Part shown: positions 1-55,888 of the stretch, piece by piece | Position numbering within the stretch: position 1 is the stretch's first letter | Layout: each line of letters starts with the position of its first letter | Source of the DNA: Acidobacteriota bacterium | GTDB lineage: Bacteria; Acidobacteriota; Vicinamibacteria; Vicinamibacterales; UBA2999 | Length of the DNA stretch: 55,888 nucleotides | NCBI GenBank assembly: GCA_947482665.1 | Contig: CANKJK010000016.1 | Span: 1 to 55,888 of the forward strand | Direction of reading: 5' to 3' | Translations under genes and position numbers: made by a program | Notes under the pieces: model-generated | Told to the model about the DNA's origin: nothing | The model's database searches: none | The model's input: only the letters and a program-made list of their open reading frames with translations

Positions 1-1057
1 CGCGCTTGGTGGCGTCGATGGCGTAGAAGTGGCCCACGCCCTCGCCGTGCTCGGGGTCCTGGCCGTTGGCGATGTAGACGCGGTCCTTGTAGATGACCGG
101 CGTGGCGATGACCTCGTTGCGGGTGCGAGGCCACACCGAGTCCTTCGGGTTGGTGTCGAATTCCCAGAGCTTCTTGCCTGAGGCGGCTTCGTAGCCGCGC
201 ACCCAGCCGTCACCCTGCGCGCTCACCGCCATGTCGAGGCCGCCAACCTTGCCGACCGCGGGCGTGGACCACTGGCCGTGCAGGATCTTGTCGTTGACCG
301 AGTTGTCTTCCCACACGAGCTTGCCCGTGGTCTTGTTGACCGCGATGATCGCCGGAGCCTTTGGACTCGGGATGTTGACGTGGCTCTCGTCCTGGCCGTT
401 CGACGTGCTCACGTAGATGAGGTCGCCGTAGATGACCGGTGACGAGTTGGAGAGGTTGTGCGGGTAGGACCCGACCTCTTCCATCATGTCGAACTCCCAG
501 ATCACGTCCGCGTCCTTCGGGCCCGCGAACTTCTCGGTCGTGATGCCGTCGTTGCCATTGGCCATGCCCTTGACGTCGAGGCACTGCAGCACGCCGCGGT
601 TGCTGACGTAGTAGACGCGGCCCTTCTCGATGGCGGGAGAGGAGGCCACGCCCTGGTACGGCCAGTCATTCGCGCGGCCGGCCGGGAGCTTCTCGTGCGT
701 CTGCTGCCAGAGGAAGTCGCCGGTCTTCTCGTCGAAGGCCATCAGCACGCCGCGGTCGCCCGCCTGCTTCGGGTCACGCGGCGCCTCGTTGTTCGTGCCC
801 ACGAGGACGATGCCTTCTCCGACCACGGGGTTGCCGTAGCTCTGCGAACCGAGGGCGGCAGACCACTTGATGTTCTTCTTCGTCTTGACGTCCCACTCGG
901 TGGGAATGCCTTTCATCGACGAGACCATGTTGCGGTCGGCGGTACCACCCCACATCGGCCAATCGGTCGAGCCCGGGTCGGAGGCGGACAGGCGGACGCC
1001 GGCAGAGAGGCTGGCGGCCAACAGGAGAGCGAGGGTAAGACGGGCGCGCATCTGCAT
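1..1057 (-). CDS. Exported PQQ-type beta-propeller protein (3' end outside window)
   Basis: Reading leftward from an ATG at 1057, the frame stays open to the window edge, so about 352 residues are visible and the C-terminus is missing. A hydrophobic signal peptide (LTLALLLAASLSAG) is followed by a WPMWGG segment typical of the start of PQQ-like propellers. Repeated blades then carry motifs of the type ATTGK.LWE: FDEKTGDFLW, VNKTTGKLVWE, EAASGKKLWEFD. An AGGAA sequence sits just before the ATG; an ATG two codons later (1051) is equally possible. The gene starts 11 nt after the stop of the next propeller gene, so the two are probably co-transcribed. The fold is well supported. Whether it binds PQQ, acts as a dehydrogenase or is only a scaffold cannot be told from these blades. 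Confidence 0.85.
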   Translation of the reverse strand, partial: MQMRARLTLALLLAASLSAGVRLSASDPGSTDWPMWGGTADRNMVSSMKGIPTEWDVKTKKNIKWSAALGSQSYGNPVVGEGIVLVGTNNEAPRDPKQAGDRGVLMAFDEKTGDFLWQQTHEKLPAGRANDWPYQGVASSPAIEKGRVYYVSNRGVLQCLDVKGMANGNDGITTEKFAGPKDADVIWEFDMMEEVGSYPHNLSNSSPVIYGDLIYVSTSNGQDESHVNIPSPKAPAIIAVNKTTGKLVWEDNSVNDKILHGQWSTPAVGKVGGLDMAVSAQGDGWVRGYEAASGKKLWEFDTNPKDSVWPRTRNEVIATPVIYKDRVYIANGQDPEHGEGVGHFYAIDATKR

Positions 1058-1068
1058 GATTCCTGAGC

Positions 1069-3333
1069 TCACTTTCCGGAGGCGGCCGCCGCGCGATTGG
1101 GCGTGACCGTGATGTTGTCGATGAACGCGCCGAACTCCGCGTCGAGGAACAGGCCGGGTGCGCCTTCACGGCTGCCGATCGTGTCGAGCCGCTCGATGGT
1201 CCATTCGGCCGGTTCTGGTGTGCCGGACTTCCAGGCCTTGCCCTGCACCTTCACCGCGCCGCCGGGGAGGTTCTCCACCCGGAGCTTCAACGTCTGCCAG
1301 GTGTCTGGTGCCCAGGCAAACTCCTTCTCGACCCGGCGCTCGGTTTCCGGCTCCCACGATTCCAGCTTCAGCTTCTGCTGCGTGCCGTAGAGGATGAGCG
1401 AGTAGGTCTGCGCCGTGATGCCGACATCGGCCTGCTGGCGCCGCTTCGTGGGGGCGCGCACGTCGGCGGTCACCGTGTAGTCGCCCAGCGTCGTCGGCCC
1501 GAAGAACGCACGGACGCGCTTGAAGAGCGTGTTGAGCGGCTTCTTCTGCAGGGCCTTGGTGCCGTCGACCGTGGTGATCGCAAACTGACCCGAGGCCATG
1601 CTGACCCAGCCGGGCGGCGTGCTGTTCTCAGCGAAGCTGTCGAAGTTCTCGCTCCACGGGATGGAACGCGCGACCTTGGCGCGAGCGTTCCCGGAGAGGC
1701 TGCCGACGGCGGCCTTGATGGTGCCGGCCTGATCGACCTGATCAGCGGCAATGGTGAGCAGGCCGTTGGTGACGGTGCCCTTGAGGCCGTCGAGGGCCCA
1801 GGTGGCCGTCGCGTCCTCGCGGAGGAAGCGGCCCTTCGCATCGAAGAGCCGGGCATGGAACTGGACGGCCTGCCCCGGCTTGAGCGTGAGCTCGGTGGGG
1901 GTGACCTGCAGCCACGCCGGGTCGCCCTCGGCCTTCGTGGCCGGTTCATCCACGGAGAAGCCCGTCGAGGCCTTGGGTTGCTTCGGCCCGAAGGCGTAGA
2001 GCGCGTCGACCGTCTGCACGAAGACGCGGCCATGCGCGAGCGCGGCGCCGGCGATGACCTGCTCGGGGACGCCCTCGGCGCTGCAGCAGCTCATCTTGCT
2101 GACGGGGAAGCTCACTTCGCTCAGTACGTCCACGCCGTCGGCCTTCGGGCGCAGGACGAAGAACTTGCCGCTCGATGTGCCGACGTAGAGCTTGCCGTCG
2201 CCCATGACGAGCGGCGCCTGCTGGGCGGTCGTGCCAAGGCGCTTCTGCCAGAGTTCCTTGCCGGTCGTCGCGTCGTAGGCAAAGAGGTTCGCGCCGCCGT
2301 CGATGATGTAGAGGCGGTTGCCGTCGAGGATGGGGGAGGAGTAGGCGAACTCCACGCCCGTCGACTTCCACTTCGAGCCTTTGATCTCGCCCTTCTGCGA
2401 GCCGTCGATGGCGGCGAGCATGCCGAGCGCGGGCGTATCGAGGTTCTCATCGCCGTGAGAGACGAAGACCGTGTCGCCCTGGACCGCGACGCCGGTGTTG
2501 ATGGCGCGCTTGGAGATCGCGAAGCTCCACACCTTCTCGCCCGTCTGAGGCTTGATAGCGTGGATAGTGCCGTCGCCCAGGCCATCGATGAGGAGGCGCT
2601 GGCCGCCGATGGTCGCGATGATCGGCGGGGCATAGGCCGTGTCATACGGCCGGCCACCCGGGTTGGCCACGTAGACCGCTTCGCCGGTCAGTTTGTTGAG
2701 GGCGATGTAGCGGTGGGCGCGGTTGGCATGTTCCCCCCAGTTGGAGACCGCGGCGCTGATGATCACCAGGTCGCCGTCAATGACGGGCGACATCGTGCGG
2801 CCGCCGTGCGTGGTGAAGGCGGCGAACTCCTCGCCGATGGAGCGGTGCCAGAGATGCTTGCCGTCCTTGCTGAGCGCGACGACCATCGCACCGCTGCCGA
2901 GCGCGTAGATGTTGCCGGTCGCGGGGTCCGCCGCGGGCGAGGCCCACGCGAGACGGTGCGGTGGGACGTCGCTCTGGAAGTTGTTGAACTTGTATTCCCA
3001 GATGACCTTGCCCGTGCTGGCGTCGAGGCACATGACACGTTCCTGCAGGTCCGTGCCGCGGCCGGCGGGATTCTGCACGTAGACGCGGTTGCCGATGACC
3101 AGCGGCGTGGAGCGGCCGCCGAGGGGCGCCCGCCACAGGAGCGAGCCTGGCGCAAGCGAGAGTTTCTCGGGGAGCCCGGACTCCCGGGAGATGCCGTCGC
3201 GCTGGGGGCCACGCAGTTCCGGCCAGTCACCATTCGGAATGCGGCGCGGGCCCTGGGCTCCGAGCGTTGCGCAACTGAGCAGGGCGACGGCCAGCAGGGC
3301 CAGTCGGCTGAAGCGGGAAGGGCTAGTCACCAT
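1069..3333 (-). CDS. Exported PQQ-type beta-propeller protein with C-terminal jelly-roll-like domain
   Basis: This encodes 754 residues. I use the ATG at 3333, which has a GGAG Shine-Dalgarno about 6 nt upstream and begins a clean signal peptide (LALLAVALLSCATLGAQ); an upstream in-frame start at 3471 would put a poor sequence before it. Residues of about 35-450 form the propeller, with repeats such as LDASTGKVIWE, ALNKLTGEAVY, KPQTGEKVWSF and YDATTGKELWQ. A linker with an Ig-like look (LTLKPGQAVQFHARLFDAKGR) follows, then a C-terminal domain of about 170 residues beginning WSENFDSFAENS and ending near FIDNITVTP, like concanavalin/laminin-G carbohydrate-binding folds. A -10 TACAAT lies at 3371-3376. 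It is first of a two-gene unit with the propeller gene at 1057. A periplasmic or surface role is inferred; no substrate can be named. Confidence 0.88.
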   Translation of the reverse strand: MVTSPSRFSRLALLAVALLSCATLGAQGPRRIPNGDWPELRGPQRDGISRESGLPEKLSLAPGSLLWRAPLGGRSTPLVIGNRVYVQNPAGRGTDLQERVMCLDASTGKVIWEYKFNNFQSDVPPHRLAWASPAADPATGNIYALGSGAMVVALSKDGKHLWHRSIGEEFAAFTTHGGRTMSPVIDGDLVIISAAVSNWGEHANRAHRYIALNKLTGEAVYVANPGGRPYDTAYAPPIIATIGGQRLLIDGLGDGTIHAIKPQTGEKVWSFAISKRAINTGVAVQGDTVFVSHGDENLDTPALGMLAAIDGSQKGEIKGSKWKSTGVEFAYSSPILDGNRLYIIDGGANLFAYDATTGKELWQKRLGTTAQQAPLVMGDGKLYVGTSSGKFFVLRPKADGVDVLSEVSFPVSKMSCCSAEGVPEQVIAGAALAHGRVFVQTVDALYAFGPKQPKASTGFSVDEPATKAEGDPAWLQVTPTELTLKPGQAVQFHARLFDAKGRFLREDATATWALDGLKGTVTNGLLTIAADQVDQAGTIKAAVGSLSGNARAKVARSIPWSENFDSFAENSTPPGWVSMASGQFAITTVDGTKALQKKPLNTLFKRVRAFFGPTTLGDYTVTADVRAPTKRRQQADVGITAQTYSLILYGTQQKLKLESWEPETERRVEKEFAWAPDTWQTLKLRVENLPGGAVKVQGKAWKSGTPEPAEWTIERLDTIGSREGAPGLFLDAEFGAFIDNITVTPNRAAAASGK

Positions 3334-3370
3334 GGATGCTCCGGATCGGGTCGTGGGAAGAAGGCGCGTT

Positions 3371-3376
3371 ATTGTA
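3371..3376 (-). promoter_or_regulatory. -10 box for the propeller pair
   Basis: TACAAT on the minus strand, 37 nt before the ATG at 3333. This gives a leader of about 30 nt that includes the Shine-Dalgarno. I see no clear -35. Confidence 0.5.
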
Positions 3377-3494
3377 CCGCGCCCCACGAGGTCCGGAGGG
3401 AGGTCCGCAGGGTTCGCGGTGGGTGCGACCGCCTGCGACAAAACGGGGACCCGGCCACCTGGGGGCCCCACAGCGTGGCCGGGGTGATGTCAGG

Positions 3495-3644
3495 TCAGCG
3501 GCAGACCTGGTGCTGGCAGTCGCAGCGCAACTCGATCTTGTCGCCGGACGCTTTGCAGTGTTCACTGCAGAACTTTCCGAATCGACCGCCGGGTTCGACG
3601 AGGCATTCGCAGGATCCGTGTGCGCACTTCTTAGCTTCGGCCAT
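3495..3644 (-). CDS. Small bacterial metallothionein-like protein, 49 aa
   Basis: This short gene has an excellent GGAGG Shine-Dalgarno 6 nt before ATG 3644 and a -10 candidate TAGACT further up. The 49-residue product has eight cysteines and four histidines: KKCAHGSCECLV at residues 5-16, KFCSEHC at 24-30 and RCDCQHQVC at 40-48. The layout C-x4-C-x-C, then F-C-S-x2-C, then C-x-C-x4-C matches the SmtA/BmtA type of prokaryotic metallothionein, where the central FCS..C element is part of a zinc-finger-like fold. The protein probably binds zinc or other soft metals in the cytoplasm. No metal-responsive repressor is adjacent; the divergent neighbour is nadE. Family identity rests on pattern reading only. 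Confidence 0.8.
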   Translation of the reverse strand: MAEAKKCAHGSCECLVEPGGRFGKFCSEHCKASGDKIELRCDCQHQVCR

Positions 3645-3721
3645 GGCGTACCTCCGGGCCGAGTCTACGCCTTTCGGATGGCGTCAGAAGGTATGCTTCG
3701 AACAGGTTCGCCCAGCCCTGT

Positions 3722-5365
3722 ATGCGACTCGCTCTAGCCCAGCTCAACCTCACCGTCGGCGATTTTGACGGCAATTTCGCGAAAATGCGCGAGACCGTCG
3801 CGCGCGCGACAGCCGGCGGGGCCGACCTGACCGTGTTCACCGAACTGGCCACAACGGGCTATCCCCCCAGAGATCTGCTCACGCAGTCGGGATTTGTGGA
3901 CCGGAACCTCGCGCAACTGGACCGCCTCGCGGCTCTCTCCACAGCCGCGCATGGCCTCATCGTCGGCTTCGTGGACCGGAACACCACGCCTGGTGAGAAG
4001 CCGCTTCGAAACGCGGTCGCCCTCTGTGCCGGTGGGCGGGTGGTCGACCGGCGGTACAAGGCGCTCCTGCCGACCTACGACGTCTTTGACGAAGCGCGGT
4101 ACTTCGAGCCGGCTGCCTCCACCTCGCCCATGGTGTTCAAGGGGCTGCGGCTGGGGGTGAGCATCTGCGAGGACCTCTGGAACCCGAAGGAGTTCTGGCC
4201 CGAGCCGCGCTACCGGCGCGATCCGGTGGGAGAACTGGCCGCGGCCGGGTCGGACCTGCTCTTGAATATCTCGGCCAGTCCCTTCGAACTGGAGAAGGCC
4301 GCCGTCCGGCGGGAGCTCGTGCGGCAGAGCGCCGTGAGCCATGGGCGCGCCTTCTTCTACGTGAACCAGGTGGGCGGCAATGATGAGCTGGTCTTCGACG
4401 GCCACTCGATCGGTATCGCCGCGGACGGTGCCCCCGTCGTCCGGGCCCGCGAGTTTGCCGAGGACCTCGTGCTCTATGACGTGCCCGGCGGAGCGCCCAC
4501 GCTGCAGCCCGTGAGCACGTCGGCAGAGGAGTCCGCGTACGGCGCGCTGGTGCTTGGCCTGCGCGACTACGTGGGCAAGTGCGGTTTCCGGACAGCCGTG
4601 CTGGGTCTGTCGGGTGGTATTGACTCCGCCGTCACCGCGTGCCTCGCGGCCGACGCCCTGGGGCCCGACCAGGTGACCGGGGTGCTGATGCCCTCGAAGT
4701 ACTCATCGGACCACAGCGTGGCCGACGCGCGCGCGCTGGCCGTCAATCTCGGGATTCGCGCGCTGACGTTTCCGATTGAGAGCGTCGTGCGCGGGTCGAT
4801 GGAGGCGTTGGCGGAGATTCGCGCGGATGTGGAGGCCTCGCCCGATGCGATGACCGAGCAGAATCTTCAGGCCCGGGCGCGTGGCGCGCTGCTCATGGCG
4901 CACTCCAATACCTACGGCTCCATTGTGCTGACCACCGGCAACAAGTCGGAACTGGCGGTGGGCTACTGCACACTCTACGGCGATATGTGCGGTGGACTCG
5001 CCGTGATCAGTGACGTGCCCAAGACGCTGGTCTATCGTCTGGCGCGCTATATCAACCGGGAACGGGAGTTGATCCCGGTCTCCACCCTGACCAAAGCCCC
5101 CAGCGCCGAGCTCAAGCCGAATCAGACAGACCAGGACAGCCTGCCGCCCTATGACGTGCTCGACCGGATCATCGAGGGCTATGTGGAGCGCGGGCTGGGG
5201 ATTGACGCGATGGCCGCGGAGGGACTCGACCGGGAGACGGTGGCCGCGATGGTCCGCAAGATCAACGCGAGCGAGTACAAGCGGCGGCAGGCGGCGCCCG
5301 GACTCAAGATCTCATCGAAGGCGTTTGGTATTGGGCGGCGCTTTCCGATCGCCGCGCGCTACTAG
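3722..5365 (+). CDS. nadE: Glutamine-dependent NAD+ synthetase
   Basis: This encodes 547 residues, the usual length for the two-domain enzyme that makes NAD+ from deamido-NAD+, ATP and glutamine. The N-terminal glutaminase has the nitrilase triad: Glu41 in FTELATTGYPPRD, Lys in RRYKALLPTYDVFDE, and Cys near residue 149 in GVSICEDLWNP. The synthetase domain starts near residue 270 and has the P-loop-like SGGIDSA near 296 and TTGNKSELAVGYCTLYGD further on. No strong Shine-Dalgarno precedes ATG 3722; TATGCT about 25-30 nt upstream could be the -10. The stop abuts the stop of the convergent CPXCG gene with no gap. With nadC at 51886 it covers two steps of NAD biosynthesis in this window. Confidence 0.97.
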   Translation: MRLALAQLNLTVGDFDGNFAKMRETVARATAGGADLTVFTELATTGYPPRDLLTQSGFVDRNLAQLDRLAALSTAAHGLIVGFVDRNTTPGEKPLRNAVALCAGGRVVDRRYKALLPTYDVFDEARYFEPAASTSPMVFKGLRLGVSICEDLWNPKEFWPEPRYRRDPVGELAAAGSDLLLNISASPFELEKAAVRRELVRQSAVSHGRAFFYVNQVGGNDELVFDGHSIGIAADGAPVVRAREFAEDLVLYDVPGGAPTLQPVSTSAEESAYGALVLGLRDYVGKCGFRTAVLGLSGGIDSAVTACLAADALGPDQVTGVLMPSKYSSDHSVADARALAVNLGIRALTFPIESVVRGSMEALAEIRADVEASPDAMTEQNLQARARGALLMAHSNTYGSIVLTTGNKSELAVGYCTLYGDMCGGLAVISDVPKTLVYRLARYINRERELIPVSTLTKAPSAELKPNQTDQDSLPPYDVLDRIIEGYVERGLGIDAMAAEGLDRETVAAMVRKINASEYKRRQAAPGLKISSKAFGIGRRFPIAARY

Positions 5366-5551
5366 CTACTCCGACCCGTCGGCGCGGCGCACCTCGATCT
5401 CCCGCCCATCGTGGCCGCGCACCACGCGCAGCCGCCACGGGTTGCAGCACACCTCGCAGTCCTGGACGAAGGTGCCACGGACGTCCGGCTCCACGTAGAT
5501 CTCCACCTCTTCACCACAGTACGGGCACGTCACCGTGAAGTTGTCGTCCAC
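5366..5551 (-). CDS. CPXCG-motif cysteine-rich protein, 61 aa
   Basis: This encodes 61 residues with CPYCG at about 9-13 and a second pair in DCEVCCNPW, followed by a basic tail. That is the pattern of the small CPXCG family (Cys_rich_CPXG), presumed zinc-binding; the role is unknown. The start is GTG 5551. A -10 TACAAT (5558-5563, minus strand) lies only 6 nt before it and there is no Shine-Dalgarno, so the mRNA is probably leaderless. It converges on nadE with directly abutting stops and is divergent from the DUF4337 gene. Confidence 0.85.
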   Translation of the reverse strand: MDDNFTVTCPYCGEEVEIYVEPDVRGTFVQDCEVCCNPWRLRVVRGHDGREIEVRRADGSE

Positions 5552-5556
5552 GCGTC

Positions 5557-5586
5557 GATTGTAGGCGAGTCGCTCGCCCTACAATC
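5557..5586. promoter_or_regulatory. Palindromic divergent promoter pair
   Basis: GATTGTAGG at 5557-5565 and its inverted partner CCCTACAATC at 5577-5586 put a TACAAT -10 on each strand. The left box (5558-5563) serves the CPXCG gene and the right box (5580-5585) serves the DUF4337 gene. The whole is a nearly perfect inverted repeat broken by one extra G. Confidence 0.6.
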
Positions 5587-5616
5587 AGGCCACGTGTTCT
5601 TTCGACAGGAGTGCCC

Positions 5617-6219
5617 ATGGACGTCGACCCGATAGATCCCCTTGATGTCGCTGCCGAAACGTCGCGCGAGCCGCGCGCGGCCTCGCTCAGCACGCGCGTG
5701 GCGCTGACCGTCGCCTTGCTCGCCACGTTCCTCGGCGTGTGCAAGGTGAAGGATGACAACATCGTGCAGGCCATGCAGCAGGCGCAGGCCGCCAAGCTCG
5801 ATGATTGGAACTTCTACCAGGCTCGTAACATCCGGGAGGAAGTGGCGCAGGCCACGCTGACTGAACTCCGCCTTGCGGCCGCCGCGGCGCCAGCCTCGAT
5901 GGCATCCGGGTACCAGGAGGCCATTCGGAAGTACGAAGGGATTGCGCGGGAGCAGGACGCGAAGAAGGCGGTGCTGCAGAAGCAGGCCGAGGCCGAAGGC
6001 GCGCGCTACGACGACTTGAACTATCGCGACGACCAGTTTGATCTGGCCGACGCGCTCATCGCCATCGCCATCTCCCTGCTCGCGGTGACGGCCCTGACGC
6101 ACAAGTCGTGGCTCTATCTGATGGCGCTGGTGCCCACGGTCGGCGGTCTCGCGATGGGCCTGGCCGGGCTGTTTGGGTGGCATGTCCACCCGGACGCGCT
6201 CATGCGCTGGTTGTCGTAG
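5617..6219 (+). CDS. DUF4337-family membrane protein
   Basis: This encodes 200 residues. ATG 5617 is chosen because AGGAG lies 5 nt upstream; a GTG two codons earlier falls inside the ribosome site. One hydrophobic segment follows the N-terminal tail (VALTVALLATFLGV), then comes a soluble helical middle with the family-like WNFYQARNIREEV. Two C-terminal hydrophobic segments follow (ALIAIAISLLAVTAL and LYLMALVPTVGGLAMGLAGLFG). The layout matches DUF4337 proteins, which have no known function. It converges on rsmE with abutting stops. Confidence 0.8.
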   Translation: MDVDPIDPLDVAAETSREPRAASLSTRVALTVALLATFLGVCKVKDDNIVQAMQQAQAAKLDDWNFYQARNIREEVAQATLTELRLAAAAAPASMASGYQEAIRKYEGIAREQDAKKAVLQKQAEAEGARYDDLNYRDDQFDLADALIAIAISLLAVTALTHKSWLYLMALVPTVGGLAMGLAGLFGWHVHPDALMRWLS

Positions 6220-6963
6220 TCAGGCGCCGGGGCGGGTCACTGCGTCGTGCACGAGCGCGAGGAGCGCCACGCAGGCCGTGTCGGTGCGGAGCGTGCGAGT
6301 GCCCATGGAAATCGGCCCGAAACCCTGTCCGATGAGGAGTCCGCGCTCGAAGTCATTCCAGCCGCCGTCGGGTCCCACGGCAAGCAACACGCGGCCTGCC
6401 GCGTGCTCCCTGAGGGCCGTCGCCGGTGACGGGTGCGCCCCTGGGTCTGCCAGCAGGCGGGTGCGGGCGTTACTGAGACCGTCCAGTTCGTCTTCGACCA
6501 GTTTCCGGAATTGCCGATGCACCGTCACGAGTGGCACCCGCGTGTCGCGCGCTTGCTGGAGCCCTTCGAGCAGGAGCGGGCGGTACACCGACTCCTCGAG
6601 GACGTGCGTGTCGAAATAGGGGCGCTCGACCTTCTCCGCGTTCGTGAGCATGATGCGTCCAACACCGAGCGCGGCCAGTTGCGCCCAGAGGCGTTTCATG
6701 ACCTTGGGGCGGGGCAGGGCCAGGAGGAGATCGACGCGGGGCGCGTCGGGAATGGTGGTGTCGAATTGGCACTGGAGCACCACCTGTGGTGTCGTGGCGT
6801 CCAGATGAACCACGGTGCCCGTGCCCATGGGGCCGTCGATGACGCCCACGCGGACCGTGTCGCCCGGCGCCACGCCAAGTACCGAGCGGAGGTGTCCAGC
6901 CTGGGAATCGCTCAGCGTGACCGCGCCATCCGACGTGCCCGGCGGGAGGAGAAGCAGATTCAT
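6220..6963 (-). CDS. rsmE: 16S rRNA m3U1498 methyltransferase
   Basis: This encodes 247 residues, the normal length for RsmE, which methylates N3 of U1498 in 16S rRNA using SAM. An N-terminal PUA-like part has HLRSVLGVAPGDTVRV, where family members also have a conserved LR.VLR segment. The C-terminal SPOUT knot has LLAVGPDGGWNDFE and LGPISMG.RTLRTDTA-type motifs (here FGPISMGTRTLRTDTAC). The start lies 8 nt after the stop of the 2OG oxygenase gene, with GGGAG just before ATG, so the pair is probably one transcript. Confidence 0.95.
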   Translation of the reverse strand: MNLLLLPPGTSDGAVTLSDSQAGHLRSVLGVAPGDTVRVGVIDGPMGTGTVVHLDATTPQVVLQCQFDTTIPDAPRVDLLLALPRPKVMKRLWAQLAALGVGRIMLTNAEKVERPYFDTHVLEESVYRPLLLEGLQQARDTRVPLVTVHRQFRKLVEDELDGLSNARTRLLADPGAHPSPATALREHAAGRVLLAVGPDGGWNDFERGLLIGQGFGPISMGTRTLRTDTACVALLALVHDAVTRPGA

Positions 6964-6971
6964 CGCTCCCG

Positions 6972-8021
6972 CTACATCGTGTCGGCCTGAATCGCCTCGC
7001 TCTTGCTCACCCAGCGCGCCTGCCGTTCCGGAGGCAGGTCCTTGATGAGGGCATCCAGCTCAGGGCCGTTGGGCCCGACGTAGAACTGGAAGGAGTAGCG
7101 CTCGAGGTCGGCCGGGGCGTCCACGGGAATGTCGGCTCCGTGCGCGCCGCCCGAATTCAGGAAGATGAGAGCCGTGTTCGGCCTGAACGGCACGAGTCCG
7201 GCCAACTCCACCTGGCTCCCGCTCTGCGCGGGATAGTAGGTCTGCGTGTAGCTGGCTTCCTTGTCGTCCGTGACGCGGAAGATCTGCGTGCCCCACGCCT
7301 CGCTGTCCCCGGGCTTGGCCAGATAGAGGAGGCACGTAACCCAGGCGCGCTTCGGATCGCGGTGCGGGTCGAGGTGATAGCCGGGGCGGCGCAGCATCAG
7401 CCGACCACCCGACACGGCCTGCGGAAGCTTGCGGGCACGGTCGCGGAAGCCTTCACCGAAGATCGTGTCGTAGTGCGTCGCCAGCGGCTCACGGAACTTG
7501 CTCAGCACAGCCGGCACGACGCACTCGCGTGCCATCTGGTCGACGAACTCCCACACGCGGCCGGAGAAGACAGGCGCGAAGTCCATCGGGATGCGGATGT
7601 TCTGCTTGATCGGGTCCTTGTCCGAGAAGAAGGGTGCAGGAGGAATCGCCTTGAGGACCAGCTGGTAGATCTCTTTCGGAAACATCCGATCCACCACGAT
7701 GTAGGGGAACGGGTCCATCAGGAGTTCGGCTCGCCTGAACACCGTGTCGATGTGCGCGGCGGTACGCGCCATGTCGAGCCGTGTGTCGAGCGCGGCGATG
7801 TCGTGGCGTTCGCGGTCATTGAGTCCGAGCGCGACGCGGATCTGGGCCGCATCACGCTCCATGCGGGCCGCGCGGGTAAAGACCACCTCCTGTGCCGCCG
7901 CGACCTGGTCGACCGACTGCTGTAGTGTCTGGACGTCTGTGTGCAGTTGCGCCAACAGATCTGGATGAGCCGACCCACCGGTGGCCAGTTGACGCAGGCG
8001 TCTTGCCAATCCCCGTAGCAT
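6972..8021 (-). CDS. 2OG-Fe(II) oxygenase family protein
   Basis: This encodes 349 residues. An N-terminal helical stretch (about 1-75) that may form a coiled coil (LHTDVQTLQQSVDQVAAAQE) precedes the oxygenase domain. The double-stranded beta-helix is marked by YHLDPHRDPKRAW (H-x-D iron ligands), then GGAHGADIP with the distal histidine, and RYSFQFYV, where the arginine would hold 2-oxoglutarate. The residues fit proteins such as 2OG-Fe(II) hydroxylases acting on amino acids or sugars, but no substrate is evident. GGGAGA lies about 9 nt before ATG 8021. The gene is followed by rsmE after 8 nt. Confidence 0.82.
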   Translation of the reverse strand: MLRGLARRLRQLATGGSAHPDLLAQLHTDVQTLQQSVDQVAAAQEVVFTRAARMERDAAQIRVALGLNDRERHDIAALDTRLDMARTAAHIDTVFRRAELLMDPFPYIVVDRMFPKEIYQLVLKAIPPAPFFSDKDPIKQNIRIPMDFAPVFSGRVWEFVDQMARECVVPAVLSKFREPLATHYDTIFGEGFRDRARKLPQAVSGGRLMLRRPGYHLDPHRDPKRAWVTCLLYLAKPGDSEAWGTQIFRVTDDKEASYTQTYYPAQSGSQVELAGLVPFRPNTALIFLNSGGAHGADIPVDAPADLERYSFQFYVGPNGPELDALIKDLPPERQARWVSKSEAIQADTM

Positions 8022-8085
8022 CTCGAGCGTTCTCCCTCGCGCATTGTCGCATTGATGGCGGTTCGGCCGTCTCTGCAGCCGTTGA

Positions 8086-8091
8086 TATAGT
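8086..8091 (+). promoter_or_regulatory. Extended -10 of the HTTM-like gene
   Basis: TGATATAGT (8083-8091) holds a TATAGT box 5 nt before the GTG at 8097. This spacing would start the mRNA at or beside the start codon, supporting both that GTG and leaderless translation. Confidence 0.5.
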
Positions 8092-8096
8092 CAGAT

Positions 8097-9431
8097 GTGC
8101 ACTTGGTGCGTTCTCTCTTGAATAGGTTGAGCTGGACGTGGCTCCTTCGAGGGCTGCCGGCTCTGACGCCAGAGGCCTTCGGCCTCTTCCGTGTCGTCTT
8201 CTCCCTGCTGCTCGGCGCGACCCTGCTCTGGAACTGGGAGGGCGACCTTCCCCTGTCGATCCAGCGCGATGTGCCGATCGCGTCGCTGACGTGGCTGCGC
8301 GACCTGGCGGCAACGCCCTCCGGAATCGTGCACGTCCAGCAGGCCCTTTTGCTGGGCCTCGTGGTGTTCGCGGCCGGCGTCTACAGTCGCGCGGTGTTCG
8401 TGGCGCTGGCCGTGGGCTTCACGCTCTGGTTCTCGCTGCTCTCGTTGCGGGGCGTGATTCACTTCCTCGGGCCGCTTCCCATGGCCATGCTGCTCATGAC
8501 GGTGACGCCGTGGCATGAAGGCGCTGGATGGGACCGTACGCGCACCAGGGGCACCCGGTCCTCACGAATCTCACCGGGGTTCGCGCCGTGGGTCCTGTGT
8601 CTGGCGTTTGCGATTGCGTTTCTCGCTGCCGGGCACGCCAAGGGCGCGCAGTGGGCGATGAACGGCACGGTGCGCTACCACTTCATGGCCGACGCGGACG
8701 TGGCGTGGGTGCCGTGGGGGCCGTGGGTGGCCGCGCGACCACGGCTTGCCGTACTCGCGTCCTGGCTGGTGGTGATTGTCGAGCATCTGGCGATCCTGGC
8801 GCCGTTCGTCTCGCCCCGCAGGCGAGCCTTCATGGGCCTTGTCGTCGGCAGTCTCATCGTGGGTTTTGTGCTGATGCACAACGCGCTGTGGCCCGCGTGG
8901 TGGGTGCTGCTGCTGGGGTTTGCGCCATGGCACCTGGTCCGGGGCTCGGCGGACGATCAAGGCGACGGGCGCGTCAGCCCTGCCACGCTGGCGGCGGTGC
9001 CGGTGGCGCTGGTGCTGCTGCTGCTGATCCTCCCTGTCCAGCAGATTGCCGCGTCCACTCTGAACCTCGAAGCGGGTCCCTTCCTGTCGGCGTACGACAT
9101 GTACTCGACAACCTACGACTCGCCCGAGGCCTTCGTGCGGGTGAATGGTCAGCCGCGCTTCCGGATCATGGCGGTCACGCCAGGCGGTGAGGTCAACGTC
9201 GAGGCGTGCGTGAGGGCTGACGAGCCGGCATTCCATGCCCTGGAGTCGGCGCTCGAAACCGGACGCCAGGGGGGCGTGCCGGTTCGTGAGGGTGCGACGC
9301 GCTGCGCCAGGGAAGCCGGTGCGACGGCGGTGCGCATAACGGCCGACCAGCGGTTCTTTGACTGGGAGCGCGGTGCCACTGGCTGGAAGTTCCATGACCG
9401 GGTTGTCGGCGACTGGGCCGTGGGCTCGTAG
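8097..9431 (+). CDS. HTTM-like polytopic membrane protein
   Basis: This encodes 444 residues from GTG 8097; the start is uncertain because there is no Shine-Dalgarno, but the -10 placement fits it. The first 300 residues are a polytopic membrane domain starting with LTPEAFGLFRVVFSLLLGATLLWNW-type sequence and containing VIHFLGPLPMAMLLMTVTPWHEGAG. This resembles HTTM/vitamin K-dependent gamma-carboxylase-like domains. About 130 C-terminal residues, after a last hydrophobic segment near 310, appear soluble and exported. The function is unknown. It is divergent from the 2OG oxygenase. Confidence 0.75.
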   Translation: MHLVRSLLNRLSWTWLLRGLPALTPEAFGLFRVVFSLLLGATLLWNWEGDLPLSIQRDVPIASLTWLRDLAATPSGIVHVQQALLLGLVVFAAGVYSRAVFVALAVGFTLWFSLLSLRGVIHFLGPLPMAMLLMTVTPWHEGAGWDRTRTRGTRSSRISPGFAPWVLCLAFAIAFLAAGHAKGAQWAMNGTVRYHFMADADVAWVPWGPWVAARPRLAVLASWLVVIVEHLAILAPFVSPRRRAFMGLVVGSLIVGFVLMHNALWPAWWVLLLGFAPWHLVRGSADDQGDGRVSPATLAAVPVALVLLLLILPVQQIAASTLNLEAGPFLSAYDMYSTTYDSPEAFVRVNGQPRFRIMAVTPGGEVNVEACVRADEPAFHALESALETGRQGGVPVREGATRCAREAGATAVRITADQRFFDWERGATGWKFHDRVVGDWAVGS

Positions 9432-9644
9432 GTTCAGGCGCACAGGTGTCGCAGGTCAGGACGTCGGCCGCGTCTTGACGATCTTGCGTGGGTGCTGGCA
9501 GACATCGCTGACTCACTGTGGGACGTGGCTGCATCTGGGACGCGCACGACTCCGCCGGAGCGGGCGTGGGGACAGTCGGCCTGAGGACGGGGGAGCGACA
9601 GCGCGCCGAGCACTGAGCGGCGTCCCCAGGCTGTCGGGTGTCGT
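9432..9644. other. Intergenic stretch without a recognised gene
   Basis: The stretch between the HTTM-like gene and the DUF5666 gene (both stops face it) holds several GC-rich imperfect dyads. The short frames here lack ribosome sites, and the 3'-to-3' position suggests termination signals. No match to the dispersed palindromic repeat was found. Confidence 0.4.
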
Positions 9645-10301
9645 CTAGAGCGCCGGGGGCGTGACCGGCGGCGCATCATCCGCGTCGGGCGAGTCGTCAT
9701 CCGGCGCGTCGGCTGGAAGGTCCGTCTTGAGCGTGGGCCCCTGGATGCGGACCGTCGATGCTGTGAAGAGTCCCGCGATGACGCGGCCGGCGACATGCAC
9801 GCGAACGAGCGGCAGAACCTCGGCGCACGCTCCACGCTGGAAGTCCGTATCCACGGTGGTGGTGATCAGCCGGTCCGCGACCGTGAACGTGGTGGCAGGG
9901 CAGGCCCCGGCCACCAGAGTGACCACGCCTTCAACCTGCTCCAGGCTGCGGCTGTGGTCGTCACTCTGCGGAGCTGGCGTCGGTGTCGTGGAAGGCGGAG
10001 TCGTCGTTGGCGTCTGAGCCATCTGAAGGTCGTCCGCGTGGTCGTCGGATCCACGGCCGCGCCCAGAGTTCAAGGAGCCCTGGCTGGACGAGGTGGATGA
10101 CGAGCCCGAGTGGCCACCTTCCTTGAGCGCCGTGATCGCGGTCGAGCCGGCATCGCCGGTCGTGACGCCGGCGGCGACAGCAGACGGGGCAGTGGGCAGG
10201 GCCGCGGTGGTCTTGCCGCAGGCCGTGGTCAGGATCGCCGCGGGTGCGAAGGCCGTGAGGAAGAGCGACGTGCGCGCGAGTGTGCGAAGGGATGTCTGCA
10301 T
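9645..10301 (-). CDS. DUF5666-like lipoprotein
   Basis: This encodes 218 residues. The N-terminal signal ends in ILTTACGK, a plausible lipobox with Cys28, so the product is likely a lipoprotein. A long Ser/Gly/Asp/Thr/Pro-rich disordered segment (about 60-115) leads to a compact beta domain (VEGVVTLVAGACPATTFTVAD through VRVHVAGRVIAGLFTASTVRI) that reads like one DUF5666 unit. An acidic Pro-rich tail closes the protein. The role is unknown. It is last on the minus strand before a 3'-to-3' gap. Confidence 0.7.
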   Translation of the reverse strand: MQTSLRTLARTSLFLTAFAPAAILTTACGKTTAALPTAPSAVAAGVTTGDAGSTAITALKEGGHSGSSSTSSSQGSLNSGRGRGSDDHADDLQMAQTPTTTPPSTTPTPAPQSDDHSRSLEQVEGVVTLVAGACPATTFTVADRLITTTVDTDFQRGACAEVLPLVRVHVAGRVIAGLFTASTVRIQGPTLKTDLPADAPDDDSPDADDAPPVTPPAL

Positions 10302-10431
10302 GCCACTCGTATCGCAAGCGCCATGCCCGGAGGATTTCCTGCGGAAATGGCGCCGCTGACGATTCTGTGCCGTCAGTTCTGCAAGGCGAGTCCGAAGCTC
10401 GTAACCTCCGGCCGTGCGCGCCGGATCGGCG

Positions 10432-11841
10432 TCAGGCCCGCAGGTCGTAGCAGGCGAGGCGGGGCCCCACCTTGTTCAGTACATCGCGCGAGTTCTGGCA
10501 CACGTAGAGCAGCCCGCGGCTGAGCACCGGCAGCGCCCACGACTCGCGCGCCGCGAAGAGCCACGTGCGCGCCACTTCCTTCGCGCCCTTCGGCGAGAGG
10601 TCCAGCCAGAGCAGGTGGCCCATTTCGCCGAGGGCCAGGAACTGTCCATCCACCGAGAGGAGCGAGCCGCGATACGGGCTCATGGCCTCCTGCCTGCCCC
10701 CGATGTCCTCACGCCACTCCAGGTTCTCCCGCCACTTCACGTCGCTCGTCACCGGGTCGAGGCAGACGAGCGAGGCGTCCGGTTCATTGCGGCCGTCGAA
10801 GGCGTAGAGGTAGCCGTCCTTGTAGACGGCCGTGTTGAAGTGGAGCCCCACGTCGGGCTTCGTCCAGAGCACCTTGTAGGAGAAGTCCGGCTGGATCGCG
10901 AGCAGCGCACTGCCCGTGCGGTAGGTTGCCGAGATGAAGACCTTGTTGTCGAAGATGACGGGGCAGGACGCGTTGACGGACTCATACGTCCGGCTGCGCC
11001 AGGGGAAGGAGAAGTCCACCTTGCCCGTGGCCGGGTCGATGCACAGGAGCCCGCCGGCCGGCGGTTGGGATTCGCCACCTGCAAACACGAAGACGCGCGT
11101 CTTGCCATGCACGATGGCTGGCGTGGGAGAGGAATAGCTCGGGCCCCACTCCTTGCCGGCCCGCCAGATCTCCTTCCCCGTGTCCATATCGAGTGCCACG
11201 ACCGTGGCACCCGTTCCGCCGACGTTGACGATCAGCCGATCGCCGTCGATAAGCGGCGTTGAGCCGGTGCCGAAGAAGTCCTGCTTCACGCGGTAGTCGA
11301 CGCGCAGGTCGCGCTTCCACACCATCCGGCCCGACATGAGGTCCAGGCAGTGGAGCGTGCCCTCCGCGCCGACGGTGAAGACGCGGCCCTTGTCGATGAC
11401 CGGGCTGGAGCGAGGGCCATTGTTGTAGCCGTAGCGGTCCTCGTACGCCGTGTCGTACTTGAACTGCCACAGCTTCGCGCCCGTGTCCGGGTGCACGCAG
11501 TCCACGATTTCCTGCGAACCCACGCGGTGCAGGATGACGAGGCGTCCCTCCACGACCGCGGGGGAGGAGTAGCCCTCGCCCTTCGGCAGATCCCAGACGA
11601 GTGGCGGTGGCAGCGTGCGGGAGAGACGCGTCTCTGTGGAGTGCGCGTTGTGCGTCGGGCCGAGGAAGGATGACCAGTCGTGGGTCATGGCCTCCCGCGA
11701 GAGCGGCTTGGGCTTCGCCAGCGTGCGGGCCGTCGCGGGGGCCTGCGCCAGCAGCGGGGCGGCGCCATGGGCCGCGACGGTCGCCACCGCGCCGTGCAAC
11801 AGCGCGCGTCTGGTGAGGGAGGGGCCCGGCTGTGCGCTCAA
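10432..11841 (-). CDS. Tat-exported PQQ-type beta-propeller protein
   Basis: I start this 469-residue protein at TTG 11841, whose TTGA overlaps the stop of the upstream barrel gene and which has GGGGGAGG 7-8 nt upstream. A GTG at 11868 has no ribosome site. The N-terminus then reads as a short Tat signal with a twin arginine (SLTRRALLHGAVATVAAHGAAP). The mature part is a propeller with blades such as HPDTGAKLWQFKYD, DLMSGRMVWKRDLR, DMDTGKEIWRAG and DPATGKVDFSFPW. It is probably translated by coupling to the barrel gene. Twin-arginine export suggests folding or cofactor loading before export, but PQQ binding is not proven. Confidence 0.85.
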   Translation of the reverse strand: MSAQPGPSLTRRALLHGAVATVAAHGAAPLLAQAPATARTLAKPKPLSREAMTHDWSSFLGPTHNAHSTETRLSRTLPPPLVWDLPKGEGYSSPAVVEGRLVILHRVGSQEIVDCVHPDTGAKLWQFKYDTAYEDRYGYNNGPRSSPVIDKGRVFTVGAEGTLHCLDLMSGRMVWKRDLRVDYRVKQDFFGTGSTPLIDGDRLIVNVGGTGATVVALDMDTGKEIWRAGKEWGPSYSSPTPAIVHGKTRVFVFAGGESQPPAGGLLCIDPATGKVDFSFPWRSRTYESVNASCPVIFDNKVFISATYRTGSALLAIQPDFSYKVLWTKPDVGLHFNTAVYKDGYLYAFDGRNEPDASLVCLDPVTSDVKWRENLEWREDIGGRQEAMSPYRGSLLSVDGQFLALGEMGHLLWLDLSPKGAKEVARTWLFAARESWALPVLSRGLLYVCQNSRDVLNKVGPRLACYDLRA

Positions 11842-12542
11842 AATCGGAAACCTCCCCCGAGACGCCACATGCCAGGCTCCGAGAAGTTCGCATGCGGGTC
11901 GTGCGCGACCTTCACGAACCAGCGCCTGTCGTCGAATTCGCCGGCCGTGCCCAGGCCAGTGAGCCGCACGCCCGAGTCGTCGCGGCCGGACTTGTACGAG
12001 ACGTCGGCCGTGAGTCGCTTCGCACCGGGCCAGTAGTGCCGGAGGATCACGTGTGTGTTCTGCTGGCCGGTGTGCAACCGGTTGTCCCAGATCGTGAAGC
12101 CCGCAACCGAGTCGCTCTTGCCGAGATGGACCCCGCCGCCCAATTGCCAGGATTCATTCGGGTCGAACGTCAGGTTCATGTAGGGGGCGAGATTGGTTCG
12201 TGAGAGGCCTGCGATCACGTACGCCTTCCGGCCGACCTCGGAATAGAGGGAGAGCCCCGCAAAGCCACGGCTGGCGAGTTGGACCGACGGCGTGAACACG
12301 AGGCCTGGACGCTTGAGGTCGTACTCAAGGCCGGTGCGAGCCTGCCGCGTGTCTGCGTGCGGTCCATACCAGCCGGCCCAGGCCGTCCAGCCGCCCAGCG
12401 CATATCGCACGTTGACGTCAGCGGACTGTTGACCGTCCGCGCTGTAAACGCCCGACGTGAACTTACCGTGGTAGTCCTGGGCGCCCGCTGGGGCGGCAAG
12501 GCCGATGACGAGGAGCAGGGCCCGGATGGCGCGGTGGGTCAT
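11838..12542 (-). CDS. Outer-membrane beta-barrel-like protein
   Basis: This encodes 234 residues from ATG 12542. A signal peptide (ALLLVIGLAAPAGAQ) precedes a run of alternating polar/aromatic strands (WTAWAGWYG, GFAGLSLYSEVG, HVILRHYWPG). The protein ends GGGFRF with a C-terminal Phe, the usual signature recognised by the barrel assembly machinery. A TGCTAGCAT extended -10 lies at 12553-12561, 10 nt before the start. It is followed with a TTGA overlap by the Tat-exported propeller, suggesting the two proteins work in the same envelope process. The exact family is not recognised. Confidence 0.72.
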   Translation of the reverse strand: MTHRAIRALLLVIGLAAPAGAQDYHGKFTSGVYSADGQQSADVNVRYALGGWTAWAGWYGPHADTRQARTGLEYDLKRPGLVFTPSVQLASRGFAGLSLYSEVGRKAYVIAGLSRTNLAPYMNLTFDPNESWQLGGGVHLGKSDSVAGFTIWDNRLHTGQQNTHVILRHYWPGAKRLTADVSYKSGRDDSGVRLTGLGTAGEFDDRRWFVKVAHDPHANFSEPGMWRLGGGFRF

Positions 12543-12552
12543 GACTCTGGGA

Positions 12553-12561
12553 ATGCTAGCA
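12553..12561 (-). promoter_or_regulatory. Extended -10 of the barrel/propeller operon
   Basis: TGCTAGCAT on the minus strand, with the hexamer TAGCAT ending 10 nt before ATG 12542. It fits the TGCTANNAT pattern seen before efp, cmk and the VWA gene. Confidence 0.5.
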
Positions 12562-12656
12562 CCCGGCACACGACCGATCACCAGCCCGGCGAACTGTGGG
12601 GTATCCTTCGCAACGGCCCCGCGACACTCGCGACCGGCCAGTGACAGGAGTGACGC

Positions 12657-13220
12657 ATGAAGGGAACGAGCAAAGTTGTGGTGGCGCTGGCTGCCGGCGT
12701 GATGATCGGCTGGTTCAGCAACGCGCAGATCGTGAAAGGTCAGGGTAAGCAGGCCCAGACGCCCGTGCTGGGTGGGCTGAGCCACGTGAGCTTCGCCGTC
12801 AAGGACGCCGAGAAGGCCGCGGCGGCGTTCGCCGCCGTGTTCGGTGTGGCCGACGTGCCGAAGTCGATGGACTTCAAGGACATCAAGTGGGGGCCGAGCT
12901 TCCCAGGCCGCACGATGAACGTGAAGCGCTCCGGCATGACCATCAACAACGTGAGCTTCGAGATCTTGCAGCCGCTGGCGCCCAACGACAGCCCGTGGGA
13001 CGACTTCATGAAGGCCACCGGCGGGGAAGGCCTGCACCACCTCGGCATCTCGGTGCCGGACGTGGCCGCCGCGCGCGACTACCTCGTCTCGAAGGGCGGC
13101 GTGCAGACGCAGCAGTTCGAGCAGGGCGGCAAGATGTTCGCGGCCTACGTGGACATGCACAAGGCGGGTCTGCCGATCACCTTCGAGGTGACGCCGGGCG
13201 CGCCGCCTGCCGCGAAGTAG
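12657..13220 (+). CDS. Membrane-anchored or exported VOC (glyoxalase-fold) protein
   Basis: This encodes 187 residues from ATG 12657, with AGGAG 6 nt upstream. The first 25 residues (VVVALAAGVMIGWFSNAQ) form a signal or anchor. The rest reads as a VOC domain: LSHVSFAVKDAEKAAAAF, then GEGLHHLGISVPDVAAARDYL, as in methylmalonyl-CoA epimerase and related metalloenzymes. Candidate metal ligands are the His in LSHVSF, the His pair in LHHLG and Glu in FEVTP. An export signal is unusual for an epimerase, so another role outside the cytoplasm is more likely. The -10 could be TATCCT about 55 nt upstream. Confidence 0.78.
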   Translation: MKGTSKVVVALAAGVMIGWFSNAQIVKGQGKQAQTPVLGGLSHVSFAVKDAEKAAAAFAAVFGVADVPKSMDFKDIKWGPSFPGRTMNVKRSGMTINNVSFEILQPLAPNDSPWDDFMKATGGEGLHHLGISVPDVAAARDYLVSKGGVQTQQFEQGGKMFAAYVDMHKAGLPITFEVTPGAPPAAK

Positions 13221-13373
13221 GCAGCAGGCCGTCAGCGATATGGGCCGGGTGGGGGCGAGCAGCCGCCATCCGGCTCGATTCATTTGTGGGGACTGCGCGG
13301 CCGAGGCCGGGCCCGGTCCGTCGTGACCAGGGCGGGTGGATGTGTGTCGAACCTGGAGCGGTGGAGAAGAAAC

Positions 13374-13449
13374 TGGAGCCGGCGACCCGACTTGAACGGG
13401 TGACCTGCTGATTACGAATCAGCTGCTCTACCAACTGAGCTACGCCGGC
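13374..13449 (-). tRNA. tRNA-Thr (anticodon CGU)
   Basis: Read on the minus strand it folds as a full cloverleaf. The acceptor stem is GCCGGCG/CGCCGGC, the D arm GCTC-AGTTGGTA-GAGC, the anticodon stem GCTGA/TCAGC with loop TTCGTAA (anticodon CGT), and the T arm ACCCG-TTCAAGT-CGGGT. T is the discriminator and CCA is encoded at 13374-13376. It stands alone between the VOC and peroxiredoxin genes. Confidence 0.97.
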
Positions 13450-13501
13450 CTTGGCGGGAATCAGCAGTGTACCACGAAGGCGGGGCTGATCCGGTAGGGG
13501 T

Positions 13502-13526
13502 GCGGGTGGACCAGGGGCCCACCCGC
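13502..13526 (-). terminator. Hairpin after the peroxiredoxin gene
   Basis: GCGGGTGG (13502-13509) pairs with CCACCCGC (13519-13526) around a 9-nt loop, 14 nt beyond the peroxiredoxin stop. There is no clear U-tract, so termination strength is uncertain. Confidence 0.45.
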
Positions 13527-13539
13527 GATCGGTCGGGTC

Positions 13540-14127
13540 TTACTTCCTGGCCATCGTGGTCTTCAGCTCGCCGAGCTTGGCCGCCATATCCTCAGCCGAG
13601 GTGGCCGGCTTCACGGCCTTGTCGATCGCCTGAATCTTGCCGTCCTTGCCGATGTAGAACGTCCACCGGTTGGGCAGCTCCATCTGGCCATAGGACTTCA
13701 GCACGCCGTAGGCTTCGGCGGTCTTCTTCGTGGGGTCGCCGAGCATGGGGAAGTCGGCTTCCTTCTTGGCGACGACCTGCTGCTTGTCGCCCTGGCCGAG
13801 GGTCACCGAATTCGCCTTGGCGAACTTGGTCTGGTCCTCAACCGTATCGATGCTGATCATGAAGTACGTCGCGTCGTACGCCTTGATCAGGTGGCCGTTC
13901 TCCGCCAGCGACTTGCACTCGATGGTGCAGCCCTGCGTGAAGGCCTTGGGGAACCAGGCCAGCACCACGGCCTGCTTGCCCTTGAAATCCGAGAGTTTGT
14001 AGGTCTTGCCGTCCGAGGCGCCGAGGGTGAAGTCGGGGGCCGTATCGCCCACCTTGAGTTCCACCGGTTCCGCCTGGGCCATGCCCGCCAGTACTGCCGT
14101 CAGTCCGAGTGCCATCAACAGCCGCAT
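13540..14127 (-). CDS. Exported peroxiredoxin (AhpC/TSA, Bcp-like)
   Basis: This encodes 195 residues from ATG 14127, which has a strong GAGGAGG upstream; an ATG 7 codons earlier lacks it. A signal peptide (LLMALGLTAVLAGMAQA) makes it periplasmic. The thioredoxin fold starts VGDTAPDFTLGASDG, and the peroxidatic site reads AFTQGCTIEC with Cys67 as the likely peroxidatic cysteine and Cys71 as a possible resolving one. FPMLGDPTKKTAEAYGV and RWTFYIGKDGKI are typical of Bcp-type peroxiredoxins. It would reduce peroxides using an unknown thiol donor. A -10 TATACT lies at 14161-14166. Confidence 0.9.
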   Translation of the reverse strand: MRLLMALGLTAVLAGMAQAEPVELKVGDTAPDFTLGASDGKTYKLSDFKGKQAVVLAWFPKAFTQGCTIECKSLAENGHLIKAYDATYFMISIDTVEDQTKFAKANSVTLGQGDKQQVVAKKEADFPMLGDPTKKTAEAYGVLKSYGQMELPNRWTFYIGKDGKIQAIDKAVKPATSAEDMAAKLGELKTTMARK

Positions 14128-14160
14128 TTCGTGCCTCCTCGTCGTCAAAGCCGACCCTGA

Positions 14161-14166
14161 AGTATA
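14161..14166 (-). promoter_or_regulatory. -10 box of the peroxiredoxin gene
   Basis: TATACT on the minus strand, 33 nt before ATG 14127; the leader includes the GAGGAGG ribosome site. Confidence 0.5.
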
Positions 14167-14245
14167 CGGGCAAACACAACCATAGGTCCGGCCCGCGGCG
14201 CGTAGTACGATGCCCGGCTAATCAGACCGTCGAGAACGCCACTGT

Positions 14246-17161
14246 ATGCCCAGCCCGAAGCCGACGCGCGCCCCGCTCGTGATCAAGGGAGCTCGCACCC
14301 ACAACCTGAAGAACATCGACGTCACCCTGCCCTCGGGCAAGCTGGTGATCATCACGGGTGTCTCGGGGTCCGGGAAGTCCTCGCTCGCCTTTGACACGAT
14401 CTACGCGGAGGGGCAGCGGCGCTACGTGGAGTCGCTCTCGGCGTACGCCCGCCAGTTCCTGGAGCGGATGGAGAAGCCGGACGTCGACCGCATCGAGGGC
14501 ATCAGCCCGGCGATTGCGATTCGCCAGAAGAACAGCATCCGCAACCCGCGCTCCACGGTCGGCACGACCACCGAAATCCACGACTACATGCGGCTGCTCT
14601 TTGCCCGCGTGGGTCGCACCATGTGCCGCAACTGCGGCGTCGAGGTGGTGCGCGAAACGCCCGAGGTCGTGGCGGCCCGTCTGGGCGCGCTGGGAGAGGG
14701 TCTGCGACTGCTCATCGGTTTCGAGATGCCGCTCGTGGCGGTACCGACGCACGTGGCCACGGGTGATGCGGATGAGGATGCCCCAGCCGACGACGACGTC
14801 CCCGCGGCGAAGCCCGCCCGCGCGCCCGCGGTCGACCCTGTCATGGAGACGCTGAGCCTGCTGCGCCGGCGCGGGTATGCCCGGGTGCTGGTCGATGGCA
14901 CGGCCGTCCCGCTGGACGACGTGGATCCGGCCGCTCTCAAGGGGAGGACCTCCATCGAGGTGATCGTGGACCGCGTGCGGCTTGAGGGCGACCTCCGCAG
15001 CCGCCTCACGGACTCGGTCGAAACCTGCTATCGCGAGGGTGGCGGCGCGGCGTTCGCGATTGTGCTGCCCGGGTCGGACGGCATGGCGGCCGGTGCCGCG
15101 GCGTCGCGGATCGTGTTTTCGGAACGCTTCGAGTGCCGCACCTGTCAGATCGTCTATGAGGTGCCGCAGCCGCGGCTCTTCTCCTTCAACAACCCGTTCG
15201 GGGCGTGCCCGACGTGCAACGGCTTCGGCAACATCGTCGAGCTGGACCTCGGCCTGGTCGTGCCTGACCCGTCGAAGTCGCTGAACGACGGTGCCGTGGA
15301 ACCCTGGATGCGACCGCTCTACAAGGCGCACATGGCGGAGTTGAAGCGCGCGGCGCGCAAGGCCAAGGTGCGCCTCGATGTGCCGTGGTCGCAGCTCGAG
15401 CGCGACGAGCGCGCCTTCGTGATGGAGGGGACCGAGGACTTCGAGGGCGTGAAGGCGTTCTTCAAGGGCCTCGAGCGGAAGAAATACAAGGTGCACGTTC
15501 GCGTGTTCCTCAGCCGCTACCGCGGATATCAGACCTGTCCCGAGTGCGGTGGCGCCCGCCTGCGGCGCGAGGCACGTGATGTGCGCGTGGGCGGCCGGAC
15601 GATTGATACCGTCTCGGCGCTGACGGTGCGAGACGGGCAGGCGTTCTTTGCCGGACTGGAGCTCTCGGAGAAGGATGCGTCCGTGGCGGACAAACTCCTA
15701 CGCGAGATCCGCCGGCGCCTTGGTTTTCTGGCCGACGTCGGGCTGGACTACCTCTCGCTGGACCGTCTCTCCTCCACGCTCTCGGGCGGGGAGTCGCAGC
15801 GCATCAATCTCGCCACGTCGCTCGGCTCGGCGCTGATGGGCACGCTCTATGTGCTGGATGAGCCCTCGATTGGCCTCCACCCCCGCGACAACCTGCGTCT
15901 CATCAAAATCCTGAAACAGCTCCGCGACCAGGGCAATACCGTGCTCGTCGTCGAGCATGACGAAGACATGATTCGCGTGGCGGACCACGTCGTGGATATC
16001 GGTCTCGGCGCGGGTGAGCAAGGCGGCCGCGTGATCTTCTCGGGCACGCTCGATGAGCTGATGGTCGACACGCGGTCGCTGACCGCGAAGTACCTGCGCA
16101 GCGAGCTGGCGATTCCCTTGCCTCAGACCCGGCGGCGCGGCGTGGGGCAGAAGATCAAGCTGCGCGGCGCGACCGAGCACAATCTGCAGGATGTGGATAT
16201 CGACATTCCGCTGAACCTGCTCACCTGCGTGACGGGCGTGAGCGGATCGGGGAAGTCCACCATCGTGCACGACGTGCTCTACGCCGCCATCAAGCGCTCC
16301 AAGAGCGACTGGGATCGGCCTGTGGGTGCGCACCGGTCACTCGAGGGCCTTGAATACATCACGGATGTGGTGCTGGTAGACCAGACGCCCATCGGCCGCA
16401 CGCCGCGCTCGAACCCGGTCACGTACCTGAAGGCCTTCGATCCCATCCGGGAACTCTTCGCCTCGACCAAGGACGCCAAGGCCAAGGGGCTGAGCGCGAG
16501 CCACTTCTCGTTCAATGTGCCGGGCGGCCGGTGCGAGGCCTGTCAGGGCGAGGGCGTGGTCCGCGTGGAGATGCAGTTCCTCGCGGATGTCTTCGTGCCG
16601 TGTGACGAATGCGACGGCATGCGCTTCAAGCCGCAGATTCTCGACGTGCGCTACAAGGGCCGGAACGTGCACCAGGTGCTGGACCTCACCGTGCGAGAGG
16701 CGCTGGCCTTCTATGCGCAGTCACCCAAGGTGCTCCGCAGGCTCCTGGTGCTCGATGAGATCGGGCTCGGATATCTGAAGCTGGGGCAGCCGGCTACGAC
16801 GCTCTCCGGTGGGGAGGCCCAGCGCATCAAGATCGCCGCGCATCTCTCCTCCCTGAGCGGCAGTCGCGTGCTCTACGTGCTTGACGAGCCGACGACCGGC
16901 CTCCACTTCGACGACATTGCCAAGCTGCTCGGTGCCTTCCGCCGGCTGATCGACGCAGGCCATACGCTGTTGGTCATCGAGCACAACCTGGATGTCATCA
17001 AGACGGCGGACTACGTGATCGACCTCGGCCCCGAGGGGGGCGCGGAGGGCGGGCTCGTGGTGGCCACCGGCACGCCAGAACAGGTGGCTGCCGTGGAGGC
17101 GTCGTATACAGGCCGTGCCCTGCGCCCGGTGCTCGAAGCCGGACGCGCCCGTGCCCACTAG
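14246..17161 (+). CDS. uvrA: Excinuclease ABC subunit A
   Basis: This encodes 971 residues, typical for UvrA, the damage-sensing ABC ATPase of nucleotide excision repair. The first Walker A is GVSGSGKSS (38-46) and the second GVSGSGKST near 665; the signature motifs are [12 protein letters not shown] and [12 protein letters not shown]. Cysteine pairs CRTC/CPTC and CEAC/CDEC mark the zinc modules, and [11 protein letters not shown] and [11 protein letters not shown] are the Walker B regions. A short acidic/Pro-Ala insert ([11 protein letters not shown]) near residue 175 is a family-variable loop. No Shine-Dalgarno is evident before ATG 14246. The 3' end overlaps the mpg gene by 11 nt. Confidence 0.98.
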
Positions 17162-17774
17162 GCGGCTCGACCGCGCCTTCTACGACCGGCCAACGCTGAC
17201 CGTGGCCCGGGAGCTGCTGGGCAAGGTGCTGGTGCACCGGACGCTCGAGGGCATGGCCGCCGGGATGATCGTCGAGACCGAGGCCTACATCGGCGAATCC
17301 GATCCGGCCTGTCATGCCGCGCCCGGTCCCACCGCACGCAATGCGCCGCTTTATGGCCGCCCCGGGTTTGCGTACGTCTATCTGAACTACGGCATGCACT
17401 ATCTGGTGAACGCCGTGACGGAAGCCGAAGCGAAACCCGCGGCAGTACTGATCCGGGCGCTGGCGCCGCTTGAAGGCACGGACTTGATGTCGCAGCGGCG
17501 CGCGGGCAAGGGCCGCGTGCCGCGTGAGCCGGAGTTGTGCCGCGGGCCCGGCAACCTCACGCGCGCGCTCGCGATCGGACCCGACCAGAATCGGGCCGAC
17601 CTCACGGGCCGGCTCCTCTGGGTGGAGGATCGGGGCCTCACCGCCGGCCGCATCCGGCGCGGACCGCGCATCGGGATCCGCGTCGGCACCGATCGATCGT
17701 GGCGGTTCTGGGTAGCGGACCACCCGGCGGTCTCGGGGCCGCGCGCGGCGAACGTGCGGCAGGTAGATGTATAA
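17151..17774 (+). CDS. mpg: 3-methyladenine DNA glycosylase (AAG/MPG family)
   Basis: This encodes 207 residues from GTG 17151, inside the end of uvrA; an earlier in-frame ATG at 17115 would only add sequence shared with the uvrA tail. The family core is complete: FYDRPTLTVARELLGKVLV, then IVETEAYIGESDPACHA with the catalytic Glu, then LYGRPGFAYVYLNYGMHY for base intercalation. RGPGNLTRALAI is the usual product-release region. The enzyme removes alkylated purines to begin base excision repair. Its overlap with uvrA suggests co-expression of two repair routes. The stop codon lies inside the leuC control block. Confidence 0.95.
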   Translation: MPTRRLDRAFYDRPTLTVARELLGKVLVHRTLEGMAAGMIVETEAYIGESDPACHAAPGPTARNAPLYGRPGFAYVYLNYGMHYLVNAVTEAEAKPAAVLIRALAPLEGTDLMSQRRAGKGRVPREPELCRGPGNLTRALAIGPDQNRADLTGRLLWVEDRGLTAGRIRRGPRIGIRVGTDRSWRFWVADHPAVSGPRAANVRQVDV

Positions 17775-17836
17775 GCAGCCGTGATGAAAGCGTAAAGATC
17801 ATCACTTTGACAATATGCGGCGGATTCCCGTCTACT
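17771..17836 (+). promoter_or_regulatory. leuCD promoter block (twin of the leuA block)
   Basis: The block begins ATAAGCA and contains ATCACTTTGACA, with -35 TTGACA at 17807-17812 and -10 TCTACT at 17831-17836 (18-bp spacer). The -10 ends 7 nt before ATG 17844, so the mRNA should be leaderless or nearly so. By my count 48 of 66 positions match the ungapped block at 21210-21275, far more than the promoter hexamers alone require. A dyad GTGATG (17781-17786) / CATCAC (17800-17805) lies just upstream of the -35 and may be an operator. Confidence 0.75.
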
Positions 17837-17843
17837 GAGAGAC

Positions 17844-19250
17844 ATGGGACAGACACTGCTGCAGAAGGTGTGGGCGCTCCACACCGTGCGTCAGCTCCAG
17901 ACAGGGCAGACGCAGTTGTTCGTCGGGTTGCACCTCGTGCACGAGGTGACCAGCCCGCAGGCTTTTGACGCGCTGCGCGAGCGGGGCTGGACGGTGGCGT
18001 TTCCAAACCGGACCTTCGCGACCGTCGACCACATCGTGCCAACCACGGCGCGCCAGCGCCCCTTCCTCGATGTGATGGCCGAGGGCATGATGTCGGCGCT
18101 CGAGCGCAACTGCCGGGACTTCGGTGTCTCGCTCTGGAATCTGGGGCACGCCAATCAGGGCATCGTCCACGTGATTGGCCCCGAGATGGGGCTCACGCAG
18201 CCGGGCATGACCATCGCCTGCGGAGACAGCCACACCTCGACCCACGGCGCCTTCGGCGCCATTGCCTTTGGCATCGGCACCTCGCAGGTGCGCGACGTGC
18301 TGGCCACGCAATGCCTGGCAATCGAGCCGCTCAAGGTGCGGCGTATCCGCGTGACGGGTCGGCTCTCCGCGGGCGTCTACGCCAAGGACGTCGTCCTCGC
18401 GATTATTCGGAAGCTGGGCGTCCGCGGAGGCGTGGGCTATGCCTACGAATTCGCGGGCGAGGTCATCGAGCGCATGTCGATGGACGAGCGCATGACCATC
18501 TGCAACATGGCCATTGAAGGCGGGGCGCGCGTGGGCTACGTGAATCCCGACGAGACGACCTTTGCCTACATGAAGGGGCGTCCCTTTGTGCCGCAGGGCG
18601 CGGCCTTTGACCGCGCCTGTGCGTGGTGGAAGAGCCTGGCGTCGGACGCCGACGCGGCCTACGACGACGACATCGAGATCGATGGCAATGAGCTCACCCC
18701 GGTCGTCACCTGGGGGACGAACCCCGGCCAGGCCATCGGCGTGGCGGAGCATGTGCCCTCGCCCGACGCGCAGGCCGCCAGCGAGCGGGCCGGTGTCGCG
18801 GATGCGCTGGAGTACATGGGCTTCACGGCCGGCGCGCCGATTGCCGGCACCAAGGTGGACGTGGCCTTCATCGGCTCGTGCACCAACGCGCGACTCTCCG
18901 ATCTGCGCGAGGCCGCCAAGGTGGTGAAGGGACGGCATGTGGCGTCCCACGTGCAGGCGCTCGTGGTTCCAGGCTCCGAGGGCGTGCGGGCCGCGGCCGA
19001 GAAGGAAGGTCTGCACGAGATCTTCCGCGCGGCAGGCTTTGAGTGGCGCGAGGCCGGATGTTCGATGTGCCTCGGGATGAATCCAGACAAGCTCGATGGC
19101 CGCCAGATGTGCGCGTCGTCGTCCAATCGTAATTTCAAGGGCCGGCAGGGAAGCCCGACGGGCCGCACGCTGCTGATGAGCCCGGCCATGGTGGCCGCCG
19201 CGGCCATCACCGGCGCCGTGGTCGATGTGAGAGGGATGGTGCAGGCATGA
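17844..19250 (+). CDS. leuC: 3-isopropylmalate dehydratase large subunit
   Basis: This encodes 468 residues, the normal LeuC length. With LeuD it isomerises 2- to 3-isopropylmalate in leucine synthesis. The Fe-S ligands are in [17 protein letters not shown] and [14 protein letters not shown], and [21 protein letters not shown] is the substrate region. Family relatives include homoaconitase, but leuA and the shared promoter block support the leucine role. It lacks a clear Shine-Dalgarno. The stop overlaps the leuD start by ATGA. Confidence 0.97.
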
Positions 19251-19852
19251 GCGCGACGCAGGTCATCAAGGTCGTTGTGGGCCGCGGAATTCCCGTGCGC
19301 GGCGAGGACATCGATACGGACCGCATCATCCCGGCCCGGTATCTGCGGGTCGTGAGCTTCGAGGGGATCGAAGCGCATGTGTTCGAGGATGACCGCGCTG
19401 AGGTGAAGGGCGCGCATCCGTTCGACGACCCGCGCTTCCAGGGCGCCTCCATCCTGGTCGTGAACCGCAACTTCGGCTGTGGTTCCTCGCGCGAGCATGC
19501 GCCACAGGCCATTGCCCGCTGGGGTGTGCGGGTGATCGTGGGCGAGTCGTTTTCCGACATCTTCTTTGGCAACTCGGGCGTGATTGGCCTGCCGTGCGTG
19601 ACGGCGCCGAAGGTGGATGTCGAGCGGCTGCAGACGGCGTTGGAGCAGGACCCCGCCGCAGAGGTGCGGGTGGATCTTGAAGCGATGACCTGCACGTGGC
19701 CAGGTGGTTCGTGCGCGATCACGATGCCGGCCGCCGTCCGCGACGCCTTCGTGACGGGCGCGTGGGACACGACGGGGATGCTCCTCGACAAGTTCGACGA
19801 GGTACGGGCCGTGGCTGCGCGCCTGCCGTACGTCAGCGGATTCGCGGGCTGA
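19247..19852 (+). CDS. leuD: 3-isopropylmalate dehydratase small subunit
   Basis: This encodes 201 residues. [15 protein letters not shown] near the N-terminus and [15 protein letters not shown] are the swivelling-domain signatures of LeuD. It overlaps leuC by 4 nt (ATGA), so subunits are made by coupled translation. It is the last gene of the leuCD unit and is followed by the repeat-bearing gap. Confidence 0.97.
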
Positions 19853-20291
19853 GTCGGCCGAGTGAGCGCGGGCCAGGTGCCTGGGGCATGGTTCCTGCGC
19901 TCCGCGGGCGCCCCTGACAGGCACTCAGCTCGTTCACTACAGTCGCGCTGGATCCATGTCCCAGCACCCGGCCCGGTCGCGCGTCAGACTGGCCGTCGAG
20001 CTCATTGGTAGGGAGGGCGTCGGGTCGGCCCCGTCGTGCTGCCTCGGTCCGGCTCCGCACACCGGACAAACTCACCTTCGGCGGACCTGTCGCCTCCGGT
20101 CTGGGCCCCGTCATCGCCCGTCGGTCTGATGCTTCGGCGGGTCCCACCGATGACACCCCGCCCGGCGCCTGCGGTGTGTTTGTCGTGTATTCATCGCGGC
20201 GTGCTCCGAACGGCCCGATGCAGCACGACGCGGCCGCCCCGGCGCTCGTGCTGCGTTGACCGCTGTGACGGCACGCGGCCCCCGCGCCTGC
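19853..20291. other. 439-bp gene-free gap between leuD and the LysR gene
   Basis: Both flanking genes end here. The left part carries one copy of the dispersed palindromic repeat (19893-19952). The rest is GC-rich and lacks any frame with a ribosome site or recognisable protein; I see nothing else in it. Confidence 0.6.
19893..19952 (+). repeat. Dispersed intergenic repeat, single arm
   Basis: It begins TCCTGCGCTCCGCGGGCGCC and ends GTTCACTACAGTCGCGCTGG. The same two blocks, at similar spacing, occur at 55606-55659 and, inverted, at 43833-43894 and 55829-55883. This copy has no opposing arm nearby and one change in the TTCACTTCAGTCGCGCT block. Confidence 0.75.
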
Positions 20292-21209
20292 TCAGGCTGC
20301 GTCGCTAGCAGCAGCCCGGCGCTTGGCCGGTGTCACGGGACCGGCGAGCAGGCCCAGGAACGACGTGGCGGCGTGGGACCGGTGCCCGGCACGCCTGTAG
20401 ACCACGCGGACCTGTCGCTTGAAGCGGACGTCCGGAATATTGAGGGCCACGAGCTCGCCGCGGGCAATCTCGGGCTCCGCGCAGCGGCGGGGCAGCACGG
20501 CCACGCCAAGCTGCATCGCGACGGCGCGCTTGATCCCCTCAAGACTCGGCAGCGAAATCAGGATGTTGGCTGGGATGCCCTGCTGCTGAAACTGCCGCAG
20601 CACGCGCTCACGCACGTGCGACGGGTCGTTGTGTGCGATCACGGTCTGCCGGGCGCACTCGGCCAGGGTGACGGACTTGGCGTTGGCCAGCGGGTGCGAG
20701 GGATGCACGAGCATGACCAGCTCGTCCTGGCCCAGCGTGACGGACTTGAGGCCGACTTCCGACGGCTGGAAGGTGAGGACGCCGAAGTCCAGTGTGCCCT
20801 GCGCGACCTCGGCGCCGATCTGCCGGGCCGGCACGCGGCGGACTTCCACGTGGACGAGCGGGTGCGCCTCGCGGAACTTCGCGATGAGCGGGAGGATGGC
20901 GTGGACCGAGGCTTCGTTCGCGCCGATGAGCACGCGGCCGCGCCGGAGGTCCTTGAGGTCCTTGACGGCGGCCTGGGCTTCATTCGCGAGGCGTACCAGG
21001 CGGTCGGCGTATTCATGGAGCAGTCGCCCGGCCTCGGTGAGCGTGGCGTCCTTGGTGGTGCGGTCGAAGAGCCGCTCCCCAAGGGCCTCCTCGATCCGCT
21101 TGATCGACTGGCTGACCGCCGGCTGTGTACGGTGGAGCTTCATCGCCGCCCTGGAGAAACTTCGCTCGGAGGCGACCTTCAGGAAGACGCGCAGTTCGCT
21201 GAGGTCCAT
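20292..21209 (-). CDS. LysR-type transcriptional regulator, divergent from leuA
   Basis: This encodes 305 residues. A winged HTH occupies residues 1-60 (LRVFLKVASERSFSRAA, QPAVSQSIKRIEEALG, LFDRTTKDATLTEAG), and the type 2 periplasmic-binding-like effector domain follows from about 90. Its ATG is 84 bp from leuA's, across the 66-bp control block, the usual arrangement for a LysR regulator that binds the shared region and controls both itself and its neighbour. The same block upstream of leuC suggests a small leucine regulon. The effector is unknown; an isopropylmalate or leucine is plausible. TATTAT 10 nt before its ATG may be its own -10. Confidence 0.93.
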   Translation of the reverse strand: MDLSELRVFLKVASERSFSRAAMKLHRTQPAVSQSIKRIEEALGERLFDRTTKDATLTEAGRLLHEYADRLVRLANEAQAAVKDLKDLRRGRVLIGANEASVHAILPLIAKFREAHPLVHVEVRRVPARQIGAEVAQGTLDFGVLTFQPSEVGLKSVTLGQDELVMLVHPSHPLANAKSVTLAECARQTVIAHNDPSHVRERVLRQFQQQGIPANILISLPSLEGIKRAVAMQLGVAVLPRRCAEPEIARGELVALNIPDVRFKRQVRVVYRRAGHRSHAATSFLGLLAGPVTPAKRRAAASDAA

Positions 21210-21275
21210 ATAAGCAACGATAATACAACAGTAATGATTATCACTTTGACATTATGTGCTGGCGTGCCGTTTACT
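21210..21275 (+). promoter_or_regulatory. leuA promoter block, shared with the LysR gene
   Basis: It has ATAAGCA, then ATCACTTTGACA, with -35 TTGACA at 21246-21251 and -10 TTTACT at 21270-21275 (18-bp spacer). An inverted repeat GATAAT (21219-21224) / ATTATC (21237-21242), separated by 12 nt, sits above the -35 and overlaps the presumed LysR promoter. The block matches the leuC block without gaps. Confidence 0.75.
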
Positions 21276-21292
21276 GTCGGTGGAGGCATGTG

Positions 21293-22468
<1,176 letters not shown>

Positions 22469-22476
22469 GGGCGGCG

Positions 22477-23361
22477 CTAGGCGCGGCCGGGCGGCCCGCC
22501 CAGGGTCCGGATGGCGTCCTGCAGGCCGTCGACATGGATGTCCAGTCGTGAGCCGGCCATCTCGATGCCATGGTCGGCGAGCGCGCGCGCCACGCGCTTC
22601 CGCAGTTCGCGGCCCACGTCCCACTGACGCTGCGGCAGCGTCTTGATGCGGACGCGCACCACGAGATGCCCGCTGCCGAAGGCGTCCACGCCCAGCACAT
22701 CGAGCGGGGCCAGCACGCTCTGTGCGTATGGTGCTTCCGCGGCGAGAGCCGCCGAGACCGTGCGGATGACGGCGATGGCGGCGTCGGCATCCTCATCAGA
22801 GTGGATCGGCACATCGAGGACGTAGAACGAGAAGTCCTTGGACCGGTTGGCGAGCGTCTTGATTTCGCCATTGGGGAAGACGTGCACCGCCCCTTCCACA
22901 TCCCGCAGCACCAGCGTGCGCAGGTTGATTTCCTCGATGAGCCCGAACTGGCCATTGACAACGGCCGCATCGCCGACCCGCACCTGATCCTCGAGCAGCA
23001 GGAAGAACCCAGAGATGACGTCGCGCACGAGGGTCTGCGCGCCGAAGCCCACGGCCACGCCTGCCACGCCCGCGCCCGTCAGGACGGGCGTAATATCCGC
23101 GCCGAACTCGCGCAGGATCATCAGGCCGGCCATGCCGCTCAGGAGAGCCGTGGCGGTCTTCTGGCCGATGCGGGTGAGCGTCTGCACGCGCTTGGTGCGT
23201 TCAGCCGCGTCGCCGCCGTCGTGCGCCACGCGCTGCTCGAACCGCCGGGCCGCCACGGCCACGGAACGGGCGATGGCCCAGGCCAGGACGGCGATGACGA
23301 CGACCCGGAGGCCGCTGCGCTCCAGCCAGGTGACGAGGTGCGCCGGGAGATGCAGCGGCAC
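22477..23361 (-). CDS. MscS-family mechanosensitive channel
   Basis: This encodes 294 residues from GTG 23361, 4 nt beyond the htrA-like stop; earlier in-frame starts lie inside that gene. Two N-terminal hydrophobic segments (VVVIAVLAWAIARSVAV and TATALLSGMAGLMILREFG) precede the pore helix and beta domain: GVAGVAVGFGAQTLVRDVISGFF, then VRVGDAAVVNGQFGLIEEI and VFPNGEIKTLANRSKD. This is the MscS core, with a cytoplasmic cage to the C-terminus. It would release solutes under hypo-osmotic shock. It lies in one unit after the htrA-like gene. Confidence 0.9.
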   Translation of the reverse strand: MPLHLPAHLVTWLERSGLRVVVIAVLAWAIARSVAVAARRFEQRVAHDGGDAAERTKRVQTLTRIGQKTATALLSGMAGLMILREFGADITPVLTGAGVAGVAVGFGAQTLVRDVISGFFLLLEDQVRVGDAAVVNGQFGLIEEINLRTLVLRDVEGAVHVFPNGEIKTLANRSKDFSFYVLDVPIHSDEDADAAIAVIRTVSAALAAEAPYAQSVLAPLDVLGVDAFGSGHLVVRVRIKTLPQRQWDVGRELRKRVARALADHGIEMAGSRLDIHVDGLQDAIRTLGGPPGRA

Positions 23362-23365
23362 GGGG

Positions 23366-24565
23366 CTAACGGGACGCCGTGGACTGGACGGTGATCTTGA
23401 GGTCCATGGTACGGCCCTCGCGGATGAGGCGGAAGACGGCAGGCGCACCGATCTTGGCGTCCTGCACGAGGCGCTGGAGCTGCGAGGCGTCGCTGACGGG
23501 CTGGCCGTTGAAGGCGACGACGACGTCAAGCGGCTGGAGGCCGGCCTGATGCGCCGGCGAGTTCCGCCGCATCCGTCCCACGACGACGCCGCGGTCGACC
23601 CGGATGCCCAGCTGATCCGCGAGTTGCGAGGTCAGCGGCGCGAATTCGACGAAGCCGATGGTGCCCCGGCGGACGGCTCCGTACTTGAGGAAGTCGTCAA
23701 TGACGCGGCGGGCGAGGTTGCTGGGGACGGCAAAGCCGATCCCCTGGTAGCCGCCGCTCTGGCTGAAGATGGCTGTGTTGATGCCCACCAGCTCGCCGCG
23801 GGCGTTGACCAGCGCGCCACCGGAGTTGCCGGGATTGATGGCGGCGTCGGTCTGGATGAAATCTTCGTAGGCGTTGATACCGACGCGCCGGCCGAGCGCC
23901 GAGACGATGCCGAGGGTGACGGTCTGATTGAGCTGGAAGGGATTGCCGATGGCCAGCACCCATTCCGCGACCTTGAGCTGGGAGGAATCGCCCCACGGCA
24001 TGGTCGGGAGGTTCTTGGCGTTTACCTTGAGCAGCGCGAGGTCCGTGGCCGGGTCCACGCCTACGATCTCGGCCTTTAACTCGCGCTTGTCGGACAGCGA
24101 GACCGTGATGTCGGGGAGCTGCCTCGCCGAGATCTGGCCTGACTCCCCGGCGACCACGTGGTGGTTGGTGAGGATGTAGCCGTCAGGGCTGACTACCACA
24201 CCGGAACCGAGGCTGCTCTCGGCGCGGCCTGACCCGAAGAAGTCGTCGGGGGAGCCAAAGAAATACTGGAAGAACGGGTCGTTCGCAAAGGGTGCGTTCG
24301 GCCGCCGGACCACCTGCTGGGACGAGATATTGGCGACGGCCGGGACTGTGCTGCTGGCCACACCACTGAAGTCCGGCAGGCCGGAGATCGACGCCGCGGA
24401 TCCGGAGCCGATGCGCATCCCCTGCGGAGCTGAGACAGGCTGCAGGGCGACGGGTGGCTCGGCGATAGCCTCGGAGGACGACCGCATCCGGCCGGTGATC
24501 ACCATGCCGGCGGCGAATCCGCAGACCAGGAGGACGGTGCCGGCTGCGATACGAAGGGGACCCAT
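23366..24565 (-). CDS. HtrA/DegP-type serine protease with one PDZ domain
   Basis: This encodes 399 residues from ATG 24565. An N-terminal signal/anchor (AAGTVLLVCGFAAGMVITG) exports it. The trypsin-like domain has His in YILTNHHVVAG, Asp in DPATDLALLKV and Ser near 247 in NPGNSGGALVNARG, so the triad is complete. One PDZ domain follows (VVVGRMRRNSPAHQAGLQPLDVV). Such proteases degrade or refold damaged envelope proteins. The mscS-like gene follows after 4 nt. Confidence 0.95.
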   Translation of the reverse strand: MGPLRIAAGTVLLVCGFAAGMVITGRMRSSSEAIAEPPVALQPVSAPQGMRIGSGSAASISGLPDFSGVASSTVPAVANISSQQVVRRPNAPFANDPFFQYFFGSPDDFFGSGRAESSLGSGVVVSPDGYILTNHHVVAGESGQISARQLPDITVSLSDKRELKAEIVGVDPATDLALLKVNAKNLPTMPWGDSSQLKVAEWVLAIGNPFQLNQTVTLGIVSALGRRVGINAYEDFIQTDAAINPGNSGGALVNARGELVGINTAIFSQSGGYQGIGFAVPSNLARRVIDDFLKYGAVRRGTIGFVEFAPLTSQLADQLGIRVDRGVVVGRMRRNSPAHQAGLQPLDVVVAFNGQPVSDASQLQRLVQDAKIGAPAVFRLIREGRTMDLKITVQSTASR

Positions 24566-24632
24566 AGGGTCAGAATACCCCTCTTGCGCCGGGTCGAGGA
24601 AGGCCGCCGCCGCCGGCGCCGGGGAGTCTCCG

Positions 24633-24641
24633 TGCTACGAT
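24633..24641 (+). promoter_or_regulatory. Extended -10 of efp
   Basis: TGCTACGAT, 25 nt before ATG 24667. The identical nonamer occurs at 37514-37522 upstream of cmk. Confidence 0.5.
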
Positions 24642-24666
24642 CCCCGGGTTTTCCCAATCACTGACA

Positions 24667-25230
24667 ATGGCATCCATTCAAGCAACCCGCATGAAGAAGG
24701 GCATGCTGATCAAGATCGAGCAGGACCTGTTCCGCGTGCTCGAACTTCAGCATGTCACCCCCGGCAACCTCCGCGGATTCGTCCGCGTCCGCTTCCGGAA
24801 TATCCGGAACGGGGCGCTGTCGGACCAGAAGCTGCGCTCGGAGGAGAATGTTGACCGCGCCACGCTCGATGAGCGCGAGATGCAGTACCTCTACAAGGAC
24901 GGCGAGGATTTCTATTTCATGGATACCTCGTCCTACGAGCAGGTACACATCAACAGCGAGGGTCTTGGAGATAACGTCAACTACCTGAAGCCCGAGATGA
25001 CCATCAAGGTCGAGTTTTACGGCGAGGAACCGGTCGGCATCGAACTGCCGGTCACCGTGGACCTGACGGTCACCGATACCGCGCCGGGTATCAAGGGCGC
25101 GACGGCCAGCGCGCAGGTCAAGCCGGCGACGCTTGAAACCGGGCTGGTGGTGACGGTGCCGCCATTCGTGAACCCGGGCGACGTGATCCGTATCAGCACG
25201 GATACGGGCGAGTATCTCTCCCGCGCCTGA
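24667..25230 (+). CDS. efp: Elongation factor P
   Basis: This encodes 187 residues, standard EF-P length with three OB-like domains. EF-P binds between the P and E sites and relieves ribosome stalling at polyproline. The domain I loop reads HVTPGNLRGFVRVRFRNI, which aligns with E. coli VKPGKGQAFARVKLR and puts Asn34 where the modified Lys34 normally sits. Domain III ends with PPFVNPGDVIRISTDTGEYLSR, the family signature. It is followed 25 nt later by tdk. The tip residue is unusual and no EF-P modification gene is in the window. Confidence 0.97.
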   Translation: MASIQATRMKKGMLIKIEQDLFRVLELQHVTPGNLRGFVRVRFRNIRNGALSDQKLRSEENVDRATLDEREMQYLYKDGEDFYFMDTSSYEQVHINSEGLGDNVNYLKPEMTIKVEFYGEEPVGIELPVTVDLTVTDTAPGIKGATASAQVKPATLETGLVVTVPPFVNPGDVIRISTDTGEYLSRA

Positions 25231-25255
25231 GCGGGCCAGACCGTAGAGGCAGCAG

Positions 25256-25849
25256 ATGGACGTCACGCGGCAGCCGGACGGCGGCTGGATCGAAGTGGTC
25301 GTCGGCAGCATGTTCAGCGGGAAGAGCGAAGAGCTCATCCGCCGGCTGCGCCGCGCCCAGATTGCGCGCCAACGTGTCCAGATCTTCAAGCCGGCGATTG
25401 ACGTCCGCTTCGCCAGCGATCACATCGTCTCGCATAGCGAGATGCGCATTCCCTCCGAGCAGGTGGAAACCGCGCGTGAGCTGCTGGAGAAGGTCCATCC
25501 CAAGACGGAAGTCGTGGGCATCGATGAAGGACAGTTCTTCGATGCCGAGTTGCCGGCGGTGTGCAACCGCCTGGCGGACCTGGGCAAACGCGTGATCGTG
25601 GCGGGCCTCGATCAGGATTACCTCGGCAAGCCGTTCGAGCCGATGCCGCAGCTGCTCGCCATTGCCGAATACATCACGAAGACGCTGGCCATCTGCATGG
25701 TGTGCGGCGCCCCGGCCAACCACACGCAGCGTCTGGTTGCGAGCGGCGACCGCGTCTTGCTGGGCGCGACGGGCACCTACGAGGCGCGCTGCCGGCGCTG
25801 CTTCGACCCGAGCCTGGCGCAGCCGGCCGGCGACAGCCCTACGCCCTAG
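25256..25849 (+). CDS. tdk: Thymidine kinase
   Basis: This encodes 197 residues of the type II (TK1-like) enzyme that phosphorylates thymidine. P-loop [10 protein letters not shown] (17-26), Walker B-like [11 protein letters not shown], and the lasso zinc site with ICMVCGAP and ARCRRCF are all present, so it looks active. AGAGG lies about 10 nt before the ATG. It follows efp by 25 nt, probably in the same transcript. Confidence 0.95.
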
Positions 25850-25888
25850 CTCCTCTTCGGCGTCTCCAACCTGGCGGCGTTCAGGAGC

Positions 25889-26044
25889 CTAACCCCGCAG
25901 CGGGTTCCGGCCCTGGATGACGCGCAGCAGGACCATGACGATGGCGATGACGAGGAGGATGTGGATCAGGCCTCCTGCCGTGTACGCCGTACCCGTCCCG
26001 AGTAGCCACATCACGACCAGTATCACGGCGATGATTGTCAGCAT
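25889..26044 (-). CDS. Small lmo0937-family membrane protein, 51 aa
   Basis: This 51-residue product starts at ATG 26044 with GGAGA 6 nt upstream. Two hydrophobic helices, MLTIIAVILVVMWLLG and GGLIHILLVIAIVMVLLRVI, flank a short TGTAYTAG turn and the protein ends in a basic IQGRNPLRG tail. This is the pattern of the lmo0937-type small membrane proteins, whose role is unknown and which are often stress-linked. It is divergent from the 35-codon ORF and the hydrolase/SOD unit, and the gap between them holds a perfect 12-bp dyad. Confidence 0.82.
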   Translation of the reverse strand: MLTIIAVILVVMWLLGTGTAYTAGGLIHILLVIAIVMVLLRVIQGRNPLRG

Positions 26045-26096
26045 GTTGTCTCCAGAAATGTGAACCCGGCACCGAGCGTACCGCTGCGCTCCTGCG

Positions 26097-26122
26097 ACGG
26101 ATGTCCGGAACCGGACATCCGT
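26097..26122. promoter_or_regulatory. Perfect 12-bp inverted repeat, candidate operator
   Basis: ACGGATGTCCGG (26097-26108) and CCGGACATCCGT (26111-26122) are exact inverses with a 2-nt centre. It lies between divergent genes (small membrane protein to the left, 35-codon ORF, hydrolase and SOD to the right), so an operator is likelier than a terminator. Confidence 0.6.
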
Positions 26123-26133
26123 GGGCGTCCCGC

Positions 26134-26148
26134 GTGCATACGATGCAC
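26134..26148 (+). promoter_or_regulatory. -10 candidate within a short dyad
   Basis: GTGCAT-ACG-ATGCAC is a 6-bp inverted repeat containing TACGAT at 26139-26144. It is about 100 nt upstream of the 35-codon ORF and could drive the ORF-hydrolase-SOD unit. Confidence 0.4.
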
Positions 26149-26245
26149 TTCCGAGTCGATGTCATGAGTGAGGCGATGTGCCGGGCGAATCCGTCTGCGC
26201 ACCGGACGCTACTCGCACATCTGGTGGCTCGCAGGAGGCCAGCAC

Positions 26246-26353
26246 ATGTGGAACACGATTGAGCGCCAGGGTAAGGATGATGAGGCGACGGGCCACATCA
26301 CGCAGGTGGTGGACGGCCTCACCGTCACGTTCCAGAAGTCGGTCACGCCATGA
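26246..26353 (+). CDS. Possible 35-residue small protein coupled to the hydrolase
   Basis: AGGAGG lies 7 nt before ATG 26246, one of the best ribosome sites in the window. The 35-residue product begins MWNTIERQGKDD, continues GHITQVVDGLTVTFQ and ends in VTP; it resembles no family I know. Its TGA overlaps the hydrolase ATG (ATGA), the usual sign of translational coupling. It could be a real small protein or a leader that controls the hydrolase. Confidence 0.5.
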   Translation: MWNTIERQGKDDEATGHITQVVDGLTVTFQKSVTP

Positions 26354-27162
26354 TCACGGCTCGTGACGGGACGCGGCTTCATGTTACGGATTGGGGCGAT
26401 GGGCCGCCGGTCGTCTTCAGCCATGGATGGCCCTTGACGGCCGACGCGTGGGAGAACCAGATGATCTTCCTGTCGTCCCATGGATTTCGGTGCATCGCGC
26501 ATGATCGGCGGGGCCATGGGCGCTCCGGCCAGCCGTGGACGGGCCATGACATGGACACCTACGCGGATGATCTGTCGGCTGTGGTCCAGGGCCTCGGCCT
26601 ACGGCAAGTCTCGCATGTCGGCCACTCCACGGGCGGTGGCGAAGTGGTTCGCTACATCGGCCGATTCGGAACGTCGTCGATCTCAAAGGTCGTCCTGATC
26701 GGGTCGGTCACGCCCCTGATGCTCAAGACCGGGGGCAACCAGGACGGACTGCCTCTGTCCGTGTTCGACGAGATGCGCGCCGGCGTGCTCAAGGACCGCG
26801 CCGAATTCTTCCGCACACTGAGCGCGGCCTTCTTTGGCGCGAACCGGGCCGGCGCGACGGTGTCGCAGGGCGTGCGCGACGCGTTCTGGCGGCAGGGGAT
26901 GCAGGGGAGTCTGAAGAGCTCCGTCGACTGCATCCGGGCCTTTTCGGAGACGGACTTCACGGCGGATCTCCGCGCCTGCGATCGGCCGACCCTGGTGCTG
27001 CACGGTGACGATGACCAACTGGTGCCCGTGGGGGCCGCGACACGGACGGCCGCGCTCGTGCCAGGTGCCACCCTCAAGATTTACCCCGGTGCGCCGCATG
27101 GACTCTGTGCCACGCGCAAGGACGAGGTGAACACCGACCTGCTGACCTTCCTGACACAGTGA
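26350..27162 (+). CDS. Alpha/beta hydrolase, non-heme chloroperoxidase type
   Basis: This encodes 270 residues. The nucleophile elbow is GHSTGGGE, the acid is in HGDDDQLVPV and the histidine in GAPHGLC. The sequence GDGPPVVFSHGWPLTADAWENQ and DRRGHGRSGQPW is typical of cofactor-free chloroperoxidase/esterase relatives. Such enzymes hydrolyse esters and, in vitro, can make peracids. It overlaps the 35-codon ORF by 4 nt and is followed by SOD 11 nt after its stop, consistent with an oxidative-stress unit. Confidence 0.9.
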   Translation: MITARDGTRLHVTDWGDGPPVVFSHGWPLTADAWENQMIFLSSHGFRCIAHDRRGHGRSGQPWTGHDMDTYADDLSAVVQGLGLRQVSHVGHSTGGGEVVRYIGRFGTSSISKVVLIGSVTPLMLKTGGNQDGLPLSVFDEMRAGVLKDRAEFFRTLSAAFFGANRAGATVSQGVRDAFWRQGMQGSLKSSVDCIRAFSETDFTADLRACDRPTLVLHGDDDQLVPVGAATRTAALVPGATLKIYPGAPHGLCATRKDEVNTDLLTFLTQ

Positions 27163-27173
27163 TGAGGAGTCCG

Positions 27174-27785
27174 ATGCCCTTTCTGCTCTCGCCGTTGCCG
27201 TACCCCGAAGACGCTCTGGCTCCCGCGATCTCCGCTCGCACCGTCGGGCTGCATCACGGCGTTCACCATCGGGGCTACATCGACACACTCAACGCCCTCG
27301 TGGGCGATGGCCCGATGAGCGGGATGTCGCTCGAGGAGATCGTGCGGAAGAGCGGTGGGCCAGGCGCCGCACCGGGGCTCTTCAACAACGCCGGTCAGGC
27401 GTTGAATCACGACCATTACTGGTCGAGCATGCGGCCGGCTGGCGGCGGCGAGCCGACAGGCGCGCTGCAGGTTCGACTTGAGTCGGACTTCGGTGGTCTT
27501 CCGGCCTTCAAGGCCGCCTTCCTCGCCGCCGCCCTGGGGCAGTTTGGGAGCGGCTGGGTGTGGCTGGTCTGGAAGTCCACGGCTCAGGCGCTGGCCGTTG
27601 AGGCCACGGCCAATGCGGACTCGCCGATGGTTCGCGGCGATGTGCCGCTTCTGGCGATCGACGTCTGGGAGCACGCCTACTACCTCGACTATCAGTCCGC
27701 CCGCGCAGGGTATGTGACGGCGGTGGTCGAAACGCTGCTGAATTGGGAGTGGGCCGAAGGGCAGTTCCTCAAAGCGCGGGGCTGA
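27174..27785 (+). CDS. Fe/Mn superoxide dismutase
   Basis: This encodes 203 residues from ATG 27174, chosen for the AGGAG 4 nt upstream; ATG 27162 in the same frame is possible. The metal ligands fit the family: His in VGLHHGVHHRGYIDTLN, His in ALNHDHYW, and Asp plus His in LAIDVWEHAYYLDYQ. It converts superoxide to peroxide and oxygen. Iron or manganese preference cannot be told reliably. It follows the hydrolase closely. Confidence 0.93.
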   Translation: MPFLLSPLPYPEDALAPAISARTVGLHHGVHHRGYIDTLNALVGDGPMSGMSLEEIVRKSGGPGAAPGLFNNAGQALNHDHYWSSMRPAGGGEPTGALQVRLESDFGGLPAFKAAFLAAALGQFGSGWVWLVWKSTAQALAVEATANADSPMVRGDVPLLAIDVWEHAYYLDYQSARAGYVTAVVETLLNWEWAEGQFLKARG

Positions 27786-27799
27786 TACCCGGGTCCGCC

Positions 27800-27805
27800 T
27801 ACAAT
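27800..27805 (+). promoter_or_regulatory. -10 box for the 27813 gene
   Basis: TACAAT, ending 7 nt before ATG 27813. This places the transcript start at or beside the ATG, so leaderless translation is likely. Confidence 0.5.
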
Positions 27806-27812
27806 CGGGCCG

Positions 27813-28367
27813 ATGTCCCTGGCGCAGGTCCTCTACCTGTTTGGGCTCGGCTATTTCGTGGCCAACATGCTGGTCGTGGCGGACCTCGTCCGGCTGCGGC
27901 GGCGTATCCGCACGGCGCTGACGACCTGGCCAAGCCCCACGCCGCCGTTCTACCGGCTGAGTCTCGGCATTGGCGTGGCGCTCGGCGTGCTCATCGTCAT
28001 GCGTCTGGTCGTCCAGCGGGTGCCGCTGACGAACCTCTTCGGCGAGTCGATGATGTTCCTCTACTACGGGTACGGGATCGTGCTCCGGCGCCGCGTGCCA
28101 CGCGGGCTCTTCCAGGACGGCGTGTGGACGGACCGGGCGTTCATGCGGTGGGGCGAGATCGAGGGCGTGTCGTGGCGCACAGAGGGCGACACGGCCACGC
28201 TGGTGCTGGTGCAACGTGCCCGCCAGCTCGCCCGGACGCTGCGTGTGCCTGGTGACCGCTACGGGGAAGTGCGGCGCGTGCTTCGCGAGAAGGTGGCCGC
28301 CCACGACATCACCTTCCGTGGAGTCGGACTGGATCTCGGGCTCCGTGACGACCGGGACGCGGTCTGA
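27813..28367 (+). CDS. Small membrane protein of unknown function
   Basis: This encodes 184 residues. Two or three N-terminal membrane segments (LYLFGLGYFVANMLVVADLV, LSLGIGVALGVLIVMRLVV and FGESMMFLYYGYGIVL) are followed by a soluble domain of about 90 residues, with FQDGVWTDRAFMRWGEIEGVSW. This kind of module is seen in DUF5673-like membrane proteins. I do not recognise the family firmly. It stands alone after SOD, has its own -10, and converges on rmuC. Confidence 0.72.
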   Translation: MSLAQVLYLFGLGYFVANMLVVADLVRLRRRIRTALTTWPSPTPPFYRLSLGIGVALGVLIVMRLVVQRVPLTNLFGESMMFLYYGYGIVLRRRVPRGLFQDGVWTDRAFMRWGEIEGVSWRTEGDTATLVLVQRARQLARTLRVPGDRYGEVRRVLREKVAAHDITFRGVGLDLGLRDDRDAV

Positions 28368-28378
28368 CGAGGCGCTGA

Positions 28379-29710
28379 CTACGCGGACTCGGCGCCTGGG
28401 GGCAGCAGTGCGTCCTTCTCGACGGGATCGAGTTCGGGTAGCTCGGCCTGGCTCAACTTGCCAAGTTCGCGCAGCTTCTCGCCCTGGGGACGGACGCGCT
28501 TCGTGTAGCTACCCACGGCGTCGTTGAAGGCGCTGGTGGCGGAGTGCAGCCCCTTCTGCACCTTCCCCAGGTGGTCCACGAACTTGGTGACCCGAATGTA
28601 GAGCTCCGTGGCCTGCGCAGCGATGTGCGCGGCGTTTTCGGCCTGGGTGTGCTGCTGCCAGGTCAGGTTGATGGCCCCAAGAAAGCCCATCAGCGTGGCC
28701 GGGGTCGCCAGCAGGATCCCCTCGTCGGCCGCCTTCAGCACCAGGTCATTGTCGCCTTCAAGCGCGGTACTCAGGAGCGACTCCGCGGGCAGGAAGAGAA
28801 TCACCTTGTCGAAGGGCAGCTGGCCGTCCTTCTTCATCGCCGCGGTGTAGTTGCGCGCGCCAAGCCCTTTGATCGTGCCCATGAGCTTCCTGGCGTGTGC
28901 CGCCACGATCTCGCGCCGATTGGGTGCCGCGGTATCCGCGATGGCCACCTCGAAGTCCGGGACCTTGGAGTCGATGATGATGCAGCGGCCGCCCGGGAGC
29001 TTCACGATCAGATCCGGCCGGGCATCGCCCTCGGTGACCTGTTCGCTGAAGTCGCACAGCTCACTCAGCCCCGAGGCCTCCACCACGCGGCGCAGCGTCT
29101 GTTCGCCCCACTTGCCCCGGTGCTGGGACGACTTCAGCACGGCCGTGAAGTCGTTGGTGCTGGTGGCCAGCGCGGTCGTCGTCTCCGACATCCTCGCCAT
29201 CTGCTCACGGAGCTGGCCCAGCGTGGCGTCCTGCGTCTGCAGGCCCTGCTGCATGGACTTGCGGTAGCTGTCGAGCGCGGCGTTGACCTCGGCGATCAGG
29301 GGGGCGACCTTGGTGGTGACTTCATTGGTCACGCTGGGGGCCATGGCCTGCAGGACCTCGCCACTCATCTTGGCGAAGCTGTCCTTGAGCGCCTGGATGT
29401 CGCGCGTGTAGCGGGCCTCGGCCGCAGCCAGCGTGTCGGCGCCGGCGGACCTGACGGACTCCAGCTCCCGCGTGGCGCTGACAGCGGTAGCCTCGGCGGC
29501 AGCGGCGCGTTCCAGCGCCGACGTCCGGGCTGTGCGGTCCTCGGTCGCCTGGGACCGGGCCTGCTCAAGCTGCGCTCGCAGTTCACGTATCGTGGCCTCG
29601 GATCCGGCATCGGCCATCTGCGGCGGCGTCTTCGAGGCAAACAGTTTGACCAGCACGACGAGCAGCGCGAGGAGGACCGCTGCCAGCAAGACGAGCATGA
29701 GTGTGTTCAT
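28379..29710 (-). CDS. rmuC: DNA recombination protein RmuC homologue
   Basis: This encodes 443 residues. An N-terminal membrane segment (LMLVLLAAVLLALLVVLVKLF) and a long coiled coil (about 35-180, rich in LRAQLEQARSQA-type repeats) precede the PDDEXK-like nuclease domain: WGEQTLRRVVEASGL, PDLIVKLPGGRCIIIDSKVPD and VILFLPAESLL. This is the RmuC core, thought to limit inversions and to act in DNA recombination or anti-phage functions. It is divergent from the exonuclease gene. Confidence 0.95.
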   Translation of the reverse strand: MNTLMLVLLAAVLLALLVVLVKLFASKTPPQMADAGSEATIRELRAQLEQARSQATEDRTARTSALERAAAAEATAVSATRELESVRSAGADTLAAAEARYTRDIQALKDSFAKMSGEVLQAMAPSVTNEVTTKVAPLIAEVNAALDSYRKSMQQGLQTQDATLGQLREQMARMSETTTALATSTNDFTAVLKSSQHRGKWGEQTLRRVVEASGLSELCDFSEQVTEGDARPDLIVKLPGGRCIIIDSKVPDFEVAIADTAAPNRREIVAAHARKLMGTIKGLGARNYTAAMKKDGQLPFDKVILFLPAESLLSTALEGDNDLVLKAADEGILLATPATLMGFLGAINLTWQQHTQAENAAHIAAQATELYIRVTKFVDHLGKVQKGLHSATSAFNDAVGSYTKRVRPQGEKLRELGKLSQAELPELDPVEKDALLPPGAESA

Positions 29711-29854
29711 GGGAACCTGCGCTAAGCGTAGCGGCCAAGGGCACCCGCGGGGAAGCCGCCGTGTCGCTCCGAGGGCCGGCCGGGTCTGCCGAGGGCCGAT
29801 ACGTCAGACGTGTTGTGGCAATTCACGGTGGGCTGGTATTGTCGCCGACGAACA

Positions 29855-29873
29855 GGCGCGCGTGCCGCGCGCC
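29855..29873. other. 8-bp GC hairpin in the rmuC/exonuclease divergent gap
   Basis: GGCGCGCG (29855-29862) pairs with CGCGCGCC (29866-29873) around TGC. It lies between divergent genes, just after an extended -10 candidate TGGTATTGT, so it would fold at the 5' end of the exonuclease mRNA. No function can be read from it. Confidence 0.4.
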
Positions 29874-29999
29874 CGAGACGGACAGCGGAGGCGCTCATCC
29901 GATGGAGAGAGTCAGGGGAATGGTGCATCGCGTGCAAGGGCTCACGAGTGACACACGCATGAGGCGGTCTGGCATGCCGGCTCAGGTCTGGGTGCGTTG

Positions 30000-30572
30000 A
30001 TGTTCCTCGTCTTCGACACCGAAACGACAGGCATCCCCAAGAACTGGAAGGCTCCAGTCACCGACCTGGACAACTGGCCCCGGTTGGTCGAACTGGCCTG
30101 GTTGTTGTGCGAGCCGGATGGCCGCGTCGTCGAGCAGTACAGCGCGATTGTGCGGCCGGAGGGATTCACGATCCCGGCGGATGCGGCGCGCGTGCACGGC
30201 ATTACGACCGAGCGGGCCATCGAGGAAGGGGAGCCACTGCAGTCGGTGCTGGGAACGTTCGCCGAGGCCGTGGCGTCAGCGGGAACTCTGGTGGCGCACA
30301 ACATGCGCTTCGACGAGAAGATCGTCGGTGCGGAACTGCTCCGTGCGCGCATCCCGAGCGCGTTCGAGGGGAGGCCCCGACAGTGCACGATGCTCTCGTC
30401 GACCGCCTTCTGCGGGCTCCCGGGCAAGTACGGGCCGAAATGGCCAACCCTTGAGGAACTGCACGTGGTGCTCTTCGGGGTCTCCCCGGAGGTAAGCCAC
30501 AAGGCCGGTGCTGACGCCGCCGTCTGCGCCCGGTGTTTCTTCGAGCTGCGGGCGAAGGGCGTATTGCGCTAG
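30000..30572 (+). CDS. DnaQ-like 3'-5' exonuclease family protein
   Basis: This encodes 190 residues from ATG 30000. Exonuclease motifs are in order: Exo I FDTETTG, Exo II with VAHNMRFDEKIV, and Exo III SHKAGADAAVCAR; the acidic residues are all present. This matches standalone DEDDh exonucleases related to PolC/DnaQ epsilon. It may proofread, trim or degrade DNA or RNA. It overlaps the convergent phosphatidyltransferase gene by 4 nt at the 3' ends. Confidence 0.9.
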   Translation: MFLVFDTETTGIPKNWKAPVTDLDNWPRLVELAWLLCEPDGRVVEQYSAIVRPEGFTIPADAARVHGITTERAIEEGEPLQSVLGTFAEAVASAGTLVAHNMRFDEKIVGAELLRARIPSAFEGRPRQCTMLSSTAFCGLPGKYGPKWPTLEELHVVLFGVSPEVSHKAGADAAVCARCFFELRAKGVLR

Positions 30573-31336
30573 AGGAGCTTCCAGCCCGGGAGGCTGGACG
30601 CCATCGGATCCCGCAGCCAGTCCGGCGGGACCAGCCACGTGAAGGCCAGGATCGCCACGACCCAGAGGTCGTAGGCGAGTGTGGCGCGCTCATCCGTCCA
30701 GAAGAACGCCCTCCAGAAGCCACGGGTCAACGCGTTCGAGCCTGCCGGGTTCGGCCGCTTGTTGAGTGCCAGATACGTGTAGTGGATCCGGTTGACGACG
30801 GTGACGATCGAGAGAATCAGGATCACCCACATCACGCCGGCCATCCGGTTCGTGGCCGCGCCGATCATCAGCAGCACGATACGCTCGGGGCGTTCCATGA
30901 AGCCGACCTTGCATTTCGTGATGAGCGACTCGGCCCGCGCCCGCGCGTAGCTCGTCATGATGGAGAACATCATGGCGAGTGAGGCCACCATCACGTAGTC
31001 CGTCCGGCGGAGGCTGGCGTACAGGTAGATGACGCCGAGGAAGAGCGCGATGTCGGAGAAGCGGTCCAGCGTGGAGTCCCAGAATGCGCCGAACTCGGAC
31101 TGCTTGCCGGTGAGGTGCGCCACCTTGCCATCAATGAAGTCGAACATGTTGGCCACGATCATGATGACGAACGCGATCATGAAGTGGCGGCGACCCAGTT
31201 CGACCGCGGCGGCCACGTTGATCAGGACGCCGATGAGGGTGAGCGTATTCGGATGGATCCCGAGGGCGACGCTGGCGCTGATGATGGCGCGCAGCGGGAG
31301 CATGAAGACCGTTCCGATGAAGCCTGTGAACGTCAT
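30569..31336 (-). CDS. CDP-alcohol phosphatidyltransferase family protein
   Basis: This encodes 255 residues with about six membrane segments. The active site reads DFIDGKVAH followed by G83-AFW-D87-STL-D91, which fits the family pattern except that the usual Arg (DGxxAR) is His74. The four aspartates are kept. Such enzymes make phosphatidylglycerophosphate, phosphatidylinositol phosphate or similar lipids. The substrate alcohol cannot be assigned. Its start is 20 bp from the divergent uvrC start. Confidence 0.9.
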   Translation of the reverse strand: MTFTGFIGTVFMLPLRAIISASVALGIHPNTLTLIGVLINVAAAVELGRRHFMIAFVIMIVANMFDFIDGKVAHLTGKQSEFGAFWDSTLDRFSDIALFLGVIYLYASLRRTDYVMVASLAMMFSIMTSYARARAESLITKCKVGFMERPERIVLLMIGAATNRMAGVMWVILILSIVTVVNRIHYTYLALNKRPNPAGSNALTRGFWRAFFWTDERATLAYDLWVVAILAFTWLVPPDWLRDPMASSLPGWKLL

Positions 31337-31338
31337 TG

Positions 31339-31354
31339 TAAACTCGGCATCGTA
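31339..31354. promoter_or_regulatory. Overlapping divergent -10 boxes of uvrC and the phosphatidyltransferase gene
   Basis: TAAACT on the plus strand (31339-31344) ends 12 nt before the uvrC ATG. TACGAT on the minus strand (31349-31354) ends 12 nt before the phosphatidyltransferase ATG at 31336. Both would give leaders of about 5-6 nt. Upstream promoter parts must lie inside the opposite gene. Confidence 0.5.
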
Positions 31355-31356
31355 AC

Positions 31357-33177
31357 ATGCCCGTTTCAGATCTCAAGGAGCAGATCGCGCGCCTACCGGA
31401 ACAGCCGGGTGTCTACCTCTGGGGAAACGCCGCCGGGGACACGATCTATGTCGGCAAGGCCCGATCGCTCAGGGATCGGGTCCGGAGCTATCTCGGCGCC
31501 TGGGGCACGAACCCGCGGATTGATGCGCTGCTGGCCGAGATCGCCCGGCTTGAAGTCATCGTCACCGACTCGGTCGTCGAGGCACTGGCGCTCGAGAACA
31601 ATTTCATCAAACAGCGTGCGCCCCGCTACAACATCCTGCTGCGGGACGACAAGAATTACCCCTACCTCCGGCTGACCACGAGCGAGGCCTTTCCGCGCGT
31701 GCTGGTGGCACGGGCCATCGAGTCCGGACCCGACGTGTTTGCCGGGCCCTTCATGCCGGCGTCGCTGGCCCGGCGGACGATGGGACTCACGCACAAACTC
31801 TTCGGGATCCGCTCCTGCAACGAGGTCATCACGGGCGATCGCCCGCGTGCGTGCCTCGAATTCGACATCGGCCGGTGCCTGGCCCCGTGCGTGCGCGAAC
31901 TCTGCACAGAGGGGCAGTACGGCGAGGCCGTCGCCAGCGCGCGGCTGCTGCTCGACGGCCGGACGGACGAACTGGCCGAGACGCTGCGCCTGCGCATGGA
32001 GACCGCGGCGGGGGAGGAGCGGTTCGAGCAGGCGGCGCAGTTACGCGATGCGATGCGGACCGTCGAGGCGCTCCGCGATCGTCAACAGAAGATCGCGACG
32101 ACCGAGCTGGGCGACCGCGACGTGTTCGGCATCAAGCGTGGGCCGAGTGGCGTGGTCGTGCTCGTGTTCCAGATGCGCGGCGGGCGTGTCGTGGAGCGTG
32201 TGGAACTGGCGTCGAACGCCGATGCCGCGCCGGTCAGTGACGGCGAGGCGCTCGCCGGCGCCCTGCAGCAGTTCTACGAGACGCGGACTGCGCCGTCGGA
32301 GATCCACCTGCCGGAGGCCGTCGAGGAAGCCGAGGCCGTGGAGGAGTGGCTCGGCGTGGAGGCCGGCCGTCGCGTGCGTCTGCTGGTGCCGCAGCGGGGC
32401 GATAAACGGGCCCTGGTGGACCTGGCGACCCGCAACGCGGAGCTGTCCTATCGCACCCGGTTCAATGACTCGACCGCGGCGCACTTCGAGGCCCTCGAGA
32501 CGCTGCGGTCTGCGCTCGGGCTGCCGGCGGTTCCGCGCCGAATCGAGTGCTTCGACATCTCCACCATCCAGGGCAGCGAGACCGTGGCGTCGATGGTCGT
32601 CTGCGAGGACGGCCGGATGAAGAAGGGCGACTACCGGAAGTTCCGGATCGCGGCACGGGCGCCGGACGGCGTGGGGCCGGATGATTTTGCCGCCATGCGC
32701 GAAGTGGTCCAGCGGCGCTACCGTGCCGTGCTGGAGCGGGGCGGGCCGTTCCCGGACCTCATCCTGATCGACGGCGGGGCCGGCCAGCTCTCGGCCGCCT
32801 ATGAGGCCCTGACCGCCGTCGGACTGGGGCGCCTGGTGGCGGCGGGCATCGCCAAGAAGGAGGAAGTGCTCTTCACGCGGGACCGGCCCGAGCCGGTGGT
32901 GCTCGACACGCGCGATCCGGCGCTGCTCCTGATTCAGCGGATTCGCGACGAGGCGCACCGGTTCGCCGTGACGTTTCACCGGAAGGCCCGGACCATGCGG
33001 GACCTGCGGAGCGAGCTGGACGGCGTGCCTGGCGTGGGCGTCCGGCGCCGCAAGGCCCTGCTGACGGCCTTCGGCAGTCTGGCCGGGGTTCGGCGGGCCA
33101 CGCGCGAGGAGCTGGCGGCGGTGGTCGGCGCCAGGACGGCCTCCGCCGTGCTTGACTATTTCGCCCGTTCCGCCTGA
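31357..33177 (+). CDS. uvrC: Excinuclease ABC subunit C
   Basis: This encodes 606 residues, the usual UvrC length. The N-terminal GIY-YIG nuclease (PGVYLWGNAAGDTIYVGKARSLRDRV) makes the 3' cut. A UVR motif near 215-230 (FEQAAQLRDAMRTVE), the RNase H-like domain (RIECFDISTIQGSETVASMVV) for the 5' cut, and a helix-hairpin-helix tail (GVPGVGVRRRKALLTAFGS) follow. Together with uvrA it supplies most of excision repair. Near-leaderless start as noted. Confidence 0.97.
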   Translation: MPVSDLKEQIARLPEQPGVYLWGNAAGDTIYVGKARSLRDRVRSYLGAWGTNPRIDALLAEIARLEVIVTDSVVEALALENNFIKQRAPRYNILLRDDKNYPYLRLTTSEAFPRVLVARAIESGPDVFAGPFMPASLARRTMGLTHKLFGIRSCNEVITGDRPRACLEFDIGRCLAPCVRELCTEGQYGEAVASARLLLDGRTDELAETLRLRMETAAGEERFEQAAQLRDAMRTVEALRDRQQKIATTELGDRDVFGIKRGPSGVVVLVFQMRGGRVVERVELASNADAAPVSDGEALAGALQQFYETRTAPSEIHLPEAVEEAEAVEEWLGVEAGRRVRLLVPQRGDKRALVDLATRNAELSYRTRFNDSTAAHFEALETLRSALGLPAVPRRIECFDISTIQGSETVASMVVCEDGRMKKGDYRKFRIAARAPDGVGPDDFAAMREVVQRRYRAVLERGGPFPDLILIDGGAGQLSAAYEALTAVGLGRLVAAGIAKKEEVLFTRDRPEPVVLDTRDPALLLIQRIRDEAHRFAVTFHRKARTMRDLRSELDGVPGVGVRRRKALLTAFGSLAGVRRATREELAAVVGARTASAVLDYFARSA

Positions 33178-33200
33178 CCGGCCGGCGCGGACCCTTGTGG

Positions 33201-33206
33201 TACGCT
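33201..33206 (+). promoter_or_regulatory. Extended -10 of the site-2 protease gene
   Basis: TGGTACGCT holds TACGCT at 33201-33206, ending 10 nt before TTG 33217. It supports that unusual start and a short leader. Confidence 0.45.
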
Positions 33207-33216
33207 GTCTCCCGCT

Positions 33217-33849
33217 TTGGGCGTTGATCCGGCACAGGTTCTCATCGGTTTTACGGTTCTGCTGTTCTCCCTGTCTGTACACGAAGCCGCGCATGCCTGG
33301 TCGGCGTGGCGGCTGGGGGATCCCACGGCCCGCGACCTCGGCCGCGTGTCGCTGAATCCGATGGTGCATATCGACCCGGTTGGCACGGTGCTGTTCCCCC
33401 TGCTGGCGCTGGTGGCCAACGCCCCAGTGCTCGGGTGGGCCAAGCCGGTGCCGGTGGATCTGCGCCGGCTCAAGAGTTGGCGCCGGGATCACATGCTCAT
33501 CGCCGCCGCGGGGCCCCTGAGCAATCTCGTGTTGGCCATCGTGGCGGCAGGTGTACTGCGGGTGCTGCCGGCGGCGGACGCGGAGGGCTTCAGTCTGGTG
33601 GCGCCGGTGGCCGCGATGTGTCAGACCGGGGTGATGCTGAACATCGTCCTGGCGGTGTTCAATCTGGTGCCGGTGCCGCCGCTCGATGGCGGCAACGTCC
33701 TGCGGGGACTCCTGCACGGGCGGCTGGCCGCAATGTTCGACCGCGTGCGCCCCTATGGGTTCATGCTGCTGTACGGTTTGATGCTGACGGGTGTGCTGTC
33801 CTCGGTGATTGGTCCTCCAGCGCGGGCGCTGGCGGGTTGGCTCCTGTAG
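33217..33849 (+). CDS. Site-2 protease family membrane metalloprotease
   Basis: This encodes 210 residues from TTG 33217, for which the -10 spacing fits and no ATG alternative exists. The zinc motif HEAAH is at 22-26 inside the first membrane segment (LLFSLSVHEAAHAW), and the second site LDGG is near 148-151 in FNLVPVPPLDGGNVLRG. This is the minimal M50B-type layout without a PDZ domain, as in SpoIVFB/Rv-type family members. It may cleave membrane-bound regulators. The trpS start follows 23 nt later. Confidence 0.9.
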   Translation: MGVDPAQVLIGFTVLLFSLSVHEAAHAWSAWRLGDPTARDLGRVSLNPMVHIDPVGTVLFPLLALVANAPVLGWAKPVPVDLRRLKSWRRDHMLIAAAGPLSNLVLAIVAAGVLRVLPAADAEGFSLVAPVAAMCQTGVMLNIVLAVFNLVPVPPLDGGNVLRGLLHGRLAAMFDRVRPYGFMLLYGLMLTGVLSSVIGPPARALAGWLL

Positions 33850-33872
33850 GGCGGTTGCACCGGACGGAACCT

Positions 33873-34877
33873 GTGACCAAGACCACGCCTAAACCCCGAG
33901 TCGTCTCGGGCATGCGGCCCACGGGCCGCCTCCACCTCGGCCATCTGGTCGGCGCGCTGCGCAACTGGGTGCCGTTGCAGGAGACGCACGACTGTTTCTA
34001 TTTCGTCGCGGACTGGCACGCGCTGACGAGCGAGTACGCCAACACCGCGCCGATCACCGGCTACGGCCTCGACAACGTCGCCGACTGGCTGGCCGCCGGC
34101 GTCGACCCGGCGAAGAGCACGATCTTCGTGCAGTCGCTGGTGCCCGAGCATGCGGAGCTCTTCCTCCTGCTCTCGATGGTGGTGCCGATTCCGTGGTTGG
34201 AGCGGGTGCCGACCTACAAGGAGCTCCAGGAGCAGCTCGCGGAAAAGGACCTTTCGACCCTCGGCTTTCTGTCGTACCCGCTGCTGCAGACCGCTGACGT
34301 GGCGATGTATGACGGCCGTTTCGTGCCGGTCGGTGAGGACCAGGTGGCGCATCTGGAACTCTCCCGCGAGGTGATCCGCCGCTTCCAGCAGTTCTATGGC
34401 GACGTCCTGGTGGAGCCGCAGCCGCTGCTGACGCCGGTGTCGCGTCTCCCCGGGCTCGACAATCGGAAGATGAGCAAGAGCTACGGCAACACCATCGACC
34501 TGAGCGATGACGCCGCGTCGGTCCTGAAGAAGGTCCGGCAGATGTACACGGACCCGAAGCGTGTGCGCGCGGACATCCCCGGGACGGTGGAGGGGAATCC
34601 CGTGTTCATGTATCACGACGCCTTCAACCCGAACGTCGCGGAAGTCGAGGACCTCAAAGCGCGCTATCGCGCCGGTGCGGTGGGCGACGTGGAAGTGAAG
34701 ACGAAGCTGGCGGCGGCGATGAACGCCGGGCTGGAGCCGATGCGCGAGAAGCGGGCGACGCTGCTGGCGCGGCCCGACGACCTGCGCGACATCATGATCG
34801 ACGGCTCGCGGAAGGCCCGGCTCGTGGCGCAGGAGACGATGGCCCGCGTGCGCGACGCCGTCAGGCTGACCTACTAG
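33873..34877 (+). CDS. trpS: Tryptophanyl-tRNA synthetase
   Basis: This encodes 334 residues, the normal TrpS length, from GTG 33873. Class I signatures are HLGHLVGALRNW (HIGH) near the N-terminus and RKMSKSYGN (KMSKS) near 200. PTGRLHLGH and FFVADWHALT-like sequence (here FYFVADWHALTSEY) complete the Trp site. The open frame continues upstream to about 33306, but that stretch shadows the site-2 protease gene. It is followed by scpA with a 1-nt overlap. Confidence 0.97.
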   Translation: MTKTTPKPRVVSGMRPTGRLHLGHLVGALRNWVPLQETHDCFYFVADWHALTSEYANTAPITGYGLDNVADWLAAGVDPAKSTIFVQSLVPEHAELFLLLSMVVPIPWLERVPTYKELQEQLAEKDLSTLGFLSYPLLQTADVAMYDGRFVPVGEDQVAHLELSREVIRRFQQFYGDVLVEPQPLLTPVSRLPGLDNRKMSKSYGNTIDLSDDAASVLKKVRQMYTDPKRVRADIPGTVEGNPVFMYHDAFNPNVAEVEDLKARYRAGAVGDVEVKTKLAAAMNAGLEPMREKRATLLARPDDLRDIMIDGSRKARLVAQETMARVRDAVRLTY

Positions 34878-35695
34878 TGGCCCCGATGGATCCCGAGGAC
34901 TTCGAATCGTCGCCGGACGCCTACCGCGTCAGGCTCTCGGCGTTTGAGGGGCCGCTCGACCTGCTGCTACACCTGATCAGGAAGAACCAGGTCAACATCT
35001 ACGAGATCCCGATCGCTCTCATCACCGAGCAGTACCTGCTGTACATCGAGGTGATGCAGGAGCTGAATCTCGACGTGGCGGGCGAGTTTCTGGTGATGGC
35101 GTCGACGCTCATCCACATCAAGTCAAAGGCCATCCTGCCTCGGCCGGAGACGGCGGCGACGGACGGCGAACCCGACGAGGATCCGCGCGAGACACTCGTC
35201 CGGCGCCTCCTCGAGCACGAGAAATACAAAGCCGCCGCCGAGATGCTGCACGACAAGGAGACGGTCCGGAGTGCCCAGTGGATGCGGCCGGACACGAGCG
35301 TGGCCGCGGCCGCCGGAGACGCCTACGAGCCGGAGATGGAGGTGGATCTCTTCAGCCTCATCGCCGCGTTCAAGGGCGTGCTGCAGCGGGCGAACCGCCG
35401 ACCCAGAGTGTTCCTGCCTCCCGAAAACCTGTCGATCGAGGACCGGATTCAGCAGCTGCTGGGACGGCTGTCGGAGACTGACGCGTGCGGGTTCGAGGAG
35501 CTCTTCGCGGACGGGGATGGCAGCCGCGGGTTCATGATCGTCACCTTCCTGGCCGTGCTGGAAATGATCCGGCTGAAGGTGATCCGGGTGTTCCAGGGTG
35601 GCGCCTTTGGAGACATTCGCGTCTACAAGCGCGCCCGCCCGGCTGATGCGCCCAATCCGATGGGCCACGCCGCACAGTTGAAGCCGACGGAGTAA
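34877..35695 (+). CDS. scpA: Segregation and condensation protein A
   Basis: This encodes 272 residues from GTG 34877, overlapping the trpS stop; ATG 34886 (MDPEDFES) is an equally good start. The kleisin N-terminal signature is FEGPLDLLLHLIRKNQVNIYEIPIALITEQYL, split by function into SMC-neck contacts, and AGEFLVMASTLIHIKSKAIL follows. The C-terminal winged helix ends the protein. ScpA bridges SMC heads in the bacterial condensin. scpB follows after 6 nt. Confidence 0.95.
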   Translation: MAPMDPEDFESSPDAYRVRLSAFEGPLDLLLHLIRKNQVNIYEIPIALITEQYLLYIEVMQELNLDVAGEFLVMASTLIHIKSKAILPRPETAATDGEPDEDPRETLVRRLLEHEKYKAAAEMLHDKETVRSAQWMRPDTSVAAAAGDAYEPEMEVDLFSLIAAFKGVLQRANRRPRVFLPPENLSIEDRIQQLLGRLSETDACGFEELFADGDGSRGFMIVTFLAVLEMIRLKVIRVFQGGAFGDIRVYKRARPADAPNPMGHAAQLKPTE

Positions 35696-35701
35696 CAGGA
35701 C

Positions 35702-36652
35702 ATGTCGATGGACGAGAACGAGATGCCGGACGCGGAGCCGACCGAACTGGCCGACGACGGGGCGTCGGATGAGGTCGCCGTCGCGGTGGACGGCGCAGAA
35801 GACGGTGGTGCCGAGGGTGCCGAACTCGCCGCGGATGATGTGGCTGAGGGCGGGATCATCCCGGTGCCCGAGGGGCCCATGGCGACGATGCCCTCGGCGG
35901 AGCTGAAGGCCATCGTCGAGGCGCTGGTGTTTGCCTCGCCCGAGCCGCTCACGCCGAAGATCCTGTGCAAGATTCTGGCGACCGAGCCGAAGGAGGATGT
36001 GCTCGCGGCCGTTGCGGCGCTCCAGGCCGACTACGCCGAGAGGCCCGGGCTCACGTGGGTGGAGGTTGCCGGCGGCCATCAGATTGTGACGCGCCCGGAA
36101 CTGCATGAATGGGTGCGGCGGCTCTTCCATGAGCGCTCCACGCAGAAGCTCACCGTGCAGGCGCTTGAGACGCTGGCCGTGATTGCCTACAAGCAGCCGA
36201 TCACCTCGGCCGAAATCACCGAGGTGCGCGGCGTGAACACGTCTGGCGTGCTCTCGACGCTGCTCGAGCGGCATCTCATCAAGATCGTGGGCCGGAAGAA
36301 TGTCGTGGGCCGGCCCTTCCTCTACGCCACCACAAAGGAGTTCCTGATCCGCTTCGGCCTCAATGACCTTGGCGACCTGCCGCGGATCGAGGACATGGCG
36401 CAGGCGCTCGGTTTTGATCCGCCGGCGGGCCTCATGGAACTGGCGCCCGCCGACGACGTACTGCCGCTTACCGAGATCGGCGACGGGGAGGAGCCGAGCC
36501 TCTGGTCGTCCGCGTCGGTTTCGGTCGAGACGACGGTGGTCGAGACGACGCTGGGCGAGATGACGGCGGACGAGACGACGGTGGACGAGACGACGGTGGA
36601 CGAGACGACGCCGAACGCGGAGATGCCGGAGCCGGACGCGCCGTCCGAGTAG
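35702..36652 (+). CDS. scpB: Segregation and condensation protein B with acidic repeat tail
   Basis: This encodes 316 residues. About 60 acidic N-terminal residues precede the two winged helices (ELKAIVEALVFASPEPLT through LTVQALETLAVIAYKQPITSAEI and GRPFLYATTKEFLIRFGL). The C-terminal 60 residues are low complexity, built on ETTVD/ETTVV units encoded by six 15-bp tandem repeats (36524-36613). That repeat also encodes the tail of the convergent pseudouridine synthase, with 185 bp of overlap. The core partners ScpA and SMC in chromosome segregation. Confidence 0.95.
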   Translation: MSMDENEMPDAEPTELADDGASDEVAVAVDGAEDGGAEGAELAADDVAEGGIIPVPEGPMATMPSAELKAIVEALVFASPEPLTPKILCKILATEPKEDVLAAVAALQADYAERPGLTWVEVAGGHQIVTRPELHEWVRRLFHERSTQKLTVQALETLAVIAYKQPITSAEITEVRGVNTSGVLSTLLERHLIKIVGRKNVVGRPFLYATTKEFLIRFGLNDLGDLPRIEDMAQALGFDPPAGLMELAPADDVLPLTEIGDGEEPSLWSSASVSVETTVVETTLGEMTADETTVDETTVDETTPNAEMPEPDAPSE

Positions 36653-37469
36653 CCGGCCGGCGCGGCTTGGTCCTGCCGGACTTGCGCGCGGCCGTTTCCC
36701 GCGCGGCGCCAATCGCGTCACCAACTGGGCGCGGCGCGACGGCGCGGCTTGCGTGCCGGCGCAGGGACGCCACTTCGGCCGGCGTGATATCGCGCCAGTA
36801 GCCAGGGCGCAAGGCGTGGTCCGAGAGTGGACCGATGCGCGTGCGCACGAGTCGATCAACCGGATGGCCGACGGCCTCGAGCATCCGCCGCACCTGCCGA
36901 TTCCGGCCTTCCGTGATGACCAGCCGCACGACCCCCTCTGTCTCGCGGTGCCCTGGATTGAGTACCTCCGCTTGGGCGGGCAGCGTCCGCCGTCCATCCA
37001 GCGGGATCCCGCGGCGCAGCCGCGCCAGCGCATCCGCATCCGGCATCCCCGCCACATGTGCCTCGTACGTCCGTTCCACGCCGTGACGTGGATGGGTCAA
37101 CAAGGCGGCAAGATCGCCGTCGTTGGTCAGGATGAGCAGGCCCTCCGTGTCGTAGTCAAGCCGGCCGACGGGGTAGACGTACTCGGTCACGCCTCTGAGC
37201 AGGTCCATGACGGTGCGACGCCGCTGCGGGTCGCTGAGCGTCGTGACGACGCCGCGCGGCTTGTAGAGCAGGACGTAGCGGCGGCGGGCATCGGACTTGA
37301 CCCGGCGCCCGTCCACCCGGATATCGTCCGTGGCGAGGTCCGCCTTCGAGCCCAGTTCGCTCACCGTGTGGCCGTTGACTGTGACGCGGCCGTCCGCGAT
37401 CAGTGTTTCGGCCGTACGCCGCGAGGCGACGCCGGCGTGCGAGAGAATCTTCTGTATTCGTTCTTCCAC
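36468..37469 (-). CDS. RluB/RluE/RluF-type rRNA pseudouridine synthase
   Basis: This encodes 333 residues from GTG 37469 with AGAAGG upstream. An S4 RNA-binding domain (QKILSHAGVASRRTAETLIADGRVTVNG) is followed by the catalytic domain with the Asp in VGRLDYDTEGLLILTNDG and EGRNRQVRRMLEAVGHPV. A Pro/Arg/Ser-rich tail of about 90 residues is built on SSRPP repeats, likely RNA-binding. The tail is encoded opposite the scpB tail. It would convert a uridine of 23S rRNA; the exact site is not evident. Confidence 0.93.
   Translation of the reverse strand: MEERIQKILSHAGVASRRTAETLIADGRVTVNGHTVSELGSKADLATDDIRVDGRRVKSDARRRYVLLYKPRGVVTTLSDPQRRRTVMDLLRGVTEYVYPVGRLDYDTEGLLILTNDGDLAALLTHPRHGVERTYEAHVAGMPDADALARLRRGIPLDGRRTLPAQAEVLNPGHRETEGVVRLVITEGRNRQVRRMLEAVGHPVDRLVRTRIGPLSDHALRPGYWRDITPAEVASLRRHASRAVAPRPVGDAIGAARETAARKSGRTKPRRPATRTARPAPASPRSASSRPPSSRPPSSRPPSSRPASSRPPSSRPKPTRTTRGSAPPRRRSR
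36524..36613. repeat. Six 15-bp tandem repeats shared by two convergent genes
   Basis: Units of the form GACGAGACGACGGTG. In the plus frame each encodes [V/D]-E-T-T-V (scpB tail); in the minus frame each encodes SSRPP (pseudouridine synthase tail). The last three units are nearly identical, which suggests recent expansion. Confidence 0.85.
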
Positions 37470-37744
37470 GAAGCCTTCTTCCTGACCGGCGGTTCAATGT
37501 GCACGTGGCCGGATGCTACGATCACGGAACCGACCGCATAGCGGTGCCGCAGCACCAGGGGCGGCGACGCGCCCGATGGATCAGGCGCGACGACCAAGCA
37601 TACCGGGAGTATGTGCGGGAGGAACAACGCCCCCCAGCCCCGAGTCCCTGTCGCACGGCGTGTGCGCGCCGGGGTAAACGAGGGAATGCCTCGCCGGCCG
37701 AATACCGGTGCGGCCAAGAGGATCGCTTCGAGCGTCTGACCCAC
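37470..37744. other. Gap before cmk with a far-upstream promoter
   Basis: The pseudouridine synthase gene starts at 37469 and cmk at 37745. A TGCTACGAT extended -10 lies at 37514-37522, which would leave an unusually long cmk leader of about 215 nt. A 6-bp hairpin CGCGCC/GGCGCG around 37568-37589 lies in it. The frame upstream of cmk stays open but has no ribosome site that I trust. I found no recognisable riboswitch. Confidence 0.45.
37514..37522 (+). promoter_or_regulatory. Extended -10 upstream of cmk
   Basis: TGCTACGAT, identical to the efp box. It lies about 220 nt before ATG 37745. Confidence 0.45.
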
Positions 37745-38401
37745 ATGAAACAGTTGATTGTCGCTATCGATGGCCCTTCCGGGGCTGGCAAGGGTACCGT
37801 GTCCGGCGCTGTCGCGAGGTCCCTGGGCTACCGGCACATTGACACGGGCGCGATGTTCCGCGCCGTGGCGTGGAAGGCATCGCACGACGGCGTCGCGCTC
37901 GACGACGACACGGCCGTGGCCGCGCTGGCCACCCGTGCGGACCTGGTGGTGGAGGGGGGCGTCGTGCGGATTGATGGGCACGATGTGACCCGCGCCATTC
38001 GAACCGCCGAAATGGATCGGATGGTGCCGACCGTGGCGCGACAACCCGGGCTGCGCGCCGTGCTGGTCGATCGGCAGCGCGCGATGGGCCGCGACGGCGG
38101 CGTGGTGATGGAGGGGCGCGATATCGGGAGCGTCGTCTTTCCGGACGCCGACGTGAAGGTGTATCTGGACGCCTCAGAAGCGGAGCGCGCCCGCCGGCGC
38201 CTCGGAGATCAGGCCTATGCCGCGCAGGGCGCGGAACAGGCGGCCGTAGCCCAGGCGATCGCGGCTCGCGATCAGGCCGACCGCACGCGCGCCACGGCCC
38301 CGCTGACCCTGGCGCCAGGAGCGGTCTACATCGACACGACCGCCCTCGGGATTGAGCAGGTCGTTGCGCAGGTGATCGCGCTGGTCAAGGCGAAGCTGTA
38401 G
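37745..38401 (+). CDS. cmk: Cytidylate kinase
   Basis: This encodes 218 residues from ATG 37745. The P-loop GPSGAGKGTVS is at residues 10-20, and GYRHIDTGAMFRAVA, GRDIGSVVFPDADVKVYLDAS and RDQADRTRATAPL complete the CMP/dCMP kinase signature. It phosphorylates CMP and dCMP. In many bacteria cmk is linked to rpsA; here an H1-like gene on the other strand intervenes. Confidence 0.96.
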   Translation: MKQLIVAIDGPSGAGKGTVSGAVARSLGYRHIDTGAMFRAVAWKASHDGVALDDDTAVAALATRADLVVEGGVVRIDGHDVTRAIRTAEMDRMVPTVARQPGLRAVLVDRQRAMGRDGGVVMEGRDIGSVVFPDADVKVYLDASEAERARRRLGDQAYAAQGAEQAAVAQAIAARDQADRTRATAPLTLAPGAVYIDTTALGIEQVVAQVIALVKAKL

Positions 38402-38450
38402 CCGCGCACACGGCGGTCTGTCGACCCCATGGAGGGGCCGGCGTCGAAGG

Positions 38451-38487
38451 TGCCCTTCCCACGCGCCCAGGGAGCGCAGGAAGGGCA
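38451..38487. terminator. Hairpin between cmk and the H1-like gene
   Basis: TGCCCTTCC (38451-38459) pairs with GGAAGGGCA (38479-38487) around a 19-nt loop. The loop, CACGCGCCCAGGGAGCGCA, resembles one arm of the dispersed repeat at 55865-55883. It lies between two 3' ends, so it probably terminates both transcripts; no U-tract is present. Confidence 0.5.
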
Positions 38488-38524
38488 GGCCCGATTCGCG
38501 CGCCGACTGACGGCGCGGCCGGCG

Positions 38525-39379
38525 TCAGTCGCGTTCCTCGAAGTCCTCGCTCGACTCCGGGTCGAGTTCCCAGCGGTCTTCGTCGCGGTGCGCGATCTTC
38601 TCCTCGCCACCGAGTTCTTCGTCGTCGGCGTATTCCATCCCCAGGGCCTGGCCGATCTCATCGACCACATCCTGGTCCGGTGTCGTGTTCTCGCCTCCGG
38701 GGGCCTCATCGCCCACGGTATAGGCGGCTTCCCAGTCCGCGTCCACATCCCCGGCCGTGATAGCCGGGCTGACCTGCGTCACTTCGCGCCGGTGAGCGGC
38801 GGCTTCGTGCCGGCCGCTCCTGGCGGAGGATGCCGTACGGTTCAGGTCGAGTGAGGAGGGCGGACTTGGTTCGCCTTCGACTTCTGCGATGGTCTTCCGC
38901 ACACGTTCGAGCGCCGGCACCTTCCGGACCTTGGCCGGGGAGGCGGAGGTGACCTTCGGCGCGGCCGCGCGGACCACCGGCCGGGCGGGTGCGAACTTCC
39001 GGACTGCGGGCTTCGGGGCCGTCTTCTTCACGGCTGCCTTCTTCACCGCTGCCTTCTGGAGCACCGCCTTCTTCAGAACGGCCCTTTTCGGGGCCGCTTT
39101 CCTGGGGGCCACCTTCTTCGGCGCAGCTTTTCGGGGAAGGGGCTTCCGGTTGGCGGCCTTCTTCACCGCCTTCTTCGCCGAGGTCGGCTTCTTCAAGACG
39201 GCTTTCTTCGGGGCCGCCTTCTTTACGGGCTTCCGCGGCACCGTCTTGCGGGCCGGTTGTGCTGGCTTTTTGGCCGCAGAGGCCTTCTTCGGCCTGACGG
39301 TTCGCGACGCCCGTGCTGCCGTCGTGCGCTTGGCTGTTGTCCGCCGTGTGGCTCGCGCTGCTGGCTTCCGTTTGGCCAT
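38525..39379 (-). CDS. Histone H1-like protein fused to a DUF6335 domain
   Basis: This encodes 284 residues from ATG 39379, with AGGAG 7 nt upstream. Residues 1-150 are Lys/Ala/Pro-rich with repeated KKAAPKKAVLKK-like and KAAPKR units, as in bacterial H1-like DNA-binding proteins. After a linker, residues of about 200-280 are acidic and read as DUF6335: SPAITAGDVDADWEAAYTVG, PDQDVVDEIGQALG, HRDEDRWELDPESSEDF. H1-like tails normally bind DNA or compact chromatin; DUF6335 has no known function. A fusion of the two is unusual and suggests charge-based chromosome binding. Confidence 0.85.
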   Translation of the reverse strand: MAKRKPAARATRRTTAKRTTAARASRTVRPKKASAAKKPAQPARKTVPRKPVKKAAPKKAVLKKPTSAKKAVKKAANRKPLPRKAAPKKVAPRKAAPKRAVLKKAVLQKAAVKKAAVKKTAPKPAVRKFAPARPVVRAAAPKVTSASPAKVRKVPALERVRKTIAEVEGEPSPPSSLDLNRTASSARSGRHEAAAHRREVTQVSPAITAGDVDADWEAAYTVGDEAPGGENTTPDQDVVDEIGQALGMEYADDEELGGEEKIAHRDEDRWELDPESSEDFEERD

Positions 39380-39632
39380 GACCGACTCCTCTGATTGCCT
39401 TGACAGTGTGCCGTTAAGTGCCCTAAGCTCTAAAACTTATCGGCTTCAGAGCTGACGCGTCTGTGCGGGTGACGAGCAATCGCGAACCCGAACCGCCACG
39501 CCGCCTGTCGTCGTTATACAACGCGGGGGGCCGGTCCCTGCAACTCCATTTGAACGTGTACGGGAATGTCCCGGACCGGGTTGAATGGCAGCGAAGCCGG
39601 TAAATCCTGATCGAGGAGGACGCAAGAGAGCA

Positions 39633-41408
<1,776 letters not shown>

Positions 41409-41425
41409 TTCACCGTGCTGCGCCA

Positions 41426-41447
41426 CCCCGGGCTTTCGGGCCCGGGG
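41426..41447 (+). terminator. Hairpin between rpsA and the HU/IHF gene
   Basis: CCCCGGGC (41426-41433) pairs perfectly with GCCCGGGG (41440-41447) around loop TTTCGG, 17 nt after the rpsA stop. No U-tract follows, so it may attenuate rather than stop read-through. Confidence 0.55.
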
Positions 41448-41474
41448 GCGGCGTGGAACGACCCAGGAGTGGCC

Positions 41475-41837
41475 GTGACCACACCCACAAGCGGCAGCAT
41501 GACCAAGGCGGAACTCGTGGAGGAGGTCTCCCGCGTTTCCGACCTGACCAAGAAGCACGCCGAGGTCATTGTTGACACGGTCTTCAAGAGCATTATTGAT
41601 GCCCTGCACCGGGGCGAGAAGATCGAGTTGCGTGGATTCGGCAGCTTCCGTCTGCGGAAGCGGGAATCGCGCAAGGGCCGGAATCCCAAGACCGGCGACA
41701 AGGTCGACGTGCCACCGAAGCGCGTCCCGTATTTCAAGCCTGGCAAAGAACTGAAGGACCTCATCAACCGTGCCGGAGAGACCGCGGCGGCCGCGGGACC
41801 CGAGCCGGCGGAGCCGCCCCACGCGGCTGCGCCATGA
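41475..41837 (+). CDS. HU/IHF-family DNA-binding protein
   Basis: This encodes 120 residues from GTG 41475, with AGGAG 5 nt upstream; ATG 41499 (MTKAELVEEV) is the alternative. The DNA-bending signature is GFGSFRLRKRESRKGRNPKTGDKVDVP, with the proline at the arm tip, followed by VPYFKPGKELKDLIN. A short Ala/Pro tail extends the C-terminus. It follows rpsA and would compact and bend chromosomal DNA, alongside the H1-like protein. Whether it is HU or IHF is not clear. Confidence 0.93.
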   Translation: MTTPTSGSMTKAELVEEVSRVSDLTKKHAEVIVDTVFKSIIDALHRGEKIELRGFGSFRLRKRESRKGRNPKTGDKVDVPPKRVPYFKPGKELKDLINRAGETAAAAGPEPAEPPHAAAP

Positions 41838-41869
41838 GCCGAGCCGGCGCGCTGCGCGCCCGCTGAGCC

Positions 41870-42385
41870 ATGGATCGTCTCTGGTCCCCCTGGAGGCTCC
41901 CGTACGTGACCGGCGCCAGGCCTGATTCCGGCTGTGTGTTCTGCGCGGCCCGCGACGAGGGCATGACGCATCACCTGGTGGTGTGGTGCGGTGCCACCGC
42001 GCTGGTCATTCTGAACAAGTATCCCTACAACAACGGCCACCTGATGGTGGTGCCGCACCGGCATGTGTCGAGCCTTGGAGCGCTGTCCCCTGGTGAGTGG
42101 CAGGAGGTCGCGCTGCTGACGCAGCGGGCAGAGGCGGTGCTCCAATTGGCCTACCGGCCCGCGGGCATCAACGTGGGCATCAACCTCGGCAAAGCCGCCG
42201 GCGCGGGGATTGACGACCATCTGCACGTGCATCTGGTCCCGCGGTGGGCGGGCGATACCAACTTCATCACGGCCATTGGGGAGACGCGGGTGCTGCCCGA
42301 ATCCCTGGATGCCGCCGCGCAGCGCCTGCGGCCCATCTTCGGTGCGGTGATGGCGGCGGCCGACGGCGATCAGGCTGTCGTGTAG
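41870..42385 (+). CDS. HIT-family nucleotide-binding protein
   Basis: This encodes 171 residues. The HIT triad HLHVHLVPRW is near the C-terminal half, with CVFC near the N-terminus as a possible zinc or structural pair. Sequence MDRLWSPWRLPYV and ILNKYPYNNGHLMVVPHRHV is typical of bacterial HIT proteins related to Ap4A phosphorylases and hydrolases. The protein probably hydrolyses or transfers nucleotidyl groups. Its 3' end overlaps that of the convergent copper chaperone gene by 16 nt. Confidence 0.9.
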   Translation: MDRLWSPWRLPYVTGARPDSGCVFCAARDEGMTHHLVVWCGATALVILNKYPYNNGHLMVVPHRHVSSLGALSPGEWQEVALLTQRAEAVLQLAYRPAGINVGINLGKAAGAGIDDHLHVHLVPRWAGDTNFITAIGETRVLPESLDAAAQRLRPIFGAVMAAADGDQAVV

Positions 42386-42594
42386 CCGAGCCCGGTGATG
42401 CCCTCCCTGAGGCGTGCGACGGTCACCTGGGTCTCGTCGAATGTGACGGTGACCTCTCCTGCTGTGTGCGACGCCCGCACCTGCTGGACGCCGGGAAGCC
42501 GGCCGAGTGACCGCACGACGGCGTTTTCGCACCCCCCGCAGGTCATGCCCGATACCGCCATGGTCACCGTCTGAGTGATGCTGTTGTCGTTCAT
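42370..42594 (-). CDS. Heavy-metal-associated (copper chaperone-like) protein
   Basis: This encodes 74 residues with one HMA domain: VSGMTCGGCENAVVRSLGRLPGV, with metal-binding Cys19 and Cys22. The fold ends with LREGITGLGYTTA. CopZ-like proteins pass Cu(I) to P-type ATPases, but no ATPase is in this window. Its ATG overlaps the ATG of the divergent lipoprotein gene (CATG). Confidence 0.93.
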   Translation of the reverse strand: MNDNSITQTVTMAVSGMTCGGCENAVVRSLGRLPGVQQVRASHTAGEVTVTFDETQVTVARLREGITGLGYTTA

Positions 42595-43720
42595 GTTGTC
42601 CTCGTCTCGCGTCCTGTCCCTGTTTATAGCACTCTCCCTGGGCGTCTCCTGCGCCTGGCGCGGTCCCGTCCGGGCCCCGGCCGTGCAGGTGCCGCAGGCG
42701 CTGGAGTTTGTCGGCAGCTATATCCTTCCGGAGACTCGCCTCGGAGAGATGAGCACGGTGATCGCCGAGATTTCCGGTGCGTGGTATGACGCCGAGCGGA
42801 AGGAACTGCTCACCGTCATTGACCGGCGTGATCAGTCGGCGCTCATCACGATGCAGGTGTCCGTGGAGCCCGAGGTGCGGCTGACGCCCGTGCGCGCGGT
42901 GCGTGTCGAGCGCGCCCTCGCTCAGCGCACGCTCGACCTCGAAGGCCTGGCGCCAGCCGGTCAGGGCCATCTCTTCATCTCGTCTGAGGGAGAGGTCGGT
43001 AACCCCGAGGCGCCGTCGCCTGGCATCTTTGAGTACACGCGGGAAGGGCAGTTCGTGCGCAGCCTGCCGCTGCCATCGGCCTACGTCGGCTTGCGATCAA
43101 ATCTGGGCTTCGAAGGGCTCTCGGCCGCGCCGGATGGTACCCGGCTGTTCGCGGCGGCAGAGAGCAGTCTGCGGCAGGATGGTGAGCCGGCGACCCAGCA
43201 GCTTGGTGCGCTCACGCGCATCCTCAGCCTCGACCCGACCGGCCGTACACGCCCACGGGAGTACGCCTACCGGACGGAGACCGTGCCGACGCTCACGCCC
43301 GGTCTCGAGGCGAAGGGTGACAACGGTGTGCCAGAGGTGCTGGCGCTGGGACCTGCCGACCTGCTTGTGCTTGAGCGGGCCTATGTAGAGGAGCGTGGCA
43401 ACGGTGGCAGGTCCGCCAACGCCGTCCGTGTGTTCCATGTGCATCTGGACAGCACGGCGGAGGTGAGCGGCCGCTGGTCTCTGGCTGGAGCGTCACCGCT
43501 CACGACGCTGCGCAAGACGCTGGTGCTGGACCTGGGTTCGATCACCTCGAAGCTGCCGCCACGGCTTGCGAACCTCGAGAACTTCGAGGCGATGAGCTTC
43601 GGGCCCACGCTCGCCGACGGCCGCCGGACGCTGCTCCTGCTCAGCGACAACAACTGCAGCGACACGCAGGTCACCGCGCTGGTCGTCCTGGCGTTCCGTA
43701 CACCGACACCGCGGCACTAG
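42593..43720 (+). CDS. Esterase-like phytase family lipoprotein
   Basis: This encodes 375 residues from ATG 42593; ATG 42578 in the same frame is possible. A signal ends LSLGVSCAW, a good lipobox with Cys, so it is likely a lipoprotein. The mature domain is a propeller-like fold with EISGAWYDAERKELLTVIDR, LDLEGLAPAGQGHLFISSEGE, GFEGLSAAPDGTRLFAAAE and LLLLSDNN. This is the esterase-like activity of phytase (Phytase-like) family; substrates are unproven and phosphate scavenging is only a guess. Its start codon overlaps that of the copper chaperone. Confidence 0.8.
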   Translation: MLSSSRVLSLFIALSLGVSCAWRGPVRAPAVQVPQALEFVGSYILPETRLGEMSTVIAEISGAWYDAERKELLTVIDRRDQSALITMQVSVEPEVRLTPVRAVRVERALAQRTLDLEGLAPAGQGHLFISSEGEVGNPEAPSPGIFEYTREGQFVRSLPLPSAYVGLRSNLGFEGLSAAPDGTRLFAAAESSLRQDGEPATQQLGALTRILSLDPTGRTRPREYAYRTETVPTLTPGLEAKGDNGVPEVLALGPADLLVLERAYVEERGNGGRSANAVRVFHVHLDSTAEVSGRWSLAGASPLTTLRKTLVLDLGSITSKLPPRLANLENFEAMSFGPTLADGRRTLLLLSDNNCSDTQVTALVVLAFRTPTPRH

Positions 43721-43752
43721 CGGCGCATGCACGGCCGACGCGGCGCCAGGGC

Positions 43753-43909
43753 ACGCGTCCTGCGCTCCGTGGCTGTTGTCCGATGCCACGGTGCGCCCGC
43801 CTCGGCAGAGTGAGGCATCAGGGATCGCGTCCAGCGCGACTGAAGTGAACAAGCCGGGTGCGCTTCTCAGGCGCCAGAGGAGCGCAGGACGCGTACCGTG
43901 ATGCCTCAC
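43753..43909. repeat. Dispersed palindromic intergenic element with nested inverted repeats
   Basis: A perfect 16-bp dyad pairs ACGCGTCCTGCGCTCC (43753-43768) with its inverse at 43879-43894. A second 11-bp dyad pairs GTGAGGCATCA (43810-43820) with TGATGCCTCAC (43899-43909). Inside lies AGCGCGACTGAAGTGAAC (43833-43850), the shared block also found at 19.9 and 55.6-55.9 kb. It looks like a REP- or MITE-like element without a gene. Confidence 0.8.
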
Positions 43910-43995
43910 GCGCCCAATGTGCCCTCGCAACTGGACGGCCCCGGTGGTGTCTCTCTCGGGCGAGTCGCCAGTGCCCGCGCCCGCCGGAATCCGGG

Positions 43996-44004
43996 TGCTA
44001 TCAT
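43996..44004 (+). promoter_or_regulatory. Extended -10 of the VWA gene
   Basis: TGCTATCAT, ending 17 nt before ATG 44022. Confidence 0.5.
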
Positions 44005-44021
44005 CCGGGCACCCCACTCAT

Positions 44022-46052
44022 ATGCGCATCGGCAGACTGACGGCGTTGGTCGTGGCGATGGGCCTCCTGGCTCAGGGCGGACCATTGCTCGGGCAGCAGA
44101 AGGCCGCGCCCGCACCGCCCGCCCCGGTCGTGCAGGCTCCCGCGCAGGACGCCGTGCCGGTGTTCCGCTCCGGCATCAATTTCGTCCGCGTGGACGCGAT
44201 CGTGACCGACCGGAAGGGTGAGCCCGTCGACGATCTGACGGCCGCGGACTTCGACGTCCGCGAGGATGACAAGCCCCAGAGCATCGAGCAGTTCAAGCTG
44301 GTGCGCGTCGACCGCGCGCAGCGTCCGACCGATGAACCGCTGCGTGAGATTCGCGATCGCGATGACGTGGAACGTGAGGCGGCCTACGACGACGTCCGCC
44401 TCTTCGTGATCTTTTTCGACGACTACCACACGCGTGATGTGAACGCGATGGGCGTACGCAAACACCTGCTGGAGTTCCTTGATAAGCAGGTGAGTCCGAA
44501 GGATCTGGTGGCCTTGATGTATCCGCTATCCCCACTGGATACCGTCTCGTTCACCCGGAACCGGACTGCCACGATGGCGGCCGTCAATCGCTTCGAGGGG
44601 CGGAAGTACAAGTACGAACCCAGGAATGTGTTTGAGGAGAATTACGCGAACTATCCGACCGAGCAGGTGGAGGCCATCCGCAACCAGGTCGTGATCGGAG
44701 CCCTTCGTGGACTGGCGACCCATCTTGGTGGCATCCGTGACGGGCGAAAGGCCATCATCTATGTTGGCGAAGGGCTGACGACCTCGCTGCCACCGAGCAT
44801 GCGCAACGCGGATGCGCAGTTCGCCAACCCGTTGACCGCGCGGCAGGACAACCCGGTGGAGGACACGGTGTCCTTCTTCAACTACTCGGACATCCTGCAG
44901 CGGTTGCGCGACGTCATTGACGCGTCGAATCGGACGAACACATCGTTCTACACCGTGGACCCGCGCGGCCTTGCGGTAAGCGAGTTCCAGATCGACGAGA
45001 CGGCCTCGTTCGAAGCCGATCGCCGGATCCTCCAGCAGACACAGGACACGCTCCGCGTCCTGGCCGAAGGCACTGATGGCCGGGCGATTGTGGGCCGCAA
45101 CGACATCGCGAAAGGCCTCGCGCAGATGGTGCGTGATTCCAGCGCCTACTATCTGTTTGGCTACAACTCCTCGCAGGCGCCCACGGACGGGAAGTTCCAT
45201 GCGATCAAGGTCACACTGTCCGAGCGGGCGCGGAAGCGCGGATTGCAAGTCCGTGCCCGCCGCGGGTATCTCGCGCCGACGGCAGAGGACGTGCGCCGTG
45301 TCACGGAGCCGCCGAAGGTCACGGTGGCGAAGCCCGTCGCCGATGCCGTGTCGTCGCTCTCTGCGCGGGTGGCGTCACACGAGGTGGCCCGCAGCAGTCT
45401 GGGCGTGGCACAGGGAGCGGCCGGCCGGACGGCGGTGACCTTCCTCTGGGAGGCGTTGCCGGGACTGCCTGGCCTCCGCCGGGAGATGCCGGCGCGGGTG
45501 TCCCTGCTCGCGGCGACACCCGCCGGTGCGGTGGTGTTTCGGGGGCGCGTGCCGGCGGCGCCGGCGCCGGCTGCGACCGCCGGTGGCGCCGCGAGTCTGC
45601 CGGCCGGTAGCATCTCCTTCGAGTCGGCTCCGGGACCGCTGCAACTGCGCATCAGTATCGAATCAGAGACCGGTGCCGTGCTCGACACGGAGACGCGGGA
45701 GTGGACCGTCCCGGCGGTGACGGTCGGCATCAGTACGCCGCGGGTGTTCCGCGCACGGACGGTGCGCGACGTCCAGGCGCTGCTGAAGGAGTCATCCGGC
45801 CTGCCGACGCTCTCTCGCGACTTCTCCAGGGCCGAACGGATCGTCGTGCGGCTGGAGGCCTACGACAGCACACCCACGGCGGCACTGCTCAACCGGACCG
45901 GCCAGCGGATGGCGGATATCCCGCTGCAGGTCCTGACGACGCCGGCGTATTACCTCGACCTGTCGCTCGGAGCCCTTGCACCGGGCGAATATCTGCTGGA
46001 GATATCCGCGGGTCAGGCCCGCGAGCTCATCCCGCTGAAGATCGGCGCCTGA
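44022..46052 (+). CDS. Exported VWFA-related acidobacterial protein
   Basis: This encodes 676 residues from ATG 44022. A signal peptide (ALVVAMGLLAQGGPLLGQQ) is followed by FRSGINFVRVDAIVTDRKGEPV and LTAADFDVREDDKPQSI, the entry of the acidobacterial VWFA-related domain. The VWA fold follows (RLFVIFFDDYHTRD, RKAIIYVGEGLTTSLPPS, NTSFYTVDPRGLAV), then YYLFGYNSSQAPTDGKFHAIKVTL and about 200 residues with beta-sandwich character. The MIDAS-like DxDxx residues sit in FFDDYH. Such proteins are exported and many copies occur in Acidobacteriota; the role is unknown, perhaps adhesion or regulated assembly. Confidence 0.88.
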   Translation: MRIGRLTALVVAMGLLAQGGPLLGQQKAAPAPPAPVVQAPAQDAVPVFRSGINFVRVDAIVTDRKGEPVDDLTAADFDVREDDKPQSIEQFKLVRVDRAQRPTDEPLREIRDRDDVEREAAYDDVRLFVIFFDDYHTRDVNAMGVRKHLLEFLDKQVSPKDLVALMYPLSPLDTVSFTRNRTATMAAVNRFEGRKYKYEPRNVFEENYANYPTEQVEAIRNQVVIGALRGLATHLGGIRDGRKAIIYVGEGLTTSLPPSMRNADAQFANPLTARQDNPVEDTVSFFNYSDILQRLRDVIDASNRTNTSFYTVDPRGLAVSEFQIDETASFEADRRILQQTQDTLRVLAEGTDGRAIVGRNDIAKGLAQMVRDSSAYYLFGYNSSQAPTDGKFHAIKVTLSERARKRGLQVRARRGYLAPTAEDVRRVTEPPKVTVAKPVADAVSSLSARVASHEVARSSLGVAQGAAGRTAVTFLWEALPGLPGLRREMPARVSLLAATPAGAVVFRGRVPAAPAPAATAGGAASLPAGSISFESAPGPLQLRISIESETGAVLDTETREWTVPAVTVGISTPRVFRARTVRDVQALLKESSGLPTLSRDFSRAERIVVRLEAYDSTPTAALLNRTGQRMADIPLQVLTTPAYYLDLSLGALAPGEYLLEISAGQARELIPLKIGA

Positions 46053-46058
46053 GCGGCG

Positions 46059-47309
46059 TCAGGCGTACATCCCGCGCAGACGGGTGACGTCGGCGACGCG
46101 CGAGATGGCCACCATGTAGGCGGCGGTCCGCAGGTCGACGGCGTGCGTGACCCCTGTCTGGACCACGGTGGTGAAGGCCTTGATCATCACCTGTTCGAGC
46201 CGGCTGACCACTTCGGCTTCGGTCCAGAAGTAGCCGTGCCGGTCCTGGACCCACTCGAAGTAGGACGCGGTGACGCCGCCGGCGTTCGCGAGGATGTCGG
46301 GCACGACGAACACGCCGCGCGCGTGCAGGTGCCGATGCGCCTCGGGGAGCGTCGGACCGTTGGCGGCTTCCACGACGATGCGGGCGCGAATGGTGTCCAC
46401 GTTGGCCGGTGTGATCTGATTCTCAAGCGCGGCGGGAATCAGGACATCGACATCGAGACCGAAGACGTCCGCCGGCGGAAGCGGGTCGGCGTCCGGGAAT
46501 CCGGCCACGGACCCGTGGGCCGTGGCCCAGCGCAGCAGGGCCGGGATATCGAGACCCTCGGCGCGGTAGAGGCCGCCGCGCACATCCGTGACGGCGACGA
46601 CGCGGGCGCCAGCCCGGGACAGCAGATCCGCCGAGACGGAGCCGACGTTGCCGAAACCCTGGATCGCCACCCGCAGGCCCTCGAAGAGGAGTCCGACATG
46701 CGCGGCGGCCTCGCGCGTCACCACCATCACGCCCCGGCCCGTGGCTTCACGGCGGCCCAGGGAGCCGCCCATTTCCACAGGCTTGCCTGTGACGACGGCC
46801 GTTTCGGTGTGGCCGACGTGCATTGAGTAGGTGTCCATCACCCAGGCCATGGTCTGGGCGTCGGTATTGACGTCCGGCGCTGGGACATCCTTCTCGGGGC
46901 CAATGAGGTCGGCGATCTCGGCGACGTAGCGCCGCGTCAGGGCTTCCAGTTCGCGGCGGGACATCCGCGAAGGGTCGCAGATGATGCCGCCCTTTGCGCC
47001 CCCGAACGGGAGGTGTGCGACGGCGCACTTCCAGGTCATCCAGGCCGCGAGTGTTGTGACCTCATCCAGCGACACGTCCGGGTGGAAGCGGATGCCGCCC
47101 TTGCCCGGTCCGAGCGCGACGTTGTAGAGCACGCGGTAGCCGGTGAAGACCTGGATCTCGCCGTTGTCCATGAGGACGGGGCAGGAGACCACGACCTGGC
47201 GACGGGGATGCGTGAGGATGCGCCAGATGCCGGGGTCGAGTCCGAGGTGGGTCGCCGCGTCCTCGAACTCCTCGAGCATGGCGCTGAACAGGGGGCCGTG
47301 TGTTCCCAT
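46059..47309 (-). CDS. Glutamate (Glu/Leu/Phe/Val) dehydrogenase
   Basis: This encodes 416 residues, standard for the hexameric enzyme. Substrate and catalytic residues appear in GPGKGGIRFHPDV, VAHLPFGGAKGGI (catalytic Lys) and PAPDVNTDAQTMAW. The nucleotide fold is VAIQGFGNVGSVSA. It catalyses reversible deamination of glutamate to 2-oxoglutarate. NAD versus NADP use is not determined here. ATG 47309 is chosen; an in-frame ATG at 47279 is also possible. It is divergent from the B12-binding gene and converges on the VWA gene. Confidence 0.93.
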   Translation of the reverse strand: MGTHGPLFSAMLEEFEDAATHLGLDPGIWRILTHPRRQVVVSCPVLMDNGEIQVFTGYRVLYNVALGPGKGGIRFHPDVSLDEVTTLAAWMTWKCAVAHLPFGGAKGGIICDPSRMSRRELEALTRRYVAEIADLIGPEKDVPAPDVNTDAQTMAWVMDTYSMHVGHTETAVVTGKPVEMGGSLGRREATGRGVMVVTREAAAHVGLLFEGLRVAIQGFGNVGSVSADLLSRAGARVVAVTDVRGGLYRAEGLDIPALLRWATAHGSVAGFPDADPLPPADVFGLDVDVLIPAALENQITPANVDTIRARIVVEAANGPTLPEAHRHLHARGVFVVPDILANAGGVTASYFEWVQDRHGYFWTEAEVVSRLEQVMIKAFTTVVQTGVTHAVDLRTAAYMVAISRVADVTRLRGMYA

Positions 47310-47363
47310 GCCGACACGCTAGCCCGCGGCTCGACCCAAGTCAATTTCAGGGGCGGGCACGGC

Positions 47364-47369
47364 TATAAT
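47364..47369 (+). promoter_or_regulatory. Consensus -10 of the B12-binding gene
   Basis: TATAAT, within GGCTATAAT, ending 11 nt before ATG 47381. It predicts a leader of about 5 nt; no -35 or strong Shine-Dalgarno is seen. Confidence 0.55.
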
Positions 47370-47380
47370 GAGCGGATTCT

Positions 47381-47791
47381 ATGAGCCAGAGCATTCGAGT
47401 GGTCATCGCGAAGCCGGGCCTTGACGGACACGATCGAGGCGCGAAGGTCATCGCGCGCGCCCTGCGTGACGCCGGGATGGAGGTCGTCTACACGGGCCTC
47501 CGGCAGACACCCGAGCAGATTGTGTCCGCCGCGCTCCAGGAAGACGCGGATGTCATCGGCCTCTCGATCCTCTCCGGAGCCCACCTCCATATCTGCCCCC
47601 GGATCATGGAGCTGCTGAAGGCCCAGGGGATGGATGATGTGATGGTTGTGGTGGGCGGCATCATCCCCGACGCTGACATCCCGGTGCTGAATGCCCTGGG
47701 GATCCAGGGCATATTCCTGCCGGGCACGCCGATGCAGGACGTCGTACGGTACGTGACCGAGCACGCCCGCACCCGAACACTCACCGCCTGA
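47381..47791 (+). CDS. Cobalamin B12-binding subunit (methylmalonyl-CoA mutase C-terminal type)
   Basis: This encodes 136 residues. The cobalamin motif is D15-x-H17-xx-G in [12 protein letters not shown], followed by [11 protein letters not shown] and [12 protein letters not shown]. This is the stand-alone small subunit form that pairs with a separate catalytic mutase subunit; no mutase gene is in the window. It would bind B12 for methylmalonyl-CoA or an isobutyryl-type mutase. The receiver gene follows after 14 nt. Confidence 0.93.
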
Positions 47792-47805
47792 ACCGGCTGC
47801 ACCGC

Positions 47806-49293
47806 ATGTCACACATCCTCCTCCTGGCCGAGCCCAGTCTTACGATCCAACGGGTCGTGCAACTGACCTTCGCCAATGAGGATATTGATGTGGTGATCGC
47901 GACTGACGGCGCGGAGGCCATCGAACAGGCCGAGCGGCTGAGGCCGGCCATCGTGCTGGCTGATGTCGCGCTGGCGAGGCACACAGGCTACGAAGTCGCC
48001 GCCTACTTCAAACGGACTCCGAAGTTCGCGGGGATCCCGGTCGTGTTGCTGTCGGGCGCGTTTGAGCGCGTGGATTCCGCCAGGGCAGCCGAGGCCGGAT
48101 GCGACCTGGTGCTGAGCAAGCCCTTCGAGCCGCGGCATCTGCTGGCACAGGTCCGGGGCCTCCTGCCAGGGTCGCCGACCTCCGCACAGGATGCTGCGGC
48201 GATTGCCGGCGGCCTGCGCGCGACCCCTGCCGGATTTGTGCCCGCGGCGCCACGCGTGCCGGCGCCTGCCGCGGAGCCGGTGGCGGCGGTGTCTACGCAG
48301 GCGTCAGCCGCTCAGGAGTTCGCAGCTCCAACGTGGCCCGTGCCGGATTTGCCGCACGCTGCACGCCCGGAGGTGGTTGAACAGGCGCCGCCGGCCCGTC
48401 AGGAGTTCGTGGTGCCTGCTCCGGCAAGGATGCCTGACGCGCCAACGGCGGCAACCGCTGTCGAGGTGCCGGAGGAGGACCCGATGCTGGGGCTGCCGGC
48501 GGATTGGTCGGTGCCAGTGGCACCGGTTGAACCGGTACCCTCCTTTGAGATGCTCGCCCTGACGAACAAGTCCATGCACCTGGTCCCCTCGGCACGGCGC
48601 GAGGAGGCTCAGCCCGAGAGCGAGAGCGAGGGCGGGGAGACCCCGCCCCAGGCGACGTCGTACGAGACAGGTGTCGTTGGCCACGACCTCGGCAATCTCA
48701 TCCCGGCGCTCGACGACTACTTCGACCAGCTTGATGCGGCGTTTGCGACGGGAGCAGAGAGCACGTTCCGCAAGATGCCGGAGGCGCCTCCACTCACCGC
48801 CGCTCCGATACCCTCGCCTCCGGCCATGATGCCGCCTGCGCCGCCAGCGGTCGTGCTGTCGCCGCCGGCCCCCGTTGCGCCTGTGACAGAACCCGTCGCG
48901 CCCATCGAGGTTCGGTCACCGGCCGTGAGTCCGTTCTCCATGCTGCGCCTTGAAACACCCGCCCGCCGGCCGACCCCGCCCGTGCAGCCGCCCGTGCCAC
49001 CGCCGGCGGCGACCGTGGTGGCGCCGGTGACGCCGGCTGAACCGGTGGCACCGGCGGCGCCTGTCAGCATCGATGACGCCTACGACGCCCTGATGAAGCA
49101 GTTGCGCGAGCCGCGGCCGCGGCCGTCGGTCGTGGCACTGCGGGCTGATGACGAATTGCTCGTGGAGCGCGCAGTCGAGCGCGTGCTCGAACAACTGGAT
49201 ACGACTGCCCTCCGGGAGGCCCTGACGGATGTCGTCACGGCCCTCGCGAAGCGGGTCATCCAGGAAGAGATCGAACGCATCCGCCGCCCCTGA
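47806..49293 (+). CDS. Response regulator receiver with long Pro/Ala linker
   Basis: This encodes 495 residues. The receiver domain (1-120) begins MSHILLLAEPSLTIQRVVQ, has the phospho-acceptor Asp53 in IVLADVALARHTG, and Lys in VLSKPFEPRHLL. About 300 residues rich in Pro, Ala and Glu follow with no fold, then a C-terminal helical element (VERAVERVLEQLDTTALREALTDVVTALAKRV) that may dimerise or bind a partner. Such proteins are found in myxobacteria and Acidobacteriota, sometimes linked to motility or polarity; the role here is unknown. It follows the B12 gene closely. Confidence 0.85.
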   Translation: MSHILLLAEPSLTIQRVVQLTFANEDIDVVIATDGAEAIEQAERLRPAIVLADVALARHTGYEVAAYFKRTPKFAGIPVVLLSGAFERVDSARAAEAGCDLVLSKPFEPRHLLAQVRGLLPGSPTSAQDAAAIAGGLRATPAGFVPAAPRVPAPAAEPVAAVSTQASAAQEFAAPTWPVPDLPHAARPEVVEQAPPARQEFVVPAPARMPDAPTAATAVEVPEEDPMLGLPADWSVPVAPVEPVPSFEMLALTNKSMHLVPSARREEAQPESESEGGETPPQATSYETGVVGHDLGNLIPALDDYFDQLDAAFATGAESTFRKMPEAPPLTAAPIPSPPAMMPPAPPAVVLSPPAPVAPVTEPVAPIEVRSPAVSPFSMLRLETPARRPTPPVQPPVPPPAATVVAPVTPAEPVAPAAPVSIDDAYDALMKQLREPRPRPSVVALRADDELLVERAVERVLEQLDTTALREALTDVVTALAKRVIQEEIERIRRP

Positions 49294-49339
49294 GACGCGC
49301 TTTCCGCGCAACGCGGACGGCCTTTCGCCGGCCAGACCT

Positions 49340-51889
49340 GTGACTACACCATTGAACCTGCCTGAGAAGCCGGCCCTTGAGGGCCTGGAAGCCAAGTGGC
49401 GCGCCCGCTGGGACGCCGATGGCACCTATCGGTTTGACCGGACGCGCCCCCGCGCCGAGGTCTACTCGATTGACACGCCACCTCCGACGGTCAGCGGCTC
49501 GCTGCACGTCGGGCACGTGTTTTCCTACACGCACACCGACGTCATCGCGCGCTTCCAGCGCATGCGCGGGCGCGAGGTGTTCTACCCGATGGGGTGGGAC
49601 GACAACGGCCTGCCCACGGAACGCCGCGTGCAGAACTACTTCGGCGTGAAGTGCGATCCCTCGCTGCCGTATGTGGCGGATTTCGAGCCGCCTGCCACGC
49701 CAGGCAAGCAGGCCGTACCGGTGTCGCGGCCGAACTTCATCGAGTTGTGCATCCGCCTGACCGCCGAGGACGAGCGGGTGTTCGAGGAGGTGTGGCGCCA
49801 ACTCGGCCTCTCGGTCGATTGGTCTCATACCTACGCCACCATCGGACGGCGGTCGCAGCGAGTGTCGCAGGCCTCGTTCCTTCGGCTGCTGACGAACCGG
49901 CTGGCCTATCAGCTGGAGGCGCCGACCCTGTGGGACGTCGATTTCCGCACGGCGGTCGCCCAGGCCGAACTCGAGGATCGCGAGCAGCCAGGCGCGTATC
50001 ACCGGCTTCGCTTCGCATCGGAGGTGACGACCGGCCCCGGTGTGGAGATCGAGACAACACGACCGGAACTGCTCCCGGCGTGCGTGGCACTCGTGGCTCA
50101 CCCGGACGACGCGCGCTACCAGCCCCTCTTCGGCACGCATGTGCTGACGCCGCTGTTTGGCGTGCGTGTGCCGGTCCTCGCGCATCCGCTCGCCGAACCA
50201 GAGAAGGGCAGCGGCATCGCCATGATCTGTACCTTCGGCGACATCACGGACGTGACGTGGTGGCGTGAACTCTCGCTGCCAGTGCGCGCCATCATTCAGA
50301 CGAACGGCACCCTGAAGCCGGTGAGCTTTGGCGCGCCGGGCTGGGAGTCGGTGGACGCGGGCGCGGCCCAGGCCGCCTATGACCAGATGGCCGGGCTTGC
50401 GGCGTCGAAGGCGCGCGCGGTCATCGTGCCGCTGCTCCGCGACTCCGGCGCCCTCATCGGCGAGCCGCGGCCAATCACCCACGCCGTGAAGTTCTTCGAG
50501 AAAGGGGACCGCCCCCTCGAGATCGTCACCAGCCGCCAGTGGTTCATCAAGACGATGGATTTCCGCGACGCCCTGTTGTCGCGGGGGCGTCAGCTCCACT
50601 GGTATCCCGACTACATGCGTGGCCGGCTCGACAACTGGGTGAACGGTCTGAACGGGGACTGGTGCGTCAGTCGCCAGCGCTTCTTCGGCGTGCCGTTTCC
50701 CCTGTGGTATCCCGTCGCCGCCGATGGCAGCGTCGACCACACGCGTCCGATCGCACCGGCCGAGACCCGGCTGCCCATCGACCCGTCGACGGATGTGCCC
50801 GAGGGCTATACGGCGGAGCAGCGCGGCGTGCCCGGCGGCTTTGTCGGCGACCCGGATGTGATGGACACCTGGGCCACCTCGTCGCTCACTCCGCAGATCG
50901 CCGGCGGCTGGCTGGAGGACGACGACCTGTTTGCGCGGGTGTTTCCAATGGACCTGCGCCCCCAGGCGCACGACATCATCCGGACGTGGCTCTTTTCCAC
51001 CGTCCTGCGGACGCACATGGAGCGCGCCTGCCTGCCGTGGACCCACGCGGCGATTTCGGGCTGGGTGCTGGACCCGGACCGCAAGAAGATGTCGAAGTCC
51101 AAGGGCAACGTCGTGACGCCGAAGGCCCTGCTCGACGAGCACGGGTCGGACGGCGTGCGCTACTGGGCGGCCTGTGCGCGACCCGGCACGGATACGAGCT
51201 TCGACCCGGCGCAGATGAAGGTCGGCCGCCGGCTGGCCATCAAGCTGCTGAACGCCTCGCGGTTCGCGCTGCTGCAGGCGGAGCCGGTTGGGGCCATCAC
51301 CGAGCCGCTCGATCGCGGCATGCTCACCACGCTCGCCCGGCTGGTCGAGGATGCCACCGAGCAGCTTGAGCAGTATGACTACGCGCGTGTCCTCGAGCGG
51401 ACAGAACGGTTCTTCTGGTCATTCTGCGACGACTATCTGGAGCTCGTGAAGTCGCGCCGCTACGGCGACTTCACGCCGGAGGGCGCGGCCTCGGCCAACA
51501 GCGCGATGCGAGTGGCGCTTGCCACGCTCCTGCGGCTCTTCGCGCCCTATCTGCCCTTTGTGACCGAAGAGGTCTGGTCGTGGTGGCAGCCCGGCTCGGT
51601 GCACCGTGCCACCTGGCCCACGCCGGCGGAGGTGACGCGTGACATCGGCGGCCAGGATCTCGACGCCACCGGCGTGCTGGAGCAGACGCAGGCGGCGCTC
51701 GCCGAGGTGCGACGCATCCGCGCGCAGGAGAAGCGTGGCGGGAAGGCCGTGATCGCATCAGCCGTGTTGCCGGCCGCCTGGGCGCGGTTGGCGCAGCGCG
51801 ATTTCTCGGCCGCGCTCCACATCCAGCAGCTGACCTTTGCGGACGTGCCGGAGCCGCAGTTGACCTTCGCGGAGGAACCCGCCTCGTGA
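49340..51889 (+). CDS. valS: Valyl-tRNA synthetase
   Basis: This encodes 849 residues from GTG 49340; a GTG/ATG-like start at 49229 would overlap the receiver gene by 65 nt. HIGH appears as SLHVGHVFSYTHTD and KMSKS as KKMSKSKGNVV; FYPMGWDDNGLPTERR and NGDWCVSRQRFFGVPFPLWY are the valine and editing-region signatures. It ends QLTFADVPEPQLTF, without the long C-terminal coiled coil of many bacterial ValS, like the shorter archaeal-type form. It is the first gene of a five-gene unit. Confidence 0.95.
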   Translation: MTTPLNLPEKPALEGLEAKWRARWDADGTYRFDRTRPRAEVYSIDTPPPTVSGSLHVGHVFSYTHTDVIARFQRMRGREVFYPMGWDDNGLPTERRVQNYFGVKCDPSLPYVADFEPPATPGKQAVPVSRPNFIELCIRLTAEDERVFEEVWRQLGLSVDWSHTYATIGRRSQRVSQASFLRLLTNRLAYQLEAPTLWDVDFRTAVAQAELEDREQPGAYHRLRFASEVTTGPGVEIETTRPELLPACVALVAHPDDARYQPLFGTHVLTPLFGVRVPVLAHPLAEPEKGSGIAMICTFGDITDVTWWRELSLPVRAIIQTNGTLKPVSFGAPGWESVDAGAAQAAYDQMAGLAASKARAVIVPLLRDSGALIGEPRPITHAVKFFEKGDRPLEIVTSRQWFIKTMDFRDALLSRGRQLHWYPDYMRGRLDNWVNGLNGDWCVSRQRFFGVPFPLWYPVAADGSVDHTRPIAPAETRLPIDPSTDVPEGYTAEQRGVPGGFVGDPDVMDTWATSSLTPQIAGGWLEDDDLFARVFPMDLRPQAHDIIRTWLFSTVLRTHMERACLPWTHAAISGWVLDPDRKKMSKSKGNVVTPKALLDEHGSDGVRYWAACARPGTDTSFDPAQMKVGRRLAIKLLNASRFALLQAEPVGAITEPLDRGMLTTLARLVEDATEQLEQYDYARVLERTERFFWSFCDDYLELVKSRRYGDFTPEGAASANSAMRVALATLLRLFAPYLPFVTEEVWSWWQPGSVHRATWPTPAEVTRDIGGQDLDATGVLEQTQAALAEVRRIRAQEKRGGKAVIASAVLPAAWARLAQRDFSAALHIQQLTFADVPEPQLTFAEEPAS

Positions 51890-52740
51890 AGGCCGTCCCG
51901 TTCGGGCCGATGGACCCGGGGACATACCGCGATCTGGTCCGTCGTGCGCTGGCCGAGGACATCGGCTGGGGCGACGTCACCACCAACGAACTCGTGCCGG
52001 CGGCGGCGATGGCGCGGGGCGTCTTCCTGGCCAAGGCACCCTGTGTCCTCGCCGGCCTGGATGTGGCGGCCGAGGCCTTCCGCCAACTCGACCCCGCAGC
52101 CGCGGTGACCGTGCACCGCGGGGACGGCGAGACGTGCGAGGCCGGACAGATCGCCGCGACCGTCACCGGGCGGGCGACGGCGCTCATCACCGCCGAGCGC
52201 GTGGCGCTCAACTTCCTGCAGCGGCTCTCGGGCATTGCCACGCTGACGCGCCGGTTCGTTGAGGCGGCGGATGGCCGGATCACGGTGCTGGATACCCGGA
52301 AGACGACGCCGCTCCTACGGGCGCTCGAGAAGTACGCCGTGCGCGCCGGCGGCGGGGTGAATCACCGGCATCGGCTCGATGACGCGATCCTCATCAAGGA
52401 CAACCATCTTCGTCTCGGGGGTGGCGTCACGGCGACCGTCAGGACCATGCGCGAGCGGCGGCGGGATCTCCTGACCGAGGTCGAAGTCGAGACGCTGACC
52501 CAGCTCGACGAGGCGCTGGCCGCGGGAGCCGAACTCGTGCTGCTCGACAACATGTCCACCCCGGACATCGTCGAGGCTGTCCGCCGGTGCCAGGGGCGCG
52601 CGCGTGTCGAGGTCTCGGGCAATGTGAGTCTGGCGCGGATCCCAGAGCTGGCGGCTACGGGGGCGGACTATGTCTCTGTGGGTGCCCTGACCCACTCGGC
52701 CCCCTCCATCGATCTCAGCTTTGAACTTGAACTCCTCTGA
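51886..52740 (+). CDS. nadC: Nicotinate-nucleotide pyrophosphorylase (carboxylating)
   Basis: This encodes 284 residues from GTG 51886, overlapping the valS stop by 4 nt (GTGA). The quinolinate phosphoribosyltransferase core has LNFLQRLSGIATLT, VLDTRKTTPLLRALEKYAVRAGGG with the catalytic Arg/Lys, and VEVETLTQLDEAL, NVSLARIPELAATGADYVSVGALTHS near the end. It makes nicotinate mononucleotide from quinolinate. birA follows in overlap or within 4 nt. Confidence 0.96.
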   Translation: MKAVPFGPMDPGTYRDLVRRALAEDIGWGDVTTNELVPAAAMARGVFLAKAPCVLAGLDVAAEAFRQLDPAAAVTVHRGDGETCEAGQIAATVTGRATALITAERVALNFLQRLSGIATLTRRFVEAADGRITVLDTRKTTPLLRALEKYAVRAGGGVNHRHRLDDAILIKDNHLRLGGGVTATVRTMRERRRDLLTEVEVETLTQLDEALAAGAELVLLDNMSTPDIVEAVRRCQGRARVEVSGNVSLARIPELAATGADYVSVGALTHSAPSIDLSFELELL

Positions 52741-52744
52741 CCTG

Positions 52745-53530
52745 GTGCCCGTGCCGCCGGATGTACGCGAGGCGCTGGCGAGGACTCGCGAGGCGCGGGG
52801 CGCGATGGGTGCGGCCCTGACGTGGTACGCCACGACATCCTCCACGAATGACCGGGCCATGGAAGCGGCCACGTCGGGCGCGGCGCACGGCACCGTCGTG
52901 GTGGCAGACACGCAGACCTCCGGACGGGGCCGGCTCGGCCGCGTGTGGCAGTCGCCGGCTGGCGCAGGTCTCTACGTGTCGGCCATCGTGATGGCGCCGG
53001 GTGGCGTCGTGCCGCTGCTGCCGCTTGCCGCCGGTGTGGCGCTGGCAGAGGGCGTGCGTGCCGGGGCGGGACTCGACGTGCAGCTGAAGTGGCCGAACGA
53101 TATCTGGGTGGATGGGCGGAAGCTTGGCGGCATCCTGGCCGAGGCGGTCTCCGTGCAGGCTGAGCCGTCGACAGTGGTCCTGGGCTTCGGACTGAATCTG
53201 GACGCCGCGGCACTGCCGCCGGAGGTGGCGGGCCTGGCCACCTCGCTCGAGATTGAATTGGGACGCCGGGCGGATCGGGGCGTGCTGCTGGCGGAGTGCC
53301 TGGCCGCACTGGAGCGCTCGGTGAATGCGCTGCGGGACGGCCGCGCCGGAGAGGTGCTGGCCGCGTGGCGCAGGCTGGCCGCGCCGCTGATGGGCCGCCG
53401 CGTCGAGTGGGATTCCCTTGAGGGCGTGCGCGAGGGCCGTGCGGCCGGCATCGGGGACGACGGCGCGCTGCTGGTGGACACGCCGACCGAGGTGGTGCAA
53501 CTGCGCGCTGGAGAGGTCCGGTGGCGGTGA
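52745..53530 (+). CDS. birA: Biotin--[acetyl-CoA-carboxylase] ligase
   Basis: This encodes 261 residues from GTG 52745, 4 nt after the nadC stop; TTG 52721, overlapping nadC by 20 nt, is the alternative. The catalytic domain has TSSTNDRAMEAA, the biotin-adenylate loop TSGRGRLGRVWQSPAGAG, and LKWPNDIWVDGRKLGGIL. The C-terminal SH3-like cap follows. It lacks the N-terminal HTH of repressor-type BirA, so it probably only biotinylates carboxyl carriers and does not regulate transcription. Confidence 0.95.
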   Translation: MPVPPDVREALARTREARGAMGAALTWYATTSSTNDRAMEAATSGAAHGTVVVADTQTSGRGRLGRVWQSPAGAGLYVSAIVMAPGGVVPLLPLAAGVALAEGVRAGAGLDVQLKWPNDIWVDGRKLGGILAEAVSVQAEPSTVVLGFGLNLDAAALPPEVAGLATSLEIELGRRADRGVLLAECLAALERSVNALRDGRAGEVLAAWRRLAAPLMGRRVEWDSLEGVREGRAAGIGDDGALLVDTPTEVVQLRAGEVRWR

Positions 53531-54240
53531 CCACGGGGGAGTACTGCCGCGCGGTCGAGGCCTACCTCTGCAAGAACAACGGCGGGCATCTGGTCCGTAT
53601 CGTGGGCCCATCCTTCGACCGCGTGTGTGGCTGGGAGGCGCGCGGGATTCCGCTGCGCGTGGTCTATCGCGGGATTGACCATGCGGTCGAGCGGCAGCGG
53701 GCGAAGGGGAAGGACAGCCGCCGGCCGCTACTGATCGACTTCTGCGAAGCCGATGTCCTCGATGTGTTCGATGAGTGGCGCCGTGCCACGGGAGTGTCCA
53801 TGACCTCAGCGGCCGCGTCGGCCGAGCCGCCTGTGGCGCAGGCGGAGGCGCGCCGGGCCCCCGCGCTTGGGGCCCATCTCGACCGCGTCATCGCGCGGCT
53901 GACGGGTCGCCGGGCCGGCGGCGTGGGCCCGCTGGATGCCCAACTGGACGATCTGGTGCGCGAACTGGACGGCATCCGGGCCCGGGCACGCGCGCTGCGC
54001 GGCGACGCGCGCGCAGATGTGATCGCGCGGCTGGCCGAACTGGATCGCACACTGCTCGGGGCGGCCTGGGCGCTGGTGGACGAGGCCGGGCGCGCGGCGC
54101 TCCGCGACGAGGCGGATCGTGAGCTGGCGCCCTTTCGGACACGCATGGCGGCCGAGGCCTATCAGCGGGCGCTCGACGCGTGCATGGACCGCCTGCTGCG
54201 CGATCGCGAGCGACTGCCGGTGGTGACCTTCGATGCCTGA
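53521..54240 (+). CDS. Unknown two-part protein
   Basis: This encodes 239 residues from GTG 53521, overlapping birA by 10 nt. I do not recognise a family. Residues of about 1-95 form one region with conserved-looking cysteines: GEYCRAVEAYLCKNNGGHLVRIVG, FDRVCGWEARGIPLRVVYRGID and LLIDFCEADVLDVFDEWRR. After an Ala/Pro linker (95-115) the second part is helical and highly charged (LDDLVRELDGIRARARALRG). The rlmD-like gene follows with an 8-nt overlap, so expression in the valS unit is certain to be coupled. A link to RNA or NAD metabolism is guessed from the position only. Confidence 0.7.
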   Translation: MAVTTGEYCRAVEAYLCKNNGGHLVRIVGPSFDRVCGWEARGIPLRVVYRGIDHAVERQRAKGKDSRRPLLIDFCEADVLDVFDEWRRATGVSMTSAAASAEPPVAQAEARRAPALGAHLDRVIARLTGRRAGGVGPLDAQLDDLVRELDGIRARARALRGDARADVIARLAELDRTLLGAAWALVDEAGRAALRDEADRELAPFRTRMAAEAYQRALDACMDRLLRDRERLPVVTFDA

Positions 54241-55546
54241 CGTCACGCGCGGGGCGGAACTCACACTCCTCATCGAGAAGGCGGTGGCCGGTGGCCAGAT
54301 GCTGGCTCGTCATGAGGGGCAGGTCGTGCTCGTGTCCGGTGCGATTCCCGGTGAGCGCGTGCGGGTGCGGGTGGTGCGCATGGCGTCGCGAACGGCTCAT
54401 GCCGAGGTCCTCGAGGTACTCGAGGCTTCGCCTGACCGGCGTCCCGGCGTGACCGATCCGCGCTGCGGGGGACAGGCCTTCGCGCATGTCGCGTATGCCC
54501 GCCAGCTGACGCTGAAAGCCGGCATTGTGCGCGACGCATGGGAGCGTATCGCGCGGCTCCCGTGGCCGGGCGATCCCACCGTCGTGCCCTCGCCGGAACA
54601 CGGCTACCGCATGCGCGCGCGGTTGCACGGCGATCACGGACGGATAGGCTTCTTGCGCGAGGGGTCTCACCAGGTGTGCGACGCCGATGCCGGCGGACAA
54701 CTTCTGCCGTCCACCGTCGAGTGGGTGCGCGAGGTGGAGCGCCGCGGTGTCGCTGAAGGCCTTGGGATTACGGCCCTGGAACTGACCGAGAACATCGCGG
54801 GCACGGCCCGGGCGAGCTATCTGGAGTTGCAGACGCCGCCGTCCGCGGCGTTCGTGGCCGCGGTGTCTGGGGCTGGGCCCATCTCATGGGGGCGGGCCGC
54901 CGAGGCACCGCCTTCGCGGGGGCGTACGCGCCCGGTGGCCAGAGTCGCCATCGTCGGCCCGGGCGAAGCCAGTCTGGTGGACGGGGTGTCTCCCAGCCCT
55001 GGCGCGGCCGCGGTGCCGCTGCGGCGGCATGCGCGCGCGTTCTTCCAGGGCAATCGATTCCTGCTTGAACCCTTCGTGCACCACGTCGTGGCGGCGGTGG
55101 AGCGGGGGCCCGTGCTCGATCTCTATGCGGGCGTCGGGCTCTTCGGGCTGTCCACGGCCGCGGCCGGGCGAGGCCCGGTGGTCTGTGTTGAAGGCGACGC
55201 GGTCAGTGGGAGTGATCTGATCCAGAACACCACGTCGTTCGGTGTGCGCGCACACGTGGTCAGGGAGCCGGTCGAGCGGTACGTCGCGAGTGCCGCGGCC
55301 TCGCGCCTCGGCGCGGCGACGGTCATCCTCGACCCGCCGCGCACGGGGATGGCGCCTGAGGTGGCTCGAGCGGTGGGCCGGCTCGCCGGCTCGCGCCTCA
55401 TCTTTGTCTCTTGCGACCCGGCAACCTTTGCGCGGGATGCGCGGGTGCTGGACGAAGCGGGCTTCAGCCTCTCGGCGTTGACGGTCTTTGATCTGTTCCC
55501 CAACACCGCGCACGTCGAAGCGGTGGGCGTGTTCGACCGGCGCTAG
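54233..55546 (+). CDS. Class I SAM-dependent RNA m5U methyltransferase (TrmA/RlmD family)
   Basis: This encodes 437 residues. An N-terminal TRAM domain (about 1-60) binds RNA. The SAM domain has FFQGNRFLLEPFVHHVV, VLDLYAGVGLFGL, and the catalytic core ILDPPRTGMAPEVARA followed by IFVSCDPATFARDARVLDEAG with the nucleophilic Cys, and the Glu base in TAHVEAVGVF. The Fe-S cysteine cluster of RlmD is not complete: only CGGQ and HQVCD remain. It may methylate 23S rRNA or tRNA; the Fe-S-free form favours TrmA-like action. It is last in the unit. Confidence 0.9.
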   Translation: MPDVTRGAELTLLIEKAVAGGQMLARHEGQVVLVSGAIPGERVRVRVVRMASRTAHAEVLEVLEASPDRRPGVTDPRCGGQAFAHVAYARQLTLKAGIVRDAWERIARLPWPGDPTVVPSPEHGYRMRARLHGDHGRIGFLREGSHQVCDADAGGQLLPSTVEWVREVERRGVAEGLGITALELTENIAGTARASYLELQTPPSAAFVAAVSGAGPISWGRAAEAPPSRGRTRPVARVAIVGPGEASLVDGVSPSPGAAAVPLRRHARAFFQGNRFLLEPFVHHVVAAVERGPVLDLYAGVGLFGLSTAAAGRGPVVCVEGDAVSGSDLIQNTTSFGVRAHVVREPVERYVASAAASRLGAATVILDPPRTGMAPEVARAVGRLAGSRLIFVSCDPATFARDARVLDEAGFSLSALTVFDLFPNTAHVEAVGVFDRR

Positions 55547-55888
55547 CGGGTCCCGCCGTCGGCGCGCTCGACGGTCCGGGCGCACGCCAGGACCATTACC
55601 CAGCGTGCGCTCCGCGGGCGCCTGAGAACCGCGCCCGGCTCATTCACTTCAGTCGCGCTCGCAGGGCAATGGCCCCGGCGTACACCCGGCTGGCCCGCGC
55701 TCGCAGGGGAACGGCCCCGTCGCGCACGCACCCGGCCTGCCCGAGACACAGGTGCAGGGCGCCAGCGCTCTGAACTGCATGGCGACGTGTCGATCTCGCG
55801 GTTGCGTGGCAGGGCCTGATGCCGTGCGAGCGCGACTGAAGTGAACGAGCCCAAGCGCATGTCTCACGCGCCCGCGGAGCGCACGAAC
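55547..55888. repeat. Inverted pair of the dispersed repeat at the window edge
   Basis: Arm one (55606-55659) begins TGCGCTCCGCGGGCGCCTGA and ends TTCACTTCAGTCGCGCT. Arm two (55829-55883) is its inverse, beginning AGCGCGACTGAAGTGAACGA. Between them two direct repeats of about 45 bp begin CGCGCTCGCAGGG. The spacing gives a large stem-loop of about 280 nt downstream of the valS unit. No gene is seen; the element may continue outside the window. Confidence 0.8.

Follow-up and report, generated by a model that had tools for sequence, protein, structure and literature searches.

The scpB gene and the gene of an RsuA/RluB-type pseudouridine synthase (hereinafter rsuA) overlap tail to tail in the stretch of DNA analysed here (the window, 55.9 kb in full), and 15-bp units repeated within this overlap encode part of an acidic ScpB tail on one strand and part of a basic synthase tail on the other (Table 1). 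Judged from the sequence and its relatives, this overlap is genuine and of a kind that recurs in related genomes, with a locally expanded dual-coding repeat. The best explanation, which is considered probable, is that in-frame tandem duplication extended an overlap that had once been shorter. The observed part of this explanation consists of the overlap, the repeat, the codon phase shared with relatives, and tail charges that occur also without overlap.

The gene pair and the repeat in its overlap

Table 1. Features of the scpB-rsuA locus, with positions in the window
Feature	Position	Strand	Support or reading
scpA, partner gene upstream of scpB	34877..35695	+	PF02616 E 7.4e-37
scpB, SMC-Scp complex subunit ScpB, 316 aa, stop TAG at 36650-36652	35702..36652	+	PF04079 E 9.5e-51, TIGR00281 E 3.3e-38
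ScpB conserved domain (PF04079, residues 70-229 of 316), outside the overlap	35909..36388	+	domain match
rsuA, RsuA/RluB-type pseudouridine synthase, 333 aa, GTG start, stop TAA at 36468-36470	36468..37469	-	S4 + PF00849, TIGR00093
Pseudouridine synthase conserved core (TIGR00093, residues 69-229 of 333), outside the overlap	36783..37265	-	domain match
Convergent overlap, 185 bp, codon phase 123:132 (length = 2 mod 3)	36468..36652	both	two open frames
Six 15-bp units, consensus GACGAGACGACGGTG	36524..36613	both	ScpB (V/D)ETTV, synthase SSRPP

Both frames are open throughout the 185 bp, as the initial annotation had claimed, and the pair consists of two domain-supported genes on opposite strands that overlap at their 3' coding ends. 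Its first residue is approximately number 256 in ScpB and 273 in the synthase, past both domains, and the overlap thus comprises the tails. The synthase matches TIGR00093 with 168.8 bits (cut-off 109.3) and PF00849 at residues 65-199; against the RluB (23S U2605) equivalog NF007976, it scores 144.6 bits, under the cut-off of 290, and on these profile matches the predicted enzyme is placed at the subfamily level only (TIGR00093). The source genome is a draft of 38 contigs and 3.53 Mb. Nine other convergent pairs in the window include no overlap longer than 4 bp in a crude codon-model gene call, which missed rsuA itself, so that the base rate of convergent pairs is only rough. In the same gene call, a second predicted convergent pair (29997-30572 / 30569-31336) overlaps by 4 bp. 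An open frame of 644 codons on the minus strand (35123-37057) runs antisense through scpB and is probably no gene but a side effect of GC-rich coding.

Tandem Repeats Finder identifies the array as 15 bp x 5.7 copies with 88% matches (36526-36610, score 135, or 143 as a 45-bp period), the strongest in the window, where the runner-up scores 56. The six units are read in ScpB as VETTV VETTL GEMTA DETTV DETTV DETTP and in the synthase as SSRPP (four times), SSRPA and SSRPK (once each). Across the overlap, ScpB has 17 acidic and no basic residues among 60, and the synthase 16 basic and no acidic ones among 60. The proposal that one 15-bp repeat encodes an acidic ScpB tail together with a basic synthase tail is borne out for all six units in both frames. 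The same applies to the proposal that unit number would alter both tails jointly because, 15 being a multiple of 3, gain or loss of whole units would lengthen or shorten both. The 185-bp form with six units is found in the window alone among 150 loci, the window representing one genome of its genus. Elsewhere in the window, a second 15-bp array (GGCCGCCTTCTTCAC x 3.9, 39017-39075) lies within a predicted minus-strand gene (38525-39379); by eye, one minus-strand frame of this unit gives a Lys/Ala-rich repeat.

Overlaps among related loci

The survey comprised 220 loci including the window, of which 70 that share an identical scpB stretch were removed, leaving 150 distinct loci. In 57 of these, scpB is convergent with rsuA (five have gaps of more than 500 bp, hence the two genes are not neighbours); both genes lie on the same strand in 72, no rsuA is present in the fetched stretch in 18, and three run off the contig. 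One small, 78%-complete draft genome (G008) contains two scpB matches (C23 and C10), which may reflect a mixed assembly or a duplication. Overlaps longer than 4 bp are present in 20 of the 57 convergent loci, so that relatives share the arrangement, and the pair forms a series in related genomes, from gaps through 4 bp up to 248 bp.

The clade of the window (20 rows, SH-aLRT 96 in a quick tree of 87 rows) includes 18 loci in which rsuA was read, 11 with an overlap longer than 4 bp and seven without. Apart from the window, these overlaps comprise nine of 53-110 bp in phase 123:132 and one of 39 bp in another phase (L062). In the tree of 87 rows, the overlapping state switches at least nine times among the convergent rows. 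Overlaps thus come and go and, given these changes, a single old overlap retained ever since is not established. In family f4, four loci from two genera show overlaps of 188-248 bp; the synthases of L038, L039, L182 and L183 share a similar C-terminal RPSGGRxGR, antisense to conserved ScpB sequence. L181, from the fifth f4 genome with a match, falls outside the convergent rows.

Codon phase and tail charge

The window overlap is in the commonest phase of this series: 123:132 accounts for 17 of the 20 overlaps longer than 4 bp and for all 17 of those of at least 53 bp (all 2 mod 3), the overlaps of 39, 12 and 7 bp being in other phases. Because the loci share ancestry, 17 of 17 overcounts the independent events, which are far fewer than 17, and shared descent explains part of the pattern. 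In phase 123:132, the second codon position of each protein faces the wobble position of the other, and an open frame, unlike in 123:321, soon reaches a stop codon. Antisense stops in the last 60 scpB codons number 42/2242 in 123:132, 7/2280 in 123:321 and 9/2242 in 123:213; the corresponding counts for the last 60 rsuA codons are 55/2242, 14/2280 and 25/2242 (both sets take in overlapping loci). The scpB domain yields 244/5282, 14/5320 and 131/5282, respectively, and in the rsuA domain 123:132 (148/5068) is close to 123:213 (153/5068). When each gene is read in its own frame past its real stop at loci with gaps of up to 110 bp, all eight overlaps that result in 123:132 measure 83-242 bp. The ten in 123:321 range from 24 to 1686 bp, with a median of 192 for one gene and 907.5 for the other, and the three in 123:213 measure 67, 190 and 289 bp. 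Stop spacing alone was considered as the cause of the phase and works against 123:321 but fails against 123:213; that is, it can explain the absence of the former from long overlaps and not that of the latter. What sets 123:213 apart may be charge: read antisense, 76 non-overlapping scpB tails give 2% Lys+Arg in 123:213 versus 27% in 123:132.

Tail charges were counted in the loci with both tails of at least 6 aa, which leaves out shorter ones, including the overlapping L010. Every ScpB tail of the overlapping (14/14) and of the convergent non-overlapping loci (15/15) carries a net negative charge, as do 38/39 of those in same-strand loci; for a net positive charge of the synthase tail, the counts are 14/14, 15/15 and 32/39, respectively. 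Read antisense in 123:132, the same 76 scpB tails are 27% Arg and 19% Pro, with acidic residues at 3%. Given that scpB tails without any overlap are also Arg/Pro-rich and acid-poor when read antisense, the genetic code in this phase accounts for most of the acidic/basic match in GC-rich DNA, where acidic GA(C/G)-rich codons are read as Arg, Pro and Ser, which suits the pre-existing charges of the tails. Charge complementarity was therefore rejected as evidence for co-selection or co-design: the code mostly accounts for it, and both charges occur without overlap. For overlaps longer than 40 bp in the set of loci from which these tails were taken, rsuA has a third-position GC of 0.31-0.57 within the overlap versus 0.73-0.95 in the domain (13 of 14; L072 is the exception, with 0.79 inside the overlap), and that of scpB stays at 0.74-1.00 in those overlaps. 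Most simply, this DNA would have the composition of a scpB tail, over which the synthase frame reads.

Origin of the overlap and comparison with known systems

These observations are best compatible with growth of the overlap in two steps. Loss of a stop codon in one gene would first have carried its frame into the flexible tail of its neighbour, giving an overlap in the 53-110 bp size range; later, in-frame tandem duplication of a 15-bp unit, presumably by slippage or recombination, would have extended it, each duplication adding five residues to both proteins with neither frame shifted. The 185 bp minus six units leave 95 bp, an arithmetic remainder and not a reconstructed ancestor, which falls in the range of 53-110 bp that the nine 123:132 overlaps of clade relatives span. 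Tandem repeats are found in four of the six overlaps of at least 185 bp, with periods of 15/45, 15, 27 and 21/6 bp, all of them multiples of 3, and in none of the 14 shorter overlaps; the four represent three lineages (the window, L038/L039 and L080). An array was counted if at least half of it lies within the overlap, which leaves out a 7-bp array that only reaches the end of the overlap in L010. A rule that every overlap longer than 180 bp contains a repeat (4/4) fell to 4/6 once L182 and L183 were included; these overlaps are long (188 and 221 bp) without a tandem repeat, and therefore repeats are not the sole route to length. Tandem arrays are also common elsewhere, including the tails of non-overlapping loci, which implies that the overlap does not cause arrays, and the figures for repeats within overlaps are plain counts. 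In the non-overlapping locus L050, the rsuA tail and the sequence past it (1772-2106) contain tandem arrays that are long (28, 84 and 112 bp).

According to the lengthening explanation, the tails would mostly be tolerated flexible extensions and not a regulatory device. The alternative that the overlap is a selected dual-coding element, with a basic tail functional for rRNA and an acidic one for ScpB and with unit number tuning both, is considered unlikely, even though several counts point its way. All eight inter-unit differences alter ScpB and six of the eight leave the synthase sequence unchanged, as would 15 of the 45 single changes that the consensus allows (binomial by hand, ~0.02, or ~0.045 for four of five distinct events, the units not being independent). 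Between L038 and L039, fourfold-silent divergence is lower inside the overlap both for scpB (4/34 versus 24/69, p 0.018) and for rsuA (7/52 versus 28/98, p 0.043), and these codon statistics suggest selection over mere tolerance; six pooled f4 pairs, which are not independent, give 39/133 inside versus 181/423 for scpB. In contrast, the same signal was sought by fourfold-silent divergence in the window's own clade and was not found, with no clear effect among 45 pooled pairs (scpB, 94/227 versus 1818/3825; rsuA, 195/437 versus 2442/4559). Homologous codons are alike in overlapping and non-overlapping relatives (44/132 versus 33/94), and seven of 18 loci of the clade have no overlap longer than 4 bp. 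Furthermore, excerpts of PMC3919597 describe the last 40 residues of E. coli RluB as predicted to be disordered and poorly conserved among RluBs, which fits tolerated tails. Overall, the evidence for selection on the two tails is modest, most of it from another family (f4); mild constraint on both may exist, and strong claims would be unjustified. A related possibility, a self-complementary coding repeat through which convergent genes with acidic and basic tails merge and the tails then grow in lock-step via one minisatellite, is judged quite improbable; if true, a chromosome-loading factor and an rRNA-modifying enzyme, two proteins unrelated to each other, would owe both their charge and their length to a single minisatellite.

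Regulation in antisense, with complementary mRNA 3' ends pairing or transcription colliding so as to couple scpB and rsuA expression, is very unlikely. The transcripts, if both are made, would be complementary over at least 185 nt, and a consensus scan of 36300-37000 finds no intrinsic-terminator-like site and, more generally, no promoter-like or terminator-like sites. However, the predicted RNA fold of the overlap is unremarkable (z = 0.28, with 119 of 200 shuffles folding as well), so that a structured mRNA across the overlap was discarded, and an overlap longer than 4 bp is missing in 37 of the 57 convergent loci, with both genes on one strand in 72 others. The antisense coupling proposed for this pair thus finds no supporting signal at this locus, and neither does switching through the number of units. 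It is likewise highly improbable that an assembly error or a frameshift made one of the tails. The draft state of the genome and its position as the single representative of its genus in the comparison would be compatible with such an error, as would the classification of 124 of 178 convergent overlaps longer than 60 bp in 338 genomes as misannotations (excerpts of PMC2478687); but both frames continue from strong domains, the tail charges match those of relatives, same-phase overlaps recur up to 248 bp, and miscounted units would still leave both frames intact. The initial annotation had named earlier stop codons in relatives as the mark of an artefact. This holds for the seven clade loci without an overlap longer than 4 bp and is contradicted by the other 11 and by the four f4 genomes with 188-248 bp; given this recurrence, f4 included, the overlap is not a local error of one assembly, and a purely local artefact was rejected.

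Long convergent overlaps are often blamed on annotation errors, and the scpB-rsuA pair provides a series among related genomes, in which all overlaps of at least 53 bp share one phase and four of the six longest contain in-frame repeats. Flexible tails of opposite charge, acidic and basic, are natural antisense partners by virtue of the code, and tandem duplication can extend two proteins together; what is known of ScpB or of the synthase itself is unchanged. The overlap is no new device but a long example, swollen by repeats, of a type of gene overlap already known. In prokaryotes, long overlaps of convergent genes were reportedly described by Rogozin in 2002. Among the matches listed in an open-licence literature search (titles and beginnings of abstracts), none concerns a tandem repeat that encodes the tails of two convergent genes, and none an scpB-rsuA overlap.

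According to excerpts of Lillo and Krakauer 2007 (PMC2174442) and Palleja 2008 (PMC2478687), long convergent overlaps of prokaryotes are, like this one, tail to tail and are ascribed to stop-codon change; the distinction is that here a tandem repeat within the overlap encodes part of both tails. Across prokaryotes, excerpts of PMC2174442 place 49% of 1218 convergent overlaps of 5 bp or longer in 123:132, their commonest phase, compared with every scpB-rsuA overlap of at least 53 bp. As in low-complexity, repeat-built protein tails, in-frame units lengthen the C-terminus, and repeats are likewise present in tail regions of the non-overlapping L019, L020 and L077, but here the gene on the opposite strand reads the same units too. 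In shifted-frame tandem repeats, as far as excerpts of PMC12871928 describe them, an alternative frame similarly raises arginine and lowers acidic content; those cases concern frameshifted reading, whereas here the two frames belong to two convergent genes.
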